From: Pseudobdellovibrionaceae bacterium
GTDB taxonomy: Bacteria > Bdellovibrionota > Bdellovibrionia > Bdellovibrionales > Bdellovibrionaceae
Reading direction: 5' to 3'
Length of the DNA: 64,000 nucleotides
NCBI GenBank assembly: GCA_947449255.1
Contig: CANFQX010000016.1
Location: 1-64,000 of the forward strand
Positions 1 to 64,000 of the stretch are shown here, in pieces. The notes under the pieces are model-generated. The model had not been told where the DNA came from. It searched no databases and saw only the letters and a list, made by a program, of their open reading frames with translations. Both the position numbers and the translations under genes were made by a program. The number at the start of each line of letters is the position of its first letter. Position 1 is the stretch's first letter.

Positions 1-96
1 CCAATTTATTTAAAAAAAGAAATGGATAAAAAACTTAAAGAATTTTTTCAGCGTGTCGATGAGATTAAAATAAGAAACCGTTCAACGGGATCATGA
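1..96 (+). CDS. C-terminal end of a gene cut by the window edge
   Basis: An open frame runs from the first base to a TGA at 94-96. It encodes a lysine- and glutamate-rich helical tail (KEMDKKLKEFF is readable within it). The 5' part lies outside the window, so no family can be assigned. The charged helical composition and the clean stop, followed by AT-rich intergenic sequence, suggest a real C-terminus rather than a chance frame. No function is proposed. Confidence 0.4.
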   Translation, partial: PIYLKKEMDKKLKEFFQRVDEIKIRNRSTGS

Positions 97-228
97 CTAA
101 AGTACCAAATAGTGTCATTTATCCATGAGTCAATACGATCTCAAGGACCTTCACCAAAAGCCAAGGGTGTATTTGAGATCTAAACGATCAAACTCAGGTT
201 GTTTTTCGAAAGTATTGATTCTTTTGTT

Positions 229-317
229 GAGGTTGTTTTTTTAGCTGGAACTTTAAAATGCGCTGCATTTTAAAAAAAAGCTTGAGATTTTGTGGTGTTT
301 TCCGTTAAAACAACCTC
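229..317. repeat. Nested inverted repeats just upstream of tRNA-Leu
   Basis: An outer 11-bp perfect inverted repeat (GAGGTTGTTTT at 229-239, AAAACAACCTC at 307-317) encloses an inner perfect 10-bp hairpin (TTTAAAATGC at 252-261, GCATTTTAAA at 265-274, loop of three). A further direct copy of AGGTTGTTTTT lies near 197. The structure ends seven bases before the tRNA-Leu acceptor stem. It could be a processed leader, a small RNA or a remnant of an insertion. Function is not known. Confidence 0.45.
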
Positions 318-323
318 TCAAGC

Positions 324-409
324 GCGGGTGTGGTGTAATGGTAGCCACGAGAGACTCAAAATCTCTTGGATTCACGTCCGTGGGGGTTCAAGTCCCTCCA
401 CCCGCACCA
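324..409 (+). tRNA. tRNA-Leu(CAA)
   Basis: The acceptor stem GCGGGTG (324-330) pairs with CACCCGC (399-405), followed by discriminator A and an encoded CCA end at 407-409. The anticodon stem AGAGA/TCTCT encloses the loop CTCAAAA, giving anticodon CAA, which reads UUG leucine codons. A long variable arm, as expected for a class II tRNA, lies between the anticodon and T arms. The T loop TTCAAGT is present. Total length is 86 nt including CCA. Confidence 0.95.
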
Positions 410-564
410 ATTTTCTTCACTCACCATAAAATAAAAAAACTCTGACTCTTAAAATTCTCAAGTTCCTTGCAGCTTCACATTTGATAATATTTTTTGTTAT
501 ATTTAAAAAGACTATTTTTTAAGATTTTGGATACTGAGGATCATTGTCTTGGGAAGAATTGAAA

Positions 565-640
565 TGGTGCAGTCGACAGGACTCGAACCTGTAACCCCTT
601 GGTTCGAAGCCAAGTGCTCTATCCATTGAACTACGACTGC
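565..640 (-). tRNA. tRNA-Arg(UCG)
   Basis: On the minus strand the acceptor GCAGTCG pairs with CGACTGC, followed by A and an encoded CCA (TGG at 565-567 on the plus strand). The anticodon stem CTTGG/CCAAG encloses the loop CTTCGAA, giving anticodon TCG, which reads the arginine codon CGA. The T arm has the usual TTCGAGT loop. The gene lies downstream of the topoisomerase VI operon on the same strand, separated from it by a terminator. Confidence 0.95.
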
Positions 641-716
641 ACAATAGGAAAATTGAAGCATCAGCTTACCAGCTAGTTTGCCAGATACGCAAGCCCTAAG
701 ATTGGGCCGCTGAATG

Positions 717-748
717 AAAAAAGGCGTCCCGAAACGGGCGCCTTTTTA
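717..748 (-). terminator. Intrinsic terminator of the topoisomerase VI operon
   Basis: A GC-rich hairpin (GGCG-CCCG / CGGG-CGCC with loop AAA and one bulged T) is flanked by an A run on the left and a T run on the right. It can therefore act in both directions. On the minus strand it lies about 60 bases after the stop of the topoisomerase VI A gene. Confidence 0.8.
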
Positions 749-803
749 TGAGTCCTTGTTTTGATGATCTAAGGGAAGACCCCAGAGATCACCCTTTCAT
801 GAA

Positions 804-1967
804 TTAGATGTAAGAACCGCGCTTGATTTTCTCAAGAATAATTTTTTCAGTTTTAATTGGATCTCGAGGATCTACAGAGAAAAAGGATTGCTGTTCACAA
901 CGAATTTTTTCTTTAATGAGCCATCGTAAGATGTCTGATAATTTTTTATTCTTCTTATCGAGGAAAAACGGATCGTTTTCCAAGGCGTCCTTGGCTTTTT
1001 TGAGTGCTCGCGCCTCGACGGGGTCAGATTCTCTGACTTTGTAGTGAGGTAAATCGTAGGTTTTTACGTCCTCAGGCAAAACTCCCAAAAATTTAACATT
1101 GGGCGCTGAAAAATCTGAATTTCGAATCAGAGAAGCGGCTGAACCCGCTTTGAGCGTACGAAAGATATTCTGCATCGTGTACGCATCCAGATCTCCGAAG
1201 AAATACATGGGCACATCAAGCTCATCTTGAATAAGCTTTGACCATCCACGAACGGCATTTGAGGGAACCCCTTGGGCACCCATCACAATGCAGTTATTTC
1301 TTTTCGTAAATCCCATCGTCACCAGGGTATTGGCAGTCCCCTCTGATTCAACGATCAGACAGAAGTCGATCTTCTTTTTCGCTTTCAATCTTAAAGCCTG
1401 CGGCTTATTTTTAGGCTGAAATGGCGACGTTCCCAAAGACGATAAATCCACAATAGCTTTATCACCATCTGGCATTGTCTCTGTAACCACCAATTGTTGC
1501 GAATATGTTTGTCCACCCCGATCATTGGCAAAACAATTCAATTCCTCGCGGTAAACTTCAAGCATATCGCCAATAAAATCGATAATTGCATCTGATTCTG
1601 GCTGATCATCAAAATCCAAGGCTCTCAGCCGGGAATTGCCCTTAATCAAACCCTTACACATATAATACAATTCACGCTTTGTATTGACGGAACCAATCTC
1701 AAGATTTCGCAAGAGAATCTCAAGCACAAAGACAACCCGAGCCAGTTTTTGCACTGAAGAAACATTCAATTCAGTCCGAACCACTTTATCGCCAGGAGTG
1801 AGGTAGCCCAACTTAGAATTGTACAGAGAGTTATCCAAAGAGGTCTTCACAGCCTCTAAAACGGGACGTTTTGAAGACTCCAAATCCTTCAGCATTTTGT
1901 CTGCAAGGAGAAGGGCTTCCTTGGGGATATCTATTTTCAAATCACGAATACTGAGTAACTTAGCCAT
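804..1967 (-). CDS. top6A: DNA topoisomerase VI subunit A (Spo11-like)
   Basis: This is the catalytic, DNA-cleaving subunit of a type IIB topoisomerase, which with subunit B relaxes and decatenates DNA by ATP-driven double-strand passage. The 387-residue protein has the 5Y-CAP winged-helix signature KRELYY, so Tyr102 is the likely catalytic tyrosine. A Toprim domain follows, with the acidic residue in VESEG (E207 or E209) and FGDLDAY (D259, D261) as Mg2+ ligands. Subunit B is encoded 36 bases upstream in the same operon, matching the B-then-A order common in archaea. Topoisomerase VI is typical of archaea and plants and is patchy in bacteria. Start is ATG; the terminator lies about 60 bases downstream. 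Confidence 0.9.
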   Translation of the reverse strand: MAKLLSIRDLKIDIPKEALLLADKMLKDLESSKRPVLEAVKTSLDNSLYNSKLGYLTPGDKVVRTELNVSSVQKLARVVFVLEILLRNLEIGSVNTKRELYYMCKGLIKGNSRLRALDFDDQPESDAIIDFIGDMLEVYREELNCFANDRGGQTYSQQLVVTETMPDGDKAIVDLSSLGTSPFQPKNKPQALRLKAKKKIDFCLIVESEGTANTLVTMGFTKRNNCIVMGAQGVPSNAVRGWSKLIQDELDVPMYFFGDLDAYTMQNIFRTLKAGSAASLIRNSDFSAPNVKFLGVLPEDVKTYDLPHYKVRESDPVEARALKKAKDALENDPFFLDKKNKKLSDILRWLIKEKIRCEQQSFFSVDPRDPIKTEKIILEKIKRGSYI

Positions 1968-2003
1968 GATTAATTTTTTCCAGATATTCTTCTAAGAGGT
2001 TAG

Positions 2004-3755
2004 TTAAGTTGATTTCTTAGATGTTGTTTTCTTTGTCGTTGTTGTTTTTTTAGTTCCCTGCGGTTGGGAAGCTTCCTCAACAAGATCTGAAGAGCTGATG
2101 ATATCTATTTCGATTTCATCACGACCAACACCTTTTTTCTTTTCACGAATTTTCTGCTCTAAAAGCTTCGATTCCGCGGCTTCCAGATCTGCAATCGCCT
2201 CTTCGGAGTCGCGCCCCAAGAGTTTTCTTAATCCCTCTTCAGCCCTTTTTTTACGAGCCTCAGGTGCATTAACAATCCTTGCCAAACACTCAACTAAAAT
2301 TGGACCAAACTGTTCGATGTGCGCCAATTTTCGCTCAAGGTCTGCTTCTTTCACTTCTTTTCTGATATGTCGTGAAAGTTTTTGACCCGCCTGAATCAAT
2401 GCCAGCCGAATTTCAGAAACCAATTCATCCGAAGCATCAATAGTTTCTTTAGAGGCATTTTTAAATTTAATAAATGGCGACACGATGGAAATTGCAAAGA
2501 TATAGGGCCCTAAAGGCAAACTGTCTTTTGGCTGCTGCAGTCCATAGGCCTTCCAATTCACTGACTCGATGGCCCAAGTGATTGCACAACCCGACTTATC
2601 AAACTGCAAAGGGACGCGATTTGCAAACCGCAGCAATTGCACAGAACTGTCACCCGTTTGATGGCGGTCTTTAAAACGCGCCAAAGCGACTTCAACAACG
2701 ACCGGTTTAAAATCACAGATGCAGGGTTTGCGAGTCACAACCGCAAAGAAATCCACTTCACCCAATCGAGTTATGGATTTTGATAAGGCTTCTTCGCCCA
2801 CGGTCAAAACTGACTTCGTTGAAGGCGGCATCAAATTTGTGGCCTGAACTGCCATGAATGCCTTTTTAAAATCTTCTTCACTTAAAGAAGACACTGATTT
2901 TTCAATCAAATTTTTGGGCATCCCCTGTTTTACAAAATCACTGATGGATTGATCACTAATCCGAGAAAATCCTGTTTTTAAAAACTTCGACAGAGTTGTC
3001 TTACCAAATAAAGTGGAGTGAGTTATAAACTCTCCCAACTTAAAGGTGTGAGGATGTGGTAAGGTTGCTTCTGGAATTTCAGGCACCTCTGTGCTGACTC
3101 GGTTTACAGTGACAAAATCATTTTCTACCAACTTGTAAGTCATCGTCAGATGGGGATTTACCAGAACTGTTCCTTCAATATAAGTTAAAAGGCCGCCATC
3201 GCCATTCAACTGTATACGACCGTCCAGAATGAACTCGACGCGAGTTCCGCAATCACGGTCCCAATCTAGAGTTTCTTTTTTCTTTAAAATGCCAGTGTTT
3301 GATTTAATATCGACATCGACTTGCGCTGACATCGCTTTTCGCATTTTTTTAGTTTTCGAGATGACATTTACGCCTCTGGCATTGGTCATTTGCGCCCAAG
3401 TGGTTGCAGCTGAAATACCAATCCCCTGCTGACCTCGGGAACATTGTCCTCGGCCAAACTTAGATGACGCTAAATATTCTCCATAAACTTTGGCAATATC
3501 CTCTGAATCAATGCCGGGGCCATTGTCTTCCACGACAATACGAATGAGATCTGTATTTTTAGTCGATCCAATGCCAACTTTTGCAATTTCAACCAATAGA
3601 TCAGGCAATATACCTGCCGATTCGCAAGCGTCTAGGGAGTTATCTACAGCCTCTTTAAGAGTCGTCAAAACGGCCTTTAATGGGGATGAGAAACCCACCT
3701 GTTGAAGGTTCTTGGCAAAATATTCCGCGGTGCTACTTTTAGTAATTTTGCTCAC
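2004..3755 (-). CDS. top6B: DNA topoisomerase VI subunit B (GHKL ATPase)
   Basis: This is the ATPase subunit of topoisomerase VI; ATP-driven dimerisation closes the gate around DNA cut by subunit A. The N-terminal GHKL (Bergerat) fold has its N box (EAVDNSLDAC, with E35 and N39), G1 box (VEDNGPGID, D77) and glycine-rich lid (RGQQGIGISAA). The middle should hold the H2TH and transducer domains. The last 16 residues are almost only Lys, Thr and Ser, a basic tail that may contact DNA. The start is GTG at 3755, preceded by an AAGGG stretch at a somewhat long spacing. It is transcribed with top6A and diverges from the CinA-like gene across about 260 bp. Confidence 0.9.
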   Translation of the reverse strand: MSKITKSSTAEYFAKNLQQVGFSSPLKAVLTTLKEAVDNSLDACESAGILPDLLVEIAKVGIGSTKNTDLIRIVVEDNGPGIDSEDIAKVYGEYLASSKFGRGQCSRGQQGIGISAATTWAQMTNARGVNVISKTKKMRKAMSAQVDVDIKSNTGILKKKETLDWDRDCGTRVEFILDGRIQLNGDGGLLTYIEGTVLVNPHLTMTYKLVENDFVTVNRVSTEVPEIPEATLPHPHTFKLGEFITHSTLFGKTTLSKFLKTGFSRISDQSISDFVKQGMPKNLIEKSVSSLSEEDFKKAFMAVQATNLMPPSTKSVLTVGEEALSKSITRLGEVDFFAVVTRKPCICDFKPVVVEVALARFKDRHQTGDSSVQLLRFANRVPLQFDKSGCAITWAIESVNWKAYGLQQPKDSLPLGPYIFAISIVSPFIKFKNASKETIDASDELVSEIRLALIQAGQKLSRHIRKEVKEADLERKLAHIEQFGPILVECLARIVNAPEARKKRAEEGLRKLLGRDSEEAIADLEAAESKLLEQKIREKKKGVGRDEIEIDIISSSDLVEEASQPQGTKKTTTTKKTTSKKST

Positions 3756-4016
3756 AGTTGCTTCACCCTTCTAAATTTCCATCTCATATATTCATCACAT
3801 GATTTTATCCATGAAATTGATCATGAATTGAGTCTTGTTAAAGAATTTTAATTAATTTTAATCAATAACTCTCATAGCTTAACGTGAACGCAGGGTAGCA
3901 AATCAAGACCAAAGGCCTACTAACGCACAACGTAATTCATAACATTGCTTTTCAGATGGTTCCAAAAATGCCTATTTTAAGTGACTTTAACCATGATTTT
4001 TATCAGGAGTTGCCCA

Positions 4017-5114
4017 ATGAAAGCCGCCATTTTAGCTATCGGAACAGAGTTGGTTGACGGTCAAATCGTCAATAAAAATGCCGCCTGGATCTCCAAGCAG
4101 CTTAAAGACATTGGACTGCAGAGCTCCATTCACCTAGCTGTGCCGGATGAGAGAGAGCTTATTCTTGAGGCCCTGGACTTCTGCGCTAACCACGGTGATC
4201 TGATTTTTGTCACAGGTGGCCTTGGCCCCACATCCGATGACTTTACCAGAGACATCATCAGCGAATGGACCAAGTCTCCGTTAAAATTTGATGAAGCCTC
4301 ATGGCTTCAGATCAAAGAGCGACTTGAGCCTCGTGGCTTTACAGTTAAAGAAATTCAACGCCAGCAGTGCTATTTTCCTGAAGGAGCTCAGATATTAAAA
4401 AACTTAGAGGGCACAGCCAATGCTTTCTTTATGGAAGCGCAAAACAAAAAGTTTTTTATCCTCCCCGGTCCTCCGCGTGAAATTCAAGCCGTCTGGGACT
4501 TTGCCATTTCAGATTGGCTAAAAACCAATACAAAGAATTTAGACCCTGCGGTGACGAGGTCTTGGGACACCCTGGGCATTGGAGAGTCCGACATCGCCTT
4601 GATTGTCGAGGGAGCTCTGCAAGGAATTGAAGTTGAAAAAGGCTACCGCGTTCATTTGCCTTATGTTGAAGTTAAGATTTCATACCCCAAATCTCAAGAG
4701 CAAAAATATGCGACAGCCATTGAAAAGCTCACCGAGGCGCTTTCTCACTGCCTGGTGACCCGTGATCAACAGGATGTTCCTGAATTGTTGGCTTTAGCTC
4801 TCAAAAAATATTCTTCGCTCAGCATACAAGACAGCGTGACCGGAGCTTATCTATTAAATCGACTGACACCAGTGACTCGTGAATTTATCAAAAAAAGCAC
4901 CTGGAGTTTTTCAAACAGTGCCATTGATGATTCATCACAGCTGAAACTTTTCATTGAACATCGTGATGAACACTCCTGCTGGGTGATTCTTGAGAAAGGG
5001 GGGCAGAGAATGAAAGATATCCTGGAAGCGCCCTACAAGTCCCCTTTAATGAGAGAACGTCGGCTGCAATATTTTGCTGAATTAGCGATGATTTTTTGGC
5101 TGAGATACATTTAA
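4017..5114 (+). CDS. cinA: CinA-like protein with degenerate C-terminal domain
   Basis: The N-terminal half is a clear CinA/MoaB-like domain (COG1058), with GTELVDGQIVNKN near the start and GGLGPTSDD at about residue 70, as in nucleotide-pyrophosphatase CinA proteins. The C-terminal half corresponds in position to the NMN-deamidase domain, but the usual ESCTGG catalytic motif reads DSVTGA and the domain is shortened (365 residues against about 410-430). The deamidase activity is therefore probably lost. I chose the ATG at 4017 because CAGGAG lies just upstream and because the family normally begins MKAAILAIGTEL; an upstream in-frame ATG at 3981 lacks a site. A terminator follows. Confidence 0.85.
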   Translation: MKAAILAIGTELVDGQIVNKNAAWISKQLKDIGLQSSIHLAVPDERELILEALDFCANHGDLIFVTGGLGPTSDDFTRDIISEWTKSPLKFDEASWLQIKERLEPRGFTVKEIQRQQCYFPEGAQILKNLEGTANAFFMEAQNKKFFILPGPPREIQAVWDFAISDWLKTNTKNLDPAVTRSWDTLGIGESDIALIVEGALQGIEVEKGYRVHLPYVEVKISYPKSQEQKYATAIEKLTEALSHCLVTRDQQDVPELLALALKKYSSLSIQDSVTGAYLLNRLTPVTREFIKKSTWSFSNSAIDDSSQLKLFIEHRDEHSCWVILEKGGQRMKDILEAPYKSPLMRERRLQYFAELAMIFWLRYI

Positions 5115-5126
5115 CTTAAACCTATT

Positions 5127-5165
5127 AAAAAAAAGGGTGCTCGATGATCGGCACCCTTTTTCTTT
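5127..5165. terminator. Bidirectional terminator between convergent genes
   Basis: GGGTGC (5135-5140) pairs with GCACCC (5151-5156), with a run of eight A on the left and TTTTT on the right. It sits between the CinA-like gene on the plus strand and the S1 protein gene on the minus strand, so it can stop transcription from both sides. Confidence 0.8.
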
Positions 5166-5182
5166 ATAATTTATTGAAAAGG

Positions 5183-6388
5183 CTATTTTAACTTCAAACC
5201 TTTTAAGGCATCACCCATCGACGCAAAGCCACTGCCTGAGGTTGGTTGATGTGCTCTCCAAGTCACATCTTCAGCTTCGCCAGGAATTGCTAAAGAAATT
5301 TTCTTTTCTTCGAAGAGAATTTGATCAATTTGAACAAGGATCTCGTCGCCACGTTTTTTGTTTTCAAATTGACTGGCTTCGACTGAATCGCGCCATTTAG
5401 ATTTAGGCAATAAGCCCGTAATACCTGGAGCGATGTTCACAAACAATCCATAGACTTCTTTTTTCTCAACTTTGCCTTTGATTATCGTTCCCACAGGAAA
5501 CTTCTGAGGCACCATTGTCCAAGGATTGCCCTCTCCATCTGCTTGTTTCAAAGAAAGTGAAATCTTAAGCTTGCCGCCATCCATCTCCTCAAGACTTAAC
5601 AACTTAACAGTAATCGCTTGTCCGACAGCAACCACTTCTTTTGGATCATTGACGCGGGACCAAGACAACTCAGAGACATGAACTAAACCTTCAACGCCCG
5701 CTTCGAGTTCAACAAAAGCTCCGAATTTTTCAATTCGAATCACTTTCCCTTCCAAAATAGCACCTGGCTGATGCTTCAACATAAAGGCACCTTCATGTTC
5801 AGCTTTTTGCAGGTCCAAAAGTTTACGACGAGAAACGACAATATTGCGCCCTTTTTTATCAAATTGCGTGATCAAAAAAGTTAACTTTTTATCAATATAT
5901 TCAGCTGCATCTTGCACAAATCTTGAATCAATTTGACTGATGGGACAAAAAGCTGTTTTCCCCTGAATGCTGACTCGGAATCCGCCATTGCAAACTTCAG
6001 TGACTTTTCCTTCAACTGGAAGCTCCATATCAAAAGCATCTTCAAGGGTGTCGGCACTAGCTGCCATAGATCCTTTTTTTGCGACTCGTATTTCGCCGCC
6101 TCTGAGTGAGATCACAACGCAATCTATGACATCACCAACATTGTATTTCACTTGCTTATTTTCATCCAAAAGTTCTCGTGTAAAAATCATTCCATCTACA
6201 GGGGTTCCTGTTGATACAAAAGACTCTTCTTTACCAATGGACAGAATCTCACCTTGAAATTTCTCTCCAACAGTCATTTGTGATTTAAAGCCTTTTTCTG
6301 ACTGAGCGAACATTTGCTCAAAGTCTTCCACCACTTTATTTTCTACAACTTCATCACCGAAAATATCTTTTTTAGAACCTTTAGACAT
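5183..6388 (-). CDS. S1 RNA-binding domain protein, four S1 repeats
   Basis: The 401-residue protein has four S1 (OB-fold) domains at about residues 38-105, 123-192, 208-285 and 298-370. The third is the most canonical (GKVIRIEKFGAFVEL, then GLVHVSELSW). Ribosomal protein S1 of most proteobacteria has six repeats and about 550 residues, so this is either a short S1 or a second S1-like RNA-binding protein; I cannot tell which from the window. Its likely role is binding mRNA or the ribosome in the cytoplasm. The ATG is preceded by AAGGAAA at good spacing. It ends against a shared terminator and has its own upstream region of about 230 bp. Confidence 0.85.
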   Translation of the reverse strand: MSKGSKKDIFGDEVVENKVVEDFEQMFAQSEKGFKSQMTVGEKFQGEILSIGKEESFVSTGTPVDGMIFTRELLDENKQVKYNVGDVIDCVVISLRGGEIRVAKKGSMAASADTLEDAFDMELPVEGKVTEVCNGGFRVSIQGKTAFCPISQIDSRFVQDAAEYIDKKLTFLITQFDKKGRNIVVSRRKLLDLQKAEHEGAFMLKHQPGAILEGKVIRIEKFGAFVELEAGVEGLVHVSELSWSRVNDPKEVVAVGQAITVKLLSLEEMDGGKLKISLSLKQADGEGNPWTMVPQKFPVGTIIKGKVEKKEVYGLFVNIAPGITGLLPKSKWRDSVEASQFENKKRGDEILVQIDQILFEEKKISLAIPGEAEDVTWRAHQPTSGSGFASMGDALKGLKLK

Positions 6389-6616
6389 AAAATTTCCTTA
6401 AGTTTTAACCAGCTCTGTTAATTAAAATCACAATAAGCCTATTTATCGTGGTCATTGTCATTTCAGGCCGAGACTCAAAGAGTACAGCAAAGCAGATTGC
6501 AGGTCAAAAAAGATCCTCTTAAAAGTTCCTTAAGTGACCAGCGCCAAAAACTGCACCGAGATCCCACCTGAATTCAAAAGAATTATAAAAAAATGAACCT
6601 TTCAAGGCAGAAAGTC

Positions 6617-8935
6617 TTAAGAGCACCCCACTGTGGTCCCACAATTTGGACAGCGATAACATCCACTGGTGAGCACTGTATCACTCTGACATTCTGAGCA
6701 CTTAAAGGCGACATTGGGAATAATATCTAGGTTGATTTCTTGAGCCTGGCCAGCCGCGGTCTCTCCCTTTATTTTTAGATTCAGGGGCTGGCTCTGCTTG
6801 CTTCCATCACGGTAGATGGAGACGGCCTTCACACCCAGACGCCAGGCCAAGAAATAAATATCACTGATCTCTTTTTCGGTCGCTCCTGCAGGTAAATTGA
6901 CTGTTTTTGAAATCGCACCGGATATAAAGGGCTGAACACAGGCCATCATCTTGATGTGGCTTTCCGCCGATAAAACTCTCTGGCCATCAAAGGCATTTGC
7001 ACAATCAAAGACACTCAGATGCTGGGGTTTCATTTCCGGACATCCCTGCACTGTATTATGCTCTAAAATATAGCCTAAAATGCTTTTTATTTCATCGTCG
7101 CTGTAATGAAGTCTACGCAAAGAAGGTTCTACGGATTGATTCACTATTTGAATTTCACCGCCACCGACAAGCTTTTTAAACTTATTTAAAGAAAAATCAG
7201 GCTCAATTCCCGTCGTATCACAGTCCATCAGAAATCCAATGGTGCCCGTCGGCGCAACCACCGTCACTTGCGCATTTCTAAATCCATATTTTGCGCCATT
7301 TTCAACGACACCCTTCCAAAGGTGATTCAGGGCCTCCTCGAGTCCCTGAGGCAACAGACCCCAAGAAATCTGCTTCAAGGACTTCTGATGCATCTTAATA
7401 ACTTTCAACATTGAATTTTGGTTTTTTTGAAATCCGGAAAAAACACCTTTTGTCCGAGCCAGCTCGGCGCTGGTCAGATAAGAAACCCCAGTCAGTAAGG
7501 CAGAAAGTGCCCCCGCCCAGGCTCTTCCCAATTCACTGTCATAGGGAATCCCCATGCGCATCAATAAACTTCCTAGATTGGCAAAACCCAATCCCAGGGT
7601 GCGATAATCATGAGCATTCTGTGCAATCTTTCTTGTAGGATAACTTGAATAATCTATAAGAATTTCTTGAGCAATAAAGAGCGTTCGCGCCGTGTGAATC
7701 AGGGATTCAATATCAAAACTGCCATCGGGATTTAAAAACTTTGCAAGATTTATCGAGGCTAAATTGCAAGCTGAATCATCCAGAAACATGTACTCCGAAC
7801 ACGGATTGCTTGCGCGAATTTCTCCCGATTTTGGACAGGTGTGCCATTTGTTGATCGTATCATGAAATTGAAGTCCAGGATCAGCACAGACCCATGCCGC
7901 ATGAGAAATTCTTTTCCAAATATCCCCCGCAGGAATTTCAAAGCGAGTTTTCCCATTCGAGCGATCTTTTAATTTCCAAAGTTTTTCTTCAAGAATCGCT
8001 TTCATAAATGAGTTGGTCAGTCGCACAGAATTATTTCCATTTTGACCAGCCACTGTTCGGTAAGCTTCACCTTCAAAATCTGAACTAAGACCAGAGGCAA
8101 TCAACATTAAAGCCTTGCGCTCCTCATTCATTTTCCAATCTATGAAATCAAGGACTTCGGGATGGTCAATATCGACAATAACCATCTTGGCCGCTCGACG
8201 AGTGGTTCCGCCGGATTTAATCGCTCCGGCACCTTTATCTAAAACTTCGAGAAATGAAATTAATCCAGAACTAAAACCGCCGGAGCTGGTGACTTCATAT
8301 TTACTGCGCAGATTTGAAAAATTGGTCCCTGAACCTGAACCATACTTAAATAACTTAGCCTCGCTTTGTGCTAATCCAAAAATACTTTCAATAGAGTCAT
8401 CAACACTCTGGATAAAACAGGCCGAACACTGTGGCCGCTCATAAGCGTTTTTGGTCGAAAAAACCTGCTTTTTCTTATCGTCCCAGGCGAAATGCTCACT
8501 GGGAGAACTGATTTTATAAGCCTCAAACAGACCGGCATTGAACCAGACAGGACTATTAAAAGCAGCTCGCTGAGAAAATAAAATATATTTTAATTCTTTG
8601 GCAAAATTATTGAAGTCTTTTGAATGAGCAAAATAGTCTTTTTGTTTTTTTGCCGACTTTACGATGGCATCAACAACTCGTCCTACGATTTGCTTGACCG
8701 ATTTTTCGCTTTTGGTCCCCGGCACACCCAGTTTTCGAAAATATTTACTGGCTGCAATTTCAATAGCCAACTGCGACCATCCTGCCGGAGCTTCGACTTT
8801 TTTCATTTCAAAAAAAACTTCACCTGCACGGCTCTTGATCGTACAGTCGACCTTTTTCCAATGAAATAAATCTTCAGGTTTTTCATTCGAAGCCACAAAA
8901 TAGGAGGAACTGTGCAATTTGTACTTTTTTACCAT
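6617..8935 (-). CDS. nrdJ: Adenosylcobalamin-dependent (class II) ribonucleotide reductase
   Basis: This enzyme reduces ribonucleotides to deoxyribonucleotides using a B12-derived radical, with no oxygen requirement. Diagnostic motifs are PQCSACF (first redox cysteine), NPCSEY (radical cysteine loop), DSACNLAS (second redox cysteine), and PTGTIGF in the barrel. The C-terminus is a zinc-ribbon-like cysteine cluster (CSEC ... [11 protein letters not shown]) that regenerates the active-site disulfide. Length of about 772 residues fits the NrdJ family. The start chosen is the ATG at 8935, with AGGA eight bases upstream; an in-frame TTG lies two codons before it. I saw no B12 riboswitch in the 180-bp upstream region shared with the cysteine desulfurase gene. 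Confidence 0.93.
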
Positions 8936-9040
8936 AGGCAATATCCTAATTCCATGCTGACTGAATCACAAGCTCTACAAAAGTGAGTCCTGGTTAAAGA
9001 ATTGCAATATTAAAAAATATCGAGCAAAATTGGAGCAGCC

Positions 9041-9052
9041 TAAATATATTTA
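9041..9052. promoter_or_regulatory. AT-rich palindrome in the nrdJ/desulfurase intergenic region
   Basis: TAAATATATTTA is a perfect 12-bp palindrome between the divergent nrdJ and cysteine desulfurase genes. It resembles the AT-rich core of NrdR boxes but lacks the flanking ACAC/GTGT bases, so it is only a candidate operator. A weak promoter-like TTGACC (9056-9061) with TATTTA 18 bases later points toward the desulfurase gene. Confidence 0.25.
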
Positions 9053-9117
9053 TTATTGACCATTTTCGAAGGCCATGCGTATTTAGAATTCATATCAAAA
9101 ATGGAAGTAAAAAAGCA

Positions 9118-10281
9118 ATGAACAGCGATGCTTATATTTATCTGGATTATAATGCCACGACCCCGGTTGATCCCGAGATTTTCTCTGAAATGGAGCCCTA
9201 TTTCAAAGAGCATTTTGGCAATCCTGCAAGCGCTGGCCATCCCTGGGGCTGGAAAGCTGAAAATGCAGCGGAAAGGGCTCGCCTCCAAGTTGCAAACCTC
9301 ATCGGTGCCAAACCGAACGAGGTTTTTTTTACGAGCGGTGCGACTGAATCAAACAATTGGGCTGTCTTTGGCTTGGTCTCAAAATTACGCGAAGAAAGTC
9401 CGACTGAACCCATTCATATCCTGACCAGCAACGTCGAGCACAGTTCCATTAAGAATTCATTGGAAGCTTTAAAAATGCAGAACGTTGAAGTTGATTTTTT
9501 ACCAGTGAATCAATATGGACAAATTGAAGTTGAGACAGTTCGCAAAGCCCTCAAGCCTCACACTCAAATGCTCAGTTTTATTTGGATGAACAATGAAATT
9601 GGCAGCATCAATCCAATCTCTGAATTGGCGGCTCTGTGCAAAGAGAAAAAAATATATTTCCATACGGACGCAACACAAGCCATTGGGAAAATTCCCATGA
9701 ATGTCACAGATCTTGGCATTGATTTAATGTCGTTTTCGGGTCACAAAATATATGGTCCCAAGGGGATTGGCGCGCTATTTATACGTTCCAAAGATCCAAA
9801 AGTTCAAATCCATCCACTGCTTTACGGTGGAGGCCATGAGCGCGGGCAGCGTTCAGGGACCTTGAATGTCCCTGGCATTGTTGGACTTGGGGCCGCCGCA
9901 AGTTTTTGCCAAAAAAATCAAGTCGAGGAAACTGCCAGACTAACCCAGCTCAGAGATATCATGTGGGTAAAACTCCAAATGGCACTGCCTGGAGTTTTAC
10001 TCAACGGACACCCTAGCGAACGATCCTGCAACAACTTAAATATCACTTTATCCTGCAGCACGGATTCACTGTTACCTCGAATTCAAAATTTGGGTGTCAG
10101 CACAGGGTCTGCTTGTGGAACGGGTCAGGCCGCTATGAGCCATGTTCTGAAAGGCCTGGGACTCAGCCCCGCTGAATCGCAACGCACATTGCGAATCAGC
10201 TTAGGCCGTTGGACGACTGAAAAAGAAATCCTGAGAGCGGTAGAGATTCTGCAGAACGCCATTCCAAAACGAAATACATAA
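9118..10281 (+). CDS. Cysteine desulfurase (NifS/IscS family)
   Basis: This PLP enzyme removes sulfur from cysteine to supply Fe-S cluster assembly and tRNA thiolation. The N-terminus YLDYNATTPVDPE is typical, the PLP lysine is K210 in SFSGHKIYGPKG, and the persulfide cysteine is C333 in STGSACGTG. Length of 387 residues is normal for the family. The ATG at 9118 is preceded by GGAAG. An IscA-type carrier gene lies about 115 bp downstream on the same strand, so the two likely act together. No IscR, IscU or Suf scaffold genes are visible nearby. Confidence 0.9.
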   Translation: MNSDAYIYLDYNATTPVDPEIFSEMEPYFKEHFGNPASAGHPWGWKAENAAERARLQVANLIGAKPNEVFFTSGATESNNWAVFGLVSKLREESPTEPIHILTSNVEHSSIKNSLEALKMQNVEVDFLPVNQYGQIEVETVRKALKPHTQMLSFIWMNNEIGSINPISELAALCKEKKIYFHTDATQAIGKIPMNVTDLGIDLMSFSGHKIYGPKGIGALFIRSKDPKVQIHPLLYGGGHERGQRSGTLNVPGIVGLGAAASFCQKNQVEETARLTQLRDIMWVKLQMALPGVLLNGHPSERSCNNLNITLSCSTDSLLPRIQNLGVSTGSACGTGQAAMSHVLKGLGLSPAESQRTLRISLGRWTTEKEILRAVEILQNAIPKRNT

Positions 10282-10293
10282 TCTTTCTAGGCT

Positions 10294-10325
10294 CTTAGGT
10301 GTCATCATGAAAGCTTGCACCTAAG
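10294..10325. repeat. 8-bp hairpin between desulfurase and IscA-like genes
   Basis: CTTAGGTG (10294-10301) and CACCTAAG (10318-10325) form a perfect 8-bp stem with a 16-base loop, 13 bases after the desulfurase stop. It is followed by a pyrimidine-rich stretch but not a true T run, so it could be a weak terminator or an mRNA stability element. Confidence 0.4.
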
Positions 10326-10396
10326 TCTTCCTCTGATTGGGTTCATTGTGTTATGTATTGTGCAAACACGAGTGAAAATTAAGCGAAGGAGAATCT

Positions 10397-10723
10397 ATGA
10401 TTCACATTTCACCAGAAGCCGCTAAAAAAATCGCATCGCTAAAATTAGAGGATGGCAAAGATGACTCTTCATTTCTGCGCGTTCAAGTTAAAAAAGGCGG
10501 CTGCTCGGGTCTTTCCTACAAAATGGATTTTGATGACACTCTTCAAGAGGGCGATAAGATTTTTGAATCTCATGGGCAAAAAATTGGCGTTGATCCACAA
10601 AGCATGATGTACATTATTGGGATGACTCTGGAGCATTCCGGTGGTTTGAACGGAAAAGGTTTTGTCTTTAATAATCCTAATGCTTCAAAAAAATGTGGCT
10701 GCGGAACTAGCTTTAACGTTTAG
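10397..10723 (+). CDS. Iron-sulfur cluster carrier, IscA/ErpA family
   Basis: This 108-residue A-type carrier delivers Fe-S clusters to apo-proteins. The three conserved cysteines are present: one in KKGGCSGLSY and two in the C-terminal KKCGCGTSF motif. The HesB family signature is complete and the length is normal. The ATG is preceded by GAAGGAGAA at good spacing. Its position after the cysteine desulfurase supports a role in the same assembly pathway. From this sequence I cannot separate IscA, SufA and ErpA subtypes. Confidence 0.92.
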   Translation: MIHISPEAAKKIASLKLEDGKDDSSFLRVQVKKGGCSGLSYKMDFDDTLQEGDKIFESHGQKIGVDPQSMMYIIGMTLEHSGGLNGKGFVFNNPNASKKCGCGTSFNV

Positions 10724-10919
10724 TTGATTCTAGGGCTTGGGTTGGGGGGCTCTCTTATTGGAACAAGCTCCATAGGGTTTTTTTAGTGATTGTCTTTTCT
10801 TGCAGCTGCTCTCGGGGATGAGGTGTTCTGGCCATCCTGAGCAGCCTTGCCTTTAGCGCATCGTGCGCTTCAGGCCAAAGTCAGCAGATTGGGATTTTTT
10901 TTAATCACTTTATTCTATT

Positions 10920-13502
10920 TTATTTTTTACGGCTTTGATAGGCTTTGTCTTTTCCGAATTGGCCCTCTGAAATTCCATAAGATTCAACGGCTCCGATGCA
11001 TCCCAAGAGCTCTTCAAAATTAATTTTATTTTGAAGCATTTCAATATGAGCTGTTATTTTTGTGATGAGCTCGTCGCCTCGCTCTTTGAGAGCTTCATAG
11101 CGAACAAATCCCAAGCCCTTTTGTGACCATTCATCAACATAGCGACTGGCTGATTGTGATTTTGCATTAAACATTGTGTTGCGACATTCTTGATCAGGCT
11201 TAATCTGGTGCCAATTCTGAAACTGATCTTTAAGCCTCACATCATGCTTTTCACAAGGCTTACCGCAATCACGGTAACTTGATCCCTCACTTAAAAAGGC
11301 AGCAAACACACAATGCTCCATATGGAAGCTTGGCATGTATTGAAAAACTGTCACCTCAAGATTTTTCGCTGATGAAGTCTCCAACACTCGGCCCACTTGG
11401 TGATGGTTCATATCATAACTGAGGCAAAGACTCGAGAGTCCCTTTTTTAACAAATAATCAGCGGTCAAATGATTGGTGACATTTAAACTGAAATCACCGC
11501 GCAATTCAATACCAGGAGTCTGCTCTTGAAGATAATAAGACAGCGCTCCTAAATTTCGCACCAAAATACTGTCGGGCTTGAGATTAGCCAGAACCTTTAA
11601 ATTTCTGTATTCATTTGGCTTTAAAATTCGCGTTGTTGCTAATCCAACTTTTAATCCCACAGATTTAAGTTCTTCAACACTGCTTGCATAATCACGGCCG
11701 AATTCAAAATCTAAAGTGACGGTATCGATATTATTCTTAAGGCCTTCTTCAACGATCAACTTTTCTGATTGAATGGCTTCAATTAAATCCTTAACTTGGC
11801 CTTTCTCCCTGAGCAATATATTTAAACGCGGTTTTTGGGGCTCTTGGGAGATAGGACTTGGTTTTGATTTGAGCCATCCCTCCAATTCAGAACTAGAGAT
11901 CTCTAGCAAAGAAGATGAGTTTAAAGCATTTACATTTTGACGTTTCTCCGTCAATTGCGCAACCAATTGCTGCCGCAAATTTTTAAATTCCCGATGAGGT
12001 ATAAAAATATCACTGGAAATTGATCTTTGAATTTGAATATCTTTTAATTTAAATAAAGAGCCCGTCAAAGACTCAAATTCTTCTATGAGGCTTTGATCAC
12101 TCACGCCTTTATTTTGAGCGGGAACTACACTTGATATTGTATTTCCCTCAACTGTGAATTCACCATCCGTCATTACGGCGCGCATGGGTAAACCCTCTTC
12201 TATGGAAACAGTCACAGTGATATCAAGTCGCTTCTTTTTAGATTTATCCTCTACAGATTGCGCAATGGATTTTTTAAGCTCTTTGTCATGATTTTGATAA
12301 ACGATGGCGCCCTTGAGATCTTGATGGAGATTGATATCTCTTGCAAATTCGACGCGAATTTTAGCTTTTGGCAATTTATTTAGGCTGTAAATAAATCCAC
12401 CTTGTTCAGATGTGCCCTTTGTCCACAGCAAACCATCACCAGCTACTAAATCTTGATAGGCATTTTCATCCTTCAATTGAAGGGTCATTTCATTTCGAGA
12501 ACTTTCAACAACAGTTCCTATTTCATGACCTCGATGGGCGCTAAATTCAGCCTGAACTAATTTTTGATGATTCACACCATGAAACCAACCACTAAAAAAT
12601 CCTCTGGAATAGCTAACCGCCATGTCCTTTTTAGCCTTGGCTAAGCCTTGATCTAAACTCTGCGATTTTTGATCCCCTGCTAACACATGATCTAAGGCCT
12701 TACGATAGGCTCTAGCTGAAGTCGCCACGTATTCAGGAGACTTCAATCGACCTTCGATTTTAAAGCAGTCTACACCGCTAGCGACAAGATCTGGAACTTC
12801 ATCAAGGCCGCAAAGATCTTGTGGAGAGACTAAGTATTTCTTGTCTCCCATTTCTTGTTTTTGTCCATCAACATGCAACTCGTAGGAGAATCTGCAACTT
12901 TGGGCACATTGACCGCGATTTGCGGATCGCCCACCGAGGCTTTCAGAAGTAAAGCACTGACCTGAATAACTCACACAAAGTGCCCCATGAACAAAGACTT
13001 CTATTTCTTTGCTGGACTGTTCACGAATTTTTTTAATGTCATCTAAAGAATTTTCTCGTCCCAACACAAAGCGCTGAATATTTAAATCTTCCAACAAATG
13101 AATAGCTTCATGATTTGTAACTGTCATCTGCGTTGAGGCATGAATTCTCTGACGTGGAGCCATTTTTCGAATCAGTTGAACCAAACCCAAGTCCTGCACA
13201 ATAAAGGCATCCGGCTTCAGTGGAAGAATCTTTTCAAGAACTGCTGCCGCAGCCGTTAGTTCTTCTTGAAAAATCAGAATATTAAAAGCCAAATTCACTT
13301 TCACCCGATAAAGGTGACAGAGCTCAATGATTTCCTGCAAAGTTTGAATTTCAAAGTCATGACTGCGACCACGAGCATTGAAACCCGGAACTCCTAAAAA
13401 TACCGCATCGGCGCCATTATGAATAGCGGCAATGGCCATTTCTTTGGTTCCCACTGGAAGTAAAAGCTCAACTTTTTTTTGGATATTATTATTGATTGGC
13501 AT
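10920..13502 (-). CDS. U32 family protein, RlhA-like, with a second U32-like half
   Basis: The N-terminal U32 domain (ELLLPVGTKEMAIAAIHNGADAVF at the start) has the cysteine cluster of the family: HGALCVSYSGQC, then GQCAQSC. This group includes RlhA, which is needed for 23S rRNA C2501 hydroxylation in E. coli, and related U32 proteins in tRNA and ubiquinone hydroxylation. A DUF3656-like middle follows. Residues from about 560 onward look like another U32-type barrel with its own cysteines (MEHCVFAAF, then DCGKPCEKH). Total length is 860 residues against about 650 for E. coli RlhA. RNA hydroxylation is the most likely role. The ATG start overlaps no neighbour; a long hairpin lies about 40 bases upstream. 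Confidence 0.85.
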   Translation of the reverse strand: MPINNNIQKKVELLLPVGTKEMAIAAIHNGADAVFLGVPGFNARGRSHDFEIQTLQEIIELCHLYRVKVNLAFNILIFQEELTAAAAVLEKILPLKPDAFIVQDLGLVQLIRKMAPRQRIHASTQMTVTNHEAIHLLEDLNIQRFVLGRENSLDDIKKIREQSSKEIEVFVHGALCVSYSGQCFTSESLGGRSANRGQCAQSCRFSYELHVDGQKQEMGDKKYLVSPQDLCGLDEVPDLVASGVDCFKIEGRLKSPEYVATSARAYRKALDHVLAGDQKSQSLDQGLAKAKKDMAVSYSRGFFSGWFHGVNHQKLVQAEFSAHRGHEIGTVVESSRNEMTLQLKDENAYQDLVAGDGLLWTKGTSEQGGFIYSLNKLPKAKIRVEFARDINLHQDLKGAIVYQNHDKELKKSIAQSVEDKSKKKRLDITVTVSIEEGLPMRAVMTDGEFTVEGNTISSVVPAQNKGVSDQSLIEEFESLTGSLFKLKDIQIQRSISSDIFIPHREFKNLRQQLVAQLTEKRQNVNALNSSSLLEISSSELEGWLKSKPSPISQEPQKPRLNILLREKGQVKDLIEAIQSEKLIVEEGLKNNIDTVTLDFEFGRDYASSVEELKSVGLKVGLATTRILKPNEYRNLKVLANLKPDSILVRNLGALSYYLQEQTPGIELRGDFSLNVTNHLTADYLLKKGLSSLCLSYDMNHHQVGRVLETSSAKNLEVTVFQYMPSFHMEHCVFAAFLSEGSSYRDCGKPCEKHDVRLKDQFQNWHQIKPDQECRNTMFNAKSQSASRYVDEWSQKGLGFVRYEALKERGDELITKITAHIEMLQNKINFEELLGCIGAVESYGISEGQFGKDKAYQSRKK

Positions 13503-13540
13503 TGCTCATGTTTTCTACTGAATAAGATTCTTAGAGAAAA

Positions 13541-13574
13541 TGCCAAAATCAGACTTAAAGGCTTGATTTTGGCA
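13541..13574. repeat. 11-bp perfect hairpin upstream of the U32 gene
   Basis: TGCCAAAATCA (13541-13551) pairs with TGATTTTGGCA (13564-13574) with a 12-base loop. It lies 39-72 bases upstream of the U32 gene start on the minus strand, so it would sit in that gene's leader RNA or at its promoter. Confidence 0.6.
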
Positions 13575-13612
13575 CTCTTTATGTATCTTGGTTTATTTGA
13601 GTAGAAACAGTT

Positions 13613-13645
13613 AGTTCTTGCGTAAAGATTAAGCAAGAACTTTTT
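13613..13645 (+). terminator. Terminator-like hairpin in the gene-free region
   Basis: AGTTCTTGC (13613-13621) pairs with GCAAGAACT (13633-13641), followed directly by TTTT. On the plus strand it has the shape of an intrinsic terminator, though the stem is AT-rich. No protein gene on the plus strand ends here, which hints at a short non-coding transcript. Confidence 0.4.
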
Positions 13646-13795
13646 AAGGGACTGGGTAGATTTTAGCTCCCCATTAGCCCCTTAAAACAAAGGTCTAGCC
13701 ACCTTCTTGATTGATTTTGAAAACTCTTGAATGATAGAGTTTACTCCAGTACCCAGACTGTGCACCACTTAAGGATCCTTCTTTGAATTTGCTGC

Positions 13796-13830
13796 CACTT
13801 TATCATGGATCAGGGATTATGGATAAAGTG
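13796..13830. repeat. 9-bp perfect inverted repeat
   Basis: CACTTTATC (13796-13804) and GATAAAGTG (13822-13830) are perfect inverted repeats separated by 17 bases. They lie about 210 bases upstream of the gamma-glutamyltranspeptidase gene. They could be an operator or part of a structured RNA. Confidence 0.45.
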
Positions 13831-14041
13831 CTCTCAGTTGTATTTATGGCCTCGGCCAAGCCTTTCTGATTGTTCAACTATGCATTGCTCCTCATGTTGT
13901 GTAAAATCTGGAACACTTTTCGATCAAATTCTGCATCTTTTCCTATATTCACAGCCAGAACCGAACATTCGCTCAATCGAAAATATTTTTTGTCCTAATT
14001 TATATCGACAATATTTATCTAACTTGGTTTAATTCTAAGTG

Positions 14042-15790
14042 ATGAAAAAAACCACCTACACTTTTTTATTTTTTATCACTGCACTCATCGGCTGCAAATC
14101 AGAAACTTTAGAAACTCATATAATTTCAACTCCGATAATTGCAAAAGCTGCAAGTGTGCAGCGAATTAATACTGAGGCTGTTGGTCAAAAATTTGCTATT
14201 GCCACACAGGGTGACCACTCAACAAAGGCCGCTCTGCAGATGTTTTCCATGGGTGGAAACATCATCGATGCGGCAATTGCTGCATCCTTCACATTAGCCG
14301 TTGAGCGTCCACAGTCCACCGGAATTTCTGGCGGTGGTTTTTTTCTTTTTTACGAAGCAAAAACAAAAAAAACCTATGCAATTGATTTTCGTGAACGCGG
14401 CCCCCATCTGGTTAAAGAAAATATGTTTATTGATAAAAACGATGTTTATCAAAAATCTCGATCTAAAAATGGAATTTTAGCTGTGGCCGTGCCGGGACTT
14501 GTTGCAGGCCTTTTTGAAATTCACCAAAAGTTTGGCTCATTGCCTTTTGAAAAAACTTTGGAGCCCGCTAGACAGCTAGCAGAAAATGGTTTTCCTGTTT
14601 ATCCCAATTTGTCAGAAGCCTTGCTTGATAGAGCTGATATTCTTCGTCAAGACCCCTCTGCCAGTTCAATTTTTCTAGCCAAAGACCTAAAGCCCTGGCC
14701 CGTAGGTCACATCTTGGTACAAAAAGATTTGGCAGCATCACTTAGAAAAATTCAAAGGAAGGGCCGAGATGGTTTCTATAAGGGATCCATCGCTAAAGCA
14801 CTCATTCAGCTTTCAAAAAAGGAAAATGGCCTCATTGATCAGATGGATTTAGACAACTATCATGTTCGCTGGCGTGAGCCCCTTCATGGACAATTTCATG
14901 GCTACGAAATCTTCACGATGCCACCACCCAGCTCTGGGGGAGTTCACGTCCTTCAGTTTTTAAATATTCTCGAAAAAGACAATTTAGCAAAACACGGAAT
15001 TTTCACAGCAAAGTCCATCCACCTTGCTGGCGCAGCTCTACAGGAGGCCTTCGCTGATCGGGCTCAATTTTTAGGTGATCCTGATTTTAGCAAGATTCCT
15101 GTAAAGGCCTTAATATCGCTCCCCTATGCTGAATCACGCCGGCGTGAGATTTCATTGGATCGTGCGCGCAAAGCCAATGAAGTCAAAATGGGAAATCTTC
15201 AACATTATGAATCTAGCGATACGACACACTTTTCAATTATGGATGATCAGGGCAATGCGGTTGCGAGCACACAAACTATCAATGGATGGATGGGGGCTGG
15301 AATTGTAATCCCAGGCACCGGAATTGTCCTCAACAATGAAATGGATGACTTCACCGCTCAGGTTGGCACAGCCAACATGTTTGGCGCCATTGGGGGCAAA
15401 CCCAACTCCATAGAGCCAGGCAAAACTCCCCTAAGCAGTATGTCCCCCACTATCATTATTCATGACCAGAAGCCCTTATTAAGTCTGGGGGCTCCTGGAG
15501 GAACCCGCATCATCAGCTGTGTAGCTCAGACTATATTAAATTATTTAGAGTACAAATTACCACTTTATGAATCCATTGCCAGCATTCGATATCACCATCA
15601 GTGGCAACCTGACATTCTTCAAATAGAGATGCCTGGCCCCACAAAAATTGAGTTAAAAAAACTTCAAGACATGGGTTACGAAGTCAGCTTATCCCCTGTT
15701 GGTTGCAATGTAATGGCGGTGGCACGCGAAGGAAATAATTTTCACGCTGTTGCAGACCCTAGGGACATTGGCACCAGCGCTTCTGAATAA
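14042..15790 (+). CDS. ggt: Gamma-glutamyltranspeptidase, lipoprotein form
   Basis: The enzyme cleaves gamma-glutamyl bonds, chiefly of glutathione, outside the inner membrane. The precursor normally cuts itself before a threonine that becomes the nucleophile; here that threonine is in SSDTTHFS at about residue 393. Other family motifs are the oxyanion SGGGFFLFY-type segment near residue 100, LNNEMDDF and LGAPGGTRI. The N-terminus has a signal peptide ending in a lipobox (ALIGC), so the protein is probably lipid-anchored, which is unusual for this normally soluble periplasmic enzyme. The ATG at 14042 follows an in-frame GTG; no strong ribosome binding site is visible for either. Confidence 0.9.
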   Translation: MKKTTYTFLFFITALIGCKSETLETHIISTPIIAKAASVQRINTEAVGQKFAIATQGDHSTKAALQMFSMGGNIIDAAIAASFTLAVERPQSTGISGGGFFLFYEAKTKKTYAIDFRERGPHLVKENMFIDKNDVYQKSRSKNGILAVAVPGLVAGLFEIHQKFGSLPFEKTLEPARQLAENGFPVYPNLSEALLDRADILRQDPSASSIFLAKDLKPWPVGHILVQKDLAASLRKIQRKGRDGFYKGSIAKALIQLSKKENGLIDQMDLDNYHVRWREPLHGQFHGYEIFTMPPPSSGGVHVLQFLNILEKDNLAKHGIFTAKSIHLAGAALQEAFADRAQFLGDPDFSKIPVKALISLPYAESRRREISLDRARKANEVKMGNLQHYESSDTTHFSIMDDQGNAVASTQTINGWMGAGIVIPGTGIVLNNEMDDFTAQVGTANMFGAIGGKPNSIEPGKTPLSSMSPTIIIHDQKPLLSLGAPGGTRIISCVAQTILNYLEYKLPLYESIASIRYHHQWQPDILQIEMPGPTKIELKKLQDMGYEVSLSPVGCNVMAVAREGNNFHAVADPRDIGTSASE

Positions 15791-15884
15791 TTCCATGACT
15801 ATTACCAACTCACACTCATGTTGATCTTGTTATTTTACACAAACTGAAGTTTAATTACTTTTAAAGGTTTTTAACAGGCAGTGT

Positions 15885-16718
15885 GTGTTTTATATCATTT
15901 ATTTTTTTCTATTAATATCTATTCGACCAAGTTTTGCACAAGTGACTTCTGAGGAGTCTCTGCAAGCTGCCACTATTCTAGGGAAATGGCTTTCTCAATC
16001 AACAAGTCATTATGATTTTTTATCAGCCACTCCGGTCGCAACCTTGAGGTCCGGAGATCATTTTTTTGTCGTTGGAGCCGCTAATATTCAAATGGCCTCT
16101 GAATATGGCTATTCCTATCGCAAAGTTCCCCGCAATGATTCTGTCACTCAAGCTTATCAAACTTTAGGGGTCGATACATCGGGCCTTGCCCCCACTTTTG
16201 ATGTCAGTCGCTACCATCTGAATTTGGGCTTCGCAAACAAACATGATTTTAACTTCAGCTATTTAAACTCATCCACGGGCATTACCGGCTGGGGCCTGGG
16301 GTACAAAATAGTTTTACAACAAGATGGCCGATTTTTTTATTCATTTCGCACACAGTATTCGGAATCCACTTTGGATGCTTTTTTTCAAACGAAGGTTCTG
16401 GCGAATGACTTTTCGATGGCCGTCCATTTTCAACTTTTTGGTTTCTTTGCTGGACTGAGGCATTCCATGGGTTGGGTCAATTTTGAGTCATCGACACCGG
16501 CTTTAAAAATTCCAGAAATCACCTATTTCTCGGACCTTTCTGAAATTGAATACTTTTATGGAGTAGTGATCTCCACGACCCTAAATTCTCGCACCACTAT
16601 TCAAATCAACCAGTTGGGCTCAGATCAAACCTTAACTGGTAAGCTTTCTTTTCATTTTGATTCGCTCATTCCAACATACAATAATTGGTTCAAGGACCCG
16701 AGGGCGATCCGGCGATGA
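15885..16718 (+). CDS. Secreted protein, probable outer-membrane beta-barrel
   Basis: I do not recognise the family. The 277-residue protein has a clear signal peptide (cleavage after PSFA). The rest is rich in aromatic residues and alternating hydrophobic/polar segments such as HLNLGFANKHDFNFSY and FFYSFRTQYSES, which suggests amphipathic beta-strands of an outer-membrane protein. The start is GTG at 15885. The stop codon overlaps the start of the next gene in an ATGA arrangement, so the two are translationally coupled and probably work together at the cell surface. Confidence 0.65.
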   Translation: MFYIIYFFLLISIRPSFAQVTSEESLQAATILGKWLSQSTSHYDFLSATPVATLRSGDHFFVVGAANIQMASEYGYSYRKVPRNDSVTQAYQTLGVDTSGLAPTFDVSRYHLNLGFANKHDFNFSYLNSSTGITGWGLGYKIVLQQDGRFFYSFRTQYSESTLDAFFQTKVLANDFSMAVHFQLFGFFAGLRHSMGWVNFESSTPALKIPEITYFSDLSEIEYFYGVVISTTLNSRTTIQINQLGSDQTLTGKLSFHFDSLIPTYNNWFKDPRAIRR

Positions 16719-19700
16719 AGTATTTTAATTTTTTGACCTTATTCATTTATATTGGGCTTTCATTGATTGCTTGCTCTGAAAATCAAAAGATTTTTCCGAA
16801 GTCTATTGAAAAAGAACCTGGTGCACTTGCAATTAAAAATCCGAGCGCATTCATGGGATCCGTGTCTATCGGAAATTCCTTTGATCATGAACTCAAATTG
16901 CAGGCAACCGGAGGACTTGACCTTTCTGATATTGGAGTAACAATAACAACCTCGGATCCAATCACTTTTCTTGGGGGCACCTATCCTGGACGTGGTGGAA
17001 CTTGCAGTCTAAATCTGAAGTCCGGTGAAGTTTGTAGCATCATTGTTAACTTCCAACCGACGACAATTGCAAGCCATCAAGCCACTCTGTCCTTCTCCTA
17101 TAAGGATTTAATATCCAGCAAACAGATGAGTTATATTTTAAGTGCTGATTCTCATCCCATTTTAACATTTGACTATGGAAGTCAGTATGACTTTGGGAAC
17201 AAATTTCTAAGTTCCTCGACTGATTTAAAAATAAAGGTCTCTAACACCGGCAGAGTCGATGCTGAAAATATTTCGATTAATAATTTGGCTGCACCATTTA
17301 CATTCAAAGGGGGAGTCTATCCGGGCACTGGTGGAACATGTGGCTCCCGCGTTACTGTTGGCCAAAGCTGCGATATTGTTATTAACTATTTACCAACAAA
17401 CAAAGGCCAACACCTTCAAGATATTGTTCTTAGCTACCTCAATAGTGGACGAACTGAAAAAAACACTCTTCACCTTATTGCTTGGGGATTTGTTGAGGCA
17501 CAATTAACTTTAGATTCTGTCAGTGGAGACAGTTTTGGAACAATCGCTTCAAATTTTTCAAGTGTTAAAACCTATGTCCTCACACATTCAAATGGAGATG
17601 TTTCTGCGAATCTTATTTCGATCGCAAATCTGCCGGCACCTTTTTCGCGCACTGGTGGCACCTGTGGTGCTGTGCTCAGCGCTTCTCAACATTCTTGCAC
17701 TATTGATATTGCTCTGAATGCATCCTCTGCTGGTTCATGGAGCAGTCCGTTTTCTTTAACCTACAACAATGGACGTCAAGTTGTTTCCATATCAAAGACC
17801 TTGACTGGCGTAACTAAAGCCAAGCCCATTTTATTATTTACGCCTTTAACCACTGCCGATTATGGCATTGTCAAAGTCGGCAGCTCCAAGACATTAAGCT
17901 TCACCTTGCAATATGTTTCAGGTGATCTCCCAGCCACTGGAATAGCCTTGTCGACACAAAGTGCGCCTTTTAGCAAGACAGGTGGAACCTGTACATCCAC
18001 CTTGAGCTCAGGCTCATGCACAATAATGATTACTTTTAGTCCGACAACTCACAACGTATGGAGTTCGCCAATCTCAATAAGCTATAACGATAATATTTCG
18101 ACTGTGACATCCCCTGTGATAAATCTAGTTGCTGCAAGTGATTCTTTACTGTCTTCATCCAGCTTGTCCTTCGGCACAGTGGTGGCTGGACGCGCAAAAG
18201 ACTTAACGGTCAGTCTCAACTTTTCGGGCGGAACACCTGCAACAAATATTTCAGTTCAATCCATCACGGGTCCCTATAATTTTACTTCTGGCTCCTATCC
18301 GGGTTCTATCTCCTCGACTTGCAAAACAACTTTATCAAGTGGATCTTGTGTCCTCTCTCTGACCTTTGCTCCACTTATGGAAGGTAATTTTAATAGCAAC
18401 AAGCTCACTCTCCAATATAACAATGGCGTCGACATCAGCACTTTAATAATTTCACTGAATGGCACTGGCACGCCCGCAGCCCTCTTAACTATGGAAGGTA
18501 AAGATTACGGAACGGCCAGTTTAAATTCAGCGGTTCCTGGCCCCAGCCTGATTAAGATAACTAACTCAACAGCAATGACTGCAACTTCGATGTCCTCTGC
18601 TCTTCCACTGGGTTTTTCATATAAAGGTGGTTCTTTTCCTGGAACCAACAGCACGCCCAGCGTTTCACTTTGTGGCACCTCCCTTTCTGGAGGAGCTAGC
18701 TGTTATATAAATGTTCTTTTTACGCCTCTAGTCGCCTCAAATTATAGTGGCACATTAAATCTCAGTTATAATGATGGGACGGGAACAGCTTCGACGACTT
18801 CAACTCTCTCTGGTGTTGGCGAGGCAACCTCTGACCTTTTTATTTCAAGTTATGATCTTGTTTCTTTTTTATCAACTTATGTAGGTAATACTCCTCAGAC
18901 TATAGTTCTCACTTTAACTCAAGGTGGGGGATCTGATCCCGTCAGCATAACCAGTAAAACAATTTCTTCAGCAGATTATTCAATCACTGCCAGCACCTGC
19001 ACCACGGCTCTCAGCAATGGCCAAAAATGCACTCTAACTTTGGCTTTCAATCCCTCGACCGCGGGCACCAAATTAGCTTCTCTTGATATCACTTATGAGA
19101 CTGGGGGCATAACTAAAAACACCAGCAGATTGATCACAGGAGCGGCTTTAACACCAGCTTCACTGAGCGTCTCTCCAGCAAGCTATGATTTTGGTTCTCT
19201 TTTGACCAGTGCTAACTATGATAAGACTTTTACGATCACTCGCTCGGGCAGTTACTCTCCAACAAGTTTTAGCAGCCAAATAACTGGCACTGGTTTTACA
19301 TTTAAAGGCGGAGCTTATCCTGGAACTGGAGGAAGCTGTCCAACATCAACATCTATTTCATCCACCTGCACGGTAGTGGTCACCTTTAATCCAACGAGTG
19401 AAATTTTATATTCAGGACAAATGAAGATCACATACTCTAACGGATTTCAAAATACAACGACAACGGTCGTTCTGAATGGATCTGGAAAACCAAGTGGCAA
19501 GTTAACTTTTAGCAGTGCCAGCTATGATTTTGGCAAAGTGATTCAGACCACCACCGCTGAAAAGACAATCACGATGACCAACACAGGCACTATAGCAATA
19601 CCTTCACTTTCCCCACCGATCCTTTCTGCTCCCTTTGGATTTAAGGGGGGCACCTACCCTGGAACTGGGGGAACTTGTGGGTCTTCTTTAACGACCTCAC

Positions 19701-20596
19701 AAATTTGCACAATGGTGATTTCTTTTGCTCCCACTGACACTGGCGTTAAGAATCAAAATCTGATAGTCAGCTATGAAAATGGATCCGGCACAACTCAGAG
19801 CCAAACAGCAATCACAGGAGAAGGATTAGCTCAAGCCATCATCAGTATCTCTGAAATCAGTCCCTATAATTTTGGAACGACGAATATTAATGGAAAAATC
19901 AGTGTGGCTTTTACGCTAACGAACGCTGGTAGCGTTTCGGGAACAAATCTTACCGGAACTTTTGTTTCTGCCTTCAATTACCTTGATGGCGGGTTTCCAG
20001 GAACAGGAGGAACCTGTCAATCCAAGGCCCTTCCGGCCGGCACTTCCTGCACTGTCATCTTGAGCTTTTCACCGACAGCGACACTCACCTACAATGGATC
20101 GTTTGCATTGACTTATTATGATGGCCTCAAATCGCAAACTGAGCTGAAGGAATTCATCGGCACAGGCAGCTTGAATCTTTATCAAAATTATTATTTTTCA
20201 TTGATTCAAATAAAAAGCTTTACAGCACAAGATCTAGACGAAATGAATAAGGCACACTTAGTGAACGCACACTGGATTCTTGATGTGAACAAAAATGGTC
20301 ACAATGATATTTTAGTTTCAACCTTGAACATTGGTGACAAAAAAACTGTTCATCACCAAGCTATTGATGGCCAAAGCCACAAGACGATCTACAAAATTCA
20401 AAACATTCTGCCCGTCGATCATTATCGAGGCTTAGCCGCCATTTCATTAAAGCAGGATATCAATGGTGACCACCATCCCGAAATTCTATTTGGAATCTAT
20501 CTTCAAGAAGACAACTTTTTTAACTTGGTGGGATTTGATATTATTTCGGCAAGCGATGGTCATATCCTTAAAAGATATCTTTCCATCGAGGAATGA
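16715..20596 (+). CDS. Giant lipoprotein of repeated choice-of-anchor-D-like domains
   Basis: The protein of about 1,293 residues begins with a lipoprotein signal (lipobox LIAC). The body is about ten tandem repeats of roughly 100 residues that share FKGGxYPGTGGTCGxxL, a second cysteine about 10-14 residues later, FxPTxxG, and a final LSYxNG strand. This resembles choice-of-anchor D / HYDIN-ASH immunoglobulin-like domains common in large surface proteins. The paired cysteines in each repeat probably form a disulfide. The last 130 residues differ and contain DVNKNGHNDILVS and DINGDHHPEILFG, FG-GAP-like calcium-binding loops. The start at 16715 overlaps the previous stop; an upstream in-frame ATG at 16685 lies inside that gene. 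A surface or adhesion role is an inference. Confidence 0.8.
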   Translation: MKYFNFLTLFIYIGLSLIACSENQKIFPKSIEKEPGALAIKNPSAFMGSVSIGNSFDHELKLQATGGLDLSDIGVTITTSDPITFLGGTYPGRGGTCSLNLKSGEVCSIIVNFQPTTIASHQATLSFSYKDLISSKQMSYILSADSHPILTFDYGSQYDFGNKFLSSSTDLKIKVSNTGRVDAENISINNLAAPFTFKGGVYPGTGGTCGSRVTVGQSCDIVINYLPTNKGQHLQDIVLSYLNSGRTEKNTLHLIAWGFVEAQLTLDSVSGDSFGTIASNFSSVKTYVLTHSNGDVSANLISIANLPAPFSRTGGTCGAVLSASQHSCTIDIALNASSAGSWSSPFSLTYNNGRQVVSISKTLTGVTKAKPILLFTPLTTADYGIVKVGSSKTLSFTLQYVSGDLPATGIALSTQSAPFSKTGGTCTSTLSSGSCTIMITFSPTTHNVWSSPISISYNDNISTVTSPVINLVAASDSLLSSSSLSFGTVVAGRAKDLTVSLNFSGGTPATNISVQSITGPYNFTSGSYPGSISSTCKTTLSSGSCVLSLTFAPLMEGNFNSNKLTLQYNNGVDISTLIISLNGTGTPAALLTMEGKDYGTASLNSAVPGPSLIKITNSTAMTATSMSSALPLGFSYKGGSFPGTNSTPSVSLCGTSLSGGASCYINVLFTPLVASNYSGTLNLSYNDGTGTASTTSTLSGVGEATSDLFISSYDLVSFLSTYVGNTPQTIVLTLTQGGGSDPVSITSKTISSADYSITASTCTTALSNGQKCTLTLAFNPSTAGTKLASLDITYETGGITKNTSRLITGAALTPASLSVSPASYDFGSLLTSANYDKTFTITRSGSYSPTSFSSQITGTGFTFKGGAYPGTGGSCPTSTSISSTCTVVVTFNPTSEILYSGQMKITYSNGFQNTTTTVVLNGSGKPSGKLTFSSASYDFGKVIQTTTAEKTITMTNTGTIAIPSLSPPILSAPFGFKGGTYPGTGGTCGSSLTTSQICTMVISFAPTDTGVKNQNLIVSYENGSGTTQSQTAITGEGLAQAIISISEISPYNFGTTNINGKISVAFTLTNAGSVSGTNLTGTFVSAFNYLDGGFPGTGGTCQSKALPAGTSCTVILSFSPTATLTYNGSFALTYYDGLKSQTELKEFIGTGSLNLYQNYYFSLIQIKSFTAQDLDEMNKAHLVNAHWILDVNKNGHNDILVSTLNIGDKKTVHHQAIDGQSHKTIYKIQNILPVDHYRGLAAISLKQDINGDHHPEILFGIYLQEDNFFNLVGFDIISASDGHILKRYLSIEE

Positions 20597-20610
20597 TCAA
20601 ATGATCACTA

Positions 20611-20642
20611 AAGAGGCCACCAGGGATAGCCTCTTTTTTTTG
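20611..20642 (+). terminator. Intrinsic terminator after the repeat lipoprotein gene
   Basis: AAGAGGC (20611-20617) pairs with GCCTCTT (20629-20635), followed by a run of T. It lies 15 bases after the stop of the giant lipoprotein gene and just before the end of the convergent minus-strand gene. Confidence 0.85.
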
Positions 20643-20646
20643 TGAA

Positions 20647-21201
20647 CTATTTTTTAGTTGCTTCCAAAATTAGCTTAGCCTCAGTTGCACAGGTCAGCGC
20701 TTTATCCGCTAGCAAGCAATTCATATCAGAAAGTTGCATATCAAATTTAAAAGTTCCGTAGGAGCTGTCAATATTTAAAACCTTAGCCAGTTCGTTAGCA
20801 TTTTTCTCTAAATCAGCTGCCAAAGATGCCAAAACATCCTTTGAGGCCACGCGAATGGAATTGCTTTTGATGTCGGCTTTAACAACAAGTGAGGTTTTTG
20901 CATCTAAGTCACTCAATTGAACTGTATCTAAACCAAGTATTTTTATTTCTGCACCGGCTTCTTTTTGATTTATTTTCTCAGCTGAACTCCATTGCTTTTG
21001 CGTACCGTCAGCGCCGCGGAGTTGCACAGAGGCAGAAGTGGTATTGGTCGTCATATTGCTTTGAAAGGTTTTCTCTGCTGTTTGAGAGTAAACTTGGTTC
21101 ATCTTTAACTTCAGCTCAACCAGTATTTTTGGCTTTGCCTCTTGCGCGAAAGAGACGGAAGACAAACAGGCAATCAAACTTACAGCAATCATTTTTTTCA
21201 T
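20647..21201 (-). CDS. Small periplasmic protein of unknown function
   Basis: I do not recognise this 184-residue protein. It begins with a clear signal peptide (MKKMIAVSLIACLSSVSFA, then QEA). The mature part is polar, with predicted beta-rich segments and two cysteines near the C-terminus (MNCLL and LTCATEA) that could form a disulfide. The start at 21201 was chosen because AAGGAG lies just upstream; a longer frame adds 13 residues without a site. It is convergent with the giant lipoprotein gene and follows the AhpF gene on the same strand about 145 bp away. Confidence 0.7.
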   Translation of the reverse strand: MKKMIAVSLIACLSSVSFAQEAKPKILVELKLKMNQVYSQTAEKTFQSNMTTNTTSASVQLRGADGTQKQWSSAEKINQKEAGAEIKILGLDTVQLSDLDAKTSLVVKADIKSNSIRVASKDVLASLAADLEKNANELAKVLNIDSSYGTFKFDMQLSDMNCLLADKALTCATEAKLILEATKK

Positions 21202-21292
21202 TTTAGGGCTCCTTGGGTTAGGTTCCCCATCACAAAGCAAGGTGCGTGCCGATTCAGAATGAATTAAAGCGCAAAAGAGGTTCCATGAATTT

Positions 21293-21323
21293 GACAGAGT
21301 GACGCAATTTGGGTCACCCTGTC
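21293..21323. repeat. Strong hairpin between ahpF and the periplasmic protein gene
   Basis: GACAG-A-GTGAC (21293-21303) pairs with GTCAC-C-CTGTC (21313-21323): ten paired bases with one A/C mismatch and a 9-base loop. The T run follows on the plus strand, while both neighbouring genes are on the minus strand. For the ahpF transcript it is a stable hairpin preceded by an A-rich stretch but without a downstream U run. Confidence 0.55.
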
Positions 21324-21345
21324 CTTTTTTAATTTTTGAAAAATC

Positions 21346-22917
21346 CTAATGCTGATACATGCGATCTTCAAAGGCAGCAAGCGCTGCCTTTGCACCTTCT
21401 CCCATGGCGATGATGATTTGCTTATAAGGAACAGTGGTGACATCGCCCGCGGCATAAATGCCCTTGGCTGAAGTTCGACCTTTGTTGTCCACAACAATTT
21501 CACCAAATTTTGTAAGCTCTAGGGTGTCCTTCAAAAAACTGCTGTTGGGAAGCAAACCGATTTGTACAAACACCCCATCAAGATCCATTTTGATCACATT
21601 GTGGGACAATCGATCCTCAAATTCAATGGCATTCACTTTTTGTCCATCACCCAATATCTGTTGAGTTTTTGCATTGGTCACGATGGAAACATTAGACAGT
21701 GATTTCAATTTATCCACTAAAACTTGATCGGCCTTCAATTGATCTTGATATTCAAACAGAACCACTTCTCCCACGATTCCCGCTAAATCAATAGCGGCTT
21801 CAACACCAGAGTTTCCGCCACCCACAACAGCCACTTTTTTTCCCTTGTAATAGGGACCATCACAATGAGGGCAGAAAGCCACGCCACGGCCGATATAGTC
21901 TTTTTCTCCTGGAATTCCTAGCTCTCGCCATTTCGCACCGGTTGTGATGATGATTGAATTTGCTGTTAGGTACTCTCCGCTTTCTAGCTCAATGTGTTTT
22001 TTTTCTGCTTGCTGAATTTTCTTAACTCGGCGATTTTCCAAAACTTGAATTGGGTAGCTGGCAATGTGTTCACTCAAGTGACCGGCAAGCTTGGGGCCTT
22101 CGGTAAATGGAATAGATATTAAATTTTCAATGCCCTTTGTTTCCAAAACTTGTCCACCAATCTTTTCGGTGATGATGGCTGTACTCAGTCCTTTGCGAAC
22201 GCTGTAGATAGCTGCTGAAGCACCGGCTGGTCCACCGCCAACAACGACCACATCAAAATGTCCCAAGTTTGCATTTTCTAGAGGCGCAACTTTGATCGAT
22301 TCATCAACTCCGAAGGTCTGTTCTAATTTGGCAATAAGATCTAAAAGCTGAATACGTCCTGAATGCATCAGATTTGAATTGACGATCAAGCTTGGAACGC
22401 CTTGGATCCCAAGGGTTTTAATTTCGTCTTGTGCGTAGCCGCCATCGATAATTTCATGCTTAAAATCACCATGAATCAGGGCAATTTGATTTAAAGTCTG
22501 AACCACGTCCGGACAATTCTCACAAGTTAGAGACATATAAGTCTGTAAAGAGATCGGTCTTTTAAGACGCTTTATACGCTGAGTGAGAGCCGCATCAGGC
22601 ATTTTGCCTTTTCCATCCGTATTTAAAATGGCTAAGATCAACGAGGTGAATTCATGTCCCCCTGGAATCGCTTTAAAAATGATTCCTGTCGGACGCCCTT
22701 GATATTCAATATGAAATTGCGGGGAGGGACTTTTTGGTGAGCCCGCTGAAGAAGCTTCTTTAAAAATAATTTTAGAGGATGTTGACGCCACATCTTGCAA
22801 CATTTCGATGAGTTCTTTTTGGTCCTCATGAGAGCTTTCATCACAAACCAGCTCAACATCATTTTCAAGGACTGCAAAAACGGACTTTAATTGTTCTTTG
22901 ATTGCATGATCTAGCAT
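21346..22917 (-). CDS. ahpF: Alkyl hydroperoxide reductase subunit F
   Basis: This flavoprotein passes electrons from NAD(P)H to AhpC. The N-terminal tandem thioredoxin-like region has a CENC redox pair. The thioredoxin-reductase-like part has the FAD motif VVGGGPAGASAA, the CPHCDG redox pair, the NAD(P)H motif VVGGGNSGVEAA and the final GIYAAGDVT motif. At 523 residues it fits the AhpF family. I chose the ATG at 22917 because GGAGGAG lies just upstream and AhpF proteins begin at this point; the longer frame from 22980 has no such site. It lies about 80 bp downstream of ahpC on the same strand and is likely cotranscribed. Confidence 0.93.
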   Translation of the reverse strand: MLDHAIKEQLKSVFAVLENDVELVCDESSHEDQKELIEMLQDVASTSSKIIFKEASSAGSPKSPSPQFHIEYQGRPTGIIFKAIPGGHEFTSLILAILNTDGKGKMPDAALTQRIKRLKRPISLQTYMSLTCENCPDVVQTLNQIALIHGDFKHEIIDGGYAQDEIKTLGIQGVPSLIVNSNLMHSGRIQLLDLIAKLEQTFGVDESIKVAPLENANLGHFDVVVVGGGPAGASAAIYSVRKGLSTAIITEKIGGQVLETKGIENLISIPFTEGPKLAGHLSEHIASYPIQVLENRRVKKIQQAEKKHIELESGEYLTANSIIITTGAKWRELGIPGEKDYIGRGVAFCPHCDGPYYKGKKVAVVGGGNSGVEAAIDLAGIVGEVVLFEYQDQLKADQVLVDKLKSLSNVSIVTNAKTQQILGDGQKVNAIEFEDRLSHNVIKMDLDGVFVQIGLLPNSSFLKDTLELTKFGEIVVDNKGRTSAKGIYAAGDVTTVPYKQIIIAMGEGAKAALAAFEDRMYQH

Positions 22918-22995
22918 AAGCTCCTCCATCAATTTTGAGATCAAGCCCTGCTGAATGCAGAGCTTGACTGAAAAATTCAAAAATTGAATTCTGAA

Positions 22996-23562
22996 TTAGA
23001 TTTTTCCAACAAGGTCTAAACCAGGTTTCAAAGTTTTATCGCCCGGAGTCCATTTTGCAGGGCAAACTTCATTCGGGTGAGCCGCAACAAATTGTGCAGC
23101 CTGAACTTTACGGATCAACTCATCTGCATTACGACCAATGCCATTGTCATTGATTTCAGCAAGCTTGATCAAACCTTCTGGATTGATCAAGAAAGTTCCG
23201 CGGTAAGCAAGACCGGCCTCGTCAATATAAACACCGAATGATTTTGAAAGGTGACCCGTTGGATCAGCTAACATTGGGTATTTAATTTTTTTGATTGTTT
23301 CAGAAGTGTCATGCCAAGCTTTATGAGTGAAATGAGTGTCCGTGCTGATGCTATAAACTTCAACACCCATTTTTTGGAAAGCTGCATATTTGTCAGCCAT
23401 ATCACCCAACTCTGTTGGGCAAACAAATGTAAAATCAGCTGGGTAGAAAAAGAAAACAGACCATTTCCCTGTTAAGTCTTTTTCAGTCACAGTTCTGAAA
23501 TCGTTGTTATGAAAAGCTTGAACCTTAAATTCTGGAACTTTGCTATTAATGATTGATGCCAT
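22996..23562 (-). CDS. ahpC: Alkyl hydroperoxide reductase subunit C (2-Cys peroxiredoxin)
   Basis: AhpC reduces hydrogen peroxide and organic peroxides in the cytoplasm and is recycled by AhpF, encoded next to it. The peroxidatic cysteine is C48 in FVCPTE and the resolving cysteine is C167 in EVCPAKW. The length of 188 residues is typical of the bacterial AhpC group. The gene is divergent from oxyR, with an OxyR-like site in the 197-bp spacer. AGGAGAAT precedes the ATG at good spacing. Confidence 0.96.
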   Translation of the reverse strand: MASIINSKVPEFKVQAFHNNDFRTVTEKDLTGKWSVFFFYPADFTFVCPTELGDMADKYAAFQKMGVEVYSISTDTHFTHKAWHDTSETIKKIKYPMLADPTGHLSKSFGVYIDEAGLAYRGTFLINPEGLIKLAEINDNGIGRNADELIRKVQAAQFVAAHPNEVCPAKWTPGDKTLKPGLDLVGKI

Positions 23563-23707
23563 TGCTATTCTCCTTTGATTTTGTGGTTTTAGTTCCTTCG
23601 CAGATTCTCACCATGAGATTCTCTCAATGAACTCTTTTTTTATTTGTTTCCACAAAAATAAGACTAGGCCACATCCCCTCCACAGTAAAATCGATATTTT
23701 ATTATAT

Positions 23708-23736
23708 TTGATAGATTTTCTCTATCGTGTTAAAAT
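23708..23736 (+). promoter_or_regulatory. Sigma-70-type promoter for oxyR
   Basis: TTGATA (23708-23713) and TAAAAT (23731-23736) are separated by 17 bases, a near-consensus housekeeping promoter pointing toward oxyR. Transcription would start about 17 bases before the ATG. The OxyR-like site overlaps the -35 element and the spacer, so OxyR probably represses its own gene from here. Confidence 0.55.
23711..23725. promoter_or_regulatory. OxyR-binding half-site pair
   Basis: ATAG-N7-CTAT matches one half of the OxyR consensus (ATAGntnnnanCTAT) with the correct spacing. It lies between the divergent ahpC and oxyR genes. The second pair expected one helical turn farther along is weak. Established OxyR biology makes control of both genes from this site likely. 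Confidence 0.55.
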
Positions 23737-23759
23737 GGAATTAAAAGGGGATCCAGCCT

Positions 23760-24728
23760 ATGAACGGAAAGATGAATTTTTCTTTAACTCAACTGGAATA
23801 TATTCTTGCTGTTCATCGCTTTGGCCACTTTGGCAAAGCGGCCGAGGCCTGTCATGTCACACAACCCACCCTCAGTATGCAAATCCAAAAACTGGAAGAA
23901 GATCTGGGTATTGTCATTTTTGATCGCTCAAAAAAGCCTATCCTTTTGACCGAGGTTGGTAAAAAAGTTGTCGAGCAAATACGCTCTATTCTTTTTGAAG
24001 TCAGAAAAATTGAAGGTATAATCCAGGAAGAACAAGCTCATGGTGCCGAAGGAGAATTGACCCTGGCTGTCATTCCAACCGTAGCCCCCTATCTCTTGCC
24101 AAGACTGCTGCCCGTCCTTGAAGCTTTGCATTCATCGATGGAACTCAAGATTATGGAAATGCAGACGGACCATATTATTGAAGCTCTGAACAACGATGAA
24201 ATTGATGTGGGCCTGCTTGCGACTCCTTTAAAAATTTCTAAAATATTTGAACATGCACTTTACTATGAACCCTTTTACGTTTTGTGCAAAAAGGGGCAAA
24301 GTTATTCTGATCTTAAAAAAGTAAAATATTCAGCTTTAAAAATGGATCAGATTTGGCTTCTTGAGGAAGGGCATTGCTTGCGCAATCAAGTGCTCGATCT
24401 TTGCACCGCCAAAAAAGAAAAAATAAAATCTAGAAAATACAAATTTGAAAGTGGCAGCCTAGAGACACTTAAAAAAATCGTGGACTCCTATGGCGGCTAC
24501 ACTTTGCTACCCCAATTAGCCACCGACAATTTAGGAGAGAACTCCCACTTGGTCCCTTTTGAAAGACCCATCCCTGCCCGCGAAATTGGCCTAATTTATC
24601 GGCGCGAGCACTACAAAAGCGAGCTGATCGAATCCCTCGCGGAATCCATCATTAAAAGCCTCCCGGAAGACTTGCAAAAACTTCGCCCCAAAGACCTCAA
24701 TATTTTGCCAATTTCTAAGGAATCCTGA
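23760..24728 (+). CDS. oxyR: OxyR peroxide-sensing LysR regulator
   Basis: This LysR-type regulator senses hydrogen peroxide by forming a disulfide. The N-terminal HTH is clear (FGKAAEACHVTQPTLS). The sensing pair is present as HCLRNQVLDLC, C206 and C215, with the same nine-residue spacing as C199/C208 of E. coli OxyR. The length of 322 residues is slightly longer than usual. It is divergent from ahpC-ahpF, the classical OxyR targets. A promoter and OxyR-like site lie just upstream. The first ATG is used; a second in-frame ATG lies four codons later. Confidence 0.93.
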   Translation: MNGKMNFSLTQLEYILAVHRFGHFGKAAEACHVTQPTLSMQIQKLEEDLGIVIFDRSKKPILLTEVGKKVVEQIRSILFEVRKIEGIIQEEQAHGAEGELTLAVIPTVAPYLLPRLLPVLEALHSSMELKIMEMQTDHIIEALNNDEIDVGLLATPLKISKIFEHALYYEPFYVLCKKGQSYSDLKKVKYSALKMDQIWLLEEGHCLRNQVLDLCTAKKEKIKSRKYKFESGSLETLKKIVDSYGGYTLLPQLATDNLGENSHLVPFERPIPAREIGLIYRREHYKSELIESLAESIIKSLPEDLQKLRPKDLNILPISKES

Positions 24729-24819
24729 CTAAATAAACTAGCTCCCTGAGTCATTCCCAGGGTCGTCTGGACAAGACTCAAGATTTAGCTATAGTTTGCG
24801 GTTTTAAATGAGGATCAAT

Positions 24820-26982
24820 ATGCTCGCTGGCTTTCGTCAACAACTTCTTGTGTTTCCAACAATAATCCTCATCCTCTTAGTTGGAAGACTTGGCTTTACG
24901 AAACCCGAAGGCAAAAACTCATCCGCACGTTATATTCCCAATCAATTGATTATCAAATTCAAAGAAGGAAAGTCGGATTCCAAATCTCTGCAAATGAATT
25001 ATTTGCAGGAGATGAATGCACAGCTGGTTCATCAATTTAGCTCCAATGGAGCGATGTTGATTGAAATGCCGTTGAGCCTAACTCAATCCAAACCAGTCAA
25101 TTTAAGGGCCTTAGTGAAAAGACTCCGCACTCGGCCCGAAGTTGAATATGCAGAGCCCAATTGGATTTTACATTCCGTCGGAAACACATCTCACAAAACT
25201 TCCCTGCGCTCCACTGAGGCTGATTTTATCTCTGGGCCTAATGACCCTTTATTTGATGACCAATATGCACTCAGCAACAGAGGCTCTCAGCGCTCTGATA
25301 TTTTTGTACAGCAGGCCTGGACAAAAACTACTGGATCGCGCGGCGTCTTGGTTGCGGTGATCGATTCGGGCATTGATTACACACACAATGACATCGCTCA
25401 AAACTATTGGCACAATCCAGGTGAAACGGGGCTTGATTCAAGAGGCCGTGATAAAACGACAAATGGCATAGACGATGATCAAAATGGCTTCGTTGATGAT
25501 TGGAGAGGTTGGGACTTCACCACCGACACAAACAATCCTGTTGATGAAACTGGCCACGGCACCCATTGCGCTGGAGTCATCGGTGGTGTTGGAAATAATG
25601 GACTAGGAATTACTGGGGTCAATTGGAGCGTTTCACTTCTGGGATTGAAGTTTTTAGACAGGAAGGGCAATGGTTCCCTTGCGAATGCAGTTCGGGCCGT
25701 TGAATACGCGACCTCAATGGGCGTTCATATCATGAGCAACAGCTGGGGCGGAGACGAGCAATCTGAAACTATGGCTGCGGCAATTCGCAAGGCCAACGAA
25801 GCTGGCATTTTATTTGTTGTTGCCGCTGGAAATGATTCCAACAACATTGATACATCCTTGGACTACCCTGCAGATTATGGCACCGAAAATATTATCTCTG
25901 TGGCGGCCGTTGATCGTGATGGGCAACTGGCTGGTTTTTCCAATTTTGGTTTCAAAAATGTTCATATTGCTGCGCCTGGAATCGAGATCCTTTCGACTAT
26001 CCCTGGCAATAAATATGAAAAGCTTGACGGAACTTCTATGGCGGCTCCCTATGTAGCTGGTGCTGCCGCATTGATTAAGGCCCGTTTTCCACAACTTAAT
26101 GCACGAGAAATTAAAGCACGACTCCTTGGTGGCGCCACCACCTCTGATGCACTTGCTGGTCAAGTGAACTCGGGACTTCTGAACATTTACAATTCTTTAG
26201 ATGAAGATTTTATTGCGCCAAATACCCCTAGCGAAATTTTAATTCAAAAAACCAATGCAGCAACTCTTGATTTAAAATGGACAACTTCCGTTGATCAAGG
26301 CCGTGACGGCTTTGCCTTTAATTATGAGATTCGAAGAGCCTCGCAAAGAATCTACTCCGAAGCCGATTGGAATTTGGCCACGCCAACATCTTTCAGAATA
26401 TTCGAAAGCGATAGAAATAAAATTCAAGCTCAGGTTGAAATTCCCGAATTCAACTCAGAGGGATTTTTAGCAATCCGAGCCATCGACCGAGCTGGAAACA
26501 GGAGCTCAATTTCAAATAATGTTGCCTTTACCACAAGGATTTCTGCCGTTGTTTATCGAAATAATGGCCAATCCCTTGAGGGACTCACCATCAAGGGAAA
26601 ATGGGGACTTGAAAATCTGCAGGGAGTTGGAAAAGTTTTATCTGACAGTCCTGGGGATATTTATGGCTACAGTGAATCCGCCTCAATCACTCTTCCCTCG
26701 ATGGAAATTTCCACCAATGATGTCGCCATTTCATTTCAAACTAAATTTGACCTTGAAGTGGGCTATGATTTTGGATTCTTAGAAATTTCCACTGATGAAG
26801 GCAACAGTTGGAAAAAAGTGAAGACTTTCAGTGGTTCAATTTCTTGGCAAAAATTCACTTACTCCTTGGCTGAATTCATTGGCGATGAGGACAGATCCCT
26901 CATGATCAGATTTCGCCTTCAATCGGATCCTACGACCTCGCTGGATGGCTGGTATCTTTCCGATATCATGGTTGTAAAATAA
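24820..26982 (+). CDS. Secreted subtilisin-like serine protease (S8)
   Basis: The protease has a signal peptide and an I9-like propeptide (PNQLIIKFKEG, then EVEYAEPNW). The catalytic triad is visible: Asp in AVIDSGIDYTHNDI, His in GHGTHCAG and Ser in DGTSMAAPYVAG. A calcium-binding-like insert, NGIDDDQNGFVDDWRG, follows the Asp block. After the protease domain come a fibronectin-III-like segment and a C-terminal jelly-roll-like domain. The protein is probably exported and degrades extracellular or prey protein; the target is unknown. I chose the ATG at 24820 because GAGG lies six bases upstream; an earlier ATG at 24808 is possible. Confidence 0.9.
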   Translation: MLAGFRQQLLVFPTIILILLVGRLGFTKPEGKNSSARYIPNQLIIKFKEGKSDSKSLQMNYLQEMNAQLVHQFSSNGAMLIEMPLSLTQSKPVNLRALVKRLRTRPEVEYAEPNWILHSVGNTSHKTSLRSTEADFISGPNDPLFDDQYALSNRGSQRSDIFVQQAWTKTTGSRGVLVAVIDSGIDYTHNDIAQNYWHNPGETGLDSRGRDKTTNGIDDDQNGFVDDWRGWDFTTDTNNPVDETGHGTHCAGVIGGVGNNGLGITGVNWSVSLLGLKFLDRKGNGSLANAVRAVEYATSMGVHIMSNSWGGDEQSETMAAAIRKANEAGILFVVAAGNDSNNIDTSLDYPADYGTENIISVAAVDRDGQLAGFSNFGFKNVHIAAPGIEILSTIPGNKYEKLDGTSMAAPYVAGAAALIKARFPQLNAREIKARLLGGATTSDALAGQVNSGLLNIYNSLDEDFIAPNTPSEILIQKTNAATLDLKWTTSVDQGRDGFAFNYEIRRASQRIYSEADWNLATPTSFRIFESDRNKIQAQVEIPEFNSEGFLAIRAIDRAGNRSSISNNVAFTTRISAVVYRNNGQSLEGLTIKGKWGLENLQGVGKVLSDSPGDIYGYSESASITLPSMEISTNDVAISFQTKFDLEVGYDFGFLEISTDEGNSWKKVKTFSGSISWQKFTYSLAEFIGDEDRSLMIRFRLQSDPTTSLDGWYLSDIMVVK

Positions 26983-26984
26983 TT

Positions 26985-27806
26985 CTAGGCTGAAAGGGAT
27001 GTTTCTAAAAACTCAAGGATATGCTTTGAAATAAGTTCCGGACAATTTTTAGAAGCTAAATGACCAGCACCTGCAAGTTGAATCACATCCTCACACCCAA
27101 TATGATTCGCAAACACCTGATAGACCCCTTCGGCAAAAAGCAAATCTTCTCGACTATAGATCAATCTCATTTTACCTGGACTGCAAAATCCTTGAATCTT
27201 TTTGTTCCAAATATTCCAATCTTCGCCTCGCAAAACGGCTTTGAAATTATGAATCATATAGGCCAAAAACTGCAGTTTTCGGCCCTTAAGCTGTTCAATG
27301 ACAAAGCCACCCTCTGAAGATTTCTCATCTCTAAAAATCAAGGCTGTTTTCTTCAAAAAAGTCCGACCCAATGGAGTTGATAAAATAATATAAATCGCTG
27401 CTATACTGAGTGGCAATTTAAAAAATAGGCGCAATTCAATGGGCAAAAAATTCTTCATCGGCTCTGTCACTATAGGATTGATCAACGTGCATTTCTCAAT
27501 TAAATGGGGGTATTGTTTGGCAACTCCCCACGCCAAAGCTCCACCGAAACTCAGTCCTGCTAGATGCACTTTTTGATTGGGAAAATTGAATTCAATAAAT
27601 TTTGCCAACACCTCAACTTGAGATGAAAATGACAACTTATCCGTACTTAAATAGAGGTGACCCAAATTAGGGACGATGATGCGAAAGCTCCTTGAAAGGC
27701 TGCTTGCCACATCTTCCCAATGATGAACACTTCCTCCGTAACCGTGAAGAAGTAACAGCACTTGGCCTTGCCCTCGCTCTCGAAAAATAATCCTTTTATG
27801 TGGCAT
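26985..27806 (-). CDS. Alpha/beta hydrolase
   Basis: This 273-residue protein has the alpha/beta hydrolase fold motifs: HGYGGSVHHW (oxyanion region near residue 20), the nucleophile elbow GLSFGG, and a terminal GAGHLASK segment supplying the catalytic histidine. No signal peptide is evident, so it is probably cytoplasmic. The substrate cannot be told; the family includes esterases, lipases and C-C hydrolases. It is convergent with the subtilisin gene, with only two bases between the ends. It lies downstream of the ferredoxin-like gene on the same strand, about 50 bp away, and may be cotranscribed with it. Confidence 0.85.
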   Translation of the reverse strand: MPHKRIIFRERGQGQVLLLLHGYGGSVHHWEDVASSLSRSFRIIVPNLGHLYLSTDKLSFSSQVEVLAKFIEFNFPNQKVHLAGLSFGGALAWGVAKQYPHLIEKCTLINPIVTEPMKNFLPIELRLFFKLPLSIAAIYIILSTPLGRTFLKKTALIFRDEKSSEGGFVIEQLKGRKLQFLAYMIHNFKAVLRGEDWNIWNKKIQGFCSPGKMRLIYSREDLLFAEGVYQVFANHIGCEDVIQLAGAGHLASKNCPELISKHILEFLETSLSA

Positions 27807-27855
27807 CTAAGACCAATATCGGAAGATTTTTAATGTAATCAACAAGACGAAAGCC

Positions 27856-28569
27856 TTACTTCTTTGGTTTGCCATCAAATTTAGCATTTTTTGGACCTTG
27901 CTGTTGGTTTGGCACTTGTTGTGAAACCTGATTCGTTTGCTTTTGAGATGGTGGCTGATAGCCTCGAGGCTTCTGCCCCTGCCCCTGCTGTTGAGGTCGA
28001 TTTTCTGCATTGCCTGAACCAGCTTTTTTTGGTTGAGAGCGCTGCTGTTGATTTGGTCTAGACTGCTGATTTTGAGCTCTATTATTATTTGATCTGGTGT
28101 TTGAACCTTGTGCACCTTTTAGCGGACCCTTTACAACTTCGGGCTTTAAATCGATTTCTGCAGCACTTTCACTGATTATCTGCTCGTGCGCACTCAAGAG
28201 CATCATATCATTCACAGCTCTAGATTCGACATTTTTTGTGCTTCTAAATCCTCTGATTTTCTTAACCTGATTGTCTTGTCTATCAATTTGCTCAGCGAGA
28301 TCTACAGTGACATCACCAAAACAATGCACCTGACAACTGAGTCGTCGTCCATCGATAAAATAATTTGTTCCAAGCAATCCCAACTCAGTCTTATTGGGAG
28401 GGATCACATTCTGATCACCTTGAGTAATTTTAATCCGGCACTCCGCGCAGGATGGAACCCCTTTGCAAATGGAACGAATTTCAAGATGATTTTCAGTTGC
28501 TATCTGCAATAAGCTTTTTTCAGAATTTCCTTCAACTTCGATGTTTTGAGGAAGAAATTTAATTTTCAT
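27856..28569 (-). CDS. 2Fe-2S ferredoxin with long Gln/Asn-rich tail
   Basis: Residues 1-90 form a plant/adrenodoxin-type 2Fe-2S domain. The cluster cysteines are C35, C41 and C44 in CKGVPSCAEC and a fourth in LSCQVHC near residue 79. From about residue 140 to the end (237) the protein is low complexity, built almost only of Gln, Asn, Pro, Lys, Gly and Ser (for example RPNQQQRSQPKK). Such a disordered prion-like or RNA-binding-like tail on a ferredoxin is unusual. No signal peptide is seen. The protein probably carries electrons, with the tail controlling partners or assembly. The partner is unknown. Confidence 0.85.
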   Translation of the reverse strand: MKIKFLPQNIEVEGNSEKSLLQIATENHLEIRSICKGVPSCAECRIKITQGDQNVIPPNKTELGLLGTNYFIDGRRLSCQVHCFGDVTVDLAEQIDRQDNQVKKIRGFRSTKNVESRAVNDMMLLSAHEQIISESAAEIDLKPEVVKGPLKGAQGSNTRSNNNRAQNQQSRPNQQQRSQPKKAGSGNAENRPQQQGQGQKPRGYQPPSQKQTNQVSQQVPNQQQGPKNAKFDGKPKK

Positions 28570-28646
28570 TTTAAAGTTACCTTTTTTTAATTCGTCAGGA
28601 AACTGAGCTGAAAAAAACTTTCCTTTTTTCAGCTATGAAGCTTCAC

Positions 28647-29885
28647 TTATGGGCTGACTATTATTTTGACGAATTTCGTCTTACTTCCCTTTAAAACTTT
28701 TCCATCCAAACTGGATTCAGAAAGTTTTAACTTTGAATCTGCCACCTTAACACCATCAATTTGTACAGCTCCACCCTGAATGATTCGAGAGGCCTCGCTA
28801 TTCGTTCCTGCAAAGCCAACCTTCACTAACAAGTGCACTATGCTTATTCCATCGGACGGAATGTCTGACTTTGCCAAATGGTAGTTTGGAACTTCATTGG
28901 GTAGGCCTTTATTTACAAAAATCCGATTAAATTCATCTTCTGCAGATTGTGCGGCCTCAGCAGAATGGAAGCGTGTTATCAAAAATTTGGCTAAATTTAC
29001 TTTCACTTCACGGGGATGTTTAATTTTTTCTGCGACATCTTGCTTTAATTGTTCAAGCTCCCCCGACTTAATATCAGTCAGCAGTGCATACCATCTATAC
29101 ATAAGGTCATCAGATATTTTCATCGTCTTTCCAAACATATCTTTCGGAGTGTCGACAACCGATATATAATTATCCAAAGACTTGGACATTTTATGAACGC
29201 CATCAAGACCTTCAAGAATCGGCATTGTCAAAATGCACTGAGGTTCGTGACCATAAGCCGACTGCAGATGACGTCCAACCAGAAGGTTAAACTTTTGATC
29301 TGTTCCACCAAGTTCAACGTCGGCCTTCAGTGCTACGGAATCATACCCCTGAGTTAAGGGATACAAAAACTCGTGAATGGCTATGGGGATTCCAGATTTA
29401 TATCTTTTGGTAAAATCATCGCGCTCTAACATTTGGGCCACAGTGTATTTAGCTGACAACTTAATCATCTCAACGGATGTCATAGGATTCATCCAAGCCG
29501 AGTTATAAACAATCTCAGTCTTTTTGGGATCTAATATCTTAAAAATTTGCCGTGCATAAGTGCGGCCATTTTCTTCAATCTCTTCCCGAGTCAACATTGG
29601 ACGAGTTGTGTTTTTTCCAGAAGGGTCACCAATCAAGGCAGTGAAATCGCCAATTAAAAAATAAACTTTGTGTCCCAGATCCTGAAAAGTCTTGAGCTTA
29701 TTGATGACTACGGTATGACCAATATGAATATCTGGTCGAGTTGGATCTGCACCCAATTTGATATTCAAAGGAGTCTTTGTATCAAAGGAGCGCTTTAGTT
29801 TCTTCAACATGTCTTCATCATTGATAAATTCAGCCACGCCAAATTTAATTCGCTCTAACTGTTCTTTTGGATCAAGAAAACTCAT
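28647..29885 (-). CDS. tyrS: Tyrosyl-tRNA synthetase
   Basis: This enzyme charges tRNA-Tyr. The HIGH motif is in [10 protein letters not shown] (about residue 54) and the KMSKS loop is intact in HKMSKSLDN. The C-terminal S4 RNA-binding domain is at residues 340-412 ([14 protein letters not shown]). The length of 412 residues is typical of the TyrZ-like bacterial group. It is downstream of the RNase Y gene on the same strand, 84 bases apart. No T-box leader is seen. Confidence 0.95.
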
Positions 29886-29969
29886 AAATCCCGTCTCATT
29901 TATTTATTCATTTATAGTCGTTGAGCATCGTATATTTTTTGCACTTCAACTGCACTATTTCTTAGCAAA

Positions 29970-31535
29970 CTATCTAGCATGTTCCACTGAACGAGTTTCT
30001 CTAACAACTGTCACCTTCACATTGCCAGCTTGCGGAACTTCTCTTTCAATTTTTCGTGCAACATCTCGCGATAACATGACGGCTTGATCGTCGGTCACCT
30101 TGCTAGACTCAACCAGAACTCGAATGTCTCTGCCAGCCTGTAAAGCCAAGGTCTTAAGAACTCCATCAAAACTATTTCCTATGCTTTCTAGATCTTCCAA
30201 TCTATGTACAAAAGAATCAATTTGCGGACGTCTTGCGCCTGGTCGTGAGGTCGAAAGAATAAATGCGGCATGAACAATCCAAGCCAACAAAGAGTGTGGT
30301 TTTTCATCTTCATCATGTGCACGAATGGCATGACAAATGTCTTCAGATTCTCCATATTTTTTAGCAGTCTCTGCGCCAACGAAGGAATAACTTCCCTCTG
30401 CGGTGTGATCAATGGCTTTACCAATATTATGAAGCAAACCACCACGGCGAGCCAACTTAACACTTAAGCCCAACTCTCCCGCCAAAAGGCCTGCAATCTG
30501 AGCCACTTCCAAAGATTGATTCAAAGCATTTTGTCCTTGGAAAGATCGATACTTCAATCCTCCAATGATTTTAACCAGCTCTGGATGAATATTGGCCACA
30601 CCAAGCTCCATCACATGTCGCTCGCCCTCTTCTTTGATGGCCTTCATCAACTCTGCTCGCTGCTTTTCAACAACTTCCTCAATTCGAGCTGGATGAACTC
30701 GTCCATCCTCCATCAGTTTTTCAATTGTCCTGCGAGCCAATTCACGGCGAACCGGATCAAATCCAGAAATAACCACAGCTTCTGGCGTATCATCCACAAT
30801 CAAGTCAACACCGCAATGAGCTTCAAGAGTCCGGATATTTCGACCTTCACGGCCGATAATTTTACCTTTCATTTCATCATTTGAAAGGGCCAAGACACTC
30901 ACTGTTCTTTCTGAAGTGTATTCAGATGCAAATCGTGAAAGAGCCGTGGCCAGGATTCGCTTAGCCCGCTTTTCAGATTCTTTTTGAGCTTCGTCTTCGA
31001 TTTGAGTGATTCGTTTAGAAGCCTCTTGCTTAGCTTCATCTTCGATGGCGCTCAAGAGCTGACGTTTAGCTTCATCTTGAGTCATCCCCGCAACGGATTC
31101 TAATTTAAGCTTAAGTTCACCAATATGAGACTCGCCTTTTTTCTCAAGCTCTTTAATTCGATGTTCTGAAATAGCAATTTTCTCTTCGCGATCCTTTAAT
31201 ACATTCAGATGTCGATCATTTTCATCCATCTTGGCCTTAAATTGATCATCGACCTCTTTTAAGCGGCGCTCTAGTTGCAACTCTTTATTTTTTAAAGTTG
31301 ATTTCTGCTTATGAATATCAGCTTCAACATTTTTACGAGCACGAGATTCAAAATCCTTAGATTTTGTTTCCGCATCTTTTTTAAGACGTGCCGATTCAGA
31401 ATTTGCTTTATTGATAATTCGTTCAGCTTCAATTCGAGCTGACTTCTTTTTATTATTATCCTGAATTCTTTTAATTAAAAAAACTACTGTTGCGCCCAAC
31501 AATATCCCTATTATGGCGGCAATGACTAATTCCAT
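29970..31535 (-). CDS. rny: RNase Y homologue with degenerate HD active site
   Basis: RNase Y is a membrane-anchored endoribonuclease that starts mRNA decay. Here the single N-terminal membrane helix, the long coiled coil (about residues 30-195), the KH domain (GKIIGREGRNIRTLE) and the HD-domain fold are all recognisable, at 521 residues, the usual length. The metal-binding residues are mostly lost. The first HD histidine is Q340, the HD pair is H369-N370, the third histidine is Y383, the HH pair is H407-D408, and the last aspartate is F425. These replacements were read directly from codons. The protein may therefore be a non-catalytic scaffold. The ATG at 31535 follows GGAG; an earlier TTG at 31550 is less likely. 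Confidence 0.9.
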   Translation of the reverse strand: MELVIAAIIGILLGATVVFLIKRIQDNNKKKSARIEAERIINKANSESARLKKDAETKSKDFESRARKNVEADIHKQKSTLKNKELQLERRLKEVDDQFKAKMDENDRHLNVLKDREEKIAISEHRIKELEKKGESHIGELKLKLESVAGMTQDEAKRQLLSAIEDEAKQEASKRITQIEDEAQKESEKRAKRILATALSRFASEYTSERTVSVLALSNDEMKGKIIGREGRNIRTLEAHCGVDLIVDDTPEAVVISGFDPVRRELARRTIEKLMEDGRVHPARIEEVVEKQRAELMKAIKEEGERHVMELGVANIHPELVKIIGGLKYRSFQGQNALNQSLEVAQIAGLLAGELGLSVKLARRGGLLHNIGKAIDHTAEGSYSFVGAETAKKYGESEDICHAIRAHDEDEKPHSLLAWIVHAAFILSTSRPGARRPQIDSFVHRLEDLESIGNSFDGVLKTLALQAGRDIRVLVESSKVTDDQAVMLSRDVARKIEREVPQAGNVKVTVVRETRSVEHAR

Positions 31536-31638
31536 CTCAGTTATCTCCAAAACTCTGCCCTACTGGCTTTTTTATAAAATTAACTTTACTTCAATCTCAC
31601 TCATCTTAAGTTGTACAATTTAATTTGCACATTTTAAT

Positions 31639-32247
31639 TTACCCATTGCCAGACCGCTCAGCCCGACAATTTATAATTTCCGTATCCGTAATCAGAAAAT
31701 CCATGCGCACATCATGATCTTCCTCTGGAAGTTTCCGAGTTGGTATTTGAAAATCAAAACAAACACCAACCTTAATCCCCAGAAAAGACTGCAAGGCTCG
31801 GTCATAATACCCCTGACCTCTTCCGAGCCGACCACCCTGACGACTAAAAGCCACCCCTGGAATCAGCAACCCGTCAATTTTGCTGAGTGAAACCACCGTG
31901 GAATTTCTATCGGGCTCAAGAACACCGAAGGAGCCTTTAATAAAACCCTGTGCTTTACAAAACTCAAGGTTCCTGCCAGGATTTCCCAACGGCTCAAAAG
32001 GTGCAACACGAGGAAAAACCCAGTTCACATTCGATATCTGAAAGACTCGATCTGCACTAGCCTCTAAAGTCAGAGCACGGTAACTTCCCCAAACACCACT
32101 TTTCGAAGACATAAAGTCATCCAAGTGAGAGTTGAGCTTCATTTGGTTCGCCTCAAGTCCACGGGAAAATTTCTGAATATAAAGGGATTCAAAATAGGAA
32201 CGACATTCCTTTTTTGAATTCCAATCTTCAAAGTTCCTAGCAACCAT
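31639..32247 (-). CDS. 5-formyltetrahydrofolate cyclo-ligase
   Basis: The enzyme converts 5-formyl-THF to methenyl-THF with ATP, recycling a storage folate. The C-terminal signature LIPGVAFSRQGGRLGRGQGYYDR is nearly canonical and the final segment KLPEEDHDVRMDFLIT also fits. The first 60 residues are divergent. The start is uncertain: ATG codons at 32247 and 32259 are both possible, and I favour 32247 because GGGGG lies five bases upstream. zapA is immediately upstream, an arrangement also seen in E. coli (zapA-ssrS-ygfA), but there is no room here for 6S RNA between the two. Confidence 0.85.
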   Translation of the reverse strand: MVARNFEDWNSKKECRSYFESLYIQKFSRGLEANQMKLNSHLDDFMSSKSGVWGSYRALTLEASADRVFQISNVNWVFPRVAPFEPLGNPGRNLEFCKAQGFIKGSFGVLEPDRNSTVVSLSKIDGLLIPGVAFSRQGGRLGRGQGYYDRALQSFLGIKVGVCFDFQIPTRKLPEEDHDVRMDFLITDTEIINCRAERSGNG

Positions 32248-32285
32248 CGACACCCCCATATCCAAATTCAAGAATGCAGGTGTAC

Positions 32286-32585
32286 TTATTTAGGGATTTT
32301 TTTTGCGTTTTCGAGATCTTGATAAAGAGCTAATGTCTTCACTTCAAGTTTTTCCAGCTCGTGATTGGCTTTTTTCTTCAGCAGGATAAGTTCTTCAGCA
32401 ATATTCATTGCCGTCAAAACAGCAGCATTTTGAAAGGAACCATTTTTACTAGCAGCCATAGATTGATTCATTCGATTGTTAACAAATTCGATGAGCTCTT
32501 GCATCATCGCATCGTTATGAGAGGTTTTTATTTTATAAGGAACGCCAGCTATGAGGAAGGTGTAAGTCTTTTTCTCTTCTATCAC
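32286..32585 (-). CDS. zapA: Cell division protein ZapA
   Basis: ZapA binds FtsZ and bundles its filaments at the division ring. The 99-residue protein has the family layout: a short N-terminal beta/alpha region with LIAGVPYKIKT, then a long C-terminal coiled coil from about residue 60 (LTAMNIAEELILLKKKANHELEKLE). Length and pattern match ZapA. It is immediately upstream of the 5-formyl-THF cyclo-ligase gene on the same strand. The ATG is preceded by GGAG at a slightly long spacing. Confidence 0.85.
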   Translation of the reverse strand: MIEEKKTYTFLIAGVPYKIKTSHNDAMMQELIEFVNNRMNQSMAASKNGSFQNAAVLTAMNIAEELILLKKKANHELEKLEVKTLALYQDLENAKKIPK

Positions 32586-32869
32586 TGAGCGCTCCGAACA
32601 ATTCCAATCAAAATAAATTTTTCACCATTAAAATATCAAAACATTTAAAAAAATAAACATAGAGATATTTGCCGCACAACACCATCTCTTCAGGATTATA
32701 GCTTCATGATTTACAGCTCACTATAATATCCGCGTAGAAATAGGTTTTAATCTGCCTAACTTACCTACAGGCTATAAAAATACCCCAAGCCAAGTCCTTA
32801 AAAACACAAAAAAAATCCTAAAACAATACCTTTAAAAGTATATCGCTAAAGATCTGATATTCAATAGTT

Positions 32870-33481
32870 TTATTTTTTAGAACAGGTGCATATAATGCCA
32901 AGATCAGCACGTTTTTCGCATGAAATTGAGCGTTCCTTGATTTTATCAGCAAGGCTGATTTCCTGGACCTGCTTAAAATTTTTTTGATACCTAGAGATCA
33001 TTCCGCGCGGCTTTGTGTCAACATAGGAAGTTTCATCTGACCGGACTTTACCACTCATTAATAATTCATCTACAAAATTTAGATTTTGATTCATCCGCTG
33101 CGCCATAGTGAGTGGCTGTTCCTTCAACTCACCTTTTTCATTTATTTTTTGTAAACTTAATTCTGATTTTATTTTTCTTTTACCAACAAAAGTGTTTTGA
33201 ATATTCAAAATCATTGATTGACCGCTCATATCCTCAAATTTCACTCTACGCTGACGCATCTGCATATCTGTGCTTACAAACTTTTCATCAATAACTTCCT
33301 TGAGATGATCCAAATCGACCTTAAAAGAAAGCCCCTCGTCGGCAAGCTCCGGAAAACACAGAACCAATTTGTCATAGGAAATCGAAACAGGTCTGACAGG
33401 TTGAGCGTCGGCCACTCCAAACGAAAAGAAGCCATTGAGCAAAAAACTGATATTGAGCAAAACACGAAAAGTTCTAATCAA
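32870..33481 (-). CDS. Small periplasmic protein coupled to L,D-transpeptidase
   Basis: I do not recognise this 203-residue protein. It has a signal peptide (cleavage near VADA-Q). Most of the mature part is charged and polar, and the C-terminus holds three cysteines (SISCEK and IICTC). The start is TTG at 33481, lying inside the last codons of the L,D-transpeptidase gene, with AAGGTAGG just upstream. The 8-base overlap means translational coupling, so a role in cell-wall modification together with that enzyme is plausible. Confidence 0.7.
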   Translation of the reverse strand: MIRTFRVLLNISFLLNGFFSFGVADAQPVRPVSISYDKLVLCFPELADEGLSFKVDLDHLKEVIDEKFVSTDMQMRQRRVKFEDMSGQSMILNIQNTFVGKRKIKSELSLQKINEKGELKEQPLTMAQRMNQNLNFVDELLMSGKVRSDETSYVDTKPRGMISRYQKNFKQVQEISLADKIKERSISCEKRADLGIICTCSKK

Positions 33482-35924
33482 CAGGACCTACCTTTATGGA
33501 AATAGACGACGTTTTGCTACCTTCAGATTGAAACCTATACGCCCCAGGGAATACGGAAATAAAATCATGCTCACTCATTGGCGCAGAAACCAAATAGCGA
33601 GGATGTTTCAAAGGTATCACATCGCCTGGATAGGTCACCCAGAATTCCTGAAAAGTACCATCCGTGCCAAATTGAAACAATGGACTTAGGTCCTGAGCCT
33701 GGCGAGCCTCACTCCAAATTTTGCAACTTTCCAAAGCTTCGGGCGCAACGGGTGCCGCCGCATTCATAATTTTTATTTTTAAACAGGCCTCATAGCCAAA
33801 GCGTTGAACAAAGTCTCTTTCCCAGGAGCCTCCCTCATAAAGATCACCAAAATTATCTTTATCCAAGGCTTGAAAATGATGACCCATGATGTAAATCTCC
33901 CGCAGTATTTTGTCTTTTTCAACAGACTCATTAAAGTCTCGATAGACGCGAATTTTCTGACCATGGATTGAATCTGGAACCGCCACCTGCTGAAGCTTCA
34001 AAACAGTTGTCTGACCGCTAGCAATCTTAACAGTTTCTGGATTGATGGAGTTCTCAAAACCGACTATATAATCCCCAGCCGGCAAAGCTTGACTCATGTT
34101 CAATTGAAATATGACAGCAGGATCACAATGGCCGCGACGAGCAAGATCACAACGCACAGCTTTCACATTGTGGAAAATTTGAAATTTACCGGCCACACCC
34201 TCGACTCTCAAATTTCCTGAGTTTGCATCAGCGACTAAAGTGTTTCCTTGAATTTCTGATTTCTTATGAACAAGCGCTTTGGCCAAGCGGTAGTCTTGTC
34301 CGTAAACATCCTCGACAAAACGGATGGCTCCACTTTTTGATTTCTCAGCCGTTAAATACATCGTGTAGACTGGCATCCCCTTTGTGAGATTAACTTTTTT
34401 CTCTTGCGCTGGGGGTTGCTCTCCTTTTTTCGTGGGAACAAAGGCCGTAATTGCCGACAAACTCCATTCCGGTTGATCTTGAAGTAAATAGGACGCCAAT
34501 TCCAATGGCTTTTCTAGTCGTATACAGCCATGACTCAAATGCCTCTCACTTTCTTCAAACAGAGTTCGTTGATTGGTGTCGTGCAGATAGATGGCCCAAG
34601 GATTATGGAGCGGAAATTTAACCACTCCCAGAGCATTATCAAGTCCTGAATCTTGGCGAATGTAATAGGGAAATTTCTGAGCTGTCATTTCTTTAAAATT
34701 TAATTGGCTTGGATCAACCTTTGCGTTCGTCTCTTGATCATAAATATTCATATCATTCTTTTTTAAATAATCAGGAATTGATTGCAATTTTGGCAGCATC
34801 TCCTTGACGGCCAAACGAGAAGGGACGGTCCACGTCGGATTTAAATTCACAAAGCTGATCTGATCCCTCATTACCGGCGTACGATGGAATGGGTCCCCAT
34901 TGATGGTTTTAAAATTAAAAACTTCAGCCCCTGAATCTTGAAGTGTGAATTCTGTCGTCGCTAAATTGACAAAAATATGGCGTGCTTCAAGATCCTTCGG
35001 CATCCATCGCAATTTCTCCATATTCAATTTAACTTGCAAGATCCTTTGATCAAGAGGGTGATTCAAACTTTTAAGCACTTCAGATTTTTTTCCAATCACA
35101 CCATCTGCGGTCAAGCCATTCATACTTTGATAGTTTATTAAGGCCCTTTCAAAGTCGGCATCAAATTTTGTTCCACTGGCATTAGAGACCTTGTAACCAA
35201 GTTGATTCAACCGATCTTTGATTTGCTTTAAAACTGGATGAGTTGATCCTAATTTAAGGCTGATCCCTGGCGAAGGAATAATCTCCCACCCGCCTGAATT
35301 CTTGATAGCCGCTAACTGATCTAAAATATCGACTAAATCAATATATCGAGGATGCTTGGGCGCCATTTGATCTAGCCCTTGATTGAGACCCGTGCTGCCT
35401 TCACTCAATGCCCGTTGCAGCCCCTGGTAGTCATCGAAGATTTTTTTCTTAAACTTAATATCTGTGTCCACTTGCACGGGATCAAAGCGCCCAACACTCA
35501 GGTGAGAGGCATATCTTATCAAGGCTTCACTTGCTGCTAATTCAAAAGTGATCCAATTATTTTGATTGCTGATCGCTGCTTGGTATAATTTTTCAACATT
35601 TTGATCCCAATACTCCTCAGCATTAAGGCCTTGATGATCAGCTCCCAATAAAGCCTTTTTCAAACTCAATGACATCTCATTAGGAACGCCTGCTCCGTCG
35701 ACCCAAAGGGCCTGGTATCCTCGCAGCGAATAGAGTTTATTTAATTTTTCAGTGTGCAGTAAAAAATTTCCCCAAGAGGGCTTAATCAGAGGCACAGCAA
35801 CCTGCCGATTGACGAATTTTTCAATTGTTGCAGAATCACCAAAAGCCAACGAAAATTGTGGCATCAGCATCGTCATTCCAACAAACAAAGCCATATTTTT
35901 TTTCATCAAATTCTGAAATCGCAT
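33474..35924 (-). CDS. L,D-transpeptidase (YcbB-like) with C-terminal extension
   Basis: The enzyme makes 3-3 peptidoglycan cross-links or attaches proteins to the wall in the periplasm. After a signal peptide (ending near SLAFG) come a YcbB-type scaffold region, a peptidoglycan-binding domain (NYQSMNGLTADGVIGKKSE) at about residues 225-300, and the YkuD catalytic domain with the motif HLSHGCIRLE (catalytic cysteine near residue 465). The last 320 residues, after the catalytic domain, are not part of E. coli YcbB and contain no motif I know. Total is 816 residues. The ATG has GAGG five bases upstream. In Bdellovibrio L,D-transpeptidases remodel prey wall, but that role here is inference. Confidence 0.88.
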   Translation of the reverse strand: MRFQNLMKKNMALFVGMTMLMPQFSLAFGDSATIEKFVNRQVAVPLIKPSWGNFLLHTEKLNKLYSLRGYQALWVDGAGVPNEMSLSLKKALLGADHQGLNAEEYWDQNVEKLYQAAISNQNNWITFELAASEALIRYASHLSVGRFDPVQVDTDIKFKKKIFDDYQGLQRALSEGSTGLNQGLDQMAPKHPRYIDLVDILDQLAAIKNSGGWEIIPSPGISLKLGSTHPVLKQIKDRLNQLGYKVSNASGTKFDADFERALINYQSMNGLTADGVIGKKSEVLKSLNHPLDQRILQVKLNMEKLRWMPKDLEARHIFVNLATTEFTLQDSGAEVFNFKTINGDPFHRTPVMRDQISFVNLNPTWTVPSRLAVKEMLPKLQSIPDYLKKNDMNIYDQETNAKVDPSQLNFKEMTAQKFPYYIRQDSGLDNALGVVKFPLHNPWAIYLHDTNQRTLFEESERHLSHGCIRLEKPLELASYLLQDQPEWSLSAITAFVPTKKGEQPPAQEKKVNLTKGMPVYTMYLTAEKSKSGAIRFVEDVYGQDYRLAKALVHKKSEIQGNTLVADANSGNLRVEGVAGKFQIFHNVKAVRCDLARRGHCDPAVIFQLNMSQALPAGDYIVGFENSINPETVKIASGQTTVLKLQQVAVPDSIHGQKIRVYRDFNESVEKDKILREIYIMGHHFQALDKDNFGDLYEGGSWERDFVQRFGYEACLKIKIMNAAAPVAPEALESCKIWSEARQAQDLSPLFQFGTDGTFQEFWVTYPGDVIPLKHPRYLVSAPMSEHDFISVFPGAYRFQSEGSKTSSISIKVGPVD

Positions 35925-36300
35925 ATAAACCTCACCACAGCACTGATCATCAAAAAAAGTGCCAGGATTTTACTTTCCAAAGGCAAGTAAAACTGCCCCT
36001 CATTCAGCAACTAAATATCGCCTAAACACCTAAATTCAATAGCCTTTTCAATTCAAAATTCGCTTCATACAGCAAATTTGAAGCCCCCTAACTTCTGGCT
36101 AAACCTGTCTAGCATTTAGTCGGCGCGCATTTAACGTCCATTTTTGTAAAGCTATTTTAATTTAATAAGTGAGACTTTATTCGCTTTAAATTTGTTTTAT
36201 AAACGTCTGAAAAATTGAGCCTTGTTTTGAATTCCTCGACCAGCCTGCCCCTTAAAAGAAAATGCTTCACTGTTTTACGAAGGTTAACGATGATTGAACT
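35925..36300. other. Gene-free region between transpeptidase and thr remnant
   Basis: No gene is seen. A perfect 8-bp inverted repeat (TTTTACTT at 35968-35975, AAGTAAAA at 35985-35992) lies 44-68 bases upstream of the transpeptidase start and could be an operator. Near the right end, GAAGG precedes a five-codon frame (ATGATTGAACTATGA) whose stop overlaps the thrA remnant start, probably a relic of the original translation start region. Confidence 0.45.
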
Positions 36301-37496
36301 ATGAATCAAAACTGGAAAGTGCATAAATTTGGCGGTACAAGTGTTCTGAATGCTGAACGTTATCAGCATGTTTTTAAGATCATTCATTTGCATATGAGCA
36401 AGGGACCAAAGGGAATCGTCGTGTCCGCCATAAAAGGCGTCACCGATGATTTGATCATCGGTCATTGATCTAGCGAAAAGCCAAAATGATTTTGATTCAC
36501 TCCTTGTCAAAATTCGCGAACGTCATGAAATAGCCGTAAAAAAACTTCTCCCCAATGAAAAACAGCATACAATAACAGAAATCTTGGCCCATGATTTTAA
36601 AAAGATTTCTGAAATTTTAAGAGGAGTTTACTTAGTCAAAAGTGCCGCTGAAAATATTATCGACTTGATTTCAGGGATGGGTGAAGTTTGGTCCGCACAA
36701 ATACTCAATGCCTATTTACAAGACCAAGCAGCAACTCGTCTTGGTTGCAACCTCTGGAGACACCGGCAGCGCTGTCGCTGCCGCCTTCAATCAATGCACA
36801 GAAATACCCGTTGCCATCTTATATCCTAAAAATATGATTTCACCACGACAGGAAAAGCAACTCACTTGTTGGGAGCCCATGGGCAAAGCCTTTGCCGTTG
36901 ATGGAAACTTTGATGACTGTCAAAAAATTGTAAAACAGGCTTTCATGGATACAGCCTTAAAAGCCAAATATGAATTCATCAGCGCCAACAGTATAAATTT
37001 AGCCAGACTGCTTCCGCAAATGTGCTACTTTGCCTTCCAAAGTCTAAGATCTGACCAAGCCTGTGGCTTTATCGTTCCCTCCGGAAATCTTGGCAATGCC
37101 GTTGCCGCACTCTGTGCGAAGCGATTGGGCTTTCCCATCACCAAGGTCGTTTGCGCCCGAAATGCAAATCGCTCCTTGGTGAATTATTTTTCTAGCCATA
37201 AATGGGATCCACAACCCACTCTCTCCACACTGGCTAATGCCATGGATGTTGAAAATCCGTCTAATTTTGAACGACTCCGCGGCCTTTACAATGAAGCTGA
37301 ACTGTGGGCATCGGCTGCGGCATTTTCAGTCTCTGATACAGAAATCCAGCAGACCATCACAAAAGTTAAAAGCAGCATTGGCGAGAGTGTTCAGATTCCA
37401 AAAAACTTGGCTGAAATTCTCACCCAATCGACTATCACACGAAGCCTTTCCGCTCATTTGAAGGCGCTTGAGGCAGCCTTAGATATTGAGTTTTAA
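36301..37496 (+). pseudogene. Decayed thrA-thrC remnant joined by an internal deletion
   Basis: The first part is the N-terminus of an aspartokinase, with VHKFGGTSVLNAERY and VVSAIKGVTDDL. A stop at about 36466 interrupts it, and the aspartokinase sequence resumes one base out of frame (IRERHEIAVKKLL, DLISGMGEVWSAQILNAYL). At about 36730-36740 this changes, in a third frame, to the middle of threonine synthase (VATSGDTGSAVAAAFNQ, ISANSINLARLLPQ, VPSGNLGNAVAA, NAMDVENPSNFERL), which runs intact to the stop. The rest of aspartokinase, any homoserine dehydrogenase and kinase genes, and the threonine synthase N-terminus are missing. This is one deletion plus a frameshift in a former thr operon. 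Threonine synthesis from this locus is impossible. Confidence 0.88.
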
Positions 37497-37502
37497 AAGA
37501 AT

Positions 37503-37877
37503 CTAATTCATGTCAGGTAAAAATTTTTTTAGTTCTTGAATGAGTAATCTGGGAGTCAATTTACTGACAATAGAACATCGAGTTTGGTTTTTAATCTTTG
37601 GTGCATCTTCTGGCCTTGAAGTAAAAAAGATGAATGGAATTTGTAAGTTTAACTTTTGAAATTCACTAAACAAGAAAATTCCGTCACCATTGGGCATTTC
37701 TAAGTCAGAAATAATAATATCAAATGAATCTAAGGCCACTGAATCCAAGGCCTCTTGCCCTGAATGAAAGATGGTCAAAGTAATTTCAGAATTAAAGGAC
37801 CTTTGAATTAAGGTCTCTAAGAGCAGATGAACATCTTTGTCGTCATCCACCAACAATATTTTTCTCATCGAATGCAC
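37503..37877 (-). CDS. Single-domain response regulator receiver protein
   Basis: This 124-residue protein is a CheY-like receiver. Acidic residues near the N-terminus (VDDDKD), the phosphoacceptor aspartate in ISDLEMPNGDG, the FTSR switch region and the SKLT lysine are all present, so it should be phosphorylatable. There is no output domain. The start is GTG at 37877, with AGGA six bases upstream; an ATG three codons later is the alternative. It follows the unknown-protein gene by seven bases and is clearly cotranscribed. No histidine kinase lies beside it. Confidence 0.88.
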   Translation of the reverse strand: MHSMRKILLVDDDKDVHLLLETLIQRSFNSEITLTIFHSGQEALDSVALDSFDIIISDLEMPNGDGIFLFSEFQKLNLQIPFIFFTSRPEDAPKIKNQTRCSIVSKLTPRLLIQELKKFLPDMN

Positions 37878-37884
37878 TTACATC

Positions 37885-38355
37885 CTACTTAGTAAGTTTT
37901 TGTTTAAGATCCAACTTTTTTTCATTCAAAACAAGGGCTTCCTTGGTTGAATCATCAAGTCCAGAAAAAGCAACTAGAGCTGCTCTGGTTTTAAGATCAT
38001 CTGCCCCAAGGGCGTATTGCCGAGTGTACTCGTGTCGAATGACTTCTTTGTTTTTTGACTCTTTAGGATCAGGAAGCTTGATAATGATTTTAAGGTTTTC
38101 ATAATCAAGAAAGACCTCTTCATTGAGAATAATTTCTTTTAACTCAGACGCAAACTGAACTTTAAAGCCTTCAAAGAAGTATCCGTTTTTTCCGTTTTTT
38201 CCACGATTGCTTAAAATTCTAACTACCCCTCTGAGTCCGTATTGCAATTCTTCCTCAGAACGAAGAACGCCCTTGAAAGCTTTCCCGAAATCCGGAATCT
38301 CCGGCACCTCAGGAACAATCAATAGGCTTTTAGGGCTTTTCTTGTTTTTGCTCAT
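37885..38355 (-). CDS. Unknown protein in a small regulatory operon
   Basis: I do not recognise this 156-residue protein. It is highly charged and lysine-rich at both ends, with a beta-rich middle (YFFEGFKVQFASELKEIIL) and no signal peptide or membrane helix. The C-terminal third is predicted helical. The ATG at 38355 has GGAG seven bases upstream; a longer frame from 38370 has no site. It is the first gene of an operon with the receiver protein and is divergent from an HTH-like gene. The ribosome binding site overlaps a self-complementary repeat. Confidence 0.7.
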   Translation of the reverse strand: MSKNKKSPKSLLIVPEVPEIPDFGKAFKGVLRSEEELQYGLRGVVRILSNRGKNGKNGYFFEGFKVQFASELKEIILNEEVFLDYENLKIIIKLPDPKESKNKEVIRHEYTRQYALGADDLKTRAALVAFSGLDDSTKEALVLNEKKLDLKQKLTK

Positions 38356-38356
38356 A

Positions 38357-38384
38357 AGTATACTCCACACATGTTCAGTATACT
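38357..38384 (-). promoter_or_regulatory. Paired AGTATACT palindromes over the ribosome binding site
   Basis: AGTATACT occurs at 38357-38364 and again at 38377-38384, 20 bases apart. In RNA the two self-complementary copies can pair as an 8-bp stem with a 12-base loop, and the copy nearest the gene includes the last bases of the GGAG ribosome binding site. It could be a two-site operator or a translation-controlling hairpin. A third imperfect element (CGTATATTAGTACG) follows near 38388. Confidence 0.45.
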
Positions 38385-38428
38385 ATTCGTATATTAGTAC
38401 GGAGCGTATGTAAAGAAAATAAAAACTT

Positions 38429-38459
38429 ATTGTATTCAAACAGTTAGACTGAATACAAT
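38429..38459. promoter_or_regulatory. Operator-like palindrome between divergent genes
   Basis: ATTGTATTCA (38429-38438) and TGAATACAAT (38450-38459) form perfect 10-bp arms around an 11-base centre that itself contains CAGT-TAG-ACTG. It lies between the unknown-protein operon and the HTH-like gene, about 40 bases upstream of the latter's start. This is the layout of an autoregulated operator. A partial copy (TATTCAAA) lies inside the HTH-like gene near 38507. Confidence 0.55.
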
Positions 38460-38496
38460 TTCAATGTTAATTTTGTAATACAGCGAGGTCAACATC

Positions 38497-38895
38497 TTGA
38501 AAGAACAGTATTCAAAACAAATAAGAAATGCGTTTACTGAGACTTTAGGAATTATGTATCCTGACGCAAAATCCTTAAAGACTGCAGCTCACGAGTTAGG
38601 AATATCACTAGAGTCCGCAAGGCAAGCCAGAGACTATGGCAAAGGCAGTGTTGAAACTTTAGTTGGTCTAGTGATGCATGGATTGAATATCGCCCCACAG
38701 TCCCTCTTCAAAAATTTACCCAAGGTTTTAAAGATGTTTGAAAAGAATGGCGAATTGTCAATCCTTGAAAAACTCATTCAGGATGTCACCAACAAGTGTG
38801 GCAAAAATGAACTGATTGCTTGGCTGCGATTGCTCTTAGCCCGCTATGAAATAGAAAATGAATTGGGCATTAAAAAGAAACGAAATTCAAAATAA
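38497..38895 (+). CDS. Putative HTH-like regulatory protein
   Basis: This 132-residue protein is not one I can place in a family. Residues 26-50 (SLKTAAHELGISLESARQARDYG) have the pattern of a helix-turn-helix, so DNA binding is likely. The rest is helical. The start is TTG at 38497, with GAGG eight bases upstream; low initiation efficiency from TTG suits a regulator. It is divergent from the unknown/receiver operon and has a strong palindrome upstream, which it may bind. Confidence 0.65.
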   Translation: MKEQYSKQIRNAFTETLGIMYPDAKSLKTAAHELGISLESARQARDYGKGSVETLVGLVMHGLNIAPQSLFKNLPKVLKMFEKNGELSILEKLIQDVTNKCGKNELIAWLRLLLARYEIENELGIKKKRNSK

Positions 38896-39573
38896 TTAAT
38901 CGCGCCGAATCTTTGCGGGCAAGCCAAGGGCCTCCGCTCCGGGAGTCTTTTCAAAATCAATTTCATAAGCTCTCAGCGCAATGGAATTCGTACCCTTCCA
39001 ATCGACCTTGGATCCATACAGTTGATCTCCGACAATGGGAAAGCCATGCCGACTCAGATCAAAACGCAACTGGTGCGAACGACCCGTCACTGGATGTAAA
39101 TCCCATTTATGAAAACCCCGTTCTTCAACACCTATATAGGCAACCAAGGTTAAGCTTGATTTACCGTGGGGACTTTCAAAGGCTCGTCGTTTTCCACGCA
39201 AAATGCGCCCTTCCCAGTTAAAATTTATTCCTGGATGAAGCGCCATTTTCTGTCGAGCATTTTTTATATTCAAAGGGATATGACTAAAGTCCTGACCTGT
39301 TGTTAGCGCGCGGTAAGTCTTATGCACTTGGCGCTTTTCAAACCAAGAATTGGCCTGACGATGAGCCTCTGGGGACTTTGCAAACATCACAAGCCCCGAA
39401 ACTTCAAAATCTAGACGATGCACAGGGTAAATCTGTTTATTCAAAGCGGCTTGCAAGACAGAGCCTAAACACTTTCTCTCATCTTGGTCTTCAAAACGAC
39501 TGGGTGTCGATAATACTCCACTGAGCTTGTCGCAGATGACAAAGTGTTCATTTTCAAAAATGATCTCAATCAT
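38896..39573 (-). CDS. RluA-family pseudouridine synthase
   Basis: The enzyme isomerises uridine to pseudouridine in rRNA or tRNA. The catalytic motif is VHRLDFEVSGLVMFAK (aspartate near residue 54), and the C-terminal part has GRSHQLRFDLSRHGFPIVGDQLYG. At 225 residues it lacks an N-terminal S4 domain, like RluE/TruC-size members. The usual HRLDxxTSG has Glu-Val in place of the usual residue and Thr, which is a small deviation. The ATG overlaps the stop of the methyltransferase gene by four bases, so the two RNA-modifying genes are coupled. Confidence 0.88.
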   Translation of the reverse strand: MIEIIFENEHFVICDKLSGVLSTPSRFEDQDERKCLGSVLQAALNKQIYPVHRLDFEVSGLVMFAKSPEAHRQANSWFEKRQVHKTYRALTTGQDFSHIPLNIKNARQKMALHPGINFNWEGRILRGKRRAFESPHGKSSLTLVAYIGVEERGFHKWDLHPVTGRSHQLRFDLSRHGFPIVGDQLYGSKVDWKGTNSIALRAYEIDFEKTPGAEALGLPAKIRRD

Positions 39574-40160
39574 TTTTTGCTGATTCCAACCAAGAAAATT
39601 TCTTTTGAAATTTTTCGCGTGGATTCTGGCTTTACAACTTCACACTTTGCGAAACTTTTTTTAATTTCATCTCTTAATTTTGCAAACTCATCACTGTGAA
39701 AAAGCTTACACACAAAATGCCCGTCTTTCTTTAGGAATCTCCTGGCTACATCAAGGGCCAATTCACACAATTCCATAGAGCGTGCCTGATCGGTCATCCG
39801 AATGCCTGTGGTCTTAGGTGCCATGTCTGACAAAACTAAATCAAAGGGCGGCCTGAAACCATGAAGATTAAAAATCTCTTCCAAGTTGAGATCGCGTAAA
39901 TCAGCTTGAATAAAAACAGCGTTCCCCAATTTTACATTCACGGGACTAAGGTCAACACCAAGTACTCGCCCTGCTGAGCCTATTTTTTGTGACGAGAACT
40001 GCGACCACGAACCTGGAGAGGCCCCTAGATCCAGGACGATCTGTCCCGGCTTAAATATTTTGTGTTTTTTATCGATCTCTTCAAGCTTAAAGACGGAACG
40101 AGCCGCAAAGCCTTCTTCCTTAGCCTTTTTAAAGTATCTATCATGAGGATTATAAGTCAT
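39570..40160 (-). CDS. rlmE: 23S rRNA 2'-O-methyltransferase RlmE (FtsJ)
   Basis: RlmE methylates U2552 in the A loop of 23S rRNA late in 50S assembly. The SAM site is LDLGASPGSWSQ. The K-D-K-E catalytic tetrad can be traced: lysine in RSVFKL, aspartate in LSDMAPKTTG, lysine in CKLF and glutamate in PESTRK. Length of 196 residues is normal. It is followed by the pseudouridine synthase with a four-base overlap. Its upstream region is shared with a short plus-strand membrane-protein gene. Confidence 0.93.
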   Translation of the reverse strand: MTYNPHDRYFKKAKEEGFAARSVFKLEEIDKKHKIFKPGQIVLDLGASPGSWSQFSSQKIGSAGRVLGVDLSPVNVKLGNAVFIQADLRDLNLEEIFNLHGFRPPFDLVLSDMAPKTTGIRMTDQARSMELCELALDVARRFLKKDGHFVCKLFHSDEFAKLRDEIKKSFAKCEVVKPESTRKISKEIFLVGISKK

Positions 40161-40267
40161 AGGGAAATTTTATGTCTTGTTCCCTCTTTAAAGTCCAACA
40201 CAAAGTTTTACATTCACATTGGATCGGGAATATAATAAAAAAACATCCACTTTCCCAGGGGGTCTTT

Positions 40268-40462
40268 ATGGGTCTTGTTCTTGCGATGAGTATTTTTTTC
40301 GTTATCGTCACCATGATTTTTATCGCCACGGCTTTATTGCTCCCGGAGTGGATGGGAATCACTGGAAGCAAAGCAAAGGAAATCATTGCGGATCATCAGC
40401 AAGAAAGTGCACCAGCCCCAGACGCTGTCCCAGACTTAGACTCTGAGCAAAAACCCTCTTGA
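40268..40462 (+). CDS. Small single-pass membrane protein
   Basis: This 64-residue frame begins MGLVLAMSIFFVIVTMIF, one strongly hydrophobic helix, followed by a polar, acidic, proline-rich tail. GGGGG lies five bases upstream of the ATG. A longer reading from 40172 adds 32 residues without a visible site. The function is unknown. It ends ten bases before the convergent MFS transporter gene. Confidence 0.5.
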   Translation: MGLVLAMSIFFVIVTMIFIATALLLPEWMGITGSKAKEIIADHQQESAPAPDAVPDLDSEQKPS

Positions 40463-40472
40463 GCTGAAGGAT

Positions 40473-41723
40473 TTAAGCTGGTTCTTTCACTAATGTGAGG
40501 AATCCGCCACCAACAATAAAAAGGATCACAAGACCTGCCATTCCCATTCTAGAATTCCCTGTCAACAGAACCCCCAGAGTGACAACCAAGGGACCAAAAA
40601 TGGAGGCAAATCGGCCAACCACATTAAATAATGCGAAATACTCCCCACTGTACTCCTTTGGAGTCATGCGCGCAAAAAGTGAACGACTGAGAGATTGAAC
40701 TCCCCCTTGGGCCATTCCAATAATCATGGCTAAAGCATAAAAATGCCAAACCTGGGACATTTGAGTCGCCAAAACAACAGTAAAACTGTACACAACCAAA
40801 CAAAGCAAAATGGGTCCCCGGCTGCCCCATTTTTCTGCTATTGTTCCAAAATAATAGGCACAGGGAAATCCAATAAATTGAGTAATCAGCAAAGCCGCAA
40901 TCAACTCCTTGGCTTGGAATCCAATTGAAATTCCAAAGTCCACAGCCATCGTCATTACGGTATAAACACCATCAATATAGAACCAATAAGCCAGTACAAA
41001 CATCAGAAGGTTGCGATCCTCAGTTAACTTTAAAAAAGTGGCTCTCAAGGTTTTTGCACTTTGCACCGTCAACGCCCACAAGCCTTCTTGTGAGATTAAG
41101 GTCTCGGGCTCAGGAACGTATTTGGCTAAGGGAATTGAAAACAAGAACCACCACAGGGCCACACTCAAGAAAGAAACTTGAACAGCCTGAACGCCATCAG
41201 CAAGACCAAACATTGAAGGATAGAGGTACATCAAAACATTGATTAAAAACAACACACCACCCCCCAGGTATCCCAGGGAATAACCCAAGGATGAGGTGTA
41301 ATCGAGCTCACTCTTTTCTGCGACAAACGGCAAGAGGGCATCATAAAAAACGCAACTTGCATTGAAGGCCATCATAGAAATCCCGTAAGCTAAAATAGCA
41401 TTCCACCAATCCCCTTTCGGAATAAAGGCCATTGAAGCACATGCCAAAACACCCACAAACATAAAGAGCAAACAGAGGCGTTTTTTGTATCCTTTAAGGT
41501 CAGCCACAACTCCCAAAGTTGGGCTTAGCAAAGCCATCAGTAAACTAGAGACAGAAATCGCCGTGCCCAGACGAGCCGTGGTCACCACGGCATCGGTCCC
41601 CTGACTCCAAAAATTTTTAAAAAAGATGGGGAAAAACCCCGCCATGACAGTTGTAGAGTAGGCACTATTGGCCCAATCATAAAAGGCCCAACTCAATACT
41701 TTTTTTTTATTTTTCAGCTGCAT
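40473..41723 (-). CDS. MFS transporter, UMF1-like
   Basis: The 416-residue protein has about twelve membrane helices. The start, LSWAFYDWANSAYSTTVMAGFFPIFF, is diagnostic of the UMF1/ATG22-like family within the major facilitator superfamily. Substrates of bacterial members are not known; ATG22 exports vacuolar amino acids. The ATG at 41723 is used, with GGGG just before it; an in-frame GTG lies nine bases earlier. No obvious partner gene lies beside it. Confidence 0.85.
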   Translation of the reverse strand: MQLKNKKKVLSWAFYDWANSAYSTTVMAGFFPIFFKNFWSQGTDAVVTTARLGTAISVSSLLMALLSPTLGVVADLKGYKKRLCLLFMFVGVLACASMAFIPKGDWWNAILAYGISMMAFNASCVFYDALLPFVAEKSELDYTSSLGYSLGYLGGGVLFLINVLMYLYPSMFGLADGVQAVQVSFLSVALWWFLFSIPLAKYVPEPETLISQEGLWALTVQSAKTLRATFLKLTEDRNLLMFVLAYWFYIDGVYTVMTMAVDFGISIGFQAKELIAALLITQFIGFPCAYYFGTIAEKWGSRGPILLCLVVYSFTVVLATQMSQVWHFYALAMIIGMAQGGVQSLSRSLFARMTPKEYSGEYFALFNVVGRFASIFGPLVVTLGVLLTGNSRMGMAGLVILFIVGGGFLTLVKEPA

Positions 41724-41808
41724 AGGCCCCACAACTCTGAGTTTCAGTTTTTAATAATTTAATGCTGCCCTAGTGTCGAAATGATGTAAAGAAATCTGAG
41801 TTTTTAGA

Positions 41809-42657
41809 CTATAAAAGGTTATTCGTCTGTTCTCTTTCGTCGGAGCGAACTTTGCTTGAGCCCTCTTCAAATAAAATTCTGAAGGATCCTGAGCGAAAAA
41901 AGAATATCAAAACTGAAAAGGTCATCAAAAACATCAGACTGGACAGGGCATTGAGCTTAGGACTGACGCCCATTTTCATCGCCGTATAAAGTTTCACAGG
42001 CAAGGTGTCTTGGCCCACTCCATTGACAAAATAAGTAATCAAAAAATCATCAAAGGACAAAAGGAAGCTCAAAATAAATCCGCCTAAAATGGCTGGACGC
42101 AAAAGCGGCAAAATGATTGTTTTCAAGATGGTCCACTCTCCTGCACCCAGATCTCTTGCTGCATCTTCAAGCGAAGGATCCAGTGTCACCAGCCGAGAAT
42201 TTACAGTCATTAAAACATAGGAAAGGGAAAAGCTCACATGAGCAATAATGACTGTTTGAAGCCCCAATTCTAATTTTAAAACAAAAAACCATGACAAAAG
42301 GGATAGGGCAAAAACGATCTCGGGGAAAATCAGTGATATCATAGATAAACCCTCCATCATCCAATACATTCTTGACGTCGTTCTGTACAAGGCCACGGCA
42401 GAGGCCGTCCCAAGAATTGTTGACAGAAGACTCGAAACAAAACCTACAAAAAGACTGTTTTTTAAGGCATCCATCAGATTCTCATCATGAATCACCTCAA
42501 GAAACCATTTAAAAGTCCATTGCAGACTTCCATCTTTATCTTCTAAGAGAGATCCTACAAGCATCACCAATATAGGCAAATAAAGTAGAATCAACATGAT
42601 CCAAAACATCATGGAAGCCAGTCGCGGCGCTTTTGGACGAGTTCTTTCACTCGACAT
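41809..42657 (-). CDS. potC: Polyamine-type ABC transporter permease PotC
   Basis: One of two inner-membrane permeases of a spermidine/putrescine-type importer. The 282-residue protein has about six membrane helices and the EAA-type cytoplasmic loop, LEDAARDLGAGEWTILKTIILPLLRPAILGG. It begins 11 bases before the end of potB and is cotranscribed with potA and potB. Substrate cannot be proved from sequence; polyamines are most likely from the family. Confidence 0.88.
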   Translation of the reverse strand: MSSERTRPKAPRLASMMFWIMLILLYLPILVMLVGSLLEDKDGSLQWTFKWFLEVIHDENLMDALKNSLFVGFVSSLLSTILGTASAVALYRTTSRMYWMMEGLSMISLIFPEIVFALSLLSWFFVLKLELGLQTVIIAHVSFSLSYVLMTVNSRLVTLDPSLEDAARDLGAGEWTILKTIILPLLRPAILGGFILSFLLSFDDFLITYFVNGVGQDTLPVKLYTAMKMGVSPKLNALSSLMFLMTFSVLIFFFRSGSFRILFEEGSSKVRSDEREQTNNLL

Positions 42658-43480
42658 TTTTTGCTCCTAAGCCGCGGTAGTACAAAAATGTCACGCCCAA
42701 TAAAAGACACAACATCAAAACTGATAAAGCAGATCCCAAGGGCCAATGACGTGCTTTCAAAAACTGTTCGGTGATTAAGTTACCATAGAGCATATTTTTT
42801 GCTCCACCCAAAAGATCTGGGATCACATACTCGCCAAGAGATGGAATAAACACCAACAAAACTCCGCTCAACAGGGCCTTCTTTAAATTTGGCAAAATAA
42901 CAGAAAATAAAATTTTCCAGGGTCCGGCACCTAAGTCTTGAGCTGCTTCGACCAAGGAAAAATCAAATTTTTCAAAGGCGCCATAAAGTGGCAGCACCAT
43001 GAAGGGCAAATAGGTTGTGACCATACCGTATAGAACTAAAAATTTATTTTGCGACAAAACAAAAGGGTCAAAAGGAATATGCAAAAAATTGAGTGTCGCT
43101 TGCAGAGGACCTCTGTAGCCCACAAAAACTCTGAGGGCATAAATTCGAATGACCAAGTTAGTCAGAAATGGCAGAACAACGGCGCTCACATAAAAATGTC
43201 GATTCTTGGATGGCGCAGTACTCATCGCCCAGGACATTAAAATTCCTAGCACAGCACAACTTGCCGTTGTAAAAACAGCCAGAATTAGACTAGAAAAAAG
43301 TATTCCTAAATAGGTCCAGGAAAAGGCGTTGTGGTAATTTTCAAGAGTCCAATTCCACTCAATGCCACCGTAGGTACCTCGGGTAGAAAAGCTGATGACC
43401 ACGACAATGAGCAAGGGGACAAGAACAAAAAGTCCAAACCATAGAAATGCTGGAACTGCTAATATTTGGCGTGACTTCAT
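42647..43480 (-). CDS. potB: Polyamine-type ABC transporter permease PotB
   Basis: The second permease, 277 residues with about six membrane helices. Its EAA loop is VEAAQDLGAGPWKILFSVILPNLKKALLSG. It overlaps potA at its start (ATGA arrangement, four bases) and potC at its end. Order potA-potB-potC is the usual one, except that the binding protein gene is on the other strand. Confidence 0.88.
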   Translation of the reverse strand: MKSRQILAVPAFLWFGLFVLVPLLIVVVISFSTRGTYGGIEWNWTLENYHNAFSWTYLGILFSSLILAVFTTASCAVLGILMSWAMSTAPSKNRHFYVSAVVLPFLTNLVIRIYALRVFVGYRGPLQATLNFLHIPFDPFVLSQNKFLVLYGMVTTYLPFMVLPLYGAFEKFDFSLVEAAQDLGAGPWKILFSVILPNLKKALLSGVLLVFIPSLGEYVIPDLLGGAKNMLYGNLITEQFLKARHWPLGSALSVLMLCLLLGVTFLYYRGLGAKNVE

Positions 43481-44379
43481 TTATCGCGAATTCCGAAAAC
43501 TTGAGACTCAAGGCGATTAAAAACCATCGCCTTTCGAACATAAGTATCCAAACTCATTCCAAGTCGAATCTGATCTGATGGAATATTAAACTTGCCGCGA
43601 ACCAGACTTCCATCGCTTAATCGAACTGTGGCCAGGTCCTGACTGATCTCGACAAGTTCACCCTGCAGCAAGCTTGTTGCACCTAAAAATTGGGAAGCAA
43701 AAATAGTCTCTGGATTTTCGTAAATTTCTCGGGGCGAGCTCACCTGGACCAATTCACCCTTATTCATGATTCCGATACGATCGGACATAATCAAGGCTTC
43801 CTCTTGATCATGAGTCACATAAATAAAAGTCAGGCCCAATTTCTGCTGCAAGGTCCGCAATTCTTTTTGCATGTGCTCTCGCAACTTCTGATCTAAAGCA
43901 GAAAGAGGCTCATCTAAAAGCAAGACCTTGGGGCGATTCACTAGCGCTCGCGCAATGGCTACGCGCTGCGCTTGCCCTCCGGATAATGTTTCTGGCATTC
44001 GTTGTCTAAAATCTGACATCTCAAAAAGACTCAAAATCTCAGCGACGCGACCTTCGATTTCATCTTTTGAAAGTTTTTTTAAATTCAGTCCGTAGGCAAT
44101 ATTCTGCCCAACCGTCATATGAGGAAACAAAGAATACTTTTGAAAAACCATATTAAAAGGTCTTTCAGCAGCTTGTAGGTGCTCAATACGCTCACCATTC
44201 AACAGAATTCGGCCTTCAGTTGCTGACTCCAAACCCGCTATAATCCGCATCAATGTGGTTTTCCCACATCCACTCGGTCCCAACAATGAAAAAAACTCTC
44301 CTTCGGCGATGGAAAGATTCACGGACTTCAATGCTGTTTGACGGGAAAAACTTTTGCCAATATTTAGAATCTCAAGCAT
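43477..44379 (-). CDS. potA: Polyamine-type ABC transporter ATPase PotA
   Basis: The cytoplasmic ATPase that drives import. Walker A is GPSGCGKTTL, the signature is LSGGQAQRVAIARAL, Walker B is VLLLDEPLSALD and the switch histidine is in YVTHDQEEA. A short TOBE-like domain lies after residue 230. At 300 residues it is shorter than E. coli PotA (378), so the C-terminal regulatory part is reduced. First gene of the permease operon; only 28 bases separate it from the divergent binding-protein gene. Confidence 0.92.
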   Translation of the reverse strand: MLEILNIGKSFSRQTALKSVNLSIAEGEFFSLLGPSGCGKTTLMRIIAGLESATEGRILLNGERIEHLQAAERPFNMVFQKYSLFPHMTVGQNIAYGLNLKKLSKDEIEGRVAEILSLFEMSDFRQRMPETLSGGQAQRVAIARALVNRPKVLLLDEPLSALDQKLREHMQKELRTLQQKLGLTFIYVTHDQEEALIMSDRIGIMNKGELVQVSSPREIYENPETIFASQFLGATSLLQGELVEISQDLATVRLSDGSLVRGKFNIPSDQIRLGMSLDTYVRKAMVFNRLESQVFGIRDK

Positions 44380-44407
44380 GTTCTTACATTAGGGAGAAAT
44401 CAAAAAA

Positions 44408-45565
44408 ATGTCGAGCAAAATGTCAAGAATACAGCCGAGGCTTTTAGTGAGTTTTTCACCGCAATCAAACAATCTCCAATCTATAAAGCTGTCTAGAATT
44501 TTGCAAACACTGAGTATTTTGTTTATCTCTGGTTTTATTGCCCTTGGATGCACAAAAAAAACTTCTCCTCAGGAACAGGATTCAGCGGCTGCTTCTGAAT
44601 CAAAAATTGTGAATCTTTCTATCTGGGGAAACTATATTTCCCCAGAAATGCAGGCTAAGTTTGAAAAAGAAACCGGCATCAAAATAAATATTTCAAATTA
44701 TTCCTCGAGCGAAGAGTTGCTGACTAAGGTGCAGATGGGCTCCTCTGGATTTGATGTCGCCGTTCCTTCAGACTACATGGTCGGAATCATGAAAAAAATG
44801 AACTTGCTGGAACCGATAGATGACCGGCAAGTCCCAAACAAGGGCTTAATTTCTGAGCAGTTTCTTAAACAAGACTATGATCCCGAAAATAAATTCTCTC
44901 TGCCCTATGCCTGGACGACGATGGGCATTGCCATCAACAAGAAGCTTTTTAAGGGTTCAATCAAAAGTTGGAAAGATTTTTTCACTAATCCCGATTTGGA
45001 TGGCAAGATAGCGCTGCTGGATGATGTCAGAGAAACAATCGCTGCGGCACTCATCATGAATGGTGCTTCTGCAAACTCAGTGTCCCCCGCAGATCTAGCG
45101 AAAGCCAAAGCTACCTTGTTAGGCGCAAAGAAGCGTGTGAAAATGTTCACCTCGGACACTGTTGATATCCTGAAAAACCGCGAAGTTGTTGCTGCACAAG
45201 CTTATTCATCGGACGCCCTGCAAGCAGCGCAACAAGCAGGTGGTGAGATTGAGTTCATTATTCCTGAAGAAGGCAGCACCGTTGCTATCGATAATTTGGT
45301 CATTATAAAAGGCTCAAAGCACCCTGTGGCTGCTCATAAGCTGATTAATTTTTTAATTAGCCAGGAAGCAGAGTTAAATAAGGTTGAAGTGATTCGAGCC
45401 GGTCCCGTATTAAAAACAACTCAAGCCAAGGTTGCAAAGGATCTAAGAACAAACAAGATCCTTTTTCCTGAAACCAAAGACTTTAAAAAGTTAGAAATCA
45501 TTCACGACCTGGGTGAAAGCAATAAACTTTGGGACCAGGTCTGGACTGAAGTTAAAACGAATTAA
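44408..45565 (+). CDS. potD: Polyamine-type solute-binding lipoprotein PotD
   Basis: The periplasmic binding protein for the PotABC importer. A lipobox (IALGC) follows a hydrophobic stretch, and the mature protein has the family motifs LSIWGNYISPEM, FDVAVPSDYMVGIM and YAWTTMGIAINK. The frame from 44408 gives a very long leader before the lipobox. A GTG at 44447 with GAGG six bases upstream is an attractive alternative start and would leave a more normal leader and more promoter room. Its stop overlaps the stop of the convergent ABC-F gene. Confidence 0.88.
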   Translation: MSSKMSRIQPRLLVSFSPQSNNLQSIKLSRILQTLSILFISGFIALGCTKKTSPQEQDSAAASESKIVNLSIWGNYISPEMQAKFEKETGIKINISNYSSSEELLTKVQMGSSGFDVAVPSDYMVGIMKKMNLLEPIDDRQVPNKGLISEQFLKQDYDPENKFSLPYAWTTMGIAINKKLFKGSIKSWKDFFTNPDLDGKIALLDDVRETIAAALIMNGASANSVSPADLAKAKATLLGAKKRVKMFTSDTVDILKNREVVAAQAYSSDALQAAQQAGGEIEFIIPEEGSTVAIDNLVIIKGSKHPVAAHKLINFLISQEAELNKVEVIRAGPVLKTTQAKVAKDLRTNKILFPETKDFKKLEIIHDLGESNKLWDQVWTEVKTN

Positions 45566-47199
45566 ACTCCAGCTGCGGCTTCTTGCTTTTTCTTGTGGAT
45601 ATAATAGTCATAGTCACCGTCATATGTTCGAAGTTGATTTTTATCCACTTCGAAAACTCGAGTTGTGATTTCCCTTAAAAAGTGTCGATCATGGCTTACG
45701 ATTAAGACCGTTCCTGGAAATTCTTTAATAGCTTCAAGTAAAATTTCCCTAGAAATAATATCTAAATGATTTGTTGGTTCATCCAGAATCAATAAATTAA
45801 CAGGTTGAGCAAGGATAGTGGCTAAAACCACTCGCGACTTTTCTCCACCCGATAAGATTGAAATCTTTTTATCTGCGTCGTCCCCAGAAAATTTAAAGGC
45901 TCCTAAAAGACTGCGCACAGTCCCAAGTCCCGCATTTGGCATACGAGAATGAACTTCCTCTATAATAGTCATATTTGGATCTAAAACATCGAGAGAGTTT
46001 TGACTGAAATAACCAAAGTTGATCGAGGCCCCCAACGAACATTTTCCCGTGGTTGCCTCAACGTCACCAGCAATAATTTTAAGTAGAGTGGATTTTCCTG
46101 CTCCGTTGACCCCAACCAGAGCCACCCTGTCCATGCGCTTGACAAGAGCATTGGCCCCAGAAAAAACAAGCTTTTCTTTACCCTGCTCACTTTGCCAAAT
46201 TTTTGCCAGGCCCTCAAATTTAACGACTTCTTCGCCACCTCGCGGAGGCACGGGCCAAACAAATTTAATTTTTGTTTCTTCTTCTGGAATTTCAATTCGA
46301 TCAATTTTTTCAAGTTTTTTAACTCGCGACTGCACCTGTGCCGCATGAGAGGCCCGAGCTGCAAAGCGCGCAATAAATTCTTCTTCTTTGGCCAGCATGT
46401 CATCTTGCCGCTTCGCTGCAGCGATCAATTGCTCTTTGCGAATATCACGTTCTTTTTCGTAAAAATCATAATTTCCACCATAAACCGTTATGGATTTATT
46501 TGCGATCTCAACAATTTTACCTACAATGCGATTTAAAAATTCACGGTCATGGCTGGTCATTAAAATGGCGCCCTTAAAGCTCACCAACCATTCTTCAAGC
46601 CAAATGATGGACTCCACATCCAAATGGTTTGTTGGCTCATCCATTAATAGGACTTGGGGATTCAGTGCCAATATCTTTGCCAAGGCTATGCGCATCTTCC
46701 AACCGCCAGAAAAGCTTTCTGTTGGGCGGTGAAAGTCGTCAGGACCAATTCCAAGGCCGGTTAGAATCTCTGCGGCGCGAGATTCCAGGTCGTAACCACC
46801 CAGCCGTTCAAATTCAGCCTGAAGCTCACCATAGACTTCTAGGATTTGATTCATTTTATCAGGATCCAAATCGGGATCACAAAGCTGCACTTCATAATTC
46901 TGCATTTGAATTTGCATTTCACTCATATTGCCAACGGCGGACTTCACTTCTTCTAAAGCGGAGCGCCCCTTCATTTCCTCAATATTTTGAGAAAAATAGC
47001 CAATAACAGTCTTGTCTGACATGGAGATGGTGCCGCCATCGATACCTTCTTCGCCGGTTATAATGCGAAAAATAGTCGTTTTGCCAGCTCCATTAGGGCC
47101 GACGAGACCAATTTTCTCTCCAGAATTGATCTGAAAAGAGCCATTTCTATAGAGAATTTTGTTACCCTGCTGCTTTGAAATAGAAGATAAATGAATCAT
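45562..47199 (-). CDS. ABC-F family ATPase
   Basis: ABC-F proteins bind the ribosome and act in translation (EttA-like) or antibiotic protection; they have no membrane part. Two ABC domains are present: Walker A GPNGAGKTT and GVNGAGKST, signatures SFSGGWKMRIALA and LSGGEKSRVVLA, and both Walker B segments LLMDEPTNHLD and LILDEPTNHLD. The linker between them (about residues 240-310) is charged and helical, as in Uup/YheS-type members. Length is 545 residues. The stop overlaps the potD stop on the other strand. Confidence 0.9.
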   Translation of the reverse strand: MIHLSSISKQQGNKILYRNGSFQINSGEKIGLVGPNGAGKTTIFRIITGEEGIDGGTISMSDKTVIGYFSQNIEEMKGRSALEEVKSAVGNMSEMQIQMQNYEVQLCDPDLDPDKMNQILEVYGELQAEFERLGGYDLESRAAEILTGLGIGPDDFHRPTESFSGGWKMRIALAKILALNPQVLLMDEPTNHLDVESIIWLEEWLVSFKGAILMTSHDREFLNRIVGKIVEIANKSITVYGGNYDFYEKERDIRKEQLIAAAKRQDDMLAKEEEFIARFAARASHAAQVQSRVKKLEKIDRIEIPEEETKIKFVWPVPPRGGEEVVKFEGLAKIWQSEQGKEKLVFSGANALVKRMDRVALVGVNGAGKSTLLKIIAGDVEATTGKCSLGASINFGYFSQNSLDVLDPNMTIIEEVHSRMPNAGLGTVRSLLGAFKFSGDDADKKISILSGGEKSRVVLATILAQPVNLLILDEPTNHLDIISREILLEAIKEFPGTVLIVSHDRHFLREITTRVFEVDKNQLRTYDGDYDYYIHKKKQEAAAGV

Positions 47200-47422
47200 A
47201 GATCCCTATATAACTCATTTTCTTTAGAGATGGGTATACAGAACTTAAAAATAATGCTAGAAGGGTGCATCGAACGAATCCGATCGGAATGTCTGCTCCT
47301 CATCTGGTTAGGATTTATACACTGGCTGCAAATAGTTCATGCTTCAAGCAAATCCAAAATAAAGACGGGCTTTTGCTAATTGAATCGTTTATCTTGCGCT
47401 CTACATCTTCCGAAAGGTATTC

Positions 47423-49315
47423 ATGACTCCCCCTCTAACTACTGTTGATAGTAACGTTAATGGCTTCGAAAGCTTTGGTCTTAGTGCTCCAATTATGGAT
47501 GCAATGAAAGACATGGGCTTCACGACACCAACCCCAATCCAACAACAAGCTCTTCCAATCCTATTAGATGGCGCTAACGACTTTATAGGTCTGGCTTCCA
47601 CAGGAACTGGAAAAACAGCCGCATTCGGCATTCCGCTTGCTGAAAATATCGATACAACTATAAAAGACACCCAAGCCTTGGTTTTAAGTCCAACTCGCGA
47701 ATTGGCTCTCCAAGTTGCTGAGCAATTGACTTTGCTAGGCAAGAAAAAAGGTCTTCGCGTTGTCACGATTTATGGCGGCGCAAGCTACCGCACACAAATC
47801 GATGGCATCAAGCGCGGTGCACATATTATTGTTGCTACCCCTGGTCGACTTGTCGATTTCCTTGAACAAAAAATGATTAAACTTCAAGGCGTTCAGACCG
47901 TAGTTCTGGATGAAGCCGATGAAATGCTTTCTATGGGTTTCAAAGATTCTTTGGACTTTATTCTTTCTGCAACTCACTCTGATGACAGCAAATCTGAGCG
48001 CGCAGCATGCCGCACTTGGTTGTTTTCTGCGACAATGAGTGGCGAAGTTCGCAAACTTTCTGAAAAATACTTAGAAAAACCTGCGACTGTTCAAGCCAAC
48101 AAAGGCAATGGACCAGCCTCTACAATTCAACAAGTTTACTACACAGTGAAAAACTCTGGCAAAATGGAAGTGATCTCTCGATTGCTCCAAACTTTGCCTG
48201 AATTCTATGGTTTGATTTTCTGTCAAACTAAAATGGAAGTGGCTGAACTTGCTGATCTTTTAACTCAACGTGGATTCCCTGCAGATTCACTTCATGGAGA
48301 TAAAAGCCAACAAGAACGTGAAGCGACACTTAAAAAGTTCAAACAAGGACATGTTAAAGTTGTTGTTGCTACGGATGTGGCTGCACGCGGATTAGATATC
48401 AAAGATTTAACTCACGTTATCAATCACTCATTGCCTTGGGATGTTGAATCCTATGTTCATCGTATTGGCCGTACTGGTCGTAATGGACAAAGTGGTACTG
48501 CGATCACTTTGGTGAATCCAGAGCAATTGAATCTTCTTCGTCGAGTTATTCAAACAACTAAGGCCGTCCTTACAAAAGGTGTTGTTCCTTCAGCTGATGA
48601 AGTTGCTGGCTTGAAAATTAAAGATGTTTTGGATAGAGTGAGCACAATGAAAGAGACAGATGCGGCTCTTTTATTAGCCAATGATCTTATCCGAGTCTTG
48701 ATCGCCGCAGGGGATACAAACCTGACTGCATTTTCTAAAGAAGATTTGTTAGCACGCTTTATTGCAGCTTACTTCCCGACTGTGTTTGTTAAAAAAGATC
48801 TCATGCTTGATTACATGGGCGACCGTGTTCCACGCGAACTTTTACCACGTGATCCAAATGACACTCGATTTACTCGCGGGCGCTCTGGCGGCAGCAGTGA
48901 ACGTGGTGGCGATCGTGGTGGTTACCGTTCAGATCGTGGTGGCGGCAGCAGCAGCGGTGGTTATCGCAGTGGTGGCGGAGGAGGAGGCGGTTACAGCAGC
49001 TCTAACTCAAGCACTAACAGTGATGCTCCTCGTCGTTCTTTCCGCAGCAACGGTGGCAGCAGCGAGCGCAGTGAACGTCCTGATCGCGGCAACTTCAATG
49101 AAGCACCATCTCAACGTGGTTTCCGCAAACGCGAAGAGGGGGCTAGCTTCAATAGTGATACCCGCCCTGCTCGCAGTGAATCTAGCGGCGAACAACGTTC
49201 TGAAAGGTCTGCTTCAGCCCCTTCAGAGCGCAGCCCTCGCACTGGCGAACATCGTGGCATAAAGCGTGTTCGAAGTGGCAGCTCACCCAGCACTTCACGT
49301 CGTTTCAAAGACTAG
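47423..49315 (+). CDS. DEAD-box RNA helicase with Gly/Arg/Ser-rich tail
   Basis: This helicase unwinds RNA duplexes, usually in ribosome assembly or mRNA decay. Motifs: TPTPIQ (Q motif), ASTGTGKT (Walker A), PTRELA, VLDEADEM (DEAD box), FSATM and HRIGRTGR. After the helicase core (to about residue 380) comes a domain resembling the DeaD/CsdA dimerisation region, then from about residue 480 a long tail of Arg, Gly and Ser repeats (GGGGGG and RSERS-like units) for RNA binding. Arginine codons in this tail are mostly CGT/CGC. It has its own promoter region and a strong terminator. Confidence 0.93.
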   Translation: MTPPLTTVDSNVNGFESFGLSAPIMDAMKDMGFTTPTPIQQQALPILLDGANDFIGLASTGTGKTAAFGIPLAENIDTTIKDTQALVLSPTRELALQVAEQLTLLGKKKGLRVVTIYGGASYRTQIDGIKRGAHIIVATPGRLVDFLEQKMIKLQGVQTVVLDEADEMLSMGFKDSLDFILSATHSDDSKSERAACRTWLFSATMSGEVRKLSEKYLEKPATVQANKGNGPASTIQQVYYTVKNSGKMEVISRLLQTLPEFYGLIFCQTKMEVAELADLLTQRGFPADSLHGDKSQQEREATLKKFKQGHVKVVVATDVAARGLDIKDLTHVINHSLPWDVESYVHRIGRTGRNGQSGTAITLVNPEQLNLLRRVIQTTKAVLTKGVVPSADEVAGLKIKDVLDRVSTMKETDAALLLANDLIRVLIAAGDTNLTAFSKEDLLARFIAAYFPTVFVKKDLMLDYMGDRVPRELLPRDPNDTRFTRGRSGGSSERGGDRGGYRSDRGGGSSSGGYRSGGGGGGGYSSSNSSTNSDAPRRSFRSNGGSSERSERPDRGNFNEAPSQRGFRKREEGASFNSDTRPARSESSGEQRSERSASAPSERSPRTGEHRGIKRVRSGSSPSTSRRFKD

Positions 49316-49347
49316 TGAAATACTTAGAAAACAAAAAGTTTTAAAAT

Positions 49348-49387
49348 AAAAAAGGAGCAGGCTTAAAAACCTGCTCCTTTTTTTTAT
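49348..49387. terminator. Bidirectional terminator after the helicase gene
   Basis: GGAGCAGG (49354-49361) pairs perfectly with CCTGCTCC (49370-49377), flanked by an A run on the left and at least eight T on the right. It separates the helicase gene from the convergent isomerase gene and can stop both. Confidence 0.92.
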
Positions 49388-49409
49388 CTTTCATTCGGAA
49401 GCAATTTTT

Positions 49410-52061
49410 TTAAAACCCCACATCATTGATGTAGCGATTGAGGTCGGTCAGTGATCCCTCAAACTTATCTGATTGCGCTGTGATCCCCTGCTGTTTAGAA
49501 AAATAACTCATATTATCAAAGTACTTCCAAAAATTAGGATTATGACGACTGACCAAAAATTTCTTATTCAACTTTTGAAATGAAGCTAAAGTATCTCGCA
49601 ACGAATTTATATCACCAACAAACTCTGGCAAGCGCTTCAGGGGCACACTGTATATTGCATTGGCATAACTGCCGACAAAGCCTTTTACAAAATTCACCGA
49701 GTCCCGCTCCGGCCACAATCTGTCTCTTTCGGGGGCGATCTGCTCAAAAAAAGCCACATTATAACGTTCCCGATTATGAATCATCGTGTACCAAGCGACG
49801 GTCAAATTGTCGCTATCAACAATTTGTACGAAGGAAAGTTCTGGCAAGTAAGAGGCAAAGATTCCTTTTTTGCCACCAATCACTGACAAAATATTTTCCA
49901 CTTCGCTGAATTTTAAATCTGTGCGACGGGAAAACTGAGCCAGCGATCCTCTTTCTGCATCAGTTTTCTTTTTGTTAATGTGCTCACTCGTAAAATGAGT
50001 CACCTTCTCTGGAAGGTAATTCAATATTTTTTCAGCCAATTCACCCTGCGGATTTTCTGAGTCTGAGATCGCTATTTGCGAATCCACCTCTGGACCAGAA
50101 TAAGGATACACGATATCCCTCATCGTTCCGGCACTTTGAGAGTAAAACGCACACAGTTCAGCCGGCAAGATCGAGCACGTTGGAACTTTATCTAAGAGAT
50201 TTAAATTGCGATCCCGACTAAACCCCGCACGAGTTGTCATTCTGAATTTTGCAGGCAAGAATCCTAAATACATGTCTTGCGAATTAAAGCGTGAAGCATC
50301 CATATGTAAACGTGTTTTAACTGCATGAACTATGGGAGCGTACACATCATAGGTTCCAACTAGATTATAATAAATATCTTCAAAAATTGGATAATCCAGC
50401 ATCCACATTGTTTTAGGTATTTCACCAAGAGCTCCACGGGAAACCGAAGCACTGTCTTGATGTCTATAGATCGTTAGAACTGCATTTGGATTATCACCCT
50501 CTCCTGTCCAGATATCTTGCAAACTAAATCCTGATTTCAAATATTTATTCAGATAGTCTTTCTTAATTGACCGCGAGGACCTGCGCTTTTGTTTAAACAA
50601 CTCAATCAGCGTCCAATCATTGCCATCACTTGCTGGCACAGCAAGATTGTCACCAGCGTCTGCAAAAAACTCCGGATGTTGCAATGTTACATCTGAATCT
50701 GGCTTGATAAAGAACACCCAAAAGTGATCATCGATGACACTCAAGGCTTCTGAACCTCTGCAGACAGGGCCTTTGATGAAACTGTTGATGAAAAAATAAG
50801 AGTCATCAATTAAAAACTGATAGCGCGACTTGGGTGGGATTTCCTTAAACGTCAGGAACGGATTTCCACCCGTTTCATTGCCATAGGCTGGAAAGTTTTT
50901 TTTGTTATTGATTTGCTCAATAAACATTTTTTTCCACTTGTCTAATTTTGCCGTATTCAACTGAAAAGGAATATGAGCTTTATGAACTATGGCCGAAGTC
51001 ACTTTTTGAAACTTATAAAAAATGGAGTAAGCTGAATTTTCAAAATAATACTCACTCGATTTTGGATCATCGGTCGGACGACGAGTTGGCAATTCATGGC
51101 AGTTGCCACCATCATTATCACAATGGGCCCGAATCAATCTAAAAAATTCTCCAGGCATTTCATCAAAATAAACGTGCGCCAAAAATAAATGTTCATAAAT
51201 ATATCGAGCTGTAATTCTATGGCTGAAATCACCTTGATTTAAAAAACTTTCCCATTCCTGAACTGTCGCTGGCTTTGAAGGCTTAGAAAGTTGGTAGGTT
51301 GCGTTAAATACTGGTGGCTTTGCACCCTCTTTAATCCAATTAAAAATTTCACTGGTCTCTTCAGGCGAAAGTTTTGGGAATCCATAGGGCATTCCCGCCC
51401 ATGGTAAATTATTTTGATAACTTCTTAATTGATCACTGACTGGCATCGCTGATTTTGAATTGATCGGACAAATTCGGCTTTGTTCTGCAGCAAAGGGTTT
51501 ATTGAACTGTTCTGTCAGGGAATGTTGACTGGAGTATTCAGATTTCAGAGCAATAAGCTGCGCAAGAATTGAACTTGCCAATCTAGCACTAGGGTCTTGA
51601 GGTGTTCGATTCACGATAGGAAAAAATCCATAGGTCCCATGTGCACCAACAAATTTATTTTCTCGCCATCGACCTGTTATTGTTTCCCAGTCATAGGATT
51701 GTGGAACGTCAACTCCAAGTCTAGTTGGTGATTTATTGCCCACTTCACGCTTTTCATAGATGTCATCCTGAATGGCACCGCGATCTACACCAGCAAATGA
51801 GGTCATATTGAGCTGACAAGGAGAGTTAAAGCAAGAATGGCAAGTGATGCATCGATTGTTAAAAATGGGCTGTATTTTACTGAGATAGCGGTCTTCGGTT
51901 TCCAAAGTGAATTGCTCTGATTTTGCAAGTGTCGCATTAGCCCCGTAGTTTTGAGAGGCTATATTGCGCTCAAGAGCTGTCCTATTTTGAAGACCCACAC
52001 AAGAAACAAATGCGCCTCCACCAACTAGAGCTAGTACGGCTGCTATTTTCAAAAAATTCAT
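49410..52061 (-). CDS. cti: Fatty acid cis/trans isomerase (Cti), haem c type
   Basis: Cti converts cis unsaturated fatty acids of membrane phospholipids to trans in the periplasm, stiffening the membrane under solvent or heat stress. The haem c motif is in RCITCHSCFNSPCQLN (about residue 70 in the chosen frame), as in Pseudomonas Cti. A signal sequence with a possible lipobox (FVSC) precedes it. Overall length, 883 residues, is near the 750-800 of the family but longer. The ATG at 52061 was chosen because GAGG lies upstream; the frame could extend to a TTG at 52076. No haem-assembly genes lie nearby. Confidence 0.85.
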   Translation of the reverse strand: MNFLKIAAVLALVGGGAFVSCVGLQNRTALERNIASQNYGANATLAKSEQFTLETEDRYLSKIQPIFNNRCITCHSCFNSPCQLNMTSFAGVDRGAIQDDIYEKREVGNKSPTRLGVDVPQSYDWETITGRWRENKFVGAHGTYGFFPIVNRTPQDPSARLASSILAQLIALKSEYSSQHSLTEQFNKPFAAEQSRICPINSKSAMPVSDQLRSYQNNLPWAGMPYGFPKLSPEETSEIFNWIKEGAKPPVFNATYQLSKPSKPATVQEWESFLNQGDFSHRITARYIYEHLFLAHVYFDEMPGEFFRLIRAHCDNDGGNCHELPTRRPTDDPKSSEYYFENSAYSIFYKFQKVTSAIVHKAHIPFQLNTAKLDKWKKMFIEQINNKKNFPAYGNETGGNPFLTFKEIPPKSRYQFLIDDSYFFINSFIKGPVCRGSEALSVIDDHFWVFFIKPDSDVTLQHPEFFADAGDNLAVPASDGNDWTLIELFKQKRRSSRSIKKDYLNKYLKSGFSLQDIWTGEGDNPNAVLTIYRHQDSASVSRGALGEIPKTMWMLDYPIFEDIYYNLVGTYDVYAPIVHAVKTRLHMDASRFNSQDMYLGFLPAKFRMTTRAGFSRDRNLNLLDKVPTCSILPAELCAFYSQSAGTMRDIVYPYSGPEVDSQIAISDSENPQGELAEKILNYLPEKVTHFTSEHINKKKTDAERGSLAQFSRRTDLKFSEVENILSVIGGKKGIFASYLPELSFVQIVDSDNLTVAWYTMIHNRERYNVAFFEQIAPERDRLWPERDSVNFVKGFVGSYANAIYSVPLKRLPEFVGDINSLRDTLASFQKLNKKFLVSRHNPNFWKYFDNMSYFSKQQGITAQSDKFEGSLTDLNRYINDVGF

Positions 52062-52221
52062 GGCTTCATACCTCAAAGTTCTAATTTAATCTTCAACGAA
52101 CTATTATGTTTCTTTTTTTAGAACTTTACCATTCTTGCTGCAGGGTACTAGCCTTAAGTTAGAGTACACAGGACTGACCACGAAAAGTGGGCTTAAGATT
52201 TTTCCTGGCGGTCATTTGGCA

Positions 52222-52250
52222 TAAAAAAAGCGCAGTTTGTCACTGCGCTC
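52222..52250 (-). terminator. Intrinsic terminator of the small secreted protein gene
   Basis: On the minus strand AGCGCAG pairs with CTGCGCT (plus-strand positions 52229-52235 and 52243-52249), followed by a run of seven T. It lies about 50 bases after the stop of the 127-residue protein gene and insulates the isomerase gene from it. Confidence 0.85.
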
Positions 52251-52296
52251 TAAATTTATATGAATTTTTAGAAAATTGCTAATGGACCCACAAGAT

Positions 52297-52680
52297 CTAC
52301 AGACATCCTGCTAATCCAGCTGGGTTGCCCAAAACTGCGAGAACATCGATAGGTCCTGGATAATATCCAGTAACAGAGATGTCCACTTTTATTTTGCTGT
52401 TATTAGGACCTGGAAATACCAATGTCCTCCCTCCTTGACTTAACGTCGGCATAATATCTTTTTTAATAGCCCGCAACGCATCGTTAAGCGGCTGCACACA
52501 AGTGCTATCATGGTTGCTAGACATAGCAGCTTTCAACTGATCTATGACGGCAGCCCATTCTCCTGTTGTGCAGTACTTTCCTTTAGTATAAAGACCAGCA
52601 CCCGCTTGCGCAGATTGTCCTACAAAGCTTAGGCAAATTGCGGCTACAAGCATCAAATTGGTCATTGCGTTTCTTTTCAT
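52297..52680 (-). CDS. Small secreted protein of unknown function
   Basis: I do not recognise this 127-residue protein. It has a clear signal peptide (cleavage after AQA). The mature part of about 100 residues has three cysteines (KYCTTGEW, DSTCVQP and a terminal AGCL). The ATG is preceded by the very strong ribosome binding site AAGGAGG, and the gene has its own terminator, so it is probably made in quantity. The long upstream region of almost 480 bp is gene-free. Confidence 0.7.
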   Translation of the reverse strand: MKRNAMTNLMLVAAICLSFVGQSAQAGAGLYTKGKYCTTGEWAAVIDQLKAAMSSNHDSTCVQPLNDALRAIKKDIMPTLSQGGRTLVFPGPNNSKIKVDISVTGYYPGPIDVLAVLGNPAGLAGCL

Positions 52681-53157
52681 GGTTCCTCCTTAAAGGTTGT
52701 TTACAGACAGTGACATCAAACCCTTTAACCAACCACGTTCCCCGTGAAAAAAGATTAGCACTCCAAGGGGTCTATTTCATAATTTTTTTTGGCAATGGTG
52801 TTTTTTTTGCCAATATTTTAGACGAAATCATGACTATAAAAAAGACACCTTCGGGTATATCAAACTGCCCTCCCTCAAAGCTAACTAGTTAAAACTTGCA
52901 GCGAAAAAACTTTTTTTAGCGTCCAAAGTTTGAGTCTTTTCTCCATGAATAATAAATTTAAAATGATGTCTCAATGTGAATCTTTTTAAGGCAAATTGCG
53001 TTCAAAGCCCTAAATCTTCATTTCAAATTCGAACTTTAGTGAATGCTGAGTGCCAATCTTGATCCCAAAAGACCAATCTGAGTGTATTCATCTTGATTAG
53101 GGACACTAATTCTCAAGCGCGATTGAATATATTTAATGTTCTTACCATAATTTGAAT
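52681..53157. other. Gene-free region between divergent genes
   Basis: No gene is seen. The region holds a 7-bp inverted repeat (TTGGCAA at 52789-52795, TTGCCAA at 52807-52813) and several A/T tracts. It should contain the promoters of the small secreted protein (minus) and of the PEP carboxylase gene (plus), but neither is clear enough to mark. Confidence 0.5.
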
Positions 53158-55551
53158 ATGAAAAAAATTTTTATTAGCAAGAAACCAGCACATCGGCTCT
53201 TAGCGAAAGAATTTACCTTATTAGTCAATTGGTCCGTCACGCTATTGGGTCAGGTGATTAAAAAAGAGCTCGGTCTGATTCGCTTTGAACAAATTGAAGA
53301 AATTCGTCATTTTGTTAAGTTAAAAAAAAACAGAGAGATCAATCAGCTCCTCAAACTCAAACAGGATTTACAAAAAAAATCCCCCGAAGAACAACTTGCC
53401 ATTGCCCATGCTTTTGCTTTAATGATGGAACTGATCAACTCCTGCGAGACGGCCTATCGCAGTTATCGTCTCCTAGAAGAAAAAAAAGCCTTAGTTGAAG
53501 AACGCTCTTCTGGCACCAAAGGCTGCACTGAAATTATTCATGTTCTGACAGCCCATCCCACTGAATCTCGAAATCCAGAGATGATTTACTTTTTTAATAA
53601 AATTCAAAATCTTCTGTTGATGCGACTCCAGAATTCCAGAGAGACTCAAGAAGTAAAGCTCGCATCGTTGTTGCATCAAGCCTGGAATCTGCCCATGTCC
53701 AAACAAAGAAAACCCTCCGTGATGGATGAGGCGGAATATATTTATTCATTGGTCCTCAGACCTGAAATATTTGAGCTCCTTGTTGAAAATGAGAAGGCAA
53801 AGAGACCCTTTTCATTGCGCACATGGGTCGGTGGAGACAAGGATGGCAACCCCTTTGTCGATGAAAACACAATGCTTGGCAGCCTTCGAATGTCCCGAAA
53901 CCTTATTTTAAACTGTCTTTCACTTGAGTTATTAAATTATATCGAAGACCTGCAACGATCTGCAAAATCAGGCTTAAAAAAGAAAGAGCCGATTCGATCT
54001 CTTCTGCGGCTCTCAAAAAACTTAAAAAAATCTCTAAAAAAGCTAAGGCTGCTCAAATCAGGTGATGCGCAAAAAGTTGATTTGAACTTCAAATTATTTC
54101 TTGAAATCTCCAAACAACAGACTGCAATATTTAAAATTGAATCGCAGGCGCTATCTAAACTACAATCCTTGTTTAAAATTTTTCCTGGCCTTGTGGTCCC
54201 CATTGAGCTTCGTGAAGCGAGCTCATTAGTTCATGAGGCTTTGCAAAAATCCAGCAAGTCCATGAATATTTCGCGAATGCTTGCCACTTTATCTAGACTT
54301 TGCCCTGAGCATTCTCTTCAAAATTATGCCCGAGGGTTTATTTTAAGCCAGTGCGAATCCGCGGCCGATCTCAATGCCGGAGTCGCCTTAACACAAAAGT
54401 TTTGTGCTGGTCGTCTGCCAGTCGTCCCCCTTTTTGAGAGTGCTCACTCTTTATCCAACTCGGCTAAGATCGTTGAACAATTTCTGTCATCAAAAAAAAA
54501 CCTGAAGCTGGTTCAAAAAAACTGGTCTTCGCAATTTGAAGTGATGTTGGGTTATTCAGACTCGGCGAAAGAAAATGGCGTCTTTCCTTCTCGCCTCTTG
54601 GTCCAATCCGCAATCATGGCTTTAGAAGCTGTAATTCAGCGGTATGGGCTCAGTCCTGTCTTTTTTCATGGTTCTGGAGGAAGCATCGAGCGAGGAGGAG
54701 GTTCCATTCAAGAGCAAACTGAATGGTGGCCACTTTCAGCTTTAAGTAAAGTCAAAATGACCATTCAAGGGGAAATGGTGTATCGCAATTACAGCTCCCC
54801 TTGGATACTTCAACGCCAATTGAATTTATTAAGTCAAAATTGCAGGGAAAGATTAGAAACAGCTAAAGTCCAAAGCAATATGACTTCGAGGGCACACCAA
54901 AAACTGCTGTCCGAATTGTCGGATTTCATCACGACATCCTATAAAAGTAGGCTGAGGGATCCAGATTTTTTAGATCTCATTGAAAGGGCAACACCCTATT
55001 CGTTCCTCAAAGACTTAAAACTGGGATCGCGGCCATCAAAAAGACAAGGTGCTATCAATTTAGAGGGGCTGCGAGCCATTCCATGGGTGCTATGTTGGAC
55101 ACAAACAAGAATTTTGTTTCCCACTTGGTGGGGCATTGGAAGTTTTTGGAAGACACAATCTCCACAAAAAAAAAAGAAATTTCAGAAGGTCTTTAAAGAG
55201 TCTGCTCTATTTCGTTCTTATGTGAAAGCCTTAGGCTTCACCTTAAAAAAAATTGAATTGGATATGTTTTTTCTATATCTAAAAAATTCTAAAATGGACA
55301 AATCAAAATTTAAAAATTTTGAAAAACTTTTTACATCCGAATATGCGGCAGCTATTGAATGCGTCCATGAAATCACGGGTGAAGAGAGCCTCTTGTGGTA
55401 TCGACCGTGGCTGGAGGCCAGCATTGAATTGCGCTCCCCATTGATTCACCCTTTAAATGTCTTGCAAATGATTGCCTTTGAAAACAAAGACATTTCACTG
55501 ATCAGGGAAACCATAACTGGTGTTGCCATTGGGATGTTGACCACAGGTTGA
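53158..55551 (+). CDS. Divergent phosphoenolpyruvate carboxylase
   Basis: PEP carboxylase makes oxaloacetate from PEP and bicarbonate. Recognisable blocks are VLTAHPTES (catalytic histidine near residue 133), WVGGDKDGNPF, LGYSDSAKENG, FFHGSGGSIERGGG, SRPSKR and LRAIPWVLCWTQTR. Departures from the family are important: the HGRGG arginine (R581 in E. coli) is Ser, GDRDGN is GDKDGN, and the C-terminal RNTG is LTTG. Length is 797 residues, shorter than the usual 880-970. The enzyme may be active but altered, or no longer a carboxylase. The ATG at 53158 is preceded by an in-frame TTG; no ribosome binding site is obvious. Confidence 0.8.
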   Translation: MKKIFISKKPAHRLLAKEFTLLVNWSVTLLGQVIKKELGLIRFEQIEEIRHFVKLKKNREINQLLKLKQDLQKKSPEEQLAIAHAFALMMELINSCETAYRSYRLLEEKKALVEERSSGTKGCTEIIHVLTAHPTESRNPEMIYFFNKIQNLLLMRLQNSRETQEVKLASLLHQAWNLPMSKQRKPSVMDEAEYIYSLVLRPEIFELLVENEKAKRPFSLRTWVGGDKDGNPFVDENTMLGSLRMSRNLILNCLSLELLNYIEDLQRSAKSGLKKKEPIRSLLRLSKNLKKSLKKLRLLKSGDAQKVDLNFKLFLEISKQQTAIFKIESQALSKLQSLFKIFPGLVVPIELREASSLVHEALQKSSKSMNISRMLATLSRLCPEHSLQNYARGFILSQCESAADLNAGVALTQKFCAGRLPVVPLFESAHSLSNSAKIVEQFLSSKKNLKLVQKNWSSQFEVMLGYSDSAKENGVFPSRLLVQSAIMALEAVIQRYGLSPVFFHGSGGSIERGGGSIQEQTEWWPLSALSKVKMTIQGEMVYRNYSSPWILQRQLNLLSQNCRERLETAKVQSNMTSRAHQKLLSELSDFITTSYKSRLRDPDFLDLIERATPYSFLKDLKLGSRPSKRQGAINLEGLRAIPWVLCWTQTRILFPTWWGIGSFWKTQSPQKKKKFQKVFKESALFRSYVKALGFTLKKIELDMFFLYLKNSKMDKSKFKNFEKLFTSEYAAAIECVHEITGEESLLWYRPWLEASIELRSPLIHPLNVLQMIAFENKDISLIRETITGVAIGMLTTG

Positions 55552-55552
55552 A

Positions 55553-56920
55553 TTACTTTGAGTTCACTTCCACCACTCCCGACAATGGATCCGCTTTTTT
55601 ATCCCGCTCATTCATTGGAGGCAGATCATATTTCTTTTCTAAAAAAGAAAGAATCGACGTGGTTTCATAGACTCTGTGGTCAACAAAGTGTCGCTTTCCA
55701 CCGGGAAGAATAAATACTGCTGGAATCCTGGTCCCAAGCCCCCAGCGATCTTTTTTAGGAGGCGTCTTGGGATCCCAAAAGCCACCATGTTCATCAAAGG
55801 TCACAATAACAAAAGTGTTTTTCCATGATGATGTTTTTTTCAAGGCTTCGATCACTTTGCGAAGCTTTGCATCCGCTGAGGACATGTCCGTGTAGCCAGG
55901 GTGTGCATTTTCCTGCCCTATGGGTTTAAAAAAAGAAACCTGGGGTAAATTATTAGAACGAATGGCTTCAAAAAGATCTTCTTCGTCTTTTAAATGCTCC
56001 TGACGACCTTTGGTGTCGGGGCCATAATTTTTAAAATAAAGAAAAGGCTGATGATGATGCTGAAACCCACCCTCATTCTTCCCTTTAAGAATATCATTCC
56101 ACCCGCCGGCAAACCACGCCCATGAAATATTTTTTTGCGAAAGAAGATCGCCGATATTGTTGTATTCTAACGCGGGCAAGATCCCTTGCTTTGCGGCCTC
56201 TTTGGCCTCGTAGGGGGCACCAAAGGGCTGAATTGAGTTGACCGCAAAGCCATCAGAGGTCAAAGAACCTGACTTTATTGGCAGCCCCTCGGACCCGATT
56301 TCTGCTATAAGATTCTTGGGTGCATCTTTGTAAAACGGAGTTCTGGCCGCAATCAACCATTGATGATTCAAAAAAGATCCACCATAAGCAGACTGAAAAA
56401 AGTGATCTGCCAAAACATAATCCGAAGCCAGCTGCCACAGATAACTTTTTCGCATATTAAAGTAGCCCATGGGCAAGGCCCCCACAGCTGAATTGGCCAC
56501 AAACTTTTCATTGAGTCCCTGATGGATCTGAACTTGATGAGTAAAAAACTCGTGGGTGGGATCCGGAATTAATTCTGAGAGACCAACAAATTGATCAATT
56601 TCAAAAGGTCCATTGCCAAGAGCCTCTGTAAATCTTGGATCACCAATCTTTGCATGACGACCTTTAACTGGAGGCAACAATTCATAAGGATGCCCCTTCG
56701 AATCAAGCTGCCCATGATATTCAGCGGACACTTCATTGTCTGCACCAGGAAACCCGTGAAAGAGATTATGAAAACTGTGATTCTCTAAATAAATAACCAC
56801 AACATGATCAATTTTATTTTTTTCAGATGGAACAGATGATCCCCTAAAAATTTGACAAGAAATCAAAGGCCACAGAAATAATAACAAAAAAAACTGCATC
56901 AACGGCTTAGCCTTTATCAT
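55553..56920 (-). CDS. Phosphoesterase family lipoprotein (AcpA/phospholipase C-like)
   Basis: The 455-residue protein has a lipoprotein signal (PLISC) and the phosphoesterase family (PF04185) start VVIYLENHSFHNLF, where the family has ENHSFD at the metal site. Further family segments are GGSFLNHQWLIAA and VTFDEHGGFWDP, a metal-binding block. Acid phosphatase A and phospholipase C belong here; the substrate cannot be told apart. It would act in the periplasm. It is convergent with the PEP carboxylase gene, with only one base between them, and follows the M20 gene by five bases, so it is probably cotranscribed with it. Confidence 0.85.
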   Translation of the reverse strand: MIKAKPLMQFFLLLFLWPLISCQIFRGSSVPSEKNKIDHVVVIYLENHSFHNLFHGFPGADNEVSAEYHGQLDSKGHPYELLPPVKGRHAKIGDPRFTEALGNGPFEIDQFVGLSELIPDPTHEFFTHQVQIHQGLNEKFVANSAVGALPMGYFNMRKSYLWQLASDYVLADHFFQSAYGGSFLNHQWLIAARTPFYKDAPKNLIAEIGSEGLPIKSGSLTSDGFAVNSIQPFGAPYEAKEAAKQGILPALEYNNIGDLLSQKNISWAWFAGGWNDILKGKNEGGFQHHHQPFLYFKNYGPDTKGRQEHLKDEEDLFEAIRSNNLPQVSFFKPIGQENAHPGYTDMSSADAKLRKVIEALKKTSSWKNTFVIVTFDEHGGFWDPKTPPKKDRWGLGTRIPAVFILPGGKRHFVDHRVYETTSILSFLEKKYDLPPMNERDKKADPLSGVVEVNSK

Positions 56921-56925
56921 CTTTT

Positions 56926-58122
56926 TTATTTACCAAAGTTCAAAGCCCATTGGCAATGCAAGGCCGTGCCATAGACCAGACAATCTTCATCAATTTCAAA
57001 TTTTGGATCATGACAGATGTTTGTAATTCCTTTTTCAATATTTGCACAGCCCAGGAAAACATAGCATCCAGGAATTTTTTCTAGATAATAAGCAAAATCT
57101 TCACCACCTAATGTATTTGGCGCCTGATAGGACTTAATTTCTTTTTCTGGTAAAAGTGATTTCAAACATTGTTCGGTGTATGTGACACTTTCATCGTGAT
57201 TGAATAAAACTGGATAACCTGGCAGCAGCTCAAATTCCGTGGTGACTTGAAAGGCTTTTTCAAAGCCCGAGAGGATTTCTTTAATTCTAGTTAAAATATC
57301 CAGACTGAGCTGATCATCAAAGGTGCGAAGTGTCCCCTCAATAAAGGCCTTATCAGGAATGACATTGTGAGTGGTTCCCGCATGGAACTGGGTCACCGAC
57401 AAGACAGCTGCATCCTGAAAATTAACATTTCTTGAAATGATTGTCTGCAAGGCCATGATGATTTGTGCACCTATAACAATGGGATCAATTGCCTTGTGGG
57501 GTATGGAAGCGTGCCCGCCAACACCTTGAATTTTAATTTTAAAGACATCAGGCTTTCCCATCGCTGCACCACGAACCAAGCCATAATGTTTGACCGGTAT
57601 CAAGGGCCAAACATGCATTCCATAGATTTCATCCACACCAAGAAGAGCATTGTCATCAATCATCGCTGGAGCACCCCCAGGATAGGACTCCTCGTTGGGT
57701 TGAAAAATGAAACGGACGCTGGCCGAGAGCTGATCGCTATTTTTTGCTAGAATACGAGCCGCACCTAAGAGCATTGCCGAATGGGCATCGTGCCCACACA
57801 TATGTGCTTTTCCTTTGTTCACTGAACGGTAGTCGCAAGTATTTTGCTCTTCCATGGGCAGGGCATCCATATCAGCACGAAGGGCAATTCGTTTTGTTGC
57901 CCCCTTGATATTGAGATCTGCAACAATTCCCGTTTGTCCAACTTGGGTTTTAATTTCAAGATTTCCGAAGGAGGCTAGCTCTGAGGCAATAAATTTGGCT
58001 GTCTCTTGAACCTCAAAGCCAATTTCGGGATGTTTATGAATATGCCTGCGAACTTTTTGTATGTAGGGAAATTCAGCCTGACTTAATTTAAAAATATCTT
58101 TATTGATGTCTGGAGTATTCAT
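56926..58122 (-). CDS. M20 amidohydrolase (N-acyl amino acid/hippurate type)
   Basis: The zinc or manganese enzyme removes acyl groups from amino acids or cleaves related amides. Metal-binding and catalytic segments are MCGHDAHSAML, FQPNEESYPGGA and GGEDFAYYLE; the N-terminal RRHIHKHPEIGFE block is typical of M20D. Length of 398 residues is normal. No signal peptide is seen. The ATG at 58122 was chosen because family members begin shortly before this block; a GTG at 58161 would add 13 charged residues. It precedes the phosphoesterase gene in the same operon. Confidence 0.85.
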   Translation of the reverse strand: MNTPDINKDIFKLSQAEFPYIQKVRRHIHKHPEIGFEVQETAKFIASELASFGNLEIKTQVGQTGIVADLNIKGATKRIALRADMDALPMEEQNTCDYRSVNKGKAHMCGHDAHSAMLLGAARILAKNSDQLSASVRFIFQPNEESYPGGAPAMIDDNALLGVDEIYGMHVWPLIPVKHYGLVRGAAMGKPDVFKIKIQGVGGHASIPHKAIDPIVIGAQIIMALQTIISRNVNFQDAAVLSVTQFHAGTTHNVIPDKAFIEGTLRTFDDQLSLDILTRIKEILSGFEKAFQVTTEFELLPGYPVLFNHDESVTYTEQCLKSLLPEKEIKSYQAPNTLGGEDFAYYLEKIPGCYVFLGCANIEKGITNICHDPKFEIDEDCLVYGTALHCQWALNFGK

Positions 58123-58240
58123 TTTTTGCTCTTTTTTTCTTTCGCTATTTTGCTTATTCACTATTTGTGGGATTTTTCACTAAAAACAATAGTCTTTTAG
58201 AAACCCTTGAGCAATGAAATTTCACTTATCTTTGATATTC

Positions 58241-59428
58241 TTACTTGAATTCATCAATGCCCAAAAGGGATTGATGATTCATAACAGAAGGAATTGAAAT
58301 TTTAAAAGTTGTTCCGCTGCCCAATTTTGACTCAACTTGGATTTCACCATTCATTTTTTCAATAATTTTTTGAACGAGTGCCAAGCCTAATCCCGTTCCT
58401 TTACCAACTTCTTTGGTGGTAAAAAAAGGATTGAATATTTTTTCACGAATTTCTTCTGGAATGCCTCGTCCATTGTCTGAAACAGTGATAACCACTTTAT
58501 CACGACTAGCCTCAGACAATGAGACCCGAATTTCTTTCTTTTTCTGTCCTTCGACGGCATGCTTTGCATTGGTAATCAGATTCATAATGACTTGTTGAAT
58601 TTCACCGACAACACCAAAAATATAGAATTCAGCATTGGGTGTTTCATTGATGATGGCACAGCCCTCTTTCGCAAAAATCTCTGAGACTAGTCCGAATGTT
58701 TGATCAATGGCTGACTTTAGAGAAAATGGAATTGCATTTTCTGTGTCATTTCTAGAGAAAACTCTGAGCCCATTGACAATATTTTGAATGCGCTCGTGAG
58801 CAATAATCTGTTTCTCTAAATTTTCAAAAATCTTAGGGTTTTTGATATCTTCTTTTAGCAGTAATTTTTTAATAATTTCAGTATAGCCCATACTGATCAT
58901 CAGAGGATTATTGATTTCATGTCCCACGCCCGCAGCGAGTTCGCCGATGGAGGCTAATTTATTTTGATGCCTGATGATGTGCTTTTGTTCTTCAAGTTGA
59001 ATTTCATAATTATCAACTTCTAATTTTCTTGCAGATTGCTGAGTTCGTTTCAGAACGTCTTTTAAAATGACGATATCAGTAATCTGGCAGCAAGGGTGGC
59101 GCATAAACCGAGCCAAGTTAAATTTACTAATCTCTTCGATATCTGTCAGTGAGGGCCAACTTAGAATCAGTGATTTATCTTCATACCGGTGATAAGTCCC
59201 TCGAAACTTCATATTTGTTTTCTTACATTGGTATTGGATGATCTTACCTTCCAACTGTGACTTGATGCTGTCAGCCTTATTTAGGCCGGGCTTCAAAGAA
59301 GACACCACTTCTTCAAGGCTGCTGTTCACATATCCTAAGTCGAATAGATAGCTCGACGCTTCCGTGATGCTAAAGTCGTCTGATATGATAAACCAAAAAT
59401 AAGAAAACGAATCTAAATCAATGCTCAT
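58241..59428 (-). CDS. H-NOX-associated soluble histidine kinase
   Basis: This 395-residue kinase has no membrane helix. Residues 1-150 look like the HNOBA/PAS-like and signalling-helix region that couples to H-NOX proteins. The phosphoacceptor is H170 in [13 protein letters not shown]. The ATPase domain has [10 protein letters not shown] (N box), [11 protein letters not shown] (G1) and [11 protein letters not shown] (G2), and the F box is in FNPFFTTKE. It lies 13 bases after the H-NOX gene on the same strand. Its response regulator is not adjacent; the lone receiver protein at 37.5 kb is a possible but unproven partner. Confidence 0.88.
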
Positions 59429-59441
59429 AGTTTTTATATTA

Positions 59442-59981
59442 CTAATAATTTACTTGAAATACTGCGGTTTCACCGCTTTTTGGTTCCACAAAATCAACTC
59501 GACATTCTTGGTCAAACATCGCAAATATCCCCTTTAACAAACCAAGGACAAAATACTTTAGAGGCATATCTCTTTCACTTTTATAGTGGACCAAAACCTC
59601 TTTGTCTCCAGTGCGGGTCACCCAAAAAGCCGGTGCCTTTAAATTATCGAAGGCCAGCTGCAATCGAGAATGAAGCGCATCCAAGGACTCGATCAATTCC
59701 ACAGGAGATGTTGCAAAATTTTTCAGTATCGCTTGATACTCAGACTTTCTTGCATAATCAATCCAATACTTTCCGAAATCCTCGAGCAAAACAGGTGGTG
59801 GCAGCTGTGATTTGTTGCAAATTAAACCCACTAAATTGAGAGTCACTTCGTCATCATATTGCTCAAATGAATTAAAGCCAATTGGATCAAGGTTTGCATC
59901 TTTGCAAATATCGACCCAAACTTGTTTTCCCAATTTTTCAATAACCATCGAGCGGATTGCTTGATTGACCATGCCGTACAT
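59442..59981 (-). CDS. H-NOX haem nitric-oxide sensor
   Basis: H-NOX proteins bind haem and sense NO (or oxygen) and control a partner kinase or cyclase. The 179-residue protein begins MYGMVNQAI, as usual. Proximal haem ligand H104 is in LDALHSRL, the conserved proline is P117, and the haem-propionate motif Y-x-S-x-R is Y133-S135-R137 (HYKSERDMP). Positions match the family reference with a two-residue offset. It is the first gene of an operon with the histidine kinase. NO versus oxygen preference depends on distal-pocket residues that I cannot judge by eye. Confidence 0.92.
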   Translation of the reverse strand: MYGMVNQAIRSMVIEKLGKQVWVDICKDANLDPIGFNSFEQYDDEVTLNLVGLICNKSQLPPPVLLEDFGKYWIDYARKSEYQAILKNFATSPVELIESLDALHSRLQLAFDNLKAPAFWVTRTGDKEVLVHYKSERDMPLKYFVLGLLKGIFAMFDQECRVDFVEPKSGETAVFQVNY

Positions 59982-60162
59982 TTAAAACACTCGCCTTCAC
60001 AGAAAAAAAGACTTTTTTCAGTTTTAATAGTTTAAGGAACTAGAAATACTTTTCACAAAATAAGAACCCGACTCATTCCTAGCTCGTTCTTAAGTTGTCT
60101 AAATATCTCAATTTAAAGTTTAACGATGGCCGTAATAAATACAATTCCAAGTGACGCCAGTG

Positions 60163-60194
60163 GGCGACTTCCTGGACTTAAATAGGAAGTCGCC
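60163..60194. repeat. 11-bp perfect hairpin
   Basis: GGCGACTTCCT (60163-60173) pairs perfectly with AGGAAGTCGCC (60184-60194), with a 10-base loop. A run of seven T starts eight bases after it on the plus strand, so it could be a loose terminator of a small RNA. Confidence 0.65.
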
Positions 60195-60252
60195 AAAACA
60201 TCTTTTTTTCTACTTTTTAAATAGGACACTGAAACCTGCCCTTGGCCGTCAC

Positions 60253-60271
60253 CTGACTAAACCTTAGTCAG
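60253..60271. promoter_or_regulatory. CTGACTAA-acc-TTAGTCAG palindrome
   Basis: Eight-base perfect arms are separated by only three bases. This compact symmetry is more like an operator for a dimeric regulator than an RNA hairpin. It lies 122 bases upstream of the transglycosylase-like gene. Confidence 0.45.
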
Positions 60272-60392
60272 ACCCATCCAACAGCAACTCCCCGCAAATC
60301 GTCCAAAAAGGTTCAGAAAACGATGCTCTCCTTATTTTGAAGCCCCAAACAGCCCCTGCTAGGTTGGCACCATTCGTGCTAATTGACCCTTT

Positions 60393-61100
60393 ATGTTTAA
60401 AGTGAGCAAACTCATCCTCATTCTATTTTTGGCCTTCCACGGCCTGACGGCTGTGGCGCAAAGAAATAAATACGGCAATCGCCGGAGTGTGGTCTTTGCG
60501 TCTTTGGTGGAAGCTCCAAATGATGGGAAAGACAATCAAAGCGAGAGCAATACTGATGCTGCTGAAGACATCTCAAACATCTATGACAAGATGAAATGGG
60601 GCGATGTTTGCGAAAGTTTTGTCGCTGAGACCGACTTCGGAAAATGGGGCAACATGATCAAGAATGAGCTCAATGCGAACTCATATCCTGATATTATTAG
60701 AGGATCCCCCGACCTTTCTAAGTACTGCCCCAGCTACTCAAACCTCTCTGCACTTGATCGCGAAAACGTATGGGTTCTTATTTTAAATTCTATAGCTTTT
60801 TATGAAAGCTCTTGTGATGACAAAAAGACTGCGCGCGGACCCAATGGACGGCTAAAAGGGCTGCTGCAGCTTCATGTAGGTCGGGAACAGATCTATGCAC
60901 CAAATTGCAAAAAAGGTGATGGCAAAACACCGCAAGGGACCTTTCGCTGTGGAATATCTATGCTCAACGGGCAGTTGGATCGCGGAGAGAACCTCTTCAG
61001 TCGAAAATCCTATTGGGATGTCCTTAGACCGCAAGGAGCAAGTCAAAAATACAAAAAAATTATGCGAATCATTTCTGGATACCCGCTTTGCCACCAATAG
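60393..61100 (+). CDS. Secreted protein related to lytic transglycosylases
   Basis: The 235-residue protein has a signal peptide (cleavage near AVAQ). The C-terminal half resembles an SLT-type lysozyme fold: LNSIAFYESSCDD, where the glutamate would be catalytic, followed by GRLKGLLQLH, corresponding to the GLMQ motif. Six cysteines in the mature part suggest disulfides. The N-terminal 60 residues are polar and probably disordered. Cutting peptidoglycan in its own or another cell's wall is likely. The ATG at 60393 has no strong ribosome binding site. Confidence 0.75.
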   Translation: MFKVSKLILILFLAFHGLTAVAQRNKYGNRRSVVFASLVEAPNDGKDNQSESNTDAAEDISNIYDKMKWGDVCESFVAETDFGKWGNMIKNELNANSYPDIIRGSPDLSKYCPSYSNLSALDRENVWVLILNSIAFYESSCDDKKTARGPNGRLKGLLQLHVGREQIYAPNCKKGDGKTPQGTFRCGISMLNGQLDRGENLFSRKSYWDVLRPQGASQKYKKIMRIISGYPLCHQ

Positions 61101-61145
61101 CCCTGTTTTGCAAAAATGAAGACCTCTGATTTACAAAATCACCAT

Positions 61146-61174
61146 TTGACAAGTACCCATTGGGCGCATATCTC
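61146..61174 (+). promoter_or_regulatory. Candidate promoter of the TolC-like gene
   Basis: A perfect TTGACA (61146-61151) is followed after exactly 17 bases by TATCTC (61169-61174), a partial -10 element. It lies 27 bases upstream of the ATG. The strong -35 makes it plausible, with help from an activator for the weak -10. Confidence 0.4.
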
Positions 61175-61200
61175 TAAAAATAGTTTGAGGGAGATCATTC

Positions 61201-62607
61201 ATGCGTTTTCCAAATGACCCAAAAAAGATATTTTCGATAGTTCAATTTCGAAAAAACTATTTTATTCTATTTATTAGTTTTATATTTTGGGGCGCGACAA
61301 GCTTCGCATCTCCAATAAAAAATGCACCTGCCACGTCGCCAGTCATTATCAATCCACAGACACTAAAATCCATGCTTTTAGAGCAAAATGTTGGTTTACT
61401 CATCCAGCTCAACAACGTCTACAAGGCAAAAACACAAGTCACCATCAGTCGCACCCGCCTTTTGCCATCTGTGAATTTAGGGACTCTCGTTTCCAGCGCA
61501 TCGAGCTTTGGTTTAGCCTCAGTCAGTATGTTGATGCCTTTTTTATTGCCCAGCAATTGGCTCAACTTGACTCAAAATCAGCATCTCTTGAATGCCCAAG
61601 TCAAAGCTTATTATATTTCTCAATTGAACACTTACTCTTCAGCCTATTCCGTCTATCTCACCATTGTCGGCGACATCAGCGTTCGTGAGGTTCTTTATAA
61701 ACAGTATCAGAACTACAAAGACATTGAAGATCTTATCGCGGCGGCTGTGGATGCGGGCATGATGAATCAAGATCAACTTTTACAAGCTCGATCACAAACT
61801 CAACTTTCTGAAATATTAGTCTCTCAATTAGACACCTTAATCATTGAAGAAAAAGCCGCTATTCGCGAGATGTTGGCATTGCCCTTAACTCGCGAAATTG
61901 TATTTGAAATCAATCATGTCTCGGCCTCTCCAAGTGAAACCCTTGCTTTGCCTATTCTCTTAGAGCGTGCCAATGCCAGATCCCCTGAATTGGCTCAATT
62001 GAACTCCTTGGTCTTGGCTGCAAATGCTGCTAAATGGAGCACTGCTTTTGGCTTCTTAACGGGAGCTAGTTTAAGCACCGTCCGTATTAATGGTGGAGCC
62101 TTTGGAAACATCGGTCAAATTGGCACGGTCAACTTGGGTTTCAGTTACTTTCCGCAGGTAAAATTAGCTGATTACAATATTGACGAGATTAAATTACAAA
62201 AGAAGCAAGTGGCTCTGGATCAAGCTCAGCTGTTAGAGGTCACCATTGGTTCTATCAAAGAAGCCTCTAAACAATATGAACTAGGGATAAGTGCTGAAAA
62301 GAATTTGCAATTATTTTACGACGGTGAAGTTGAAAAATTTCGCGCTGGAATGACTGATCTATTGCATGTTTTGTATGCTGGAAAATCGCTTACGGTTGCT
62401 CTAACCAACAAGGTAAGCTCTCAGATTCATCTAGACACCCTTCGCGTCAGCCTCAATCGCATCCTGCTTGAGGACAAGTTTACTCAAGTTGCAGCCTGCG
62501 AGGTCAAACGACGAGAAGGGGGCTTTTTTGATCGTTTGGGACGCGTTTTCAATTCAGCTGAAGATATCTCGCTCGATAAGGCCTGTGGACCTCAGACCAA
62601 AAACTGA
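61201..62607 (+). CDS. TolC-family outer-membrane channel protein
   Basis: TolC-type proteins form outer-membrane exit ducts for efflux pumps and type I secretion. After a signal peptide (ending near SFAS) the protein has the two-fold layout of the family: long helices with heptad patterns (residues 45-75, 115-235 and 310-420), separated by short strand regions near NLGTLVSSASS and LGFSYFPQ. At 468 residues it has the normal length. No adaptor or inner-membrane pump gene is in the window. GAGGGAGA precedes the ATG. Confidence 0.85.
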   Translation: MRFPNDPKKIFSIVQFRKNYFILFISFIFWGATSFASPIKNAPATSPVIINPQTLKSMLLEQNVGLLIQLNNVYKAKTQVTISRTRLLPSVNLGTLVSSASSFGLASVSMLMPFLLPSNWLNLTQNQHLLNAQVKAYYISQLNTYSSAYSVYLTIVGDISVREVLYKQYQNYKDIEDLIAAAVDAGMMNQDQLLQARSQTQLSEILVSQLDTLIIEEKAAIREMLALPLTREIVFEINHVSASPSETLALPILLERANARSPELAQLNSLVLAANAAKWSTAFGFLTGASLSTVRINGGAFGNIGQIGTVNLGFSYFPQVKLADYNIDEIKLQKKQVALDQAQLLEVTIGSIKEASKQYELGISAEKNLQLFYDGEVEKFRAGMTDLLHVLYAGKSLTVALTNKVSSQIHLDTLRVSLNRILLEDKFTQVAACEVKRREGGFFDRLGRVFNSAEDISLDKACGPQTKN

Positions 62608-62724
62608 GCTCAACTTATATTCATCTATAGATCTTCTTCAGTGCAAAAATTGAATGGAAAGTTATCCACCAAATCACGAACGGGCTTGAATATTATTGTA
62701 TTATAGCCTGACACAGTGTATCTC

Positions 62725-64000
62725 ATGGCCATGATTAGCACATCCAATATCAGTTTAAGATTCGGTGGAAAAAAACTTTTTGAAGACGTGAATGTTAAAT
62801 TCACACCTGGCAACTGCTATGGCCTCATTGGGGCTAATGGTGCCGGCAAAACGACTTTTTTAAAAGTCCTTTCAAAAGAGATAGAACCCAACACCGGCGA
62901 AGTAACAATTCCCTCAAATCTGCGCTTGTCTGTTTTAAAACAGGATCACTATGCTTTTGATAGCATATCCGTTCTGAAAACAGTCCTGATGGGCAATGAA
63001 CGACTCTTTAAGGTCATGCAAGAAAAAGATGAGCTTTATGCCAAACCAGATTTTTCTGAAGCCGATGGCGAAAAAGCCTCTCATCTAGAGTCTGAATTTG
63101 CCGAACTCAATGGCTGGGAAGCTGAATCTGAGGCTGGCGTCATGCTAGCTGGCCTAGGGATTCGAGAAGAAATACATGGCAAATTGATGAGCGAACTGGA
63201 TTCTGGCGAAAAAGTGAAAGTCTTGCTTGCGCAATCACTTTTTGGGCAACCCGACATCTTGTTGCTGGATGAGCCCACAAATCATTTAGATATCTATGCC
63301 ATTCAATGGCTCAAGGATTTCCTCTTTAACTTCGAAAACACTGTGATCGTGGTTTCCCATGATCGCCATTTTTTAAACCATGTCTGCACCCATGTTGCCG
63401 ATATTGATTTTGGCAAAGTGACTGTCTACACGGGAAATTATGAATTTTGGCGCCAAGCCACGGAGCTCAATCAAAGACTGAGATCTGATCAAAGCAAAAA
63501 AAATACTGACAAAGCGGATGAACTGAAAAGCTTCATTCAACGTTTTAGCGCAAATGCCTCAAAATCTCGGCAGGCTTCCTCTCGACAAAAACAGCTGGAA
63601 AAATTAGATCTCAGTGAATTGCCAGTATCAACAAGGCGTCAACCTTTTGTCGGCTTCACGCCAAAACGAGAAGCTGGAAATGATCTTTTGACAGTGAGTG
63701 GACTTTCAAAATCACTCAATGGTGAAATGATTTTAAAAAACATCAGTTTCACTGTTAAAAAAGGCGATAAAATCGCCTTGGTTGGCAGAAATGATGTCGC
63801 CAAAACTTTGTTACTGGATATTCTGGCTGGAGAGATTCAACCAGACTCTGGCAGCTATAATTGGGGTGTCACCACAACCCAAAGTTATTTCCCCACAGAC
63901 AATTCAAAACTTTTTGACGTCGACAACCACAGCTTAGTTGACTGGCTTCGCGAATACTCTGAGGACAAAGATGAGTCCTTCTTGCGAGGATTTTTAGGCA
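62725..64000 (+). CDS. ABC-F ATPase, YbiT/YkpA subgroup, cut by window end
   Basis: The frame runs open from ATG 62725 to the window end, about 425 residues so far. The first ABC domain has Walker A GANGAGKTT, signature SELDSGEKVKVLLAQ and Walker B ILLLDEPTNHLD. A charged linker follows. The second Walker A reads GRNDVAKT; alanine in place of the last glycine is, as I recall, normal in the YbiT/YkpA subgroup (NDxAKT). The C-terminal part lies outside the window. A ribosome-associated translation role is inferred from the family. A second in-frame ATG lies two codons after the first. Confidence 0.85.
   Translation, partial: MAMISTSNISLRFGGKKLFEDVNVKFTPGNCYGLIGANGAGKTTFLKVLSKEIEPNTGEVTIPSNLRLSVLKQDHYAFDSISVLKTVLMGNERLFKVMQEKDELYAKPDFSEADGEKASHLESEFAELNGWEAESEAGVMLAGLGIREEIHGKLMSELDSGEKVKVLLAQSLFGQPDILLLDEPTNHLDIYAIQWLKDFLFNFENTVIVVSHDRHFLNHVCTHVADIDFGKVTVYTGNYEFWRQATELNQRLRSDQSKKNTDKADELKSFIQRFSANASKSRQASSRQKQLEKLDLSELPVSTRRQPFVGFTPKREAGNDLLTVSGLSKSLNGEMILKNISFTVKKGDKIALVGRNDVAKTLLLDILAGEIQPDSGSYNWGVTTTQSYFPTDNSKLFDVDNHSLVDWLREYSEDKDESFLRGFLG

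Follow-up and report, generated by a model that had tools for sequence, protein, structure and literature searches.

Reciprocal loss of catalytic and RNA-binding sites in two RNase Y paralogues of Bdellovibrionales: a probable two-subunit enzyme

What does an RNase Y do when its catalytic site is gone and the rest of the protein is in place? The question is raised by the gene rnyA in a 64,000-nucleotide stretch of a Pseudobdellovibrionaceae bacterium genome (GenBank assembly GCA_947449255.1, contig CANFQX010000016.1), which we call the window. Its intact minus-strand reading frame encodes a protein of 521 residues, named A here, that scored 596 bits against the RNase Y equivalog model TIGR03319 (cut-off 454) and matched Pfam RNase_Y_N, KH_1 and HD. 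The order of membrane helix, coiled coil, KH domain, HD domain and C-terminal region is that of the RNase Y family, and is the same in B. subtilis RNase Y (Rny/YmdA) and its relatives. An initial annotation, made from the sequence alone, had described A as an RNase Y homologue that had lost its HD active site with the remainder preserved, probably a non-catalytic membrane scaffold or an enzyme using a different chemistry. The conserved domains found in A (Table 1) agree with the preservation of the remainder. The annotation also advised a search for a second rny or an rne gene, and both a second RNase Y, named B here, and an RNase E/G gene were found in the same genome.

The loss of the active site was borne out by the codons and by the alignment. 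Active-type RNase Ys, which are all of the single-copy enzymes in our alignment, have H, H, D, H, H, H and D at the seven ligand positions. Five of the seven are gone in A, and the complete ligand set of H, HD, H, HH and D is therefore absent. In B. subtilis RNase Y, as the annotation pointed out, mutation of the HD pair abolishes cleavage (compare PMC10303841). The codons of Q340, N370 and F425 read CAA, AAT and TTT as had been claimed, and K373 is encoded by AAA. The annotation went too far in writing of the loss of all sites: Q340, N370, Y383, D408 and F425 hold, but H369 and H407 are kept. These two histidines (30429-30431 and 30315-30317) may have a structural role or belong to a residual site. 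Displacement of the ligands, against which the annotation had asked for an alignment, was ruled out, as the alignment was free of gaps around all motifs. The flanks GLLHNIGKAIDH, IRAHD and PGARR of A align without gaps to GLLHDIGKAIDH and IRAHH of the active-type RNase Ys, and the ligands were thus substituted rather than displaced. Sequencing error was ruled out as well, because the HD loss is present in every A gene retrieved from the genus.

The KH domain of A has its GxxG loop (G228-R-E-G231). In the AlphaFold model of A (mean pLDDT 79), a helical HD domain and the KH domain are retained. Foldseek matches to this model were individually weak, covering the KH domain (2BA0, 2Z0S), the HD domain (2PQ7) and the C-terminal region (YiiP, MamM), and they are of the kinds already described for the B. 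subtilis enzyme. No solved structure of an RNase Y turned up in a sequence search. A is a member of the RNase Y sequence family, yet it fails a defining feature of the catalytic RNase Y, and the NCBIfam-style name 'ribonuclease Y' is misleading for it.

Table 1. Positions in the window of rnyA, its parts and its upstream neighbours.
Feature	Position	Strand	Basis
zapA, upstream neighbour of rnyA	32286..32585	-	PF05164 E=3.8e-12
5-formyltetrahydrofolate cyclo-ligase (5-FCL) gene, upstream of rnyA	31639..32271	-	TIGR02727 above cut-off
rnyA, RNase Y paralogue A, KH intact, HD ligands lost, 521 aa	29970..31535	-	TIGR03319
N-terminal membrane helix and long coiled-coil region, residues 1-205	30921..31535	-	PF12072
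AlphaFold helices within residues 1-205 (2-149 and 153-200)	30921..31535	-	
KH RNA-binding domain, residues 206-275	30711..30920	-	PF00013 E=2.8e-8
GREG loop, residues 228-231, intact	30843..30854	-	codons; G[KR]EG in 92/92 A rows
Degenerate HD domain, residues 331-432, predicted fold intact	30240..30545	-	PF01966 E=8e-13, model
Lost ligand, H to Q340	30516..30518	-	codon CAA
HD motif, H369 kept, D to N370	30426..30431	-	codons CAT, AAT
Lost ligand, H to Y383	30387..30389	-	codon TAT
HH motif, H407 kept, H to D408	30312..30317	-	codons CAT, GAT
Lost motif-V Asp, D to F425	30261..30263	-	codon TTT; gone in 92/92 A rows
C-terminal region, residues 433-521	29973..30239	-	model; strand is the modelled dimer-interface part in B. 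subtilis RNase Y (PMC9775385)

The genome containing the window belongs to the genus Bdellovibrio (3.2 Mb, 34 contigs, 99.97% complete), and its named relatives at 85-87% identity are Bdellovibrio, B. bacteriovorus strain kdesi among them. Bacteria of the Bdellovibrio type are known for predation. Upstream of rnyA are zapA and the 5-FCL gene, and tyrS follows downstream; 6S RNA or another structured RNA was looked for near zapA and the 5-FCL gene, and none was found. Elsewhere in the window, two adjacent minus-strand genes encode subunit A (804-1967; NCBIfam 473 bits vs 424) and subunit B (2004-3755; 521 bits vs 274) of DNA topoisomerase VI, a type IIB topoisomerase better known in archaea and plants.

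B is encoded on another contig (G000:C14:62125-63685), and the A and B genes are at separate loci and are not neighbours. The HD motifs of B are complete (YFHCGEV, MLHDIGK, GGHAVIG, RAHHFDE and VIAADAIS, with the ligands H, HD, H, HH and D), and its KH loop reads DPDG in place of GREG. Since B is complete in its HD site and broken in its KH loop, A is better read as half of a split enzyme. In this genome a run of nine adenines in the B gene is one base too long, so that the reading frame is interrupted around residue 190-195; the frame is open in relatives. The A9 run is located at about 7675-7700 of L004 (G000:C14 about 62680), and the relatives have A8 or interrupted A runs. The frameshift could reflect a misassembly, transcriptional slippage at this site or genuine damage to the gene.

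A, B and single copies were collected from Bdellovibrionota and a few outgroups, and about 225 sequences were aligned. The classified set consisted of 92 A, 87 B, 40 single copies and four sequences from family f21, after one further B, a fragment without the KH region, had been removed (88 to 87). Classes were assigned by the states of the HD site and the KH loop, and therefore the following counts taken alone are partly true by construction: G-K/R-E-G was kept in 92/92 A, all of which lacked D425 and had thus lost at least one HD ligand; all eight HD positions checked were kept in 87/87 B, in which GxxG with a basic residue occurred in 0/87 and any GxxG in 3/87; and the KH loop and the HD site were both kept in the 40 single-copy RNase Ys. 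However, three findings do not follow from the construction. There was no full sequence with both sites broken, genomes with an intact single copy never carried A or B, and all B sequences formed one clade with full support in the full-length tree. KH sites conserved among the single copies were retained at 99.4% in A and 38.6% in B, and the corresponding HD sites at 77.3% and 94.6%. None of five B proteins tested matched Pfam KH_1 above the cut-off.

The two paralogues occur together almost strictly, and both sequences were obtained from 81 genomes. The only near-complete exception is G041 (family f1, 99% complete, 10 contigs; L046, L260), which has an A with only D425N and in which B was looked for and none was detectable. 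B is therefore dispensable there, or the D425N form of A is still active. The other genomes from which A alone was obtained fall into three groups: incomplete assemblies, genomes with pieces of B at contig ends, and genomes whose B showed up in the search and was not fetched. The converse, B without A, was seen in a single genome, G305, whose completeness is 86%. In family f4, the genomes G063, G089 and G230 each carry one intact enzyme, and both the full-length rny tree and the rpoB tree place them outside the paired members; the G024 row of the rpoB tree, with its aberrant branch, was probably read in a wrong frame.

Loss events were mapped, as the annotation had advised, on a tree of A and the single copies from which the ligand columns had been left out. 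The loss of D425 came first and happened once, at the base of A; A was not recovered as one clade in a tree of residues 1-330 alone. H340, D370, H383 and H408 were each lost about 9-11 times while the KH domain stayed fixed, counts that hang on a single-gene tree with weak deep nodes. The replacing residues vary by lineage (Q, S, Y and N at 340; N, A, G and S at 370), which looks like relaxed constraint rather than a new conserved site. H369 was kept in 91/92 A and H407 in 85/92, although their partner ligands were repeatedly lost. H377 was also kept in A, and D425N is the sole HD ligand change in about a third of the A sequences.

Within Bdellovibrio, dN in A was 0.026 in the KH domain and 0.073 in the HD domain; in B it was 0.068 and 0.039, respectively. 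Strong purifying selection acts on both genes in the genus, with an overall dN/dS of about 0.04-0.05 (about 0.04 for A), although these ratios are rough because synonymous sites are near saturation. The annotation had argued for selection and against decay, and this was confirmed; the low dN/dS and the intact frames across the genus ruled out a pseudogene.

How A and B might work together can be considered from the dimeric build of the family. B. subtilis RNase Y dimerises via its N-terminal coiled coil and probably via its last beta strand too (PMC9775385). In vivo, an inactive RNase Y acts as a dominant negative, an effect that has been discussed alongside dimers and higher complexes (PMC10303841) and that is in line with mixed oligomers. 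The coil from position 25 to 206 is 181 residues long in every measurable A, and its length is equal in 76 of the 79 A-B pairs at a coil identity of 20%; most single copies of the order share this length, and inheritance alone could account for part of the match. In f21 the coils of both copies have 177 residues. The net charge of the coil averages +4.3 in A and -5.3 in B and is higher in A than in B in 72 of the 79 genomes. The excess is strong in f1 and weak in f4, where the charges are +4.3 and +1.7 and the complementarity is weak. Taken from the sequences, the length match and the charge bias would fit an A-B hetero-coiled-coil.

We consider it probable that A and B are the two subunits of one RNase Y, joined in a hetero-oligomer at the membrane, with A binding the RNA and B cutting it. 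The hetero-oligomer is proposed because RNase Y is a dimer through its coiled coil and C-terminal region. Complementary degeneration would have originated when a second RNase Y appeared in the lineage: with two chains in one oligomer, one of them may have been free to lose its HD site and the other its KH loop. A retains the anchor, the coiled coil and the KH domain with its GREG RNA-contact loop and has given up the HD metal site; B retains the anchor, the coiled coil and the complete HD site and has given up the KH loop. In the membrane-bound hetero-oligomer, the KH domain of A would capture RNA and present it to the HD domain of B, which would then cut. Complementary degeneration of this kind, leaving each present-day protein as half an enzyme, is the simplest account and a probable one. 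From the features above we infer a physical association of A and B, RNA binding by A, cleavage by B and hand-over of RNA between the subunits. Weighing against the proposal are G041 with its A and no B, the frameshifted B of the window's genome, the separate loci of the two genes, a coil length shared with most single copies and the small charge contrast in f4. The sequences suggest that A and B function solely as a pair, and we lean towards an obligate two-subunit RNase Y in Bdellovibrionales, with KH capture by A, HD cleavage by B and hand-over at a membrane hetero-coiled-coil.

It is possible, though in our view unlikely, that A acts alone as a non-catalytic RNA-binding scaffold or regulator and that B is an independent RNase reaching its substrate in some other way, the two not forming one enzyme. 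The presence of A alone in G041, the conserved KH domain and coil of A, the separate loci of the two genes and the additional RNase E/G all speak for this reading, which nevertheless leaves unexplained why B has lost its KH loop wherever A occurs, why the two co-occur almost strictly and why their coils match. The scaffold of the initial annotation was thus half right: the HD site is lost, but A is better seen as the RNA-binding half of an enzyme than as a protein acting by itself.

More doubtful is the reading in which A is an allosteric activator or brake of B, that is, a prozyme-like pseudoenzyme, with RNA recognition not chiefly via the KH domain of A. Such pairs are known in trypanosome AdoMetDC/prozyme and deoxyhypusine synthase, in which the live partner needs a catalytically dead paralogue that activates it (PMC5201418, PMC3663545), and the fixation of H369 and H407 in A would suit a role of this type. 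The likeness to A and B is the dead paralogue beside the live one; the difference is that those pairs concern allosteric activation of metabolic enzymes and not a division between binding and catalysis. Furthermore, no part of A is more constrained than the GREG loop and the KH residues around it, an indication of RNA contact instead. That A is still active through a rearranged metal site or another chemistry is highly improbable, because in spite of the kept H369, H407 and H377 and the A sequences (about a third) that differ only by D425N, five of the seven ligands are gone in the window protein and the varied replacements are a signature of relaxed constraint and not of a new site; the different chemistry of the initial annotation is without support.

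Returning to the two-subunit reading, the origin of B may be either duplication or transfer. The trees put B outside the single copies of Bdellovibrionales with uneven supports, and long-branch attraction likely contributed to this placement. Family f21 (G116, G122; L200, L204, L219, L220), from another class of the phylum, has two RNase Ys in each genome: the first has GREG and a broken HD site, whereas the HD site of the second is complete and its loop reads GKSG or GRMG. In the full-length tree this second, B-like copy falls with B; however, a B query scored lower against it than against the A-like copy of f21, and the grouping may therefore be an artefact. The family may be an independent case of the same split at an earlier stage, in which HD has been lost in one copy and KH is intact in the other.

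RNase J1 and J2 of Firmicutes associate in a complex with one catalytically weak partner, and their fold is that of metallo-beta-lactamases, unlike RNase Y; to our knowledge, they show no reciprocal loss of the RNA-binding and the catalytic site in two domains. Their likeness to A and B is in having two paralogous RNases per genome (compare PMC7864078). The heterodimeric RNase III endonucleases of trypanosome editing complexes are eukaryotic and of another fold, and a KH loop and an HD site are not divided between their two chains. We found only passing mentions of RNase Y in Bdellovibrio in the literature, and no paper on a split RNase Y in a search that mostly did not cover subscription papers. 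Known RNase Y is described as a homo-oligomer with both sites in one chain, whereas here the sites are split over two paralogues. The pair would show clearly, in bacteria, how paralogues of a core RNA-decay enzyme can degenerate in complementary ways. As a natural A-B pair with one function per chain, it would also offer a direct test of whether RNA is gripped by one protomer of RNase Y and cut by the other.
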